A DNA stretch of 35,586 bases from Candidatus Aquicultor sp. (GTDB taxonomy: Bacteria; Actinomycetota; Aquicultoria; Aquicultorales; Aquicultoraceae). Below are positions 1 through 35,586 of the stretch, piece by piece. The stretch is from positions 1 to 35,586 of the forward strand of contig JAUXNY010000128.1 in NCBI GenBank assembly GCA_030682615.1. The letters run 5' to 3'. Made by a program: the position numbers and the translations under genes. Position 1 is the first letter of the stretch, and each line of letters opens with the position of its first letter. A model generated the notes under the pieces. It made no database searches, had not been told where the DNA came from, and saw only the letters and a list, made by a program, of their open reading frames with translations.

Positions 1-2
1 TC

Positions 3-1697
3 CGGGCACAATCACTGATAACGCACAACTATAACGGTGTCCACCAAATAATTCTACCGGCAGGCACAGACGTTGAGCGTGTCGCTCAAGAATACGCCGA
101 GCTGCCTTATGTCGAATACGCCGAGCCCAATCGCATTCGAAAGGCCCTAAACTCTCCATCCGACCCATACTTCAATCTCCAGTGGGCGCTACCTAAAATC
201 GGCGCCCCGGATTTCTGGGATAAGGCACCTTTAACGCCGGTCATCATCGCCGTTATCGACACGGGCGTCGACTACACCCATGAGGACCTGTCAAAGAAGG
301 TAATCAAAGGTTACGACTTTATCAACAACGACAACGACCCTATGGACGACCACTTCCACGGCACCCATGTAGCGGGCATAATAGCCGCTGAGACGAACAA
401 CGCCGTCGGCATCGCCGGTGTCGCGCCTGGCGCGAAGATACTCGCTGTCAAAGTGCTCAGCCGCAACGGTGAAGGCACCGACCTTCAAATCTCAAAAGGC
501 ATCATGTACGCCGCCGACAACGGCGCGAAAGTAATCAACCTCAGCCTGGGCGGGCCGGGCTGGTCCTTCGTCCTCGATGACGCCGTCCAGTACGCGCGCA
601 AAAAGGGTTGCCTTGTAGTCGCATCCGCCGGCAACGCCGGAACAAACGAAATATATTACCCCGCAAGCTATAACGGTGTCGTCTCGGTAGGGGCGACCGA
701 CTCCTATGACAAGAAAGCGCTTTTCTCTAATTTCGGGCCCGATGTCGACATAGCGGCACCCGGCGTCGACATCTTGAGCACCTACAATAACGGCGGCAGC
801 CCGACCTATGTCTACGCCAGCGGCACATCGATGGCGGCACCCGTCGTTTGCGGGGCCGCGGCGCTGATATTCGCCGGCAACCCGACTTACACCGCCGACC
901 AGCTCCAGCGCGCGCTGCTACTCTCGACCCAAGATTTAGGCACACCGGGGCGCGACGACTACTTCGGTTACGGCCTGGTCGATTTGCGCAAAGCATCCGT
1001 CCAGAAACGGATAACCGCAGAGGATACCGCCCCGGAAATTACCGCGACCGGCTCCTGGCAGAACATCGCTTCGGCCGGCGCCAGCGGCGGAACCCTTAAG
1101 AGCGCCTCAACGGCGGGCTCCTCGCTCACCCTGCGCTTCAGCGGCACGTCCATATGCTGGTTCGCCCAGACAGGCAACGCGAGCGGTAAAGCAAAAGTCT
1201 ACATCGATGGGGTCTTCGAGAAAGATGTAGACCTCTATAATCCGACCACCAACTACCAGCAACCGGTCTTCTATAAAGAATCGCTGAGCGCCGGTAGCCA
1301 CACGATAAAGATAGAAGCAGCGGGAAGCAAGAACTCCAAGTCGCAGGGCCAGGATATCAACGTCGACGGCTTCGACATCGGCAATGGAAATGTTTCAGCC
1401 GGCCCGATGCCGCCAACCGGAGTCCTGGTAAACGTCAGACCCCGCTCCGTCGAGATAACCTGGAGCAAGCCCGCGACCGGCAAGGTCGCCGGATACAATA
1501 TCTACTGCTCGACTACCATATCCGGCAAATGCGTCAGGATAAACCGCGCTACCATCACTAAGAACACCTTCACGGTGCTACCGGTAAAACGAAGCGCCGC
1601 CTACTACTACAAAGTCACCTCGGTCGATGAGTCGGGCAACGAGAGCACGCCCGCTACCCCAACCTCGATCAAAGCCGCTCGCGACATCCGCAAGTAG
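3..1697 (+). CDS. Secreted subtilisin-like serine protease (S8), 5' truncated
   Basis: Peptidase of the subtilase family, probably secreted. The open frame runs from the window edge, so the signal peptide and most of the propeptide are missing. What remains of the propeptide ends in VEYAEPNR, typical of an I9-type inhibitor domain. The catalytic triad is complete: Asp in VIDTGVD (codon at 258-260), His in HGTHVAG (366-368) and Ser in GTSMAAP (828-830). The oxyanion Asn lies in SAGNAG (633-635). After the catalytic domain come a beta-sandwich, carbohydrate-binding-like domain (about 1020-1390) and a fibronectin type III domain (about 1400-1680). This suggests a protein that binds the cell surface or a polymer. 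It is the only confident plus-strand gene here. Family assignment is very secure; the substrate is unknown. Confidence 0.95.
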   Translation, partial: RAQSLITHNYNGVHQIILPAGTDVERVAQEYAELPYVEYAEPNRIRKALNSPSDPYFNLQWALPKIGAPDFWDKAPLTPVIIAVIDTGVDYTHEDLSKKVIKGYDFINNDNDPMDDHFHGTHVAGIIAAETNNAVGIAGVAPGAKILAVKVLSRNGEGTDLQISKGIMYAADNGAKVINLSLGGPGWSFVLDDAVQYARKKGCLVVASAGNAGTNEIYYPASYNGVVSVGATDSYDKKALFSNFGPDVDIAAPGVDILSTYNNGGSPTYVYASGTSMAAPVVCGAAALIFAGNPTYTADQLQRALLLSTQDLGTPGRDDYFGYGLVDLRKASVQKRITAEDTAPEITATGSWQNIASAGASGGTLKSASTAGSSLTLRFSGTSICWFAQTGNASGKAKVYIDGVFEKDVDLYNPTTNYQQPVFYKESLSAGSHTIKIEAAGSKNSKSQGQDINVDGFDIGNGNVSAGPMPPTGVLVNVRPRSVEITWSKPATGKVAGYNIYCSTTISGKCVRINRATITKNTFTVLPVKRSAAYYYKVTSVDESGNESTPATPTSIKAARDIRK

Positions 1698-2148
1698 ATT
1701 CGTCACACGCTTAATATGAGAAGTCTTTTAGGGTCAAAGTGCTTTGGTTGAAGAGTGCGTTGGCAACAAGCGCAATGAGCTTCAGGCCAAGGGTGCGTTG
1801 GGCGTTGTGTACCCCAGAAGTGGTTGTTGAATGCCCGGAGAAATAGATAAGATGCAGGCCCGGGCGGTAGACCTTTTTCTTAAAGATTGGCCACCGTTAA
1901 CTCCCGCTTTCGCCTGCATCCTTTGTAACATTATTATCGGCACCCTGGTAAAATATGTTAACAATATTTGACAGTTTTATTGCATTATTTGACAGGTGTG
2001 GGGTTTGGTTGGGTGGGGTTGTTGTTGGTTTTGCTCTACCCCCAAATGCGCATGCTTTCCTACCGTCCTTCCCCCCGACTAGGTGCGAAAGAAGTCGCCG
2101 TGCGCCCTCAACGAGAACAGCTCCCATCCCTGACCCCCTAGGGAATCC
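1698..2148. other. Gene-poor stretch, no supported gene
   Basis: About 450 bases between the protease stop and the first attC site. Short open frames exist on both strands, but none has a ribosome-binding site, a convincing start or a recognisable domain. On the minus strand around 1720-1890 there is one open frame of about 57 codons that could be a decayed gene tail, but I cannot name it. No clear terminator follows the protease. Confidence 0.4.
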
Positions 2149-2218
2149 GCCGAACGCTTGAGCTCACCTGCATTTTGGAGCGTCAGCGGAAAATGTCAGG
2201 TGCAATGATTTGTTATGC
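2149..2218 (-). other. attC cassette recombination site (70 bp)
   Basis: Read on the minus strand, it starts with the R''-type box GCATAAC (2212-2218) and ends with the R'-type box GTTCGGC (2149-2155). Between them is a near-perfect hairpin: CACCTG pairs with CAGGTG, then CATTTT pairs with AAAATG, with one unpaired extrahelical base between the two stems as in functional attC sites. The stop codon of the upstream gene (2219-2221) abuts the site, the standard arrangement in an integron cassette. Confidence 0.85.
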
Positions 2219-2650
2219 TTATACATGTTTAATTTTTATATCATAATTCTTTTGTGCAAGGTATTCAGCCAATAGCCTTCTATGGCACTTGTCTGCTGTT
2301 GGTTCAGAACACAATAAAACAGAATTCTTAAAAATATCCCAGTCTATTTTTTCAATTATATTTCTTTTTATAAGAATTTCTTTATACAGAATCTCGTACT
2401 CTTGCCATGAAATAGACTTATCTTTATATCCGTTTAATAATTCTTTAGATGGTGCAAAGTCAGGTTTATACAAATATTTAATATCATGAATTTTTAAGAA
2501 ATATGGTAAATGCCTAACATTAGTAAATCCTGCCAGTTGAGATTTATTATTAAGCCTAATGTCAATCAAGCGAATGATATTATTTGTTTTTAGGGTTACA
2601 AAAAATTCTTCTGCACTTTTTTGAGAAAACCCAATCGTATACAATGTCAT
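2219..2650 (-). CDS. DUF488 family protein (second copy, 143 aa)
   Basis: Small protein of the DUF488 family. The N-terminus has the TIGFS variant of the family's TIGHS motif. Near residues 114-124 is the conserved CSE...KCHR motif, whose two Cys and His are thought to form a metal or nucleotide-related site. At 143 residues it is shorter than its neighbour. Its ATG overlaps the stop of the upstream DUF488 gene by 4 bases (ATGA), so the two are translationally coupled. The stop touches the attC site. Base composition is much richer in A+T than the surrounding genes, which suggests transfer. The family has no established reaction; a nucleic-acid or defence role is inferred from its partners. 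Confidence 0.88.
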   Translation of the reverse strand: MTLYTIGFSQKSAEEFFVTLKTNNIIRLIDIRLNNKSQLAGFTNVRHLPYFLKIHDIKYLYKPDFAPSKELLNGYKDKSISWQEYEILYKEILIKRNIIEKIDWDIFKNSVLLCSEPTADKCHRRLLAEYLAQKNYDIKIKHV

Positions 2651-3297
2651 CTATGTTCCTTTTCTGTTTCCGTAGGGTTGTATGCAACTAACTTGTTAAG
2701 CGCAAAATAGAGTTTGTTTTCATCTATTTCATCAAAATCAAACATAGCGTTTTGTATCAGATGAAAATTTTTAATTTTGCTAATATCCATTGATATCTTG
2801 TGGTACTCCTTATAATAATCAAGCAATTTACTTTCTAATAATTTATGGCTAAAAACGTCTTCCCCTATTATATGATTAACCATATACCCTCTTTGATGTA
2901 AAAAATGAGAAACCAAAGAAAACCTATGACATTCTATTGGGTTTTTTTCTGAACACATCAATGCAATTTTATAGCCTTTTTTTATTCCAGTTTCAATTCT
3001 AGTAATGCCTTCTTGAAATCGTTTTGTATTTATCACCTTTGAAAAATTTACTTTGCCATCCTCAAATAATAATTCTTTATCTTTATATCTTGCCCCCAAA
3101 TATTTCCCCATCGGGATATAGTTGACATTGTTCTTTTTAAGAACAGTTGCTAATTTATCTTTGTTGAATTGACTGACAAAACGACTATAAGGCACACTAC
3201 GTACATCTACGATTGTATCGATCTGGTTGGTCGCCAAAAGACCAATAAAATAACCTAATGAATCAGTTGAGTGCCCTATCGTAAATATTTTATTCAT
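2647..3297 (-). CDS. DUF488 family protein (first copy, 216 aa)
   Basis: Full DUF488 protein with TIGHS at residues 6-10, a DVR..P.SR block at 31-39 and the CSEKNPIECHR motif at 115-125. It sits between the dual-OB gene, whose stop lies 15 bases upstream, and the shorter DUF488 gene, which it overlaps by 4 bases. The three genes therefore form one operon in one cassette. The C-terminal 70 residues extend past the usual domain and look helical. Two divergent DUF488 proteins side by side suggest a heteromeric complex. Family identity is firm; function is not known from the sequence. Confidence 0.9.
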   Translation of the reverse strand: MNKIFTIGHSTDSLGYFIGLLATNQIDTIVDVRSVPYSRFVSQFNKDKLATVLKKNNVNYIPMGKYLGARYKDKELLFEDGKVNFSKVINTKRFQEGITRIETGIKKGYKIALMCSEKNPIECHRFSLVSHFLHQRGYMVNHIIGEDVFSHKLLESKLLDYYKEYHKISMDISKIKNFHLIQNAMFDFDEIDENKLYFALNKLVAYNPTETEKEHR

Positions 3298-3312
3298 ATA
3301 ATTTCTCTTTTA

Positions 3313-3981
3313 CTAATCTTCTATTAAAGACGCCAAAAATTTATAACAATATCCATTATATGGTAACCCAACACTTACACACATGTATATATTTTCAATA
3401 GACAGAGTAAAACAACCGTCATTCCCAGACAAATATTTTGATTCAACCACAGGATCTGTCACCGGTAAAAGGTATTCTGTATTATTATATGTAAATTGAG
3501 CACGAATCTTACGCTTTGCGTCGTCAAACTCTTCACCTTCTATCCGAACAATAATTTTCAGAACTTGAGGTTTAATAAAATATACGGATTCACTATACTC
3601 AGCATGCATTCCTTCAGGCATTCTATCATTTGTTCCTTGATAGCTTGAAAACCCAGTACCCCATAAATCTTCAGGTGAATCCAACAAACTTTCTAGTCTA
3701 TCCGCATATTGTCCTATTTTTGTCCAGTAATATCTATCATCTATTAAATAGTTTTCTTTTTGGTGTTGTGTGGGTTTATGGTCTTTTACTGGAACGCTTA
3801 TAATATCAAGAAGTTTTGGCATTTCGCCATTTTCATAACGTCGTTCTTCTTCTGATATTTCTTCACTTTCACGATTACTGACAGGTCGTATCCATTTATT
3901 TGATTCGATTATTTTTCCAGCAATACACCTACCAGATATTTTCCTAGAATTGGCAAGGCATACAATCTTTATTGGATCCAT
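3313..3981 (-). CDS. Dual OB-fold domain protein, DUF488 partner (222 aa)
   Basis: Resembles the dual OB domain proteins that I recall being found beside DUF488 genes in predicted prokaryotic conflict systems. The start at 3981 (MDPIKIVCLANS) is chosen because AGGAG lies 8 bases upstream. A longer TTG-started frame would run back into the recombination box at 4000-4006. The sequence alternates short beta-rich blocks with no transmembrane segment, signal peptide or catalytic motif that I can see, fitting a nucleic-acid-binding or sensor role. It is the first gene of the cassette operon. The family name rests on recall of overall pattern and gene neighbourhood, so it is less certain than the DUF488 calls. 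Confidence 0.65.
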   Translation of the reverse strand: MDPIKIVCLANSRKISGRCIAGKIIESNKWIRPVSNRESEEISEEERRYENGEMPKLLDIISVPVKDHKPTQHQKENYLIDDRYYWTKIGQYADRLESLLDSPEDLWGTGFSSYQGTNDRMPEGMHAEYSESVYFIKPQVLKIIVRIEGEEFDDAKRKIRAQFTYNNTEYLLPVTDPVVESKYLSGNDGCFTLSIENIYMCVSVGLPYNGYCYKFLASLIED

Positions 3982-3999
3982 TTGATTTTCTCCTGTGAA

Positions 4000-4242
4000 G
4001 CATAACAATGTTTACACTGATCCATATAATACTCCAGAATTGCTGCTTGTGCCCGTATAAGACGCCCCTAGGAACGCATCCATTGTCGTTATAACCAATG
4101 CTAAATGCACCTATTTTGATTAAACGCTATTTTATCATTGTGTCTTATGCAGATCGGTACATAATCCTCTCCAAAGCTAACTTATTTAATCTTACAACAT
4201 ATCGACTGGGCTGCGACCCCTAGCAGGTCTACGATTGAGGAC
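4000..4242 (-). repeat. 243-bp leader repeat, copy 1
   Basis: Non-coding block found again at 9558-9800. By hand the copies align without gaps over 243 positions with about 32 differences (roughly 87% identity), and the differences show no codon periodicity. On the minus strand it ends in GTTATGC (4000-4006), the same core as attC R' boxes, right before a cassette gene. Inverted arms at 4017-4029 and 4145-4157 could form a long stem. It may be an attI-like leader or an unusual attC. Confidence 0.75.
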
Positions 4243-4451
4243 ATGCGTATAAATTGTATAAGTTAACCTCTCCCCTGACACCTGACCCAAATCCCCTGTT
4301 GCATTCTTCGTGAGCAGAAACAGTTATTAGATTTGACGGTCTTTATAAAAATAAGTTCTTTGGAGGAACATGATCTTTTGAATCAGCTCCAGATGAACCA
4401 CAAATATAACAAATTTTCGCCTTTAACACTCCCTATAAATAAAGGCAAGAA
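4243..4451. other. Intergenic stretch, nothing recognised
   Basis: AT-rich sequence between the leader repeat and the end of the XRE-M78 gene. I see no open frame with a start signal, no attC boxes and no strong terminator. Confidence 0.4.
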
Positions 4452-5570
4452 TTAAACCAGCCTCAGATTAGGTTGCCCTTTTATTTCTAACGATGCAGCG
4501 TCCGCTTCACCCTCAAGACCTGTTATAACGAGGCCAAAAACAAGCTTGTTTAGCTCTTCAACTGGCAAACATAGGTCACGAGCAACGTCGGCCTTAGAGA
4601 TGCCATCAACCCGCAGAGCATTAAATACTTTAGCAAGAACCTGAGAGGTCTCTCGCTCGATTTCGTTCGGTTCGTTCTTCCGATAGCCCTTCTTGCCCAA
4701 TTCAATATAGAGGGCGCGATATTGCCAGTCGGTAAGCAAACCCAGTTTATGCATCCGATAGACGAGGGCGGCCACTGAGACGCCCCAAAGACGCTTTGCT
4801 GCAATCATCTGGTTCAACGTACCTCCACGAGGCGCGTTGGCCTTAATGCTATCCTGGGGCATCAAAAAAGCTGAAGCAAAGGCATTCGCTTCCATCTCGA
4901 CCTCCCGTCCCCGAGGAGTCTCATGGCGCCAGTGAAGCACCAGATGGCCAAGTTCATGCGCAGCGTCCATGCGGCTATGCTCCGCACTCTTCATAGTATT
5001 AAGAAACACAAAGGGGGCTTTTTGCTTAAGATTTGAGCTCTTACGCCAGCAAGAGTACGCATCTACCTCTGCGCATTCTTCCGCAAGCGAGAATACTCGC
5101 ACCCCTCGTGCCTCCAACAGATGAATGACGTTGCGAATCGATCTTTCCCCCAGACCCCATTCTCTACGGACAAACTCTGCGGCGGTTTCTGGGTCGATTC
5201 CGCGAAGCCTCGGGATATCAGGCTTTGGGAGATTCTCGAATCTGTCATCAATCCAGTCCGCCAGACTGAAGGCCAGCTCACCGGCTGCAGTCGCCTGATC
5301 GCGCTGTCTCGATGTAACAGTACTTAGGGCACGGAAGCTTGCGGCTCCGAGTGGGAACTCATCTGCATCAGGTCTACTGAAGAAAGCTTGAGGGAATTTT
5401 AACTCTTCTGCTAGGAGAATGAGGGTCGCAGATGTAGGCTGCTTTCTACCCGCTTCATATTCAGTAAGGATGCGATCTGAAACTCCGACCGCTTCTGCTA
5501 ATGCCTTCTTGGTCATCCCTCGTCGCTTGCGCGCAAGAGTGAGGCGAGAAGGTGTGAAACTCCGCATCAT
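4452..5570 (-). CDS. XRE regulator fused to M78 (ImmA/IrrE) metalloprotease
   Basis: Protein of 372 residues. An N-terminal helix-turn-helix of the Cro/C1 type (about residues 5-62, with ALAEAVGVSD as the recognition region) is followed by an M78 peptidase domain. The zinc motif HELGH is at 205-209, and a third ligand is likely the Glu in EMEANAFASAF near 226-228. Proteins of this design bind an operator and cleave a regulator or toxin partner in the cytoplasm. Its ATG overlaps the stop of the upstream gene by 4 bases, so the two are coupled. The palindrome at 6252-6265 in the shared promoter is the probable operator. It could act as an antitoxin or as the regulator of a phage-response module. 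Confidence 0.9.
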   Translation of the reverse strand: MMRSFTPSRLTLARKRRGMTKKALAEAVGVSDRILTEYEAGRKQPTSATLILLAEELKFPQAFFSRPDADEFPLGAASFRALSTVTSRQRDQATAAGELAFSLADWIDDRFENLPKPDIPRLRGIDPETAAEFVRREWGLGERSIRNVIHLLEARGVRVFSLAEECAEVDAYSCWRKSSNLKQKAPFVFLNTMKSAEHSRMDAAHELGHLVLHWRHETPRGREVEMEANAFASAFLMPQDSIKANAPRGGTLNQMIAAKRLWGVSVAALVYRMHKLGLLTDWQYRALYIELGKKGYRKNEPNEIERETSQVLAKVFNALRVDGISKADVARDLCLPVEELNKLVFGLVITGLEGEADAASLEIKGQPNLRLV

Positions 5571-6211
5571 TGTGCATCACCTGAGCGGCGCCGAATGTCG
5601 ATGCCGATCTCATCGGTCGTCTCTACATCAGGCAATGGCGGGGAGATAAGTGGTATAGCTTGAAGAATGATTCGTTCCTGCCACTTGCTGATGCAATCCT
5701 TTCCAGTTACACTATATGGCCGAGCCAACTCCAACCGCAGTTCATCCGTTTCAGGGTCGACATGGACCAACAGTATCCATATCTGTGGGCCACCAAGCTG
5801 TATACTCCGAGAAGTATCCCCATAGTCAAAGGCCATCTGACCCTTGATAATGGCGTCCTTTGTGGCTTTTCCTTTCCTGCTTATTGTCGAGGGACTTTCG
5901 TCTTCTCGGCCAGTGCTTTCGTCTCCGCCAGCAACTGCTATGGCTAGTGACCTGTCTGGATTTATCGTCGTGGAATAGTTTCGGGAATTATCTCGCTGCC
6001 AGCCCAGCAGTAGTAACCTATCCCGCAAAGCTCTTGTGAGCTTTATATACATGATCATGCCTTGAGCGTAGGGTGGTTCGTTCTCGGTCACCTCAGCGAC
6101 ATGGTATGCGTACGTCCACTCGACCGCCTCCCGCAGAAGTGGTTCCGTCAATCCCAACTCATCGAGCCTTCCTGTCGCTTCATGCTTCGTGTAAACTAGA
6201 GCTTGTGCCAT
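5567..6211 (-). CDS. Partner of the XRE-M78 protein, function unknown (214 aa)
   Basis: No family that I can name. It is soluble, with no signal peptide or membrane segment. The N-terminal half is mostly helical, the middle (about 60-110) is polar and rich in Asp, Glu and Ser, and a hydrophobic beta-like block (IQLGGPQIWILLVHVD, about 136-151) follows. Start at 6211 has AAAGGAA upstream. It is first in a two-gene operon with the XRE-M78 gene, overlapping by 4 bases. That arrangement is common where an M78 protein controls or degrades its partner, so it may be the effector of a toxin-antitoxin-like pair. This is inference from position only. Confidence 0.75.
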   Translation of the reverse strand: MAQALVYTKHEATGRLDELGLTEPLLREAVEWTYAYHVAEVTENEPPYAQGMIMYIKLTRALRDRLLLLGWQRDNSRNYSTTINPDRSLAIAVAGGDESTGREDESPSTISRKGKATKDAIIKGQMAFDYGDTSRSIQLGGPQIWILLVHVDPETDELRLELARPYSVTGKDCISKWQERIILQAIPLISPPLPDVETTDEIGIDIRRRSGDAQ

Positions 6212-6246
6212 AAATGTTCCTTTCGCGTAGACTACGGTTCCCTTTA

Positions 6247-6275
6247 TTGTGCCTCATATGAGGCGCATAAACAAG
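6247..6275 (-). promoter_or_regulatory. Promoter with palindromic operator for the XRE-M78 operon
   Basis: On the minus strand, a -35 like TTGTTT (6270-6275) and a -10 like CACAAT (6247-6252) are exactly 17 bases apart. The spacer is almost filled by the perfect 14-base palindrome GCCTCATATGAGGC (6252-6265). An operator there would block RNA polymerase, so autorepression by the XRE protein is likely. Confidence 0.6.
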
Positions 6276-6309
6276 AACTTCTTTCCCAAAAAACGCCTGC
6301 AAAAGAAAA

Positions 6310-6347
6310 CAACCGGCCCCCACCTACCGAGTAAGTAAGAGCCGGCT
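6310..6347 (-). terminator. Hairpin terminator after the M15 fragment
   Basis: On the minus strand GCCGGC and GCCGG arms are followed by a T-rich run (TTGTTTTCTTTT). It lies just past the stop of the M15 peptidase fragment. A separate perfect 14-base palindrome (ATTTCGCGCGAAAT) is at 6355-6368. Confidence 0.5.
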
Positions 6348-6395
6348 TTGTTAAATTTCGCGCGAAATATTCCGAAAATATTCCAGAACTCGCCG

Positions 6396-6905
6396 CTAGC
6401 CCAACCGCTCCAGCACAAATGAAAGCTCGTGCCGTATCAGTACATCCACCAGTCGACCATCCTTAAACACGACCGACGCTTGTTTCCCGTCGTACTCGTA
6501 GGCCCGACGAATCAATATGTCGGCCTCGCCTCTCGTGATGGGCCCAAGGGGTTTAAGCGGCGGTCCTCTGAAAATCGAAACGAGTTTCTTCGTGAAAAGA
6601 GCGCTTACGAGCTCCTCGCGTGTAACCGGTATGCCCGCCATAGGCGCCTCCTCCTTTACGGGTTCTGGCTTGGGTGCCGGTTTAACGCCACCAGGTTCAA
6701 TGATCTTCGCGCAAGAGAAGTGCATCCCGTCCGGATACTTCCAGGAGCCACTCAAAGCCCCACCTTGCAGCCAACTTGATGAGCGACGTCGATTTTGCAT
6801 CCAACCGCTTATTCGTTCGCCAGACGCAGCACAACGGCACGTTTTCAGCGCCTAAGACCGAGAAGTTCAGACGGGCGCCTCGTGTCTGAAACGCGCGTAG
6901 AGGAA
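6396..6905 (-). pseudogene. M15-type peptidoglycan peptidase fragment, frameshifted
   Basis: The frame ending at 6396 contains GSWKYPDGMHFSCAKI, which matches the metal-binding HxH-region signature (W...D..HF) at the end of M15 endolysins and carboxypeptidases. Just upstream another frame reads KSTSLIKLAARWGFEW, the block that normally precedes this signature. A frameshift near 6740 therefore separates them. The rest of the catalytic domain is absent. After the signature come a Pro/Lys-rich linker and a C-terminal segment of about 75 residues that I cannot name. It overlaps the start of the integrase remnant on the other strand, supporting decay. It probably came from a phage or integrative element. 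Confidence 0.6.
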
Positions 6906-7309
6906 GTCAGGGTCCATAAGTTGTACCAGATGGTACACCTTAAGATTAACGAGCACGACCTCGCCTTCACCAACATCAGAGTCGAACCAGTAAACAACAA
7001 GAACTTCACCCGGTGGACCTTGCAGGTGTCACTTAGGCGCGCAGGCCTTCGAGAGGTCGAGCGGCCCTGCCATGCGCTTCGTCACTCGTATATTTCCATG
7101 CTCGTAAACCAGGGCGGAACATCAAGTTTATCCAAAAGCAGGTCGGGCGCTCCTCGGCGCGAATCACGTGGGACGTCTACTCACACCTGTACCCGGCGAC
7201 CGAAAAAGAAGCCATGCGAAAGCTCTCTCTGAATTTTGGTGCCACCTTGGTACCACGGGAACAAGAAGAGGGCCAGCGCTTCGATGCTGCTGCCCCCTCT
7301 ACCAGGTAG
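6880..7309 (+). pseudogene. Tyrosine recombinase (integrase) C-terminal remnant
   Basis: In one frame, HALRHSYISMLVNQGG (to about 7113) gives the HxLRH box of a phage-type integrase. After loss of one base the next frame continues NIKFIQKQVGRSSARITW and DVYSHLYPATEKEAM to a TAG at 7307-7309. That includes the catalytic Tyr in DVYSH. The usual His of the GHSS motif is Arg here. The N-terminal DNA-binding domains are missing. The gene ends 6 bases before the tRNA-Val 3'-end repeat, the standard position of an integrase next to its attachment site. It lacks features of an integron integrase and does not explain the attC sites. Confidence 0.85.
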
Positions 7310-7315
7310 TTCTTG

Positions 7316-7340
7316 GTGGGCGCTAGAGGATTTGAACCTC
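7316..7340 (-). other. Attachment site: duplicated tRNA-Val 3' end
   Basis: These 25 bases are identical to 18202-18226, the 3' end (T-arm and acceptor) of the intact tRNA-Val gene, in the same orientation. Weaker similarity (10 of 14) continues inward to 7354. Such copies are made when an element integrates into a tRNA gene. This marks the distal end of the island between here and the tRNA. Confidence 0.8.
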
Positions 7341-7462
7341 AGTCCTCTTCCGTGCCTGGCAAGCTCTCATATTGATTTATTTGCTGTCCTCCATAAGACA
7401 ATTGAATTGAGCGGCTCTGTTCAGCTTGCCCGTCGCAATGAATTATTAAACGTCACTAAACA

Positions 7463-7612
7463 CTATGGTTCAATAACACCAAGGATTTCCCTGAAACTGT
7501 TTAACCCCGCCTCAAGGTTTTCGATTATTTCTAGCGCCAGTTCGTCGGGTTCGGGTAGATTGTCCAGGGCGGCCAAGCTCTTGTCTTTGAGCCAGAAAAC
7601 GCTGAGGTCGCG
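7463..7612 (-). pseudogene. hsdM 3'-end fragment
   Basis: About 50 codons in the minus frame end at TAG 7463-7465. They match the C-terminus of the intact HsdM encoded at 9832-11316: both contain FWLKDKSLA, DNLPEPDELALEIIENLEAG and LNSFREILG, with roughly six differences over 47 residues. Nothing upstream of this piece is present: the next bases (7611-7617) are the core of an attC site. It is a remnant of a diverged second hsd locus, or the product of recombination that placed the cassette array between two hsdM ends. Confidence 0.85.
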
Positions 7613-7671
7613 CTAACGGTCGGGTTGAGCGGCGGCGTATAAGCAACGTCTGCGGCAGCACATTGTTAGGC
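7611..7671 (-). other. attC cassette recombination site (61 bp)
   Basis: On the minus strand it begins with GCCTAAC (7665-7671) and ends with GTTAGCG (7611-7617). It lies 6 bases after the stop of hicA. The internal stem is imperfect but GC-rich in the expected places. It closes the hicBA cassette and joins the hsdM fragment directly. Confidence 0.7.
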
Positions 7672-7677
7672 AATATT

Positions 7678-7893
7678 TCATAAGTCATCCGGTGTAAGCC
7701 CGGTACTCTTAGCGATGCGTGCCAGCATGCGAGGACCAATTTCTTCTCTATCATGAAACGCGAAAGTAAAATCTGACCACCCGGAACGGGACAGGACACG
7801 GTGTGATGTACCAGATTGACGCTTGATCGTCCAGCCGAGCCGTAACAAAGCAGCCAGCACCAATCTTGCTTTGGTTGACGGCCATTGACTCAT
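7678..7893 (-). CDS. hicA: HicA-type toxin (cassette-borne)
   Basis: 71-residue protein of the HicA mRNA-interferase fold. RQSGTSHRVLSR carries the catalytic His of the family, which acts on translated mRNA in the cytoplasm. It overlaps the upstream hicB by 4 bases (antitoxin first), the order that keeps antitoxin in excess. The attC site follows the stop by 6 bases, so hicBA is one cassette. Toxin-antitoxin pairs are common in cassette arrays, where they discourage loss of the array. It is only distantly similar to the second HicA at 17023-17253. Confidence 0.85.
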   Translation of the reverse strand: MSQWPSTKARLVLAALLRLGWTIKRQSGTSHRVLSRSGWSDFTFAFHDREEIGPRMLARIAKSTGLTPDDL

Positions 7894-8090
7894 GCTGGCA
7901 CTGCGAAGACGCCGCGGAGTTCTGGAATTTCTTCTCCGTGTTCGAGCCGATCAGCCAACACGCGCAAGGCCAAAACCTTGACTTTGGAAACTGCTTCCTT
8001 TTTGCTCTGTCCATACGCCATAACGCCAGGCAAATCAGGCACTTCGGCTATCCACCGGCCATCTTCTTCGCGTTCAATTTCGATATTCAT
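7890..8090 (-). CDS. hicB: HicB-type antitoxin (cassette-borne)
   Basis: 66-residue HicB antitoxin, consisting only of the partial RNase H-like fold: EREEDGRWIAEVPDLPGVMAYG is followed by a helix with ADRLEHGE. It binds and neutralises the HicA encoded next. A strong ribosome-binding site (GGAGG, 8 bases before ATG) supports the start. There is no DNA-binding domain at the C-terminus, so repression by this protein alone is unlikely. It opens its cassette, starting 54 bases after the previous attC. Confidence 0.87.
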   Translation of the reverse strand: MNIEIEREEDGRWIAEVPDLPGVMAYGQSKKEAVSKVKVLALRVLADRLEHGEEIPELRGVFAVPA

Positions 8091-8144
8091 CGGTTACACC
8101 TCCAACTTTTACTGTATCCAATTCCATCCACGTGGACAAGTCCA

Positions 8145-8226
8145 GCCTAACGCTTGAGTTCAGCGGCTTTTTAGGGGCGGCGCTTTTTGCCGCGTCTAAA
8201 AAGTCCGCTGGATTGATTTGTTATGC
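8145..8226 (-). other. attC cassette recombination site (82 bp)
   Basis: The clearest attC here. On the minus strand it runs from GCATAAC (8220-8226) to GTTAGGC (8145-8151). CAGCGG pairs with CCGCTG, then an extrahelical A, then CTTTTTAG pairs with CTAAAAAG, then GCGGC pairs with GCCGC around a short loop. The 3' box context CTCAAGCGTTAGGC is that of classic integron cassettes. Confidence 0.93.
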
Positions 8227-8231
8227 AAGAG

Positions 8232-8600
8232 CTATTTTAGATTAAACAAAAGACCGTCATTTTCAAAAGCTTCTACCGTTACTGGGTATGAATGTATTTT
8301 CCGATAGTTTATTTCCAATTTGACCTCAGTGATTTGATCCGCATAAGCCCTTAGGAATTTTCCCAGTCTTTCTCGCACGCGACTATCGACAATTGCTACT
8401 GTTTCTAAATCATATCTTTGCTCTACGATTAAGCAGTCGGCGTCATCAGCTTGATTCGAATCTACAGGTTTAAGCTTTGTGCGAACAACGGCTTTTCCGC
8501 TTTGCAACTCAACTTCTGTTTCAATGGCATTGACGCAATCTGTTCCGAGCCTGTGATTCAGCTCGAGAGTTGTTGTTCCTTTTCGAAGACTCCTAATCAT
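8232..8600 (-). CDS. Cassette gene of unknown function (122 aa)
   Basis: Soluble 122-residue protein that I do not recognise. It has no signal peptide, membrane helix or metal motif. The pattern is alternating beta strands with a helical segment (about 76-90, rich in Arg) in the second half. The start at 8600 has AAAGGG 8 bases upstream. The stop (8232) lies 5 bases before a strong attC, and a degenerate attC lies upstream. It therefore occupies a whole single-gene cassette, where orphan genes are typical. Confidence 0.75.
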   Translation of the reverse strand: MIRSLRKGTTTLELNHRLGTDCVNAIETEVELQSGKAVVRTKLKPVDSNQADDADCLIVEQRYDLETVAIVDSRVRERLGKFLRAYADQITEVKLEINYRKIHSYPVTVEAFENDGLLFNLK

Positions 8601-8618
8601 CCATCATACCCTTTTTTT

Positions 8619-8665
8619 GCATAACGCCTGAAATCAGCGGTTTCATTTCTTGCTCTTTTTTAGGC
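8619..8665 (-). other. Degenerate attC site (47 bp)
   Basis: The minus-strand 3' half is good: CCGCTGATTTCAGGC then GTTATGC (8619-8625), closely matching the neighbouring attC. The 5' half is poor: GCCTAAA (8659-8665) has lost the final C, and the matching inner arm is missing. The stop codon of the exonuclease gene lies inside it. It is probably a partly deleted attC. Confidence 0.6.
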
Positions 8666-9538
8666 GACAACTGCCGTCTCCAATAGAATTAATTCTTTAA
8701 AATCGCTTTCTCTAATGATTCGAATCTGACATCCACTAGCGATAAGCTCCTCGGCTTTTCTGTGCTTAGAGCTCTTTTCGTGGCCTGCAAGACGCTTAAT
8801 ATCTTGATCTCCTACAACGAGTAGAGTCGTTTTTTTGGTAACGCCGGAACTGACTTGACAGCCTATTTGGGATGCCATATCGGCTGCTTTAGACCGTGGT
8901 ATCTCTAGAGCACCCGTAAAAACTACAACCTCGCCATACAAAGGCCCTTCTGGATTTCCGTCGCGCCTGATTTCTTCACGGGAGCTTGATGTTGCGGGGC
9001 TAATCGGTTGGTTTACGCGTTTTAGCCAGCTTTCTACGTCAAGGCCACTCTGCTTTACGGCTGCGAGAAAGATGTGTCCTGCCGCTTTTGCATCTTCTAA
9101 TGCATCATGGTGTTTGAAATCGTACCCTAGCGCTTCGCAAATATTGTGAAGACCGTAACCGGCATAAGCAAATTTTTCCCATGTGCGTCGAGCAACACGA
9201 GCTGAATCCAACCAAGTACAATCTGGGTGTCGAATTAGGTATTTATCTGATGCTTGGCGAATGGCAACGCGGTCAAAATGAGTATGACACACGACTACAC
9301 GGTTATCCAAAAAGCCGTATAACTGATCAGTGATTTTAGGAAGGACTGGGGCTCCCGCTACCATAGACTCGTCGATCCCATGTATTGAAACATTGATTCC
9401 GTCGAAGTAGTCTTCAGGATCGATATAGGTCTTCCATTCTTCGGCAAGCAATCCATCCCGATATCTGGCCAACCCAATTTGACATATTGATGCCATATCA
9501 GCATTGGCTGTTTCGACGTCAATCGCCACGAACTCCAT
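8660..9538 (-). CDS. DEDDh 3'-5' exonuclease with C-terminal BRCT domain
   Basis: Protein of 292 residues starting at 9538, where AGAGG precedes ATG. Residues 1-165 are a DnaQ-like exonuclease: FVAIDVET gives the D and E of motif I (7, 9), HTHFDR gives motif II (Asp 89), and HHDALED gives His 144 and Asp 149. After a linker, residues 200-290 form a BRCT domain (VVVFTGALE, KTTLLVVGD), a phosphopeptide or DNA-end binding fold. The design resembles epsilon-like repair exonucleases that trim single-stranded or damaged ends. It is the first cassette after the second leader repeat and is not part of a replication operon, so it may serve cassette or defence DNA processing. Confidence 0.93.
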   Translation of the reverse strand: MEFVAIDVETANADMASICQIGLARYRDGLLAEEWKTYIDPEDYFDGINVSIHGIDESMVAGAPVLPKITDQLYGFLDNRVVVCHTHFDRVAIRQASDKYLIRHPDCTWLDSARVARRTWEKFAYAGYGLHNICEALGYDFKHHDALEDAKAAGHIFLAAVKQSGLDVESWLKRVNQPISPATSSSREEIRRDGNPEGPLYGEVVVFTGALEIPRSKAADMASQIGCQVSSGVTKKTTLLVVGDQDIKRLAGHEKSSKHRKAEELIASGCQIRIIRESDFKELILLETAVVA

Positions 9539-9557
9539 TTTTGCCTCTATTTCTTGC

Positions 9558-9800
9558 GCATAACAATGTTTATACTGATCCGTATAATACTCCAAAATTG
9601 CCGCTTGTGCCCACATAAGACGCCTCTAGAGACGCATCACTTGTCGCTATAATCAGTGCTAAATGCACCTGTTTTGACTAAACGCTATTTTATCATGGTG
9701 TCTTATACGGATCGGCAGATAAGCCTCGCCAACGCTACCTTATTTAAGCTTACAACATATCGACTGGGCTGCGAACCCCAGCAGATCCGCGATTGCGGAC
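9558..9800 (-). repeat. 243-bp leader repeat, copy 2
   Basis: Second copy of the block at 4000-4242. The minus-strand 3' end is again GTTATGC (9558-9564), 19 bases before the first cassette gene. The inverted arms at 9575-9587 and 9703-9715 pair perfectly here apart from one G-T. A small inner palindrome around 9620-9635 changes on both sides relative to copy 1, which suggests that folding matters. The other end begins about 30 bases after the hsdM stop. Confidence 0.75.
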
Positions 9801-9831
9801 GTTGGTGTAAAGCATTTAAGACCACCAAATA

Positions 9832-11316
9832 CTATGATTCAACCGCACCAAGAATTTCCCGGAAGCTGTTTAGTCCTGCCTCGAGGTTTTCGATTATTTC
9901 TAGCGCCAGCTCGTCGGGTTCGGGTAGATTGTCGAGGTCGGCTAGGCTCTTGTCTTTGAGCCAGAAGATATCGAGGCTGGTTTTGTCGCGGGCGATTATT
10001 TGTTCGTAGGTGAATTTGCGCCAGCGTCCTTCCGGGTTGTCTTGCTCGTTCCACAGTGGGTTGCGCTCATGGCGATTGAGCGGGTTGTAGCAGGCGATAA
10101 ATTCCTGTAAATCCTCATAGCGCAGCGGTTTCTTTTTTAGGGTGTGGTGAACGTTGGTGCGGTAGTCGTAGTACCAGACTTCTTTTGTCCACGGCTCCTT
10201 GCTGGCTGCGCGGTTATCGAAGAACAACACATTTGCCTTGACGCCATTGGCGTAAAAGACGCCGGTCGGCAGGCGCAGTATTGTGTGCAACTCAGTGGTT
10301 TCGAGCAGCTTCTTTCGCACCGTCTCTCCTGCTCCGCCTTCAAACAAAACATTGTCCGGCACGACGACGGCAGCGCGGCCGGTGGTTTTTAGCATGGTGC
10401 GGATGTGTTGCACAAAGTTGAGTTGTTTGTTGGAGGTGGTCGCCCAGAAATCCTGTCGGTTGTAGGTCAGGTCGTCTTTTTCCTGTTCGCCTTCCTCATT
10501 GGTAAAGCTCATCGCGCTTTTCTTGCCGAATGGCGGATTCGCCAGCACATAGTCGAAGCGCTTGCCGCTATCCGCCACCAGGGCGTCGTTAGGCGACACC
10601 ATGCTGTCCCCGTCGATTTCACCGATGTTGTGCAAAAACATATTCATCAAGCACAGACGGCGCGTCCCCGCGACGATTTCATTGCCGCTAAAAGTCTCGT
10701 GCTTGAGAAACGCTTTCTGGTCCTTGTCCAGCTGCTGCTGCGGCGCCACCAGAAAATCGTAAGCGGCCAAAAAGAATCCGCCCGTGCCGCAGGCCGGATC
10801 GGCAATGGTCTTGTTTGGCTCCGGGCGCACGCACTCCACCATTGCCTTGATCAGCGCGCGTGGAGTAAAGTATTGCCCGGCACCGGACTTGGTGTCTTCC
10901 GCATTTTTTTCGAGCAAGCCTTCGTAGATATCGCCCTTAATGTCGGCGCCCATCGTCACCCACTGTGTTTCGTTGACCATATCAATCAGGCGATACAGCT
11001 TGGCCGGGTCTTGAATCTTGTTTTGCGCCTTGGTGAAAATCTGTCCCAGCATCCCCGGCTTGTTGCCCAGTTCGCGCAAGAGCGTCACGTAATGCACCTC
11101 CAGCTCCGCGCCCCGCTTGGGCTTAAGACTTTGCCAATTGTATTCGTCGGGTATGTCCACCTTGCGATTATAAGGCGGCTGGCTATATTCGTCGGCCATT
11201 TTCAGGAAGATAAGATAGGTTAGTTGCTCCAGATAATCGCCATAGCTCACGCCGTCGTCGCGCAACGTGGTGCAGAAACTCCAGACTTTTGAAACGATAG
11301 ATGCGGTTGCGTTCAT
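9832..11316 (-). CDS. hsdM: Type I restriction-modification DNA methyltransferase (M subunit)
   Basis: 494-residue N6-adenine methyltransferase subunit. A helical HsdM N-terminal domain (1-130) precedes the catalytic fold. The AdoMet motif is ADPACGTGG at 172-180 and the catalytic motif IV NPPF at 260-263. With HsdS it methylates the host target, and with HsdR it cuts unmethylated DNA. The start at 11316 has GAGG upstream. It lies 3 bases after the RhuM-Fic stop, so all belong to one operon, in the unusual order R-S-RhuM-M. A diverged copy of its last 50 codons is at 7463-7612. Confidence 0.97.
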   Translation of the reverse strand: MNATASIVSKVWSFCTTLRDDGVSYGDYLEQLTYLIFLKMADEYSQPPYNRKVDIPDEYNWQSLKPKRGAELEVHYVTLLRELGNKPGMLGQIFTKAQNKIQDPAKLYRLIDMVNETQWVTMGADIKGDIYEGLLEKNAEDTKSGAGQYFTPRALIKAMVECVRPEPNKTIADPACGTGGFFLAAYDFLVAPQQQLDKDQKAFLKHETFSGNEIVAGTRRLCLMNMFLHNIGEIDGDSMVSPNDALVADSGKRFDYVLANPPFGKKSAMSFTNEEGEQEKDDLTYNRQDFWATTSNKQLNFVQHIRTMLKTTGRAAVVVPDNVLFEGGAGETVRKKLLETTELHTILRLPTGVFYANGVKANVLFFDNRAASKEPWTKEVWYYDYRTNVHHTLKKKPLRYEDLQEFIACYNPLNRHERNPLWNEQDNPEGRWRKFTYEQIIARDKTSLDIFWLKDKSLADLDNLPEPDELALEIIENLEAGLNSFREILGAVES

Positions 11317-11319
11317 GTA

Positions 11320-12321
11320 TTAACCTCGAATCAGATTCATTATCAGATGAATCATCAGTTGTTTTTGTGCCGGGTCGCTTTGCGCCACCAGCAGCGCAAT
11401 TGCCGCCAGCGCGTTGTCGTTGATTTTCAGTTCGCCGTCGGTTTTCAGATGGTGCTGGTTGCGTTGCAAAAACCAGATGAACAGGAACGCCCCGATACGC
11501 TTGTTGCCATCCGAAAACGGATGATTCTTGATGACGAAATACAACAGATGCGCGCCCTGCTCCTCGATGCTCGGATAAAGAAACTCCCCGCCAAACGACT
11601 GTACGATATTGCCGAGAATACCCGCAAAACTATCGTCTTTTTGATTGCCAAATAGCTCCGACGCTTCGTTTTTCGCCATCAAATCCGCCTTGAGTGCTGT
11701 AATGCCTGCTTCGGCTTCCGCAGGTTGGATTTCATAGCGTATGGTGGTCGCAAAATCCCCCAACGGCAGCCGCTCGCTGTCGAACTGATTGAGCAACACA
11801 AAGGTACGGGCATAACCGGTAATCACGCTCACCAGTCCGCGCGCCTCGGGCAAGCTAGCCTGCTCGATCAGGTTTTGCTGGAATAGAGTCAAGGTGCGCT
11901 CAAGCTGTTTGATATGCTCCTGCTGTACCTGCAAGCGTTGCCTGTTCAGCGCGTAGCCTTGCACCAGATAATCTTTCAGGACACGGTTGGCCCAGATGCG
12001 GAATTGCGTACCCTGTTTGGATTTCACGCGGTAACCGACCGAAATAATCACGTCGAGGTTGTAGTGCGCAGTATCATACTCCTTGCCATCGGCCGCAGTT
12101 ATCCGGAAATTCCGGATAACTGAAGACTCATCCAGTTCGCCTTCCTTGAAAACATTACGGATATGCTCGCTGACCGTTCGAATATTCTTTCCGAACAACT
12201 CAGCCATCTGCTTTTGCGATAGCCATACGGTTTCGCCTTGTAGCCTGACCTCGGTGGCTATCGAGCCATCGGCGGATTGGTAAATGACGATGGGGGCAGC
12301 GGTATTTTCTTGAGTAGTCAT
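11320..12321 (-). CDS. RhuM-family protein with Fic/DOC domain
   Basis: 333 residues. The N-terminal RhuM domain (about 10-125) includes VWLSQKQMAELFGK and SVIRNFRITAADGKEY, a helix-turn-helix-like region of the family. A central helical linker leads to a Fic domain with HPFSDGNKR at 267-275. That is the complete HPFx(D/E)GNxR active site, which transfers AMP or another nucleotide part to proteins. It is embedded in the hsd operon between hsdS and hsdM. RhuM-Fic genes are found repeatedly in type I loci, perhaps as a backup toxin or modulator. The intact motif suggests an active enzyme; the target is unknown. Confidence 0.93.
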   Translation of the reverse strand: MTTQENTAAPIVIYQSADGSIATEVRLQGETVWLSQKQMAELFGKNIRTVSEHIRNVFKEGELDESSVIRNFRITAADGKEYDTAHYNLDVIISVGYRVKSKQGTQFRIWANRVLKDYLVQGYALNRQRLQVQQEHIKQLERTLTLFQQNLIEQASLPEARGLVSVITGYARTFVLLNQFDSERLPLGDFATTIRYEIQPAEAEAGITALKADLMAKNEASELFGNQKDDSFAGILGNIVQSFGGEFLYPSIEEQGAHLLYFVIKNHPFSDGNKRIGAFLFIWFLQRNQHHLKTDGELKINDNALAAIALLVAQSDPAQKQLMIHLIMNLIRG

Positions 12322-12355
12322 GCCTAAACCTCTCTTGTTTTTCGAGACATCGCCG

Positions 12356-12382
12356 CAGTTGTTGCATTTTTTGCAACAACTG
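12356..12382 (-). repeat. Hairpin between hsdS and the RhuM-Fic gene
   Basis: CAGTTGTTGC and GCAACAACTG form a perfect 10-base stem with a 7-base A-rich loop on the transcript. No T run follows, so it is unlikely to be a simple terminator. It could tune mRNA stability or separate hsdS from the downstream genes. Confidence 0.5.
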
Positions 12383-12436
12383 GCTGAGCCGACCTTCCGG
12401 CAACTATAAGGAAATTCCGAATAATTGGAATTGGCA

Positions 12437-13978
12437 TCATGCTTTTCTCCCGGTCAGCTTACGCGACTTGGCGGTAACTGTTCCGTTCTTTGCAACGGTT
12501 GCCTTCTCCGCCTTGATGCGTGCCAGCAACGCCGAGGCGGGTTCGTCATGCGGGTCTTGCGGCACCAGTTGGCCGGAGAAAGCTTTTTTCAGGATGGACT
12601 GGCGCAGGGCTTCGGCTTGTTGCAGGGCAGTGGTGATGGTTTGGTCGAGTTGGTCACATTCAGACAAACGTGATTCAGTCTCCAGCAAGATTTGTTGCTG
12701 CTCGCGTTGGCTAAAAATGGCTACCGGCAAATTTGCCAACACAGTTAAGTTAATTGATGCCAAGTTAGTAGTTTGCTTGGCGTGTCGAAAAAAATATTTC
12801 TTTGCGCTTTTTGTCTGTGAGTATAGAGAAAGAATTTCCGAACTAATGACACCGCCATAGATTCTCGCCCTGAAAATGTGGTTTTGGTGAATGCACGAAT
12901 CAATCTGATTTCGCCACACTGCACCCCTTCCAAGCTTATCTTTGTCTCCACCTTCAGTGTATAGAACATCGCCGAATTCCAGCCGATATTTGTCTTTATC
13001 TTGCGTTTCAACTTCAATCTGCTTGATTTCCGTTAAATCAAGGTATCCATCCTGAACATTTGCAACACGCAGATATGGCAGAGATAGCTTTTCTTTGCCC
13101 TCAAGATTTTTCCCTTTCGTAACGCCACCAATCAAATCCGCAATATTTCCAAGTTTCTCCCACCCCCACCCGTCTGGCAGTTCGGGTAATTCGGCTAGTT
13201 CTTCGGTGGTCAGAGGTGGTAGGGTTTTTGGGGTTTTTGGTTTGCGGCCTTGTTTGCCGAATGTTTCCCAGTCGGTCAGTTGTTGTTGGTAGTGTTGCGC
13301 GCGTTCGGTTTGGATGCGCTTTAGTAAGGCTTCGGCGCTTTCTAGTTTGTCCTGGTTTTCTGCACGCCACTGCGCAGTGAGTTTGCCCTCGAAGGCGTGT
13401 TTCAGCAAGGCTTGGCGATATACCTTGAGCTGCGCATGGGCGGTTTTCAGGTTTTCAATGCCCTTATCCAGCTCGGAAAACAGCTCCTCTATTTTTGCAA
13501 CTATGCGGTGTTGTTCTGGAAGTGGCGGGAGTCCGAACTCCAGTTCCTCAACAAACTGTTTGTTGATTGCAGAAAATGTAGAGCCCGTGCCTTCTTTTGA
13601 AATGTCTGTTTCAATGCCGCGAAGTAGGTATAACACAAACATTGGCGAAATACCGCCAACTGGGTGAATCGCTGCAAGTCCCCGGCCGATACAGCACTTT
13701 TCTTTCGCTAGATTTGTCGGTCCAACTGGTGCCCGAACTGATAACAACGTTGCTCCAGGCAACGCAATTTTATTAGGTGCATTACAGTATTTTGCAACGG
13801 TTGGATAAATTGCCCCAAACTCAGCTTTACCCTGAAAGAACGGGATTCCATCCCCACCTCTGTTGTAGGTATCAGAAGTCGGTGACTGCCCCATAACTAT
13901 GTCGGTAAAGTCAGGTAAACAGCACCTGCTCCATCCTTGTGGTAGCGAATCATTCGTTATTCTTGAAAAAAGCATCAC
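12437..13978 (-). CDS. hsdS: Type I restriction-modification specificity subunit (S)
   Basis: 513-residue DNA-recognition subunit. Two target recognition domains (about 5-150 and 265-420) are each followed by a long conserved helix. The central helix begins LPPLPEQHRIVAKIEEL and the C-terminal one QREQQQILLETESRLSE. These helices set the spacing between the two half-sites and bind HsdM. The start overlaps the hsdR stop by 4 bases. It appears full-length and intact. The recognition sequence cannot be read from the protein. Confidence 0.96.
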   Translation of the reverse strand: MMLFSRITNDSLPQGWSRCCLPDFTDIVMGQSPTSDTYNRGGDGIPFFQGKAEFGAIYPTVAKYCNAPNKIALPGATLLSVRAPVGPTNLAKEKCCIGRGLAAIHPVGGISPMFVLYLLRGIETDISKEGTGSTFSAINKQFVEELEFGLPPLPEQHRIVAKIEELFSELDKGIENLKTAHAQLKVYRQALLKHAFEGKLTAQWRAENQDKLESAEALLKRIQTERAQHYQQQLTDWETFGKQGRKPKTPKTLPPLTTEELAELPELPDGWGWEKLGNIADLIGGVTKGKNLEGKEKLSLPYLRVANVQDGYLDLTEIKQIEVETQDKDKYRLEFGDVLYTEGGDKDKLGRGAVWRNQIDSCIHQNHIFRARIYGGVISSEILSLYSQTKSAKKYFFRHAKQTTNLASINLTVLANLPVAIFSQREQQQILLETESRLSECDQLDQTITTALQQAEALRQSILKKAFSGQLVPQDPHDEPASALLARIKAEKATVAKNGTVTAKSRKLTGRKA

Positions 13979-16761
13979 ACCACCAACACCTCATTCAACT
14001 CTTCCAGCAGCTCATCCATCCGAGCGCCGAACAGTTGATACATCTTGCCCAGGCCGCCTTGTCCATCGAAGGGCGCCATTTCCAGGTCGTCGTGGTCGAT
14101 GTGGAATGAGTTGGCGATGTGGTCGCGGATCATGCGTAGCCAGTTCATTTGTTCTTCGTTGAATTTCTCGCTGCCGCCGGAGTGGTGTTTCATCACCCAG
14201 TTCTGGAAGTTGCGGCGCACAGTGTCGTCGAAGGTGGAGAGCTTGTCGTCCATGCCGCAAACGCGGCGGATAAGTGCGACCAGCGCGGTCAATTCGCTGA
14301 TGGGCTGCGCTCCTTTGTAGTCGTCCAACTGGCGATAGGCTTGCCACACGCGCAGTGGGGCTAGCTTGGGTTTGTCCGCTTTAAGCTTGTCCATCACTTC
14401 TCGTATCATCTCGAAGCTGAGTTCGCGCCGCCGATACGGCTGGCTGAAGAAAATGGTGAGCGCTTCGATGTTATCCTGATTGCTTCTCAGGTAATCGGCA
14501 AATTCGTCGGACAGGGCTTGCGCGTTGTTGGCCGCGTCCTTGTCCCACTCGGCGCGCAGCACGCTGTCGATATTGTCATGGTCGATGGTTTGTTCCTTGT
14601 CGCGGCGGATGGTGTCGATGAGTTCGACGAGTCCGCCATTTAGAAGACGAGCAGCGTCGCCGACCAATTGCTCTTGCGCCAACTCGCGGTTTGCGTCGCC
14701 GGGGTCGTTCTCTATGGGTTGTCCCGCCAATTCTAAGGCTTTAGCTTCGATGTTGTCGGCATCGATTGCGTCGAACAGCTTGCCGATAATCGCGGTGAGT
14801 TCCACGCCTCCGGCAGCCTCGCTTATTCGCCGCTGTTCATCTGTATTGAGTTGCTTGTTGAGCCGCGCCAAGCGTCCGGCAAGTGAGCTGACGGTGTCTC
14901 CATCGCTCGCGCCCATCATCACACTCATCGCCAAATCCTTAAGCGGTATGCCGGGTTTGGTGATGAGCGGTTGGCTGGCGGTTTTCAGCGATTTAGTAAC
15001 GCCGATGGCATCGATAATCACATAGTGGGTCTTAGCGCTCACGGCGGACGGTGTGACTTTCTGCAAATCGTCCATATCGAGCGTGCGCGTGCCGCGGCCT
15101 TTCATCTGTTCGAAGTAGTTGCGACTCTTTACGTCGCGCATGAACAGCAGGCATTCCAGCGGTTTTACATCGGTGCCGGTGGCAATCATATCCACAGTGA
15201 CGGCGATGCGCGGATAATATTCGTTGCGAAACTGCTGCAAAACGGACTTGGGGTCTTCCTCGGTCTTGTAGGTGAGTTTTTTGCAGAACGCATTGCCTTC
15301 GCCAAACTCCTCGCGCACGGTCTGGATGATGTCGTCGGCGTGGCTGTCGGTCTTGGCAAAGATTAGGGTTTTCGGGACTTCTCTGCGACCAGGGAAAATC
15401 TCCGGCAACTTATCGCGAAAGGTGCGAATTACGGTGCGAATCTGGTCGGGATTGACGATATTTTGGTCGAGCTGCCGGGCGGAGTAGACTTCGTCTTCGT
15501 CCTGGAGTTCCCAGCGTTTTTTGCGGGTGAGCTTCTCACGGCGCTCGACCTGCTGGTGCGCTTTTATATGCGCGCCTTGCGTGGTAATCTCGGTTTCGAT
15601 TAGATAGATTTCGTTACCCACATTGACGCCATCGGCCACTGCTTTTTCGTGACTATAATCGCTGACCACGTTCTTTTTGAAAAAACCGTAGGTACGATTG
15701 TCCGGTGTGGCAGTGAGACCAATAAGGCTGGCATCGAAATAATCTATAACCTGTTGCCACAGGTTGTAGATGGAGCGGTGGCATTCGTCGATGAATATGA
15801 AATCGAAAAATTCCGGCGGGACCTTTTCGCTATAGACTACAGGCTTCGGTTCTTTGGCTTGTGTTAGTTCGGCTGGATTTATCTCCTCGGCGGCCTCATC
15901 GAGTTCTCTGTCTTTAAGAATGGAGTAGAGCCGCTGGATGGTGCTGATGCAAACCTGGCTGTCTTTAGCGACGAACGAGGACTTAAGCCGCTGCACGTTA
16001 TATAGCTCGGTGAACTTGCGGTTATCGTCGATGGGCACATAGGACATCATTTCCTGCTCGGCTTGTTCGCCCAGGTTTCTGGTATCCACCAAAAACAGGA
16101 TGCGCTTGGCCTGAGCGTGTTTGAGCAGGCGATAAATTGAAGTAATCGCGGTGTAAGTTTTGCCCGCGCCGGTCGCCATTTGAATCAAGGCGCGTGGGCG
16201 ATCTGCCTTGAAAGAGGCTTCCAGATTGTTGATGGCAATTTCCTGACAATCGCGCAGGCGCAAATCCTTTGCGGGGAGATGATTCGGGTTGAGTATTGGA
16301 ATATGCTGCAAACATTCGCGCAGGCTGTCGCCTTGCGCGAGCCATTCCTTAAGTGTTTCAGGCCGGTGAAAACTGAAGACTTCGCGCGAACGCGGTTTGG
16401 GATCGCGGGCATCGGTGAAGCGGGTAAGGATGCCGGTGCTCTCGTAGAGGAACGGCAACGGCTCTTTGTTGTTAACCCACTTCAGCTGGGCACCGGCATA
16501 GCCTTCGGTTTGTGTTTCATGAACGGTAAGTCGCTGCCCCTCTTCTTCACGCTTGGCCTCGATCACACCCACCGCTTTTTTATCCACGAACAGCACATAG
16601 TCCGCCGGGCCGACATCGGTCTGGTATTCACGCACAGCCTGACCCAAGCCGACATTGAGGTCAATCTTCGTGTTGTGCTGAACCGCCCACCCTGCCTGCC
16701 TTAACAGCGCATCGATATTGTCTCGGGCTTTCTGTTCGGGGTTTTGGTTGTGTGTTGTCAA
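13975..16761 (-). CDS. hsdR: Type I restriction enzyme, R (motor/nuclease) subunit
   Basis: Large restriction subunit. The start is taken as TTG 16761 (MTTHNQNPEQKARDNID), preceded by AAGGA, though the frame is open to a GTG at 16794. The N-terminal HSDR_N nuclease shows the D...EAK signature (ADYVLFVDKKAVGVIEAK). The SF2 helicase has ATGAGKT near residue 200 and DECH near 327, and the C-terminal domain is of the EcoEI type. It translocates DNA using ATP and cleaves when two complexes collide. It is the first gene of the hsdR-hsdS-rhuM/fic-hsdM operon. No disabling mutation is visible. Confidence 0.96.
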   Translation of the reverse strand: MTTHNQNPEQKARDNIDALLRQAGWAVQHNTKIDLNVGLGQAVREYQTDVGPADYVLFVDKKAVGVIEAKREEEGQRLTVHETQTEGYAGAQLKWVNNKEPLPFLYESTGILTRFTDARDPKPRSREVFSFHRPETLKEWLAQGDSLRECLQHIPILNPNHLPAKDLRLRDCQEIAINNLEASFKADRPRALIQMATGAGKTYTAITSIYRLLKHAQAKRILFLVDTRNLGEQAEQEMMSYVPIDDNRKFTELYNVQRLKSSFVAKDSQVCISTIQRLYSILKDRELDEAAEEINPAELTQAKEPKPVVYSEKVPPEFFDFIFIDECHRSIYNLWQQVIDYFDASLIGLTATPDNRTYGFFKKNVVSDYSHEKAVADGVNVGNEIYLIETEITTQGAHIKAHQQVERREKLTRKKRWELQDEDEVYSARQLDQNIVNPDQIRTVIRTFRDKLPEIFPGRREVPKTLIFAKTDSHADDIIQTVREEFGEGNAFCKKLTYKTEEDPKSVLQQFRNEYYPRIAVTVDMIATGTDVKPLECLLFMRDVKSRNYFEQMKGRGTRTLDMDDLQKVTPSAVSAKTHYVIIDAIGVTKSLKTASQPLITKPGIPLKDLAMSVMMGASDGDTVSSLAGRLARLNKQLNTDEQRRISEAAGGVELTAIIGKLFDAIDADNIEAKALELAGQPIENDPGDANRELAQEQLVGDAARLLNGGLVELIDTIRRDKEQTIDHDNIDSVLRAEWDKDAANNAQALSDEFADYLRSNQDNIEALTIFFSQPYRRRELSFEMIREVMDKLKADKPKLAPLRVWQAYRQLDDYKGAQPISELTALVALIRRVCGMDDKLSTFDDTVRRNFQNWVMKHHSGGSEKFNEEQMNWLRMIRDHIANSFHIDHDDLEMAPFDGQGGLGKMYQLFGARMDELLEELNEVLVV

Positions 16762-17022
16762 AACGCTCAAATCCTTGTAGGTATTTAGTAACACGACACA
16801 TTGTTATCAGCTACATGCTTCTCTTAAGATTCTACCGAGCGCTTACAATAAATACAAGAAAGCTGGGTTTGGTGGGTCGGCAACGTCATTTACGAAAGGC
16901 TGGCTTATAGACGCGTGGGCTTAAGCAGAAGAAATTTGAGACAAAGCAACAAGCTTGCGTGAAAGTCTTAGAATTGGAAACCTTTACAGGCCCGAAACAG
17001 GATGCAAATCTTTGAGCAGTAT

Positions 17023-17253
17023 TTACTTTAAGAGTTCTCTCAATTTTTCGACGGTCAAATCCGCGTCTCTTAGGATATTAACCAGGACTTTTGGATGAAG
17101 AGTTTTCCCGGAATGATACGGCACAGTTACCCTGTTGCCTTCGCCATTCTTATATATTTTGTGGCTTCCGCTTTGTCGTGAAAAGAAAAAACCGGCTCGC
17201 TCTAACGCTTTGATTATGTCTGCAGCAGTTAGTCTGGGTGTTTTTTCACTCAT
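17023..17253 (-). CDS. hicA: HicA-type toxin (second pair)
   Basis: 76-residue HicA toxin, an mRNA interferase. FFFSRQSGSHKIYKN holds the catalytic His, followed by RVTVPYHSGKTLHPKVLVNI, the classic family C-terminal half. It overlaps the antitoxin gene by 4 bases (antitoxin first). It lies between the hsd operon and the DUF1003 gene inside the tRNA-Val-flanked segment, where it would penalise loss of the island. It is closer to the textbook HicA sequence than the cassette copy at 7678-7893. Confidence 0.93.
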   Translation of the reverse strand: MSEKTPRLTAADIIKALERAGFFFSRQSGSHKIYKNGEGNRVTVPYHSGKTLHPKVLVNILRDADLTVEKLRELLK

Positions 17254-17474
17254 ACAGCTATTTCCAGCATAGTAAGACTGACAGATTCAGCCTGCGGAAT
17301 ATCTTCACCACTTTCGATCCTGTCTTCCACATGCAAGCGAATAGCGTCTTTAATGTTTTCTAAGGCGTCCTCATGAGTATCACCCTGCGAATAGCAGCCT
17401 TGAAGTTCAGGACAAAACGCAAAATAACCATCACTGTCTTTTTCAATTACCACCGAGAACTTAAACGTACTCAT
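17250..17474 (-). CDS. hicB: HicB-type antitoxin (second pair)
   Basis: 74-residue HicB-family antitoxin with the partial RNase H-like fold: FSVVIEKDSDGYFAFCPELQ is followed by GCYSQGDTHEDALENIKDAI. It has no C-terminal DNA-binding domain. An AGGAGG ribosome-binding site precedes the ATG. It should bind the HicA that follows and block its active site. An AT-rich stretch upstream (17485-17515) is the likely promoter region. Confidence 0.93.
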   Translation of the reverse strand: MSTFKFSVVIEKDSDGYFAFCPELQGCYSQGDTHEDALENIKDAIRLHVEDRIESGEDIPQAESVSLTMLEIAV

Positions 17475-17662
17475 CTTCTGGCCTCCTATTTGTTTAAATT
17501 ATAACAGATTAAATGAAAGGGTGGGAGCGGTGTGAGAAAATGGCGCAAACTCTAATGCTCTACCGAGATTTTATGATTAAGCACAAGCCTTAGGTTTTCA
17601 CCGTTGACTTGTCCTAGCGGACTGAGGCGGATGCGCTTGTTCGGCACTGCCGTGACAGCAGC

Positions 17663-18058
17663 CTACTTCCCGGCAATCGACGACTCGATTCGCGCCAGAA
17701 CTTCCTCGATTCTGTTGAGCTGCGCTTGGACATCCTCGATCTCACTCTCCGCTTTCACGTTCGTGTCGTAGTCGGCCTGGGCCTGATAGCGGTCGCGTTC
17801 GGCTTGGCGGTTCTGGCTCATCATGAGAATGGGCCCGGCATACGCGGCTTGCACCGAGAACATGAGATTCAGCAGGATGAAGGGGTATGGGTCCCATCGA
17901 CTAGCCCACGCAATGACGTTCAAAACGACCCAAAGTACGACGAGTACAGACTGGCCGACGATAAACGGCCACGAGCCCAGGACACGTGCGGTCCTATCCG
18001 CCACGCGCTGGCCGACGGTACGGTCCTCGAGATGTTTTACATGCCATGTGCGCTTCAT
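17663..18058 (-). CDS. DUF1003 family membrane protein
   Basis: 131 residues from the ATG at 18058, which has GAGGGG 9 bases upstream; the frame is open further, to ATG 18118. The conserved core is GQRVADRTARVLGSW. Two membrane helices follow (about 32-55 and 60-85), joined by the DPYPFILLNLMFS motif, then SQNRQAERDR and a C-terminal coiled coil (about 100-128). The family is widespread, sits in the inner membrane and has no settled function. It lies next to the tRNA-Val terminator, at the tRNA end of the island. The match is clear. Confidence 0.9.
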   Translation of the reverse strand: MKRTWHVKHLEDRTVGQRVADRTARVLGSWPFIVGQSVLVVLWVVLNVIAWASRWDPYPFILLNLMFSVQAAYAGPILMMSQNRQAERDRYQAQADYDTNVKAESEIEDVQAQLNRIEEVLARIESSIAGK

Positions 18059-18145
18059 ACGGGATGACCCCTCTGGCAATCGTGTCGGTTCTGCCGAACA
18101 TAGTGTGTGATGCTCCATATAATACTTCAAAACCCACCCACAATA

Positions 18146-18192
18146 AAAGCCAACAACAAAAGCCTAGAACCACTACCAACGTGATTCTAGGC
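18146..18192 (-). terminator. Rho-independent terminator after the tRNA cluster
   Basis: On the minus strand GCCTAGAATCAC pairs with GTGGTTCTAGGC (18162-18192, with single bulges), followed by T-rich sequence (CTTTTGTTGTTGGCTTTT). It lies just past the tRNA-Val 3' end. Confidence 0.8.
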
Positions 18193-18201
18193 CTCTTACT
18201 T

Positions 18202-18274
<73 letters not shown>

Positions 18275-18289
18275 CGATATGGGTCTTCT

Positions 18290-18364
18290 TGGAGGCGACG
18301 ACCGGAGTCGAACCGGTGTAGATGGTTTTGCAGACCATTGCCTAAGCCACTCGGCCACGTCGCC
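18290..18364 (-). tRNA. tRNA-Cys (GCA)
   Basis: Acceptor GGCGACG pairs with CGTCGCC, anticodon GCA is in TCTGCAAAA context, the discriminator is U as expected for tRNA-Cys, and CCA is encoded (18290-18292). It is the middle tRNA of the cluster. Confidence 0.95.
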
Positions 18365-18414
18365 ATGACAAGTTATGGGAGAGAACACTATCGGTCGTTC
18401 CCTCCCACCTGTTG

Positions 18415-18487
<73 letters not shown>

Positions 18488-18499
18488 ACCGCGAAAAGA

Positions 18500-18528
18500 A
18501 TTTTACCACGTCTTAAATAATTCTGCAA
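18500..18528 (-). promoter_or_regulatory. Promoter of the tRNA Gly-Cys-Val cluster
   Basis: TTGCAG (18523-18528) and TAAAAT (18500-18505) on the minus strand are 17 bases apart, a near-consensus housekeeping promoter just upstream of tRNA-Gly. Confidence 0.7.
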
Positions 18529-18616
18529 ATATGTTTCAGCATGTTGCGTCACTAGTAAGGGTAGTTGTCGTGCCTGGCGGGAAAGCTTGCGCTTGTTCCT
18601 CTGCACGCACACTGGA

Positions 18617-18645
18617 AAGGTCTTACTATCGCCTAGCAAGACCTT
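18617..18645 (-). terminator. Hairpin terminator after the CsoR-family gene
   Basis: AAGGTCTT and AAGACCTT form a perfect stem on the minus strand, extended by CTA/TAG after a bulge. It is the likely end of the two-gene redox operon, though the T run is short. Confidence 0.6.
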
Positions 18646-18659
18646 GACTAAAAGCTATA

Positions 18660-18944
18660 TTACTGGAGATGTCTTACGTACTGCTCAAACAAAGCGAGCG
18701 CCGCTTCGACACTCTCCTCGGGCCCTTTTTCGGCGGAGCTTTCTTTTGCGATACAATCACGGATGACGCTCGCCAAGATAATCTCGCCAACGCGCTGAAA
18801 AGCGCCTTTTGCGGCCGCAAACTGGGTCAGGACGCTCTCACAATCCTCGCCCATCTCAACCAACCGCTGGAGACCCCTTAGCTGGCCCTCAAGCCTCTTA
18901 AGCCTTGTGACTATCCGCTTGCACTCTTCCTCGCGATCGTACAT
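18660..18944 (-). CDS. CsoR-family sensor, CstR-like (persulfide type)
   Basis: 94-residue all-helical repressor of the CsoR/RcnR family (RLKRLEGQLRGLQRLVE). Copper-sensing CsoR uses Cys-His-Cys. Here the two Cys are kept at 35 and 64 with the right spacing, but the His position (60) is Val. That pattern matches CstR-type regulators, which sense persulfides or related sulfur species rather than copper. It lies 20 bases after the selenocysteine thioredoxin gene, in the same operon. A matching operator (ATACCC...GGGTAT) sits in the trxA promoter at 20306-20322, so control of thioredoxin is likely. The sensing chemistry is inferred from the residues. Confidence 0.88.
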   Translation of the reverse strand: MYDREEECKRIVTRLKRLEGQLRGLQRLVEMGEDCESVLTQFAAAKGAFQRVGEIILASVIRDCIAKESSAEKGPEESVEAALALFEQYVRHLQ

Positions 18945-18964
18945 ACAATACCCCCGTGTCCCTG

Positions 18965-19393
18965 CTATTTAAGAGTTTTCTCGACATTCTCAACTATGAG
19001 TTCTTTCGGCTGCGACCCGATTAACGTATTGACCGTAACTCCGTCTTTGTTTACAAATATCAATGTCGGTATCGACCGGATTCCAAACTGGTCGGCGACT
19101 TTTACATGCTCCGGATTGTCCAAGTCATAGGTTTCGAACGTTATTTTACCTGCATATTCTTTCTTTACCTGCTCCACGAGCGGCTTTATCTCCCTACAGG
19201 CGGGTCAGTAGTCCGCCGAGAAGAACAGGACTTTTGGTGTGGCGCTTACTACCGGCTTAGCGTTATCACCCTGGTTCGCCTTACCACTCGTTCCCTGGGT
19301 TTGGCTCTGCTGACATCCGATTACGGATAGCGATAAAACTCCGATGAGTATTGCGATTACTAAAACTTTAATTGTGCTATTTCTATCAAACAA
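18965..19393 (-). CDS. Thioredoxin-like lipoprotein, probable selenoprotein (UGA = Sec)
   Basis: One continuous 143-codon frame interrupted only by TGA at 19205-19207. The TGA falls exactly at the first active-site Cys: FFSADY-U-PACREIKPL, giving a UxxC redox motif. The downstream part keeps the thioredoxin fold, including the cis-Pro in IRSIPTLIFV. The start is TTG 19393 with GGGAGGAG 6 bases upstream. The signal peptide ends in a lipobox (SVIGC), so it is a membrane-anchored lipoprotein facing outward. A small hairpin (GCTC-GTG-GAGC, 19171-19181) lies 23 bases after the TGA and could be the bacterial SECIS. Gene callers would split or truncate it. A nonsense mutation is the alternative. Confidence 0.75.
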
Positions 19394-19439
19394 CGTATTC
19401 TCCTCCCAACCGTGACGGAAAGTTTGTTATTTGTATCGA

Positions 19440-19466
19440 GTGGTATAGACCCGTATAGTATACCAC
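19440..19466 (-). promoter_or_regulatory. Inverted repeat upstream of the selenoprotein gene
   Basis: GTGGTATA (19440-19447) and TATACCAC (19459-19466) are perfect arms with an 11-base spacer. The centre is 60 bases upstream of the TTG start and contains -10-like TATACT. It is a probable operator overlapping the promoter. Confidence 0.5.
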
Positions 19467-19531
19467 GATACTGTGATAAATATAATGCTAGAAGCGCGTA
19501 TTAGTTTATATGAGGTCCTTGTTTTAACGAT

Positions 19532-19557
19532 TTAAGCCCTCGCAAGCGAGGGCTTAA
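19532..19557 (-). terminator. Hairpin between the FmdB gene and the selenoprotein operon
   Basis: TTAAGCCCTCGC and GCGAGGGCTTAA form a perfect 12-base stem with a 2-base loop. It is the likely terminator of the FmdB transcript, although the T run is weak. Confidence 0.65.
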
Positions 19558-19656
19558 GTATTGCCTTCAACCGCGATATGGTTTTATCTTTCTCATGCCA
19601 ATCGCCGTTTTAAATTTTTAAATTACCAGTCAAGCCGCCGGCTCGCTAGGTTATCC

Positions 19657-19875
19657 TCAGCGAAAACCGCCGGTACCGCAACCGCCGCCGGAGTGCCCCG
19701 CGGCACTGCCGCTCTTGCTTCTAGACGCGGTATAGCCGAAAAAGTCCCGGTATGCTTGGCGTACGTTTGTGCTGCCGCAGCTCGGGCAGACTCTATCTGA
19801 ATCACGCAGCATTCTCATTAAGAATATCTCATAGTCGCTGGCGCAATCGTTGCAGGCAAATTGATAAGTTGGCAT
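19657..19875 (-). CDS. FmdB-type zinc ribbon protein
   Basis: 72-residue protein with the FmdB signature: MPTYQFACNDCASDYEIF, then VCPSCGSTNVRQ. Four Cys (8, 11, 30, 33) form one zinc ribbon. The tail is Gly/Ser-rich and flexible. GGAGGGAC precedes the ATG. Family members are small putative regulators with no settled target. It lies 91 bases downstream of trxA, so it may be co-transcribed with thioredoxin. Confidence 0.93.
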   Translation of the reverse strand: MPTYQFACNDCASDYEIFLMRMLRDSDRVCPSCGSTNVRQAYRDFFGYTASRSKSGSAAGHSGGGCGTGGFR

Positions 19876-19966
19876 AGTCCCTCCATTTCAACCGGCGCTC
19901 AACCGGTGAAGTCTTCATAAATACTAGACAAACATTATATCGTTGAGTAAGTCCTGTAAGTGTTGC

Positions 19967-20278
19967 TTATAGCCCAAACTGGCGCACGATTTCTTCTTTC
20001 GACACTGCTCCGACGATTTGGCCCGCGGCCTGGCCCTCTTTAAAGAGCATCAGCGTCGGAATACTCATAACGCCGAACTTGCCGGCCCATTCGCGCTCTT
20101 CGTCGACGTTTAGCTTAAGGATCTTCACCTTGCCGTCATACTCTTTCGCAAGCTCTTCCAGCCTCGGACCGATAATCTTACACGGCCCGCACCAAGGAGC
20201 CCAAAAATCGACTATCACAGGGACATCTGATTTCAACACTTCCGCGTCAAACTGCGCATCGGTTATATTACTAGGCAT
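19967..20278 (-). CDS. trxA: Thioredoxin
   Basis: 103-residue cytoplasmic thioredoxin with the active site WCGPCK (Cys 30 and 33) and cis-Pro in MSIPTLMLF. It reduces protein disulfides. The full length matches the family. AAGGAG precedes the ATG by 9 bases. The promoter upstream has consensus -35 and near-consensus -10 boxes, with a CsoR-type operator in the spacer. Expression is therefore probably controlled by the CstR-like sensor at 18660-18944. Confidence 0.97.
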
Positions 20279-20301
20279 TCTACACCACTCCTTTTCTATC
20301 T

Positions 20302-20330
20302 TTTATACCCTAGGGGGGTATTAATGTCAA
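20302..20330 (-). promoter_or_regulatory. trxA promoter with CsoR/CstR-type operator
   Basis: On the minus strand TTGACA (20325-20330) and TATAAA (20302-20307) are 17 bases apart. The spacer carries ATACCCCCCTAGGGTAT (20306-20322), a near-palindrome of the A/T-C/G-G/C-T/A type bound by CsoR-family repressors. Confidence 0.75.
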
Positions 20331-20541
20331 TACCAAATTCTAATAATTTCAAAAAACGAGCCTGTGGGCTTAAGTAATCCCTTCCTGGCTGGTATTGCGA
20401 ACGGCTTCCTGTGACCGCTACACGACGACAGCCGCGCGATGCGCCAATAATCCGCTTCCAACATGGTATTTCATACCCACTATGGCATTAATCGTATCAT
20501 TGACGACTTTATCTCGACTTATCGTACTGTGCGGGGGAAGC
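20331..20541. other. Intergenic stretch, no gene seen
   Basis: Between the trxA promoter and the terminator of the cytochrome gene. No open frame has a start signal, and I see no RNA gene. Confidence 0.4.
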
Positions 20542-20542
20542 A

Positions 20543-20569
20543 GAAAGACCGGTCTATGCCCGGCCTTTC
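20543..20569 (-). terminator. Terminator of the cytochrome c lipoprotein gene
   Basis: GAAAGGCCGG pairs with CCGGTCTTTC on the minus strand, with one mismatch and a 7-base loop. It is 48 bases after the stop codon. Confidence 0.6.
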
Positions 20570-20616
20570 AGGTTCAATCTATACGTCGCTAAATATTTTC
20601 AAACTAGACTTTCCGT

Positions 20617-21033
20617 CTACTTGAGTTCGGTCTTAACATAATTCGCGATTAACTTAATCTGCTCTTCAGTCAGCTCGCCGCCCTTAAATTTAGGCATCGA
20701 GCCCTTTCCTTCGTTGATCACTTTCTCTACTTCCTCGACAGAACGAGCGGTCCCCCGGATAGCCGGCCCAATCACGCCGTTGCCGTCATGCCCATGGCAA
20801 GCGCCACAGCTATTGACAAACAGCTGCTCAGGGTCCTTGACCTCTTCGGGCTCCAGCTCCACCGCTTCACCTTCAGCTTCTGCCTCCCCCGCGCTTTCCG
20901 TAACAGCGCCTTCTTTTTTCTCCGTGCTGCTCCCGCCCGAACATCCCGCGAGCATGAAACCGGCCAATGAAATCAATAGCAGGAAAACTAAAATGCCTGT
21001 CGATTTTTGAAACTTCACCTTGTCTAGCCTCAA
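20617..21033 (-). CDS. Cytochrome c lipoprotein
   Basis: Small monoheme cytochrome c anchored as a lipoprotein. The start is taken as TTG 21033 because GGGAGG lies 8 bases upstream; ATG 21048 is an alternative. A hydrophobic signal ends in the lipobox MLAGC. A Glu/Ala-rich linker (about 36-65) leads to the heme domain, with CGACH near residue 76 and the distal Met in KGSMPKF near 113. It acts as an electron carrier on the outer face of the membrane. It stands alone, with its own terminator, so its partner complex is not evident. Confidence 0.92.
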   Translation of the reverse strand: MRLDKVKFQKSTGILVFLLLISLAGFMLAGCSGGSSTEKKEGAVTESAGEAEAEGEAVELEPEEVKDPEQLFVNSCGACHGHDGNGVIGPAIRGTARSVEEVEKVINEGKGSMPKFKGGELTEEQIKLIANYVKTELK

Positions 21034-21138
21034 AAGATTCCCTCCCATCCTAAACGACCATGTCTTTCTATATAAGTTACCGTATTGTGGCCGCCGTTTC
21101 CAGTGTTTGATGATAATTTATCAATTGTTTTTCCATTC

Positions 21139-21993
21139 TCATTCGCTGCCACTGAAAATATTGTCCGGCATTAGCGAGACCAGCTTGCTTCGCGCGTCCT
21201 TCAACGTAAGCGGCAGCTTATCAAAGGGCAATTGGTCTTTATGTTTGAGTTCTTCTATGAGATGGGTGATATAAGGGAGGCGCAAGTCGACCTCTTCCAT
21301 CACCTGCGTGCTCGAAAAAACGGTGTCCGGCGTGCCTTCGATAGTAATCCGGCCTTCTTTCAAGACAAAGATGCGGTCGACGAAGAGCGGGATGAGGTCG
21401 ACCATGTGCGTGGCCATCACGATAGTCACACCGGCTTCTTTGTTGAGTCGCCCCAGTATATGAAGGAGATTCGCCTCACTCTTGGGGTCGAGGCCGGCAG
21501 TGGGCTCATCTAGCAATAGGATTCGGGGCCGCATCGCCAGCACACCGGCGATACAGACTCGTTTCTGCTGGCCAAAACTTAAATGGTGGATTGGTTTTCG
21601 CCGGTGGGCGAGCATGTCGACCATCTCAAGCGCGGTCTCAACCCTTTCCTCTACTTCGGCATCGGTTAGCCCTAGATTTCGAGGGCCGAAGGAGACATCC
21701 TCTTCGACGGTCGAGGCAAAGAGCTGGTCGTTCGGGTTCTGGAAGACTAGCCCTATCGCGCGCGCCAGGTCGATCCGTTTGAGCTTCGAGAGCGGCTTGT
21801 TGTCGATGAGAATCGACCCCGGGCGCGCCTTAAACAGGCCGACGACCGCTTTGAGCAGCGTCGTCTTGCCCCCGCCGTTCGACGCCAGAAGCCCGATGAA
21901 CTCCCGCTCATCTATGGAGAGATTTATACCGTCTAGTGCGCGAGTCCCATCTTCATATACGTATACTAGGTCCCTGACTTCCAGGTATGACAA
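21139..21993 (-). CDS. cbiO: Cobalt ECF transporter ATPase
   Basis: 284-residue ABC ATPase of the energy-coupling factor type. The Walker A is the slightly unusual SNGGGKTT, the Q-loop is VFQNPNDQLF, the signature is LSFGQQKR, Walker B is RILLLDEPTAGLDP, and the switch His is in MATHMVD. VFQNPDDQ-type Q-loops are typical of CbiO and EcfA. It powers the CbiMNQ membrane part. Three bases separate it from cbiQ, the gene before it. The C-terminal 50 residues extend beyond the minimal fold. Control is by the cobalamin riboswitch at the head of the operon. Confidence 0.95.
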   Translation of the reverse strand: MSYLEVRDLVYVYEDGTRALDGINLSIDEREFIGLLASNGGGKTTLLKAVVGLFKARPGSILIDNKPLSKLKRIDLARAIGLVFQNPNDQLFASTVEEDVSFGPRNLGLTDAEVEERVETALEMVDMLAHRRKPIHHLSFGQQKRVCIAGVLAMRPRILLLDEPTAGLDPKSEANLLHILGRLNKEAGVTIVMATHMVDLIPLFVDRIFVLKEGRITIEGTPDTVFSSTQVMEEVDLRLPYITHLIEELKHKDQLPFDKLPLTLKDARSKLVSLMPDNIFSGSE

Positions 21994-21996
21994 CCG

Positions 21997-22782
21997 TTAC
22001 CTCCAGTAAAAATCGAGCGTCAGCAATAAAAGAAAGAGCGATGAGAACAGAATGCCCGCGCTTAAGTCGCTCCTTCGTAGAGCTTGCGGCCTTTCGATAT
22101 AGATAGCCCCGTTGTAGCCCCGGAGCAACATTGCGTCGTGCGTCGCTTGGGCTTGGTCGAAGACGCGGGCAAAGAGCGACCCTACCAGCGTGCCCCAAGA
22201 TCTCAATCCGGTCAAGAGACCCCGGTAGCCGAGGCGCAGGCGCTGCGAGTCCATAATGCTCTGCGCTTCTTCTATAAAGACGAAAATATACCGGTAAGCG
22301 AACGCGAGAACGGCCAGCCATTCCTCCGAGACCCTTAAGAACTTGAGCGCGCTCAATATTTTGTGGAGCGGTGTGGTCATACTTAAGAAAATAATCGACG
22401 ATGTCCCGGCGAGCACCCGGCCCGCGATCAATATCCCTTTTTCGATGCCCTCCCGATAGAGGGGGACCGATAAACCCATGGCCTCCAGGGTGTAGATCGG
22501 CGTCTCGCCGAAAAACAATCCCTGTAGGAGAAGTATCACACCGGCCATAAAGAGCGGGGCGGCAAGGCGCGCCAACACCATCTTGGGCGGAATCCCTATC
22601 ATGACGAGGGCGCCCAAAGACGCGAACATAACAGTGATGAGTATAGGTAAGTCCTTGCTGACCAGGACAAGTACGAGAACGGCAAGCACGAAAAACAACT
22701 TGACGCGCGCGTCGATCGCCGTCAAAACGTTGCTTCTTTGCGCAAAATAATCCGAGAAAATCTCGACATTGTGCCTTCGCAT
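21997..22782 (-). CDS. cbiQ: Cobalt ECF transporter transmembrane protein (T component)
   Basis: 261-residue inner-membrane protein with several membrane helices. It starts DYFAQRSNVLTAIDARVK, the T-component N-terminus. It carries the coupling motifs in the cytoplasmic loop: AQATHDAMLLRGYNG, with the family's ARG-like signature. This component transmits ATPase motion to CbiM. GGAG precedes the ATG. It is third in the cbiMNQO operon. Confidence 0.94.
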   Translation of the reverse strand: MRRHNVEIFSDYFAQRSNVLTAIDARVKLFFVLAVLVLVLVSKDLPILITVMFASLGALVMIGIPPKMVLARLAAPLFMAGVILLLQGLFFGETPIYTLEAMGLSVPLYREGIEKGILIAGRVLAGTSSIIFLSMTTPLHKILSALKFLRVSEEWLAVLAFAYRYIFVFIEEAQSIMDSQRLRLGYRGLLTGLRSWGTLVGSLFARVFDQAQATHDAMLLRGYNGAIYIERPQALRRSDLSAGILFSSLFLLLLTLDFYWR

Positions 22783-22824
22783 ATATATTCTCCGGCTCGC
22801 ATCTGCCCTGCCAAGCCCTAGCTT

Positions 22825-23148
22825 CTAATCAGATTTGTTCCCAGCCGTCTCCGGGTCTTTAGCGGCACCCTTAAAGACAACCCGCCAATAGTAGCCCATG
22901 ATAAACCCCCCTATAGTGCCGGCGAGCAAGAAGACAAATAGCAGCAGGTCGCCCTGGTCGGTATTGATGAAAGGCGCCCATGCGGGCCGTCCGGCCTGTT
23001 CCGCGTAGTGCTCGACGACGGCCTCGTCGACACCCGACCATTCGCCGGCGAACGCTGGTCTTGTGAGCGGGCCTGCGGCAAGCGCGAACGACGCCAAGCA
23101 CAGCATGCGCCAAGCCCAACCCGTAAAACGCCTAAACTGCCTGCTCAT
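22825..23148 (-). CDS. cbiN: CbiN-like small membrane component
   Basis: 107-residue protein with an N-terminal signal or anchor helix (about 10-33). A short outer loop with EWSGVDEAVVEHYAEQ is followed by one membrane helix (about 66-90, LLLFVFLLAGTIGGFIMG). Position and topology match CbiN or its NikL-like replacements, which help load the metal into CbiM. It overlaps the cbiM end by 17 bases, with GGGG before ATG. Sequence similarity to classic CbiN is modest, so the family name is less certain than the role in the operon. Confidence 0.7.
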   Translation of the reverse strand: MSRQFRRFTGWAWRMLCLASFALAAGPLTRPAFAGEWSGVDEAVVEHYAEQAGRPAWAPFINTDQGDLLLFVFLLAGTIGGFIMGYYWRVVFKGAAKDPETAGNKSD

Positions 23149-23908
23149 AAGATATCCCCTTTCCCGATTGCGGCGCTTGGTCGATGATGCCGAGCTTGAC
23201 CAGAATATCCGGTCTCCTGCTCAACATGAATGCGAAGAAACCAGCGGCAGCGAAACCTTCCAGGATTCCTAAGGGTAGCTGCGTTGGAATAAAGGCGATA
23301 AGAATGGCCTTGAACATACCGGCAAAACCCTGCGAGCCGCCCAAGCCGAGCGCCAACTCGAGCGCGGTCGTGGTGTAGGTCGCCCAGTCCGAGAGGACCC
23401 CCGCAAAAAAAGCCGCGACGGTCAGCGGTGCTTTGAGGCGCACCAGCAACTTGAAGACAAGAAAACCCGAGAACGCACCGGCGACGCCCATCGAGAGGAT
23501 ATCCGCTCCCCAGGTGGTGATACCGCCGTGCGCGAGAAACAACGCCTGTATCAAGAGCGCGACCGAGGTCGCGACAACGGTAGCAAAAGGCCCGATGATG
23601 ATAGCGGCCAAGCCCGTGCCGGCGGGGTGTGAGCAAGTCCCGGCCGAGGGCACCGGTATCGGCATCGCCGATATAATAAAAACCGCCGCCGCTACCATGC
23701 CGACAAGAGGCAGGTAAGCCGGCATACTCAAGCTTTTTCGACGCATCTCCCGCACCCCGTAGACGACGAATGGGAGCGCGACCAAATACCAGGCCCCCGC
23801 CCACGGAAGCGGAAGGATGCCCTCCGCGATATGCATGGCGTACGCGGGAGCGGCGCCCATGCTGAGCATTGCGACTGACAACGTAAGAACTGCTGCTAAA
23901 CGTTTCAC
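23132..23908 (-). CDS. cbiM: Cobalt ECF transporter substrate-capture protein
   Basis: 258-residue S component. The start is GTG 23908, with GGGGG 5 bases upstream; the longer frame to 24121 would run into the riboswitch leader. A cleavable signal (MKRLAAVLTL...APAYA) exposes MHIAEG. Its His coordinates the metal, as in CbiM/NikM, together with the His in GTCSHPAGTG. Six or seven membrane helices follow. It takes up Co(II) for cobalamin synthesis. It is the first gene of cbiMNQO, directly under the cobalamin riboswitch. Confidence 0.95.
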   Translation of the reverse strand: MKRLAAVLTLSVAMLSMGAAPAYAMHIAEGILPLPWAGAWYLVALPFVVYGVREMRRKSLSMPAYLPLVGMVAAAVFIISAMPIPVPSAGTCSHPAGTGLAAIIIGPFATVVATSVALLIQALFLAHGGITTWGADILSMGVAGAFSGFLVFKLLVRLKAPLTVAAFFAGVLSDWATYTTTALELALGLGGSQGFAGMFKAILIAFIPTQLPLGILEGFAAAGFFAFMLSRRPDILVKLGIIDQAPQSGKGISYEQAV

Positions 23909-24032
23909 TTTGACCCCCTTTGATTGTTGAGCGGCTGCTGAAAACAAGAACTCACCAACCACACAAAAAAGCCCGGCCATTATCGACCAAGGCTTACCGC
24001 CCACTCCGGCCTCGGAAGTGGTCTCCCTTGCA

Positions 24033-24225
24033 TGTCCCAGGCAGGTCTCCTGGCTTCCGGATCTTCGCTTGCCACGCCTTCCCGGCCTTTGCGGATTTAA
24101 CCCCGCTCTTGCCAGTGACATCTATGGCTTGCTCCCCGATTACAGTGACGGGCTCGCGCTGGACTTTCACCAGCTTCCCTATTCTACGCCGACAATTCTT
24201 GATACAGTCGCACGTCACCTGGGAC
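24033..24225 (-). promoter_or_regulatory. Cobalamin riboswitch
   Basis: The minus-strand RNA has the conserved core GGGAAGCTGGTGAAAGTCCA, then CCCGTCACTGTAA, then the closing GAAGCCAGGAGACCTGCC block. P1 is formed by CCTGGGAC (24218-24225) and GTCCCAGG (24033-24040). It lies about 125 bases upstream of cbiM and should shut off cobalt uptake when cobalamin is plentiful. Confidence 0.93.
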
Positions 24226-24399
24226 CTATATGATTTGGCGCCAGTTTACCATAGCGCAACATCGTTCGCAAATAATATCGCACCCTAATCGGCAGAGCTA
24301 GCGGGTACTGTTGGCTTCGGCACACAGTCGTTTGTTTAAGCAAAAAGGGCGCGCGTCGTTGCCGAGCAGGTTTTGGAGTTCTTCTTCAGCGATTAGGCA

Positions 24400-25332
24400 T
24401 TAAAGCGACTTGAAAATCGATTCATATATCTGAATCATCGCCGGGCCCATGATTACCACTAGAATCGCTGGGAAAATGCAGATGATTAGCGGGAATATGA
24501 TTTTTACCGGCGCTTTCTGGGCCATCTCCTCGGCTCTTTGCCGGCGTTTGATTCGCAGCTCGGTCGCTTGTACTCTGAGCACTTTGCCGATGCTTATACC
24601 AAAGACCTCGGCCTGCAACATAGCTAAGATAAATGAGCCCAGCTCATTGACTTGCGTGCGGTGACCCAGGTTGCGAAATGCGTCACTTCGAGCGGTCCCG
24701 AGCTGTATTTCCTGCAACAACCGGAAGAACTCCTCGGAGAGCGGCCCCGTCGTATTTCTGACCACCTTTTGCATAGCGGAATCAAAGCCCAACCCGGCCT
24801 CGACACTTATCGTCAAAAGGTCGAGCGTATCGGGGAGCGCGAGGCGTATCGCCTTCTGTCGGGCGGCGCTTTTTTGATTGAGCCAGATGTCGGGGACGAA
24901 GAAACAGAGCACCGCGAATATGAGTGCGAGCAGAACGTGACCGGCGCTTCTTCCCGCGAAGAGGATAGCGGTTGAGGCGATACCGCCTCCAATCACCAGA
25001 CACGAACCCTTATATGCGAGAAACCGGTCGGCGTCGAACTCCCTCGCTGTCCCCGCCAGCACCAGCCGCTGCCGGGTGCCCTCCATAAAACCGACCGGCG
25101 TAAGCCTCGTGCCGATGCGCAGGAAGACGCGGAAAAACGGCAGGAGCACCCTGGTCAAGAACGGCTCGCGCAATTCATCATCGATTGCCGAGACACCATC
25201 ATACGAGTTGAGACGCCTAAGCGAGCTTTTGACCGATATACGATTGCTCGCCGCCATCGTGGCCGAGACGCTCAACAAAAACGACGCTGCAAAGAGTGAC
25301 GCCAGTGAGACAAACAAGACTGCTGAATTCAT
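24400..25332 (-). CDS. tadC: Tad pilus inner-membrane platform protein TadC
   Basis: 310-residue GspF-family protein. The start at 25332 (MNSAVLFV) has GGAGGAG upstream. The central cytoplasmic T2SF domain includes ALPDTLDLLTISVEAGLGFD and ELGSFILAMLQAEVFGISIG. Membrane helices lie at the N-terminus, in the middle and at the C-terminus. With TadB it forms the platform on which CpaF drives pilus assembly. It is the last gene of the Tad operon, 11 bases after tadB. Confidence 0.94.
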   Translation of the reverse strand: MNSAVLFVSLASLFAASFLLSVSATMAASNRISVKSSLRRLNSYDGVSAIDDELREPFLTRVLLPFFRVFLRIGTRLTPVGFMEGTRQRLVLAGTAREFDADRFLAYKGSCLVIGGGIASTAILFAGRSAGHVLLALIFAVLCFFVPDIWLNQKSAARQKAIRLALPDTLDLLTISVEAGLGFDSAMQKVVRNTTGPLSEEFFRLLQEIQLGTARSDAFRNLGHRTQVNELGSFILAMLQAEVFGISIGKVLRVQATELRIKRRQRAEEMAQKAPVKIIFPLIICIFPAILVVIMGPAMIQIYESIFKSL

Positions 25333-25343
25333 AACTTCTCCTC

Positions 25344-26297
25344 CTAGACCTCTACCGCCACTACCCGTTTTAGCCAAAAACCGCCGATAACGAGCATCGA
25401 TGCGGCCGCACCGAGCATCGCGAGACCCAGCGAGTGCGTAAAGAGCAGCATGAGATAACCCGGATTAATCACCCACAACAGCAGGCTTACCGCGAACGGC
25501 AGCGCAAAGAGAATCGCGGCCGAGAGCCGGCCCTCGGCGGTCAAGACCAGTATCTGGCGGCTTACCTGGTCGCGGTCGCGAATGGTCGACGCCAGTATCT
25601 CCAATATCTCCGCCAGGTTGCCGCCGACTTCGCGCTGTATGCGAACGGCCATGACCGTCCAGTCAAAATTACTGCTCGCGACACGCACGGCCATGTTGTC
25701 GAGGGCTTGGTCTAGCGGCAAACCCAATCTTGCTTCGCTCAAAACCCGTTTGAACTCGACCGACATCGGCGGCGAGGTCTCTTTGACCGTCATATCGACC
25801 GCCTGCATAAAACTGTAGCCCGCCTTTAGCGCGCCGGCTATAAGCGTCAGCGTATCCGGCAACTGCTCGTGAAACCTATTCTCGCGCTGCTTTTTAACAC
25901 GCTTCAGCCCTAAGACGGGCAGAACGATTGCGATGATCGAGAGTAAGAGAGTGCCGCCCGGCCCCCAGAGACTGTAGCCGATGACCGCGACTACAGCGAG
26001 CGCCATGGCGTGAAAGAAAAGATACTCGGACGCCCGCAGCGGAATGCCGGCCCGGTCTATCAACATCTGCAGATTGCCGACGAACGGCTTCTTGCTGATG
26101 AGCGGGGTCATCCACTCGATAAACTTTGTCACCACGGTCTTAATCGTCACCGGGCCGTCGTCTCTCGTCTTAGTGAATCGTATATATTTCTCGACCTGAC
26201 GACCGAAGAATTTCCGTATCGGCGAGCGCATAAGGAGAACGCCGAAGATAAAGAGAAAGAAGCTCAAGAAATACACGCCGATTATCCAACCCATCAT
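25344..26297 (-). CDS. tadB: Tad pilus inner-membrane platform protein TadB
   Basis: 317-residue GspF-family protein with an N-terminal helix and a T2SF domain containing QLPDTLTLIAGALKAGYSFM and REVGGNLAEILEILASTIRD, followed by two C-terminal helices. It pairs with TadC in the inner membrane. Its start overlaps the cpaF stop by 4 bases, which ties ATPase and platform production together. Confidence 0.94.
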   Translation of the reverse strand: MMGWIIGVYFLSFFLFIFGVLLMRSPIRKFFGRQVEKYIRFTKTRDDGPVTIKTVVTKFIEWMTPLISKKPFVGNLQMLIDRAGIPLRASEYLFFHAMALAVVAVIGYSLWGPGGTLLLSIIAIVLPVLGLKRVKKQRENRFHEQLPDTLTLIAGALKAGYSFMQAVDMTVKETSPPMSVEFKRVLSEARLGLPLDQALDNMAVRVASSNFDWTVMAVRIQREVGGNLAEILEILASTIRDRDQVSRQILVLTAEGRLSAAILFALPFAVSLLLWVINPGYLMLLFTHSLGLAMLGAAASMLVIGGFWLKRVVAVEV

Positions 26298-27649
26298 GAC
26301 GCCGTCCCCCTGCCGATATATTCGAACTGAAAGACCTCTCCGGGCAGCGGAATGCCCAAATCTTGGAGGCGCTGCGCGAACTTCGGGCGGATGCCGGTCG
26401 ATTTGAGCTTGCCCTTGAATTTGCCGGCTTCATCGAGCCCCATCGAAAAATCGAAGAGGAAGAGGTCTTGGAGGGTGATGATGTCGCCCTCCATGCCCTG
26501 CACCTCGGTCACATGTGTGATTCGCCTGGTCCCGTCGCGCAGCCTGGCCTGCTGAATGATGATATCGATGGCCGATGAGACCTGCTCGCGGATAGCGCGA
26601 ATCGGCAGCTCCATACCGCTCATCAACACCATCGTCTCGAGCCTCGACAGAACGTCGCGCGGTGAATTGGCGTGAACCGTTGAGAGCGAGCCGTCGTGGC
26701 CCGTGTTCATCGCCTGGAGCATATCGAGTGCCTCGCCGCCGCGCGCCTCGCCGACGACTATTCTGTCGGGGCGCATACGCAGGGCGTTTCTAACCAGGTC
26801 GCGGATGGCGACCTCGCCTTTGCCTTCGATATTGGCCGGTCTCGACTCGAGCTGGACGACATGGTCCTGGTGGAGCTGCAACTCGACCGCGTCCTCTATC
26901 GTCACGATACGCTCGTCGGTCGGAATAAAGGAGGAGAGCACATTCAAGGTCGTAGTCTTGCCGGAGCCCGTACCGCCGGAGACGATGACATTGAGCCGGC
27001 CCCGGACGCAGGCCTCGAGAAACATCGCGACCTTCGGGGCCAAGGTGCCGAAACCTATCAGGTCTTCGACTTTGAAGGGGTCGGCCGCGAACTTCCTTAT
27101 TGTGAGCTTCGGGCCGCCTATAGCCAACGGCGGGATTATTGCGTTCACCCTCGACCCGTCCTGCAGGCGCGCATCGACCATCGGCACGCTCTCGTCGATA
27201 CGCCGGCCGACCTGGGCGACTATCTTCTCGATGATTCGCCGCAAATGGTTCTCGTCGAGGAACTTCTCACCTGATAATTCGAGCTTACCAAAGCGCTCGA
27301 TGTATATCGATTCGGCCCCGTTGACCATTATCTCTGTCACCTCGGTGTTCTTGAGAAACTGGTCGAGCGGTCCGTAACCCAGAACGTCGTTGCTTATCTC
27401 CTCGTTGAGGCGGCTCTTCTCGGCCGGCGAGAGCTGTGTCTGCTCCCTGGCCATCAACTCTTTGAGCTTATCGGCTATCTTGGCCTTTAGCTCATCGCTG
27501 CTGGTAGAGCGGTCGTACAGCTCCGGACCCAGCGCCTCGATAAGCTGCTGGTGAATCCGCTTGTTTATCTCATCGAGAATCTGCCGGCGGGGTACCTCCG
27601 GGACATCCTCTACCGCACGAGCTTCAGTAAGCCTCTGGTGTAATGACAT
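26294..27649 (-). CDS. cpaF: Tad pilus assembly ATPase
   Basis: 451-residue secretion ATPase of the TadA/CpaF type. A helical N-terminal domain (1-90) precedes the core, with Walker A SGGTGSGKTTTL at about 224-235, an Asp box around VTIEDAVELQL, and Walker B in RPDRIVVGEARGGE. It forms a hexamer that powers Flp pilin insertion or extrusion. GAAAGGAG precedes the ATG. It follows tadZ by 46 bases and overlaps tadB. Confidence 0.96.
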   Translation of the reverse strand: MSLHQRLTEARAVEDVPEVPRRQILDEINKRIHQQLIEALGPELYDRSTSSDELKAKIADKLKELMAREQTQLSPAEKSRLNEEISNDVLGYGPLDQFLKNTEVTEIMVNGAESIYIERFGKLELSGEKFLDENHLRRIIEKIVAQVGRRIDESVPMVDARLQDGSRVNAIIPPLAIGGPKLTIRKFAADPFKVEDLIGFGTLAPKVAMFLEACVRGRLNVIVSGGTGSGKTTTLNVLSSFIPTDERIVTIEDAVELQLHQDHVVQLESRPANIEGKGEVAIRDLVRNALRMRPDRIVVGEARGGEALDMLQAMNTGHDGSLSTVHANSPRDVLSRLETMVLMSGMELPIRAIREQVSSAIDIIIQQARLRDGTRRITHVTEVQGMEGDIITLQDLFLFDFSMGLDEAGKFKGKLKSTGIRPKFAQRLQDLGIPLPGEVFQFEYIGRGTAS

Positions 27650-27695
27650 CTTTTGCTCCTTTCAAAAGCGGCGCGCAATGCGGCCGTCGCTTGCG

Positions 27696-28862
27696 CTAAC
27701 CGCTTAGCCGCACATTTATCCAGTCCGGCCGGTATTTGTTGACATAAAATAAAGCCAGCTCTTCGATTTCCCTGCTGACGGGGATTTTCGGGGCATCCAT
27801 TACGACCGGAACCCCTTTGTTTACCGACAGGGAGACCGCTTTGTCCGAGGGAATTTTGGCGATGGCCCGCATGCCGAGAACCTTCTCTATCTCGACTACT
27901 TTTAGCCCCACATTGGTCTCCACACGATTTATGACCATCTTCTGGCGCTCACGGGCGTATTTGAGGTCGTCCAAGGTTTTGAGGCAAAGCTTGATGTTTT
28001 TCAAGCTCAGCATATCCATCGTCACGACGACGCATATCTCATCCGACTGGTCGAGCACGGCGAGGACGTTGTCGTTGAAGGACGCGGGAGTATCTATGAT
28101 GATAAAATCGGCGTAGCGCTTGAGCGCCGAGATTATCGAGCCTGTCGACTGCGCGTCGATGAGGTCCGCCGATTCGGGCTCCTTCGGAGCAAGAATCACC
28201 TTGGCTCCGCTCGCATGGCCAATTAGCAGGTCTTCAAACCGATTTTCGTCGAGCTCACCCAGGTTTTCGACGAAATCCAGCATCGTCGCGCTGGGGTTTA
28301 GCCCCATCGCGATACCGACATCGCCGAACTGGAGGTCGAGGTCGACTACGACCACGCGGCTCTCGAACTGCCGCGCAATCGAGGCGGCGATATTGGTCGA
28401 GAGTACCGTCTTGCCGACGCCGCCCTTAGTGCTGAAGACCGTGATTACGACCGCGCTCTGGTCCGGTGTTTGCGTCTCGTCTTTAATCGCCAGCTGCTGC
28501 GCATAGCCCGCCGCAGTCTGGATGGAGCCGATTATCTTCTCGGGGTCGACGGGAATCTGTATTACCTCGACCGCATTCGCCTTTATCGCGGCCATTTTCA
28601 TGTTGGCGGTGACGTTGCGCGAAAACAGCAGGCACCCGATAGGATAGCCGGCAGTCAGTTTCCTGGTGAACTGCACGGCAAGCTCGGCGCCCATTCCGGG
28701 TCCGATTATTATGACATGCGGCTCTTGTTGGTCGGCTGCGATAAGCGCCCGGTTCAAATCGGGAGCTACCGCGACTATCGCCATGTCGCTTCTGTTTTCA
28801 AGAAGTCGCCCGACCTCGGCCGCAAATTGGGGGTCGGGGTCGACGAGAGCGAGTTTTATCAT
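27696..28862 (-). CDS. tadZ: Tad pilus localisation ATPase TadZ/CpaE
   Basis: 388 residues from the ATG at 28862, which has GGGGGAGG upstream. The N-terminal receiver-like domain (1-120) has VDPDPQF at the start but appears to lack the full phospho-acceptor set. It is followed by a ParA/MinD-like ATPase with FSTKGGVGKT at 143-152 and VVVVDLDLQFGDVGIAMG. TadZ marks the pilus site at the pole and recruits the other Tad proteins. It lies 10 bases after cpaB. Confidence 0.94.
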   Translation of the reverse strand: MIKLALVDPDPQFAAEVGRLLENRSDMAIVAVAPDLNRALIAADQQEPHVIIIGPGMGAELAVQFTRKLTAGYPIGCLLFSRNVTANMKMAAIKANAVEVIQIPVDPEKIIGSIQTAAGYAQQLAIKDETQTPDQSAVVITVFSTKGGVGKTVLSTNIAASIARQFESRVVVVDLDLQFGDVGIAMGLNPSATMLDFVENLGELDENRFEDLLIGHASGAKVILAPKEPESADLIDAQSTGSIISALKRYADFIIIDTPASFNDNVLAVLDQSDEICVVVTMDMLSLKNIKLCLKTLDDLKYARERQKMVINRVETNVGLKVVEIEKVLGMRAIAKIPSDKAVSLSVNKGVPVVMDAPKIPVSREIEELALFYVNKYRPDWINVRLSG

Positions 28863-28872
28863 CTTCCTCCCC

Positions 28873-29604
28873 CTACTCAAATACCGACTGCACGGTCTGG
28901 CCGGCAGTCTGCTCATACGCATCGTTCGCGACATGGCGCAGGCCGAGCCAGACGTGGCCTTTTTCCGCCGCGAAGACCAGCTTTTCCGCGTGTGCGGGCG
29001 TTACGGCGACCGTCACGGTCTTCTTGCCGACTCCCGACTGCTGTCCTTTGACAAACCCGTCACCCTGCTCGCCCGCTCCTGAATCCGAGGTGACCAAAAT
29101 CTCGACGTTCTGGAGCATGACCCGCGTAGTGTCGATATCACCCGGGCCGGGGCTTAATGTCGCGATAACATCTATACGGTCGCCGGGTCGCAACGCTCCA
29201 CCGACCCCCGTAACCTCGTCTACCGCTATCGCCACCGCGATTTTGCCCTCCGGCACCCTGTAAGCCAAACCGGACTCGTCGACCCGTTTGAGCTTGGCCC
29301 GCGTGAGCTGCTCCCCTTTGCCGAGATCGGAACCGAGAACCCTCTCTGTGTGGCCTTTTATCGAGGTGATGGCACCATCGGCGACATATTGTCGCGGAAT
29401 TTTCTCCGACACCAGGGCGCCGCTCGCAAAGAGCTCGACGACCGTTAAGCCCGCGTCGATCGATTTCTTGGCGACGACCACCTCGACCAGCTCCTGTCCT
29501 TGGACGAGGGAGGCCCTGAGCTGTGCGATATAATACGCCGCTCCCACAGTTGCCCCCGCCGCCAATATGAGCGAGATTAGAACGATCATAAACCGCGATT
29601 TCAC
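28873..29604 (-). CDS. cpaB: Flp pilus assembly protein CpaB/RcpC
   Basis: 243-residue periplasm-facing protein. An N-terminal membrane helix (about 5-28) is followed by a SAF-like domain (VEVVVAKKSIDAGLTVV) and the RcpC beta-clip region (IAVAIAVDEVTGVGGALRPGDRIDVIA). It is thought to help the pilus pass the cell envelope. The start is GTG 29604 with GAGGAGG upstream. No RcpA-type secretin gene is present in the window, which fits a cell without a standard outer-membrane channel. Confidence 0.93.
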   Translation of the reverse strand: MKSRFMIVLISLILAAGATVGAAYYIAQLRASLVQGQELVEVVVAKKSIDAGLTVVELFASGALVSEKIPRQYVADGAITSIKGHTERVLGSDLGKGEQLTRAKLKRVDESGLAYRVPEGKIAVAIAVDEVTGVGGALRPGDRIDVIATLSPGPGDIDTTRVMLQNVEILVTSDSGAGEQGDGFVKGQQSGVGKKTVTVAVTPAHAEKLVFAAEKGHVWLGLRHVANDAYEQTAGQTVQSVFE

Positions 29605-29682
29605 TTCTGTTTCCTCCTCGGTCGGTCTTGAATTATCGACTATCCTTTATCGATTACAAACAGCTCGTTTCGACAGAGAATG

Positions 29683-30918
29683 TCATTTCACGAGCCAAAC
29701 GGTATCGACGCCGAAATATGCATCGGGCGCCGACCCTTGAACACCGCTTACGACTGTGCCGTCGGTGAAGTAACCGGTGATGGTCTTAGGTTGGCCCGAA
29801 AAGTCAAAGCCGGTGATGACGAACTCAGCAAATCCGATGACCTGGTATTTACCTTTGCTGCCGCCCCCTTGCGTATAGCTATATACGGGGACGACGATAC
29901 TGGGGTCGCTCTGCCTGCGCCACTCCATGGCGTCTTTGAGGACCACCTTCATACCGGTACCATTTGCTATCGAGCCGGCATAGACATAATCGGGAAAGCC
30001 CTTCCGTATCCACTCGTCATACTGCGGGATGCCATTGCTGCCTCCGTCAAAATCGCATAGCCAGAAATACCCGCGCTGCGCGCTGTTGCCGGTATCCGCG
30101 GCTATCGTCTTGTTGTTGCCGAGAGTCGTCAGGTAGGCGGTGTTCTTTATCGTACCGACCGAGCCGGAGGTCGCCCTCACCGCAAACCGCATTATCCGGT
30201 AGTCGCCCGGCGCGACATTCGCAAAGCTCCAGGTGACCTCTTTGGTCGAGGCACTGTATGAGCCGCCGCTATCGGCCGACCCGTTTATATACACCGTGCC
30301 GTCGGGAAGCGGGTCACGAACGCTTACGCTCTCGCTCTTATTGCCCGTATTGTTGTAGGTGATGGCGTAAGTAATGGTGTCGCCGTTTATAGTTTGAAGC
30401 TTGCTGAACGCTTCGAGCGGCCGGTCCTCACCGAGCTCGAACGAGCCCGCTCTGGAGGCGCCTGAATGATCCTGGACCTTTTGGAGCGGCACTATAAACG
30501 GGACGAGTTTTGCGACCCCGTTCGCGGAGCCCATCGCCGCCGTCGACTCGGCCTTGACCAGCGCGGCTTCCTGGCCGACCAGGCCGGAGAAGAAGATGCG
30601 GCGCTCGGTCTGCGCGACGACGCGCACCCGGTCTACCGCCGGAAACCCCACGTCGACCAGCCGTGGCGCGACGTTGGCGTTGACCGACACATACTGCACC
30701 GCTTCGGCTTTGGCCTCGACGATGCTGCGGCCTTCGGAGATATCCATGGCGGCAGCCAGAGCGGCGGCGTCGGTACTTGTCTGCAGCTGCCGGCGCTCCT
30801 GGTATAGCAGGCCGATGTCAGCCACAACGGCGACACTAAGAAGCAGGGCTACCAAAGCTGCGGTCACGACTACAATCACCGCTCCGCCCTCGTTTTTAAG
30901 TCTTTGACCGATTCTCAT
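29683..30918 (-). CDS. TadG-like pilus protein with inserted DUF11 domain
   Basis: 411 residues from ATG 30918; a GTG at 30933 is also possible. The N-terminus is the TadG/TadE-like Flp assembly helix with GGAVIVVVTAALVALLLSVA and TSTDAAALAAAMD. About residues 173-267 form a DUF11 beta-sandwich (GDTITYAITYNNTGN, DPLPDGTVYINGSA). The C-terminal part (FAEFVITGFDFSG) is typical of TadG tails. The middle domain makes it larger than simple TadG proteins and probably points outward as an adhesion or stalk module. It follows tadE directly. Confidence 0.87.
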   Translation of the reverse strand: MRIGQRLKNEGGAVIVVVTAALVALLLSVAVVADIGLLYQERRQLQTSTDAAALAAAMDISEGRSIVEAKAEAVQYVSVNANVAPRLVDVGFPAVDRVRVVAQTERRIFFSGLVGQEAALVKAESTAAMGSANGVAKLVPFIVPLQKVQDHSGASRAGSFELGEDRPLEAFSKLQTINGDTITYAITYNNTGNKSESVSVRDPLPDGTVYINGSADSGGSYSASTKEVTWSFANVAPGDYRIMRFAVRATSGSVGTIKNTAYLTTLGNNKTIAADTGNSAQRGYFWLCDFDGGSNGIPQYDEWIRKGFPDYVYAGSIANGTGMKVVLKDAMEWRRQSDPSIVVPVYSYTQGGGSKGKYQVIGFAEFVITGFDFSGQPKTITGYFTDGTVVSGVQGSAPDAYFGVDTVWLVK

Positions 30919-30934
30919 CTCAATTCTTCTCACT

Positions 30935-31333
30935 TTAATACTCGATTCTCATCCTGGCTTTACTGGAGAGGTGGACCTTGGTCGTGGCAAAGAGAGGGAT
31001 GCGCAGCGGCCTATCGTATGCGACCACAACCTCTACGGGCGCACCGTGGCGCGCTATACCATCCGCGGAATAATAGGCGATAGAAACAGAACTCGGTTTG
31101 ACCGGGTAGGCGCGCGCGACGACTTCGGCTTCGCTGAACTCGCCGACCGCCGCCATCCGGGCTCCCTCGCGGGCGGCGTGCGTTATCGCCAGATAATCGC
31201 GGTACACGAGGCCGAATTCAAAGATTCCGAAGAGTATCACGACTAGGACCGGGAGAATGATGGCAAACTCCACCGAGCTCGCACCCGCTTCGTTTCGTAT
31301 ATTCACTGAACTCGCTTTTGGTTTGGTTCTCAT
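30935..31333 (-). CDS. tadE: TadE-family minor pilin
   Basis: 132 residues from ATG 31333, with AGGTG upstream. The TadE motif GASSVEFAIILPVLVVILFGIFEFG begins near residue 18. The prepilin cleavage site and membrane helix overlap in this block. A beta-rich tail follows. It is a minor component of the Flp pilus, processed by a prepilin peptidase not encoded here. It is separated from the pilin genes by a strong hairpin. Confidence 0.93.
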   Translation of the reverse strand: MRTKPKASSVNIRNEAGASSVEFAIILPVLVVILFGIFEFGLVYRDYLAITHAAREGARMAAVGEFSEAEVVARAYPVKPSSVSIAYYSADGIARHGAPVEVVVAYDRPLRIPLFATTKVHLSSKARMRIEY

Positions 31334-31368
31334 AATCACACCTGATTGATTTACCGGTTGGAAGATTG

Positions 31369-31394
31369 ATGCCCCGCGCTCACGCGCGGGGCAT
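31369..31394 (-). terminator. Hairpin between flp pilin and tadE
   Basis: ATGCCCCGCG and CGCGGGGCAT are perfect 10-base arms. There is no T run after them, so it probably attenuates read-through and stabilises pilin mRNA rather than ending all transcription. Confidence 0.65.
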
Positions 31395-31412
31395 GGTCAA
31401 AGTGATAGTGCG

Positions 31413-31589
31413 TTACCCTAGATTAGATACGATTGTTTGAAAGGCGCCTTGAATTTTAGTGCCGAGGATAACGACTGTTCCAATGATGACTGCTGCGATA
31501 AGCGCTACCATGATGCCGTATTCTACTGCGGTTGCACCACTCTCTTCCCGTAAGTACGTCGCCAATTTTCCGTAAAACCATGCTAACAT
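31413..31589 (-). CDS. flp: Flp-type pilin (copy 2, 58 aa)
   Basis: Small pilin encoding MLAWFYGKLATYLREESGAT, then AVEYGIMVALIAAVIIGTVV. The Flp signature is G/A-T-A-V-E-Y-G with cleavage before the hydrophobic helix. AGGAGG lies 8 bases before the ATG. It is a tandem partner of the pilin at 31607-31783 and differs mainly in the N-terminal leader and a few helix residues. It may form a mixed pilus or be a minor subunit. Confidence 0.93.
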   Translation of the reverse strand: MLAWFYGKLATYLREESGATAVEYGIMVALIAAVIIGTVVILGTKIQGAFQTIVSNLG

Positions 31590-31606
31590 CTTGAAAACCT
31601 CCTGAT

Positions 31607-31783
31607 TTATCCGAGACCGCTCACTATGGCTTGAAAAGCGGCTTGCATCTTAGACCCAAGGATTGTGACCGTTCCGATGATTACGGCTGAGATAAGTGCC
31701 ACCATGATGCCGTATTCTACAGCGGTGGCCCCGGCCTCATCGTTCGCGAACAGTTGCGCCTTCTTGATTAGTGCTTTAAACAT
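31607..31783 (-). CDS. flp: Flp-type pilin (copy 1, 58 aa)
   Basis: 58-residue pilin from ATG 31783, with GGGGAGG upstream; the frame extends further but without signals. DEAGATAVEYGIMVALISAV is the Flp cleavage and helix region. It is first in the Tad operon and probably the major subunit. The 200 bases upstream contain an inverted repeat (31847-31863) and two copies of TTATTGTGCA, likely operators. Confidence 0.94.
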   Translation of the reverse strand: MFKALIKKAQLFANDEAGATAVEYGIMVALISAVIIGTVTILGSKMQAAFQAIVSGLG

Positions 31784-31846
31784 TTGTTCCTCCCCTGAAA
31801 AAACCTGATTCCCGTTCATCGTATGTGCTAGTCTCATTGTGCTGTT

Positions 31847-31954
31847 CTGTACTATTTGTACAGTTATCGGATGTTTTGCGCCTCCTCTTTAGTAATATCT
31901 GGTAATTGTTGGCAAATATCTTTATTTATTGTGCAGTACTGTGCTTATTGTGCA
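31847..31954. promoter_or_regulatory. Regulatory region upstream of flp
   Basis: Contains CTGTAC-5-GTACAG (31847-31863) and two direct copies of TTATTGTGCA (31926-31935 and 31945-31954). The third copy of that decamer in the window that I noticed is upstream of the XRE gene at 32987-32996. Confidence 0.5.
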
Positions 31955-31966
31955 GTCTTTGGAGTA

Positions 31967-32008
31967 AGAAAAAAGCCGTACAAAAAGAGCGCGGCGCTCT
32001 TAGACGGC
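31967..32008 (-). terminator. Terminator overlapping the M78 gene stop
   Basis: The outer stem GCCGT/ACGGC holds an inner stem AAGAGCGC/GCGCTCTT and is followed by TTTTTT on the minus strand. The TAA stop lies inside it. Confidence 0.75.
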
Positions 32009-32512
32009 CTTCCACTGGGCGTAATCCCAGTTGTGTTTGCCTTTCGGTATAAGTTCGAGGTCTTCCATCTTCTTGACCATCAAGACTTCGCTGACATTAA
32101 AGAGATCCGCCAAAAACTTGTGGTCGTTAAACCAACTATAGGCTTCTTGTTTCAATAATGACGTGGGGATACAAAGCTCCAGCGCGAAGACATCCGCCTC
32201 CCTGTGATAATGGTCTTTGTCCGGACTTCTTTGGTAGCCTAGATCATCGTTGTGGAGCTTGTAGTGCCCGAGTTCATGGGCGATAGTAAATCGCTTGCGG
32301 CTCTCGGGCATCATCTTGTTTATTACAATATAGAAATCGTCGTGGTATCGCGTGAGCATGCCGTAAAACCAGCTGTCGGTCGACATCTCGACGACCTCGA
32401 TGCCCAGCCGGTACGCTATCCCGCGCACGTCGACCGGGAGTTTTGTGATGTTGCACTCTTTTATCAGGTTGTTAGCCTGTTCTTTGATGTGGTTGTGTGT
32501 GTAGATGGGCAT
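32000..32512 (-). CDS. M78 (ImmA/IrrE) metalloprotease
   Basis: 170-residue stand-alone M78 peptidase. FTIAHELGHYKLH gives the zinc motif at 79-83, and a third ligand Glu lies in READVFALELCIP (about 105). Such proteins cleave a partner XRE repressor in response to a signal, relieving repression. It lies 10 bases after the XRE gene in the same operon, the ImmR-ImmA arrangement of integrative elements and of some chromosomal regulators. Here it stands beside the Tad pilus operon with no phage genes nearby. Confidence 0.93.
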   Translation of the reverse strand: MPIYTHNHIKEQANNLIKECNITKLPVDVRGIAYRLGIEVVEMSTDSWFYGMLTRYHDDFYIVINKMMPESRKRFTIAHELGHYKLHNDDLGYQRSPDKDHYHREADVFALELCIPTSLLKQEAYSWFNDHKFLADLFNVSEVLMVKKMEDLELIPKGKHNWDYAQWKAV

Positions 32513-32522
32513 GGGTACCGCC

Positions 32523-32873
32523 TTACTCTTTACCCTCGGCTCTGCGTTTCGCTTTTATGATCTCGAGCACGTCGAGCATGAGCCGCCGCTCGTCGGTGGA
32601 GAAACCCGGGTCCGCCATGAGCAACGCTTCGATGTTGACCTTCTCATCATTGCTCTGTGCGATTGCCTCGCCCATAAGCCAAGCGACAGAGATGCCATAA
32701 AAATCGGCAAGCTGCTTCAGGCGCGGCATGGGAATTCTACGCCTTCCATTCTCATACATGGCAAGTATCGATTCCTTGAACTCACCTTTTGTTAAGCTCT
32801 CGATATCTTTGCGGCTCAGATCTCGACTCTCCCTAACGTGCCTGAGTCGCCAGCCTACATCCTGCTCATACAT
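32523..32873 (-). CDS. XRE-family repressor, partner of M78 protease
   Basis: 116-residue regulator. The N-terminal Cro/C1-type helix-turn-helix (about 8-66) is LRHVRESRDLSRKDIES then YENGRRRIPMPRLKQLADFYG. A C-terminal helical tail (84-112) is probably the dimerisation or protease-target part. The inverted repeat TGCAC-5-GTGCA lies 109 bases upstream of the start, and half of it recurs near flp. It is therefore a candidate regulator of its own operon and of the pilin genes. Confidence 0.92.
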   Translation of the reverse strand: MYEQDVGWRLRHVRESRDLSRKDIESLTKGEFKESILAMYENGRRRIPMPRLKQLADFYGISVAWLMGEAIAQSNDEKVNIEALLMADPGFSTDERRLMLDVLEIIKAKRRAEGKE

Positions 32874-32981
32874 TTCAGAATCCTTTACAACGAGTGCGGT
32901 ATGCTCACCGCCAAGCTTTCATAACGATGTTATCGGCAAATTTTACCAGCATGTTTAGAAAATATGTCCAGTTTTTACTCA

Positions 32982-32996
32982 TGCACTTATTGTGCA
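32982..32996. promoter_or_regulatory. Probable operator upstream of the XRE-M78 pair
   Basis: TGCAC-TTATT-GTGCA inverted repeat. The right part TTATTGTGCA is repeated exactly twice in the flp upstream region. Confidence 0.5.
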
Positions 32997-33071
32997 TTTT
33001 TGACGTCACAACTATAACAGGTGGTAGGTTGCTTTGCAACCGTTTGTTTTTGCGGTGCTGGAAAGAGGGTC

Positions 33072-33728
33072 TTAGCCGACGAATATTCTTCGAATATCCT
33101 GCTCCAGTTCGGGACGGGTAACGAGCAAAACGCTGTCCCCGGCTCTTATGGTCGTCTCTCCGTGCGGCACTATCACGGATGTGTCTCGCAACAAAGCGAC
33201 CGCGACCGCGTTTCTTGGAAAGCCAATGTTCTTGACCTTTTTGTCGTGTGCCGGCGAGGTTGGGCTGACCGTCACTTCCACGAGCGAGAGTTTACCGACC
33301 TTCAGTTTTAACAGCGTCACCACATCGCTTAGGGATAGCTCTTCCGAAATCAATTGGAGGATTATCTGGGGGCTGCTCACCGCTACGTCAACACCCCATT
33401 TTTCGTCAAAGAGCCACTGGTTGCGGGGGTCGTTTATCCTGCCGATTACGCGCGGGGTTTTATAGACCTCTTTGGCAAGCTGTGATATCACCAGGTTGTC
33501 CTCGTCGTCTCCGGTGACGGCGACGACTATATCGGCCTTGAGTATGCCCGCGGTTTCGAGGTCCGCGGGTGATGTCGCGTCTCCCGTGTATGTTGCGATA
33601 TTAGGCATGTTCTTAACGGTTTCGAGATTGGCCTCGTCCAGGTCGATGAGGCCGATGCTGTAGGTCTCTTCAAGGCTAAGCGCGAGAAAGCGCCCGACTT
33701 GTCCGGCTCCCGCAATCAAGATGTACAT
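33072..33728 (-). CDS. trkA: TrkA-type potassium channel regulator (copy 2)
   Basis: 218 residues from ATG 33728, with GGAGG upstream. An N-terminal RCK_N Rossmann fold starts MYILIAGAGQVGRFLA and ends its second strand with the acidic residue of LIDLDE, so NAD(H) binding is likely. The C-terminal TrkA_C domain spans about 135-215. It regulates a Trk/Ktr-type potassium channel on the cytoplasmic side. It is paired with a second TrkA gene just upstream, as in other bacteria with two small TrkA proteins. No channel subunit is in the window. Confidence 0.93.
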   Translation of the reverse strand: MYILIAGAGQVGRFLALSLEETYSIGLIDLDEANLETVKNMPNIATYTGDATSPADLETAGILKADIVVAVTGDDEDNLVISQLAKEVYKTPRVIGRINDPRNQWLFDEKWGVDVAVSSPQIILQLISEELSLSDVVTLLKLKVGKLSLVEVTVSPTSPAHDKKVKNIGFPRNAVAVALLRDTSVIVPHGETTIRAGDSVLLVTRPELEQDIRRIFVG

Positions 33729-33738
33729 CGCTTGCCTC

Positions 33739-34392
33739 CTAAGATACGGCACTAATAAATTCCTCAAGCTTGCCGACCGCAAACTTGCTGACGAGCACCT
33801 CGGCTACGTCTCCTTGCTCAAAAATCGCACCCGGTGCCGGGATAAACGAGCGGCCATGGCGGGTGATAACCGCGACGCTTAGCTCACCGGGTATGGCGAT
33901 GCTCTCTATCGTCTTGCCGAAGAGGCCGACCGGGATCACTGCCCTGACCAGCTCGACCTCCCCGCTTCCGAAAGACAACTGCACGTCGAGGGCACGATGT
34001 GTTATCAGCTCTTTGATTCGGTTCGCCGCCCAAGTCGTTGTCGAGATGGTCGAAACGCCAAGGTGCGCGAATATGTTCGCTCGCACTGGGTCGAGAATCC
34101 GTGAGACGACACGGGGCACCGAATATGTCTCCCGCGCAATCCGCGCGGAGACAATGTTGAGATTATCGTCCGCGGTCACCGCTATGAATGCGTCCGCCTT
34201 GTCGATGCCCGCTTTTTCTAGTGTGCTCTGGTCGATGGCATGGCCCAGGATTCGCTCGCCCGAGAACGATTTCGACAGGCGCTCGAAAGCTTTAGCCTCC
34301 CGGTCTATTACAACTATTTCATGACCATTCATAGCGAGCGAATTTGCCAACTCGGACCCGAGACGCCCGCAACCTGTAATGATAATACGCAC
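33739..34392 (-). CDS. trkA: TrkA-type potassium channel regulator (copy 1)
   Basis: 217 residues. GTG 34392 is chosen because AGAGGTG lies just upstream and the protein then begins MRIIITGCGRLGSELA like its family. The Rossmann domain is followed by a TrkA_C domain (about 135-215). It lies 10 bases before copy 2 in the same operon, so the two probably form a heteromeric ring. It is divergent enough from copy 2 that this is not a recent duplication. Confidence 0.92.
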   Translation of the reverse strand: MRIIITGCGRLGSELANSLAMNGHEIVVIDREAKAFERLSKSFSGERILGHAIDQSTLEKAGIDKADAFIAVTADDNLNIVSARIARETYSVPRVVSRILDPVRANIFAHLGVSTISTTTWAANRIKELITHRALDVQLSFGSGEVELVRAVIPVGLFGKTIESIAIPGELSVAVITRHGRSFIPAPGAIFEQGDVAEVLVSKFAVGKLEEFISAVS

Positions 34393-34413
34393 GTTGAACA
34401 CCTCTTATACTCT

Positions 34414-35586
34414 CTATTCCCCTTTATGCTTTAAAGTTATTAAGCCGCGCCGCACAATCCATTTCCTCGTCTCATCCGCGAGCAATATGGTCGGTGTTAA
34501 CAGGAACAGAAAGAGCCAGTCGGTATAGCGGAGCGCCGCCGTGTGGAAGATTGGTTGAAAGAACGGCGCGTAAACGATGAGTGATATGAAGAATAACTCG
34601 CTTGCGATGCCCCACAGATAGAACTTGTTTGTTAGAAATCCTTTCTTTAGGATAGAAGCGCGTTCGGTTCTCACCGCAAACCCGTTACCGATTTGCATGG
34701 TTACGATGGATGCCAGGACCATCGTCGTCGCGAGGACATAGACCTCACCCGAGGCGGCGAGCGTCTCTCCCGGGCGCCAACCGTTTTGGTAGTAGATGAA
34801 ATAATATCCGGCCATGCCGGCCGCCGCCTCGATCGGGCCGAGAAACAAGTATGCCCTGGTTATAAGCGGTATATCTAAAAGACGTTTGTTTCTCGGGCGA
34901 GGCGGGCGGTCCATCACGTCCGGTTCGGGCGGCTCCAAGCCTAGCGCCAGCGCCGGAGCGAGGTCGGTTCCCAGGTCGATTGCGAGTATTTGCAGGATGG
35001 TCAGGGGCAAGGGAATACCGAGCATCACAAAGAGGATAAAAGGGACCATCTCGGGTATGTTGCTGGCGAAGATATAGGTGATGAAGCGGCGAATATTATC
35101 GTACACCGCCCTGCCTTCTTCAATCGCACTGACAATACTGGCGAAATTGTCATCGGCAAGCACCATATCCGCCGCCTCCCGCGCCACATCCGTGCCGCTG
35201 ACACCCATCGCGATTCCAATATCCGCCCTCTTTAAAGCCGGGGCGTCGTTGACGCCGTCACCGGTCACTGCGACGATTTCGCCGCGCGACCGGAGGGCTT
35301 CGACAATGCGCATTTTGTGCTCCGAAGCAACGCGGGCGAATATCACGTTCTCCTCAGCGACGACATCCCGGAGCCGTTCATCCGGCATTCCCTCTAAGTC
35401 GGGACCGCTGACAACCGTTGCCGGCCCTTGAATGATTCCGATTTTGCGCGCTATCGACTCAGCGGTCAGGCCATAGTCGCCTGTTATCATGATGATTCTT
35501 ATCCCAGCCCGGTGAGCCAGCTTGACCGCGTTTTCCACTTCGGGACGCGGCGGGTCGAGCATCGCCATCAACCCGAGAAAGACGAG
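34414..35586 (-). CDS. Cation-transporting P-type ATPase, C-terminal part
   Basis: The open frame continues past the window edge, so the N-terminal two thirds are missing, including the DKTGT phosphorylation site. Present are LDPPRPEV, MITGDYGLTAESIARKIG and VTGDGVNDAPALKRADIGIA of the P and hinge regions. Membrane helices M5-M10 with the Cation_ATPase_C domain follow (IPEMVPFILFVMLGIPLPLT, DLGTDLAPALALGLE). This is the type II (Ca2+, Mg2+ or Na+/K+-like) group. DLGTDLAPALALG in M6 resembles Na+/K+-like bacterial members. The exact ion cannot be set from this part. Confidence 0.93.
   Translation of the reverse strand, partial: LVFLGLMAMLDPPRPEVENAVKLAHRAGIRIIMITGDYGLTAESIARKIGIIQGPATVVSGPDLEGMPDERLRDVVAEENVIFARVASEHKMRIVEALRSRGEIVAVTGDGVNDAPALKRADIGIAMGVSGTDVAREAADMVLADDNFASIVSAIEEGRAVYDNIRRFITYIFASNIPEMVPFILFVMLGIPLPLTILQILAIDLGTDLAPALALGLEPPEPDVMDRPPRPRNKRLLDIPLITRAYLFLGPIEAAAGMAGYYFIYYQNGWRPGETLAASGEVYVLATTMVLASIVTMQIGNGFAVRTERASILKKGFLTNKFYLWGIASELFFISLIVYAPFFQPIFHTAALRYTDWLFLFLLTPTILLADETRKWIVRRGLITLKHKGE

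Follow-up and report, generated by a model that had tools for sequence, protein, structure and literature searches.

The stretch of DNA analyzed here, hereafter the window, comprises 35,586 nt of a Candidatus Aquicultor genome (G000; contig JAUXNY010000128.1) and contains two copies of a 243-bp repeat, each on the minus strand and 5' of the first gene of a cassette array (Table 1). Copy 1 (9558-9800) and copy 2 (4000-4242) aligned without gaps at 87% identity over 243 nt (E 8e-81), the value estimated in a preliminary description of this DNA, and a repeat search of the window stretched the match to 263 nt at 85%. As also described there, both copies end in GTTATGC ahead of the first cassette gene, whose ATG lies 18-19 nt further on. 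Type I restriction-modification genes (HsdM, HsdS, and HsdR, with a RhuM/Fic-domain gene among them; 9832-16794) stand directly upstream of copy 1. Elsewhere in the window we detected a cobalamin riboswitch (24023-24237, minus strand, 109 bits) and a 119-nt direct repeat with 77% identity (31429-31547 and 31623-31741, start-to-start 194 nt).

Table 1 Features of the two cassette arrays and of the repeats that head them (window positions)
Feature	Position	Strand	Basis
intI 3'-end remnant (MLYTNVRNRGSAGVRSPVDML, then stop), hsdM end joined upstream	9750-9815	minus	tblastn with G013 IntI, 76%, E 3e-4; third-position variability
Predicted attI copy 1, starting past the intI stop and ending with GTTATGC, 192 nt	9558-9749	minus	alignment and comparison with relatives
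Inverted motif copy GATCCGTATAAGACACC, attI 1	9697-9713	minus	motif comparison
Direct motif copy GGCGTCTTATGTGG, attI 1	9611-9624	minus	motif comparison
Direct motif copy GGAGTATTATACGGATCAG, attI 1, 31 nt past the previous direct copy	9575-9593	minus	G013 spacing 30 nt
attI simple site TATAAACATTG/TTATGC, with G/TT as the expected crossover point	9558-9574	minus	columns conserved through GTT, variable afterwards
Cassette gene 1, RNase_T exonuclease with BRCT domain	8660-9538	minus	Pfam
attC-like site following cassette gene 1, weak or degenerate, with R' = GTTATGC and an imperfect R'' (GCCTAAA)	8619-8668	minus	sequence and fold
Cassette gene 2, 122 aa, no Pfam family	8232-8600	minus	Pfam
attC, R'' = GCATAAC, R' = GTTAGGC, strong stem, extrahelical base	8145-8226	minus	fold, z -7 to -9
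Cassette 3, HicB-like/HicA toxin-antitoxin pair	7678-8090	minus	Pfam
Weak attC-like site, R'' = GCCTAAC, R' = GTTAGCG	7611-7671	minus	sequence and fold
intI 3'-end remnant, second copy (TIYTHVLNRRPARGRSPVDML, then stop)	4192-4263	minus	tblastn, 74%, E 7e-4
Predicted attI copy 2, ending in GTTATGC	4000-4191	minus	alignment and comparison with relatives
Array-2 cassette, three genes: DuOB-domain protein and two DUF488 proteins	2219-3981	minus	Pfam, ORFs
attC closing the array-2 cassette, R'' = GCATAAC	2149-2218	minus	sequence and fold

On the minus strand, each copy opens with 51 nt that form the 3'-terminal codons of an integron integrase gene (intI) and continues with 192 nt of putative attI. 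From position 9800, these 51 nt translate to VRNRGSAGVRSPVDML up to the stop codon at 9750-9752; the intI-derived C-terminal end of the window copies reads NRGSAGVRSPVDML, and the C-terminus of the intact integron integrase of a relative (G013) is VLNRGPAGVRSPVDAL. Among 20 copies, the non-consensus fraction at the first, second, and third codon positions of this tail was 0.13, 0.05, and 0.26, respectively, the third being the most variable. Given the resemblance to the G013 integrase and the variable third positions, we conclude that the repeat starts with the end of intI. The codon periodicity that the preliminary description had missed is thus present in this part.

Searching the same genome revealed five additional copies of the repeat, diverged or partial, and about 20 more were found in relatives' genomes, including Candidatus Aquicultor primus (G001), Candidatus Aquicultor secundus (G008), and others; 10 of the 99 genomes compared contained matches. 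Copies also occur in Peptococcaceae bacterium SCADC1_2_3, a record named as a different phylum with three attI copies (L094, L098, and L101), and in other MAGs; those in SCADC1_2_3 may reflect either transfer or a mixed assembly. Plasmid sequences yielded no match, nor did viral contigs searched with the exact pattern only, and spread of the repeat by plasmid or virus was rejected on these grounds. Copies directly 3' of same-strand intI remnants were found in G000 (C30 and C41), G001 (C85), G002 (C15 and C23), G004, G009, and G010, with the intI of G001 C85 nearly full-length and frameshifted and most others reduced to a 3' fragment. Since the other copies adjoin intI remnants and often head attC-bearing cassettes, they are not the copies scattered away from cassettes that would mark a simple dispersed repeat. 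Three attI copies (L009 near 7852, L088 near 6917, and L079 near 3396) have in common a near-identical upstream junction, CCAGAGCCGGGAATAGGGGATTCTCCTAAGTCCCGGT, located 3' of a Fic-family-like gene, where most of the intI tail is replaced.

Integrons commonly show intI decay, with about one-third of the genes being pseudogenes (PMC2426708). None of the 11 genomes of the window genome's family, G000 included, contained an intact IntI above the cut-off of profile TIGR02249 (265 bits), and the intact intI of a complete integron is thus lacking in the window genome. For this reason IntI activity in the family today appears doubtful from the sequences, and, given that the assemblies are fragmented, the absent integrase may sit in unassembled DNA. 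Intact integrases are encoded by two class-level relatives, G013 (474.7 bits) and G020 (481.4 bits), both exceeding the cut-off. Their intI genes point toward sites with the motif order of the window attI, with direct boxes spaced start to start by 31 nt in the window, 30 nt in G013, and about 33 nt in G020. The cores (GTTATGC, GTTAGGC, and GTTATCT, respectively) end 170-192 nt past the intI stop (170-181 nt in G013 and G020), and in G020 two attC sites then follow, with cassettes. As expected of attI, the site therefore adjoins an integron integrase gene, represented by tails in the window, longer remnants elsewhere, and intact genes in G013 and G020.

Three copies of a single motif, one inverted and two direct, lie in the 192-nt part, which closes with the simple site AAACATtGTTATGC. 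Written as AAACATaGTTRRRY, this site is one base off the minimal attI1 consensus AAACAAAGTTRRRY (PMC12901181). The core GTT was present in 17 of 20 aligned copies and TT in all 20, followed by four variable positions, which fits the origin of the bases past TT from an inserted cassette; the GTTRRRY core expected of attI is indicated both by these copies and by the agreement with attC R'' described below.

The long inverted arms noticed in the preliminary description are real (GATCCGTATAA and TTATACGGATC), and a conserved structured element with pairing arms, i.e., an RNA leader or a single-stranded DNA hairpin site, would account for their good folding as DNA on the cassette strand (z -3.1) and for the 94% of cells paired in the outer helix across 20 copies. 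However, covariation, the mark of such an element, was no better than in shuffles for either possible helix (score reached by 159/500 and 377/500), and each helix contained a single doubly changed pair. Both right arms match the left one, which identifies the arms as copies of a single motif, and the absence of an Rfam match at the repeat further argues against a structured element. A known RNA family was rejected on the same search. The CTAG palindrome is retained in only 7 of the 20 copies, so neither the paired changes reported there nor the conserved structure proposed from them held up. A structured element is thus very unlikely, and a role as integrase-binding boxes is more probable for the motif copies forming the arms than a conserved hairpin.

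Cassettes bearing attC follow attI in both window arrays and at many of the copies in relatives, as expected downstream of such a site. Array 1 has one strong attC (8145-8226) and two weak ones, and array 2 consists of one three-gene cassette. The attC R'' of array 2 is perfectly complementary to the attI-side GTTATGC; in array 1, the first attC is a weak one with an R'' that mismatches GTTATGC, and the R'' at 7611-7671 is complementary to the preceding R' GTTAGGC. Across nine loci, 29 of 36 positions agreed between the variable half of attI and the R'' of the first attC that follows it, compared with 22.3 in permuted pairs (p 0.00125), the first attC sites being chosen by a home-made fold screen that gave 3 false hits in 10 kb of control DNA (both strands). 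The 3' end of hsdM is duplicated in the window (7445-7597 and 9814-9966, 86%), with the extra piece starting directly after the attC-like R' GTTAGCG, and another hsdM 3' fragment in G003 C74 (L078 near 8340) lies between an attC-like end and the attI that it runs into.

The repeat itself was rejected as an attC, as had been suspected from the outset: the far end consists of intI coding sequence and offers no R'' partner for GTTATGC, and the R''/R' pairing across an imperfect hairpin that characterizes attC is not found. A promoter or regulatory leader duplicated along with the cassettes, rather than a recombination site, would fit the position 5' of the first gene in both arrays, and attI regions often carry the cassette promoter Pc. 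Nevertheless, a promoter scan of the region was at chance (9 found, 6.8 expected) with none standing out, the best match on the gene strand was only 9/12, and a leader explains neither the intI tail, nor the break in conservation at GTTRRRY, nor the agreement with attC R''; we regard it as extremely unlikely.

Given the intI tails, the intact layout in relatives, the agreement between core and R'', and the folded attC in both arrays, we conclude that each 243-bp copy is, very probably, an integrase tail plus the attI of a "reverse" integron, whose intI gene runs in the direction of attI and the cassettes, and that the window carries this site twice, in a genome without a working integrase. An intI tail, a downstream attI, attC-bearing cassettes, and intact co-oriented integrases with a like layout in class-level relatives are all observed. 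With a position, crossover point, and simple site that are all standard for attI, the repeat is well described by the preliminary suggestion of a duplicated attI-like leader, and a new kind of recombination site is unneeded. IntI would have bound boxes near the simple site (L/R boxes AAAC-NNN-GTT, plus the two direct and one inverted motif copies) and would have built each array by taking up circular cassettes through attI x attC recombination, with the crossover falling between the G and TT of GTTRRRY. In the window genome, intI would later have been lost or cut to 3' fragments, so that the two attI sites are probably relics, usable only given an integrase in trans.

The attI copies stand in same-orientation pairs or triples, and all eight neighboring pairs within about 6 kb were co-oriented (the window, G000 C41, G002 C30, G003 C74 and C55, G008 C30, and two in G010 C19). 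These clusters could have arisen by tandem duplication, from separate integrons that decayed, or through spread by the integrase, a question that concerns their origin only and is compatible with their identity as attI. Spread within genomes, as cassette passengers or by integrase action at attI, with the copies as landing pads served in trans, is in keeping with the shared orientation, with the hsdM fragment directly after an attC-like end at the attI of G003 C74, and with the attI1-cassette-attI1 arrangements known in class 1 integrons (PMC12901181). We nevertheless consider it unlikely, as homologous tandem duplication likewise yields co-oriented clusters and many copies retain intI of differing lengths, which fits independent decay of duplicated integrons. 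Still less likely, an attI with a short intI tail may constitute an integrase-free landing pad that occurs several times per genome in co-oriented clusters, is found in more than one phylum, and receives its cassettes from a transient integrase acting in trans.

In Actinobacteria, the phylum of Candidatus Aquicultor, complete integrons have hardly been seen: IntegronFinder 2.0 reported none in complete genomes, and attI sites are poorly described outside class 1 integrons (PMC9024848). An open-access literature search retrieved neither integrons of Aquicultor nor multiple, solo, tandem, or duplicated attI, an absence that, coming from one library, is weak evidence. An alignable attI family of about 20 members is now at hand, the intact co-oriented integrases in the same class (G013 and G020) provide the means to test it, and the Aquicultor loci record integrons losing intI while keeping attI and cassettes.

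The chromosomal integrons of Treponema are reverse-oriented, with attI placed after the 3' end of intI and before the first cassette (PMC3607928). The window attI resembles them in that intI points toward attI, whereas the Aquicultor sites belong to another phylum, show intI decay throughout the family (in the genomes examined), and occur several per genome. With attI1 of class 1 integrons it shares the simple site AAAC-NNN-GTTRRRY and a first cassette straight after the core. Further integrase-binding boxes lie upstream in attI1. The window attI, in contrast, is longer (about 190 nt), has different box sequences with one of three putative boxes inverted, and has intI in the opposite orientation. 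Clusters of attC without an integrase (CALIN; PMC9024848) likewise combine attC cassettes with the absence of an intact intI, but the window arrays still have a recognizable attI and intI tail. More than one attI-derived site per array is also known from Delta-attI-type cassettes and attI1-aacA4-attI1 (PMC12901181), whereas the extra sites in Aquicultor are full-length, carry intI remnants, and lie up to kilobases apart. Since Treponema has integrons with the same intI orientation and IntegronFinder 2.0 reported no complete integron in complete actinobacterial genomes, the site belongs to a known type and its multiplicity is unusual; what is new is an attI family for the Actinobacteriota and the tandem clusters of attI lacking an integrase.

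Follow-up and report, generated by a model that had tools for sequence, protein, structure and literature searches.

The question raised by this locus was whether an in-frame TGA codon, placed where thioredoxins carry the first cysteine of their CxxC motif, is read as selenocysteine (Sec), and what a thioredoxin of this kind would do beside a CsoR-family repressor. The locus lies in a contig of Candidatus Aquicultor sp. (JAUXNY010000128.1, assembly GCA_030682615.1), of which a stretch of 35,586 nucleotides was analyzed and is called the window here. The gene and its parts are as follows.

18965..19393, minus strand: predicted Sec-thioredoxin lipoprotein gene, with TTG start at 19393 and TAG stop at 18967-18965, 142 aa
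19205..19207, minus strand: in-frame TGA, read as Sec, the first residue of U-P-A-C; TGA occupies the same column in all family and order orthologues found
19316..19384 (approximate), minus strand: N-terminal hydrophobic helix and lipobox (VIGC), for putative export and lipid anchoring, recognized from the sequence and from a predicted helix at residues 5-25
19394..19408, minus strand: candidate ribosome-binding region GGGAGGAG upstream of the TTG, recognized from the sequence and from relatives

The coordinates 18965-19393 given in the original prediction were correct, and the strand, which it had omitted, is minus. Translation of 19393..18965 with TGA as U gave (M)FDRNSTIKVLVIAILIGVLSLSVIGC...VLFFSADYUPACREIKPLVEQV...IPTLIF...EKTLK, followed by the stop codon. 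The TTG start is common to nearly all family members of the Sec-thioredoxin. The frame contains a single TGA (19207-19205, residue 63), and the protein consists of a hydrophobic N-terminus with the VIGC lipobox, a low-complexity linker and a thioredoxin domain. The PF00085 match runs across the TGA (residues 52-139, E 8.8e-16, 58.2 bits against a gathering threshold of 23.5), which bears out the proposed succession of lipobox, Y-U-PAC and thioredoxin fold in one frame. In the AlphaFold2 model the thioredoxin domain, from about residue 51, had pLDDT values of 92-98 and the N-terminal helix covered residues 5-25; the PDB matches returned by Foldseek were thioredoxins. By inspection, a lipobox of the form LSVIGC with its cysteine is present in the window protein and most relatives, while L022 and L032 retain the hydrophobic N-terminus alone. 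The term lipoprotein therefore holds for the window protein and most of its relatives, and not for these two.

Standard ORF calling divided the gene in two, with a lipoprotein of 62 aa at 19205-19393 and a headless thioredoxin of 70 aa at 18965-19177, just as had been anticipated. Because gene callers split it in two, a selenoprotein conserved throughout the family is probably missing or truncated in annotations. The same two short ORFs would also be expected of a pseudogene, decaying or split, in which the TGA truly ends translation, so that a short lipoprotein is made and the thioredoxin part is a remnant left untranslated. The capacity of the host to insert Sec, the conservation of the codon and the constraint on the RNA downstream of it bear on this reading.

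The host genome (2.14 Mb, 153 contigs, estimated 100% complete) contains selA (E 1.6e-187), selD (E 9.9e-108) and selB (E 2.5e-105), the last of which runs off the end of contig C17. Contig C4 carries the SelB C-terminus, followed after about 64 nt by a tRNA-Sec with anticodon TCA (ARAGORN). With selB split between C17 and C4 and tRNA-Sec behind the SelB C-terminus, the genes selD-selA-selB-selC probably form one cluster broken by the assembly. All four components for which a search had been proposed are hence present, selB across a contig break. The selD gene (L048, G000:C17:16641-17558) is itself a predicted selenoprotein gene with its own in-frame TGA and the motif SGUAAK. Among 36 genomes of the class, each one with a clear TGA thioredoxin had selA, with the exception of G009; there the TGA is kept and selA was not found, which in a draft genome (97% complete) is weak evidence.

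In ten other genomes of the family or order (G002-G011), the TGA was at the same UxxC column in 10 of the 10 orthologues found, whose identity to the window protein ranged from 26 to 89%. The in-frame TGA is thus not due to chance. Among the relatives matched in the GTDB set were Candidatus Aquicultor secundus and other Actinomycetota, and related Sec-thioredoxins were found throughout the class. One class member, L028, has Cys at the TGA column, as do the thioredoxin paralogues, so that the alignment called for in the original prediction yielded TGA in relatives and Cys in L028. The two findings it had named as fatal, a genome devoid of Sec machinery and close relatives with neither Cys nor UGA at this position, were not obtained. 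A tree built from 62 thioredoxin domains (96 columns, with row L031_U_1 a spurious pattern hit) contained four changes between Sec and Cys, with weak deep forks and a resolution too poor for dating. In one family of the class, two Sec-thioredoxin lipoprotein genes occur in tandem about 1.8 kb apart (L094, L096, L097), each with a GU-loop hairpin. A second Sec-thioredoxin in G005 (L092) is preceded by an apparent TPR-type region, not by a lipobox.

A hairpin had been predicted 23 bases after the UGA. It was found there, and the distance was close: the stem begins 20 nt past the UGA (19184) and the apical loop lies 27 nt past it.

19167..19184, minus strand: SECIS-like hairpin with apical loop GUG at 19177-19175, based on folding, recoding, covariation and the bSECIS model

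The alignment of the region behind the UGA was gap-free across 24 homologues. In a numbering that starts at the U of UGA, positions 24-30 pair with 34-41 and enclose an invariant GU. In the four inner stem pairs 87.5% of the cells were standard pairs, and 26 cells had changed on both sides; none of 500 shuffles reached the native pairing, and slid controls remained near 52% or below. In every member the native sequence folded better than the average over 2000 synonymous recodings, with p 0.02 for the window gene and a Fisher combined p of about 1e-8 over 16 sequences, a value that overstates the case as these sequences are related. Compared with dinucleotide shuffles, the window hairpin alone was not significant (z -0.67). 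As the folding of the single sequence is unexceptional, the case rests on the comparative evidence of covariation and synonymous recoding.

The published bSECIS model (PMC13188914) specifies a loop of 3-9 nt, a stem of 4-16 bp, G in one of the first two loop positions, a spacing of 16-37 nt and an MFE of at most -7.5 kcal/mol. The window hairpin agrees with it in loop size and G position (GUG), stem (7 bp with one bulge) and spacing (27 nt). Folding of the 33-nt core gave an MFE of -7.4 and folding of 81 nt one of -15.7; the energy limit is therefore reached only with the outer stem. The proposed check for a bacterial SECIS was therefore positive: the hairpin agrees with the published model, shows covariation and has a stability above that of synonymous recodings. 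The GU loop is provided by a Val codon, which was present in 23 of 23 Sec rows and in 2 of 28 Cys rows, a contrast that is a hint only, because most of the 28 Cys rows are cytosolic thioredoxins and 3 of 5 membrane-type Cys rows have Val. The invariance of this codon could be a sign that the SECIS limits the choice of amino acid close to the active site.

The pseudogene reading is very improbable in the light of these results. The TGA, its flanks, the UxxC motif and the fold downstream are conserved across family, order and class, the hairpin covaries, and the genome is equipped for Sec insertion. TGA has been reassigned in some bacterial lineages, and decoding as Trp or another residue, by reassignment or read-through, would likewise keep the frame open. 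Here, however, the TGA sits at the redox-active Cys column, with Cys in L028 and the paralogues, and the genome has the complete Sec machinery and the gene a SECIS-like hairpin; this explanation was considered even less probable than a pseudogene and close to negligible. From the sequence evidence, we regard the gene with very high confidence as a true selenoprotein gene. Its product would most probably be a small membrane-anchored thioredoxin, from a deep-branching and uncultured actinomycete, with the rare amino acid selenocysteine in the reactive position.

Sec-containing thioredoxin (Trx, PF00085, UxxC) is an established selenoprotein family (PMC13188914) and has been tabulated, for example, for Treponema denticola and Geobacter (PMC1794560). 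The window protein shares with it the PF00085 fold, Sec as the first residue of the CxxC motif and a SECIS directly downstream, and differs by the lipobox or membrane anchor and by a cluster with a thioredoxin, an FmdB protein and a CsoR-family repressor. The original prediction had considered selenium in an outer-facing redox protein beside a persulfide-type sensor notable; Sec-thioredoxins as such are already known, and what is new here is the anchored form, its gene cluster and its operator. No literature naming both Aquicultor and selenocysteine was found. The family consists of subsurface bacteria, with Candidatus Aquicultor among the relatives.

The window protein remained below the cut-off of every NCBIfam model that it matched, including TIGR01068, TsoB and TsoX. 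With 62.7 bits against 96.8 for the thioredoxin equivalog TIGR01068, it is thioredoxin-like and does not count as equivalent to the usual cytosolic thioredoxin. TsoB (NF045694), a rhodanese/DsbD fusion-like selenoprotein, was rejected at 27.4 bits against 805; its C-terminal thioredoxin segment matched the window protein weakly (E 8.6e-7). Unlike TsoB, the window protein has neither a rhodanese nor a DsbD domain, and no genome of the class passed the TsoB cut-off. TsoX was rejected because the score was below the curated cut-off. SaoT (NF040730) resembles the window protein as a UxxC thioredoxin-like selenoprotein, but the window protein did not match it at E 0.01, and only L031 did so weakly (15.8 bits against 65). 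ResA, TlpA and DsbE are likewise exported, membrane-attached proteins with a thioredoxin fold; the window protein was far below the cut-offs of these models and consists of a plain PF00085 core with Sec in place of Cys.

The Sec-thioredoxin gene has the following neighbours.

18660..18944, minus strand: CsoR-family repressor, CstR-like, with Cys...Cys and no His; 20 bp downstream of the Sec-thioredoxin stop and probably co-transcribed
19657..19875, minus strand: FmdB-family zinc-ribbon protein, conserved in the cluster
19967..20278, minus strand: ordinary cytosolic thioredoxin (WCGPC), the first gene behind the candidate operator
20617..21048, minus strand: cytochrome c with an N-terminal lipobox-like stretch, a conserved upstream neighbour

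The order cytochrome c, thioredoxin (WCGPC), FmdB, Sec-thioredoxin and CsoR-family repressor was kept in six relatives, in one of which (L083) the contig stops short of the repressor. At the metal/thiol positions the repressor carries two Cys, and the His of copper sensors is replaced by Val; both Cys are also present in L084. Its best PDB match was 7mq3 (7mq1 was also matched), which has Cys...Cys without His, while InrS retains the His. Its best curated model was FrmR, below the cut-off. On account of the Cys...Cys pattern without His, as in 7mq3, it is regarded as CstR-like, with the reservation that formaldehyde and metal sensors share the CsoR fold and that this pattern is no proof of a persulfide effector. 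The designation of this neighbour as a persulfide-type sensor was therefore reasonable as to the site, with the effector itself still putative. CstR is a sensor of per- and polysulfides (PMC5480029). Control of the cluster by a CstR-like repressor is proposed with moderate confidence. An inverted repeat (GTGGTATA...TATACCAC, 19440-19466) is located in the gap between FmdB and Sec-thioredoxin, some 50 bp before the TTG, also occurs in L080, and may be a second promoter or operator.

A candidate operator was found in the promoter of the cytosolic thioredoxin.

20305..20321, no strand assigned: palindrome ATACCCTAGGGGGGTAT, CsoR-type candidate operator between TTGACA (-35) and TATAAA (-10)

The pattern ATACCC-N5-GGGTAT occurred once in the window, at this site, against an expectation of 0, and twice in the host genome as a whole, in which the reversed control pattern had no match. 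In every relative examined, the palindrome lies between -35 and -10. A promoter scan of the cluster gave no matches; the pair TTGACA-17-TATAAA was missed because the rule requires T as the last base of the -10 element. The operator of a CsoR-family protein is usually a pseudo-palindrome containing four or more consecutive G or C (PMC10318464). The second copy in the genome (G000:C120:1533-1549, L121) precedes a bile-acid-symporter/ACR3-type exporter that adjoins a SulP permease, the position before such an exporter being one seen in this genus, and in four relatives (L124, L130, L132, L134) copies precede DUF302 genes; literature linking DUF302 to CsoR or CstR was not found. The copies suggest a small CsoR-family regulon, with the repressor that would bind them still putative. 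Compared with the CstR system, the likeness is in the neighbouring repressor with Cys...Cys and no His and in a promoter palindrome with runs of C and G. In contrast, the genes adjacent to the repressor here encode thioredoxins and FmdB in place of rhodanese, sulfite exporter or sqr, and the effector is presumed. No sulfide-oxidation genes were seen within the window.

Taken together, the locus very probably encodes an exported, membrane-anchored UxxC selenothioredoxin that would serve as an extracytoplasmic reductant, in a cluster apparently under a CsoR/CstR-like repressor. The sequence itself establishes the reading frame, the Sec machinery, the conservation of the TGA, the constraint on the hairpin, the gene order and the conserved palindrome; Sec incorporation in vivo, the substrate, the electron donor and the palindrome-binding repressor are inferred. 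SelB would deliver Sec-tRNA to the UGA by means of the hairpin 20 nt downstream. In the protein, the selenolate of U63 (U63-P-A-C66) would attack the sulfur of a disulfide, persulfide or polysulfide, and Cys66 would resolve the intermediate. As the Sec-thioredoxin would be located outside the cytoplasmic membrane, electrons would be needed from inside, and it could be re-reduced across the membrane by a CcdA-type DsbD_TM protein of the host genome, which is a plausible electron donor. The gene of this protein adjoins that of a multihaem cytochrome. The cluster's own CsoR/CstR-like repressor would act on the palindrome in the thioredoxin promoter, so that Sec-thioredoxin would be made once sulfane sulfur or another thiol-reactive agent modifies the sensor.

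Reduction of sulfane sulfur by thioredoxins is known from E. coli (PMC6831875). Three proteins from another class of the phylum (L103, L104 and L105) combine a membrane helix, a rhodanese domain and a Sec-thioredoxin with the motif UPTC; they lack the DsbD portion that TsoB has. This fusion couples a related Sec-thioredoxin to sulfane sulfur. With the CstR-like neighbour, it makes extracytoplasmic reduction of persulfides or polysulfides the leading idea for the substrate, which is held with low to moderate confidence; ordinary disulfide reduction is a serious rival. A true selenothioredoxin could equally serve exported disulfide reduction in general, the maturation of cytochrome c or the redox chemistry of metals or arsenic, with a repressor that senses metal or formaldehyde, and this was given close to an even chance. 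It is compatible with the selenoprotein half of the explanation above. The cytochrome c neighbour and the multihaem cytochrome adjoining CcdA agree with it, as do the palindrome before the ACR3/bile-acid-symporter-type exporter and FrmR as the top curated model of the repressor, below its cut-off. Against it, the repressor lacks the copper-site His and aligns best with 7mq3/7mq1 (Cys...Cys, no His), and another class has a related Sec-thioredoxin in fusion with a rhodanese domain.

For the persulfide reading, a more specific form can be put forward tentatively, and with less than even expectation: a dedicated module for extracytoplasmic persulfide/polysulfide reduction in deep-branching Actinomycetota, in which a CstR-like sensor, the palindrome and a tethered selenothioredoxin would act together. 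In its fused counterpart, the rhodanese domain would carry the sulfane sulfur and the selenol would remove it. The protein as predicted would place selenothioredoxin chemistry outside the membrane and tie it to a CsoR/CstR-type regulon, and this combination makes a role of selenium in sulfane-sulfur handling directly testable in vitro.

Two further loci of the window were noted. A cobalamin riboswitch (24023-24237, 109 bits) lies upstream of an apparent cbiM/N/Q/O cobalt transport operon. A type I restriction-modification locus (9832-16794) contains, amid its subunits, an extra ORF with a Fic-like HPFSDGNKR motif.
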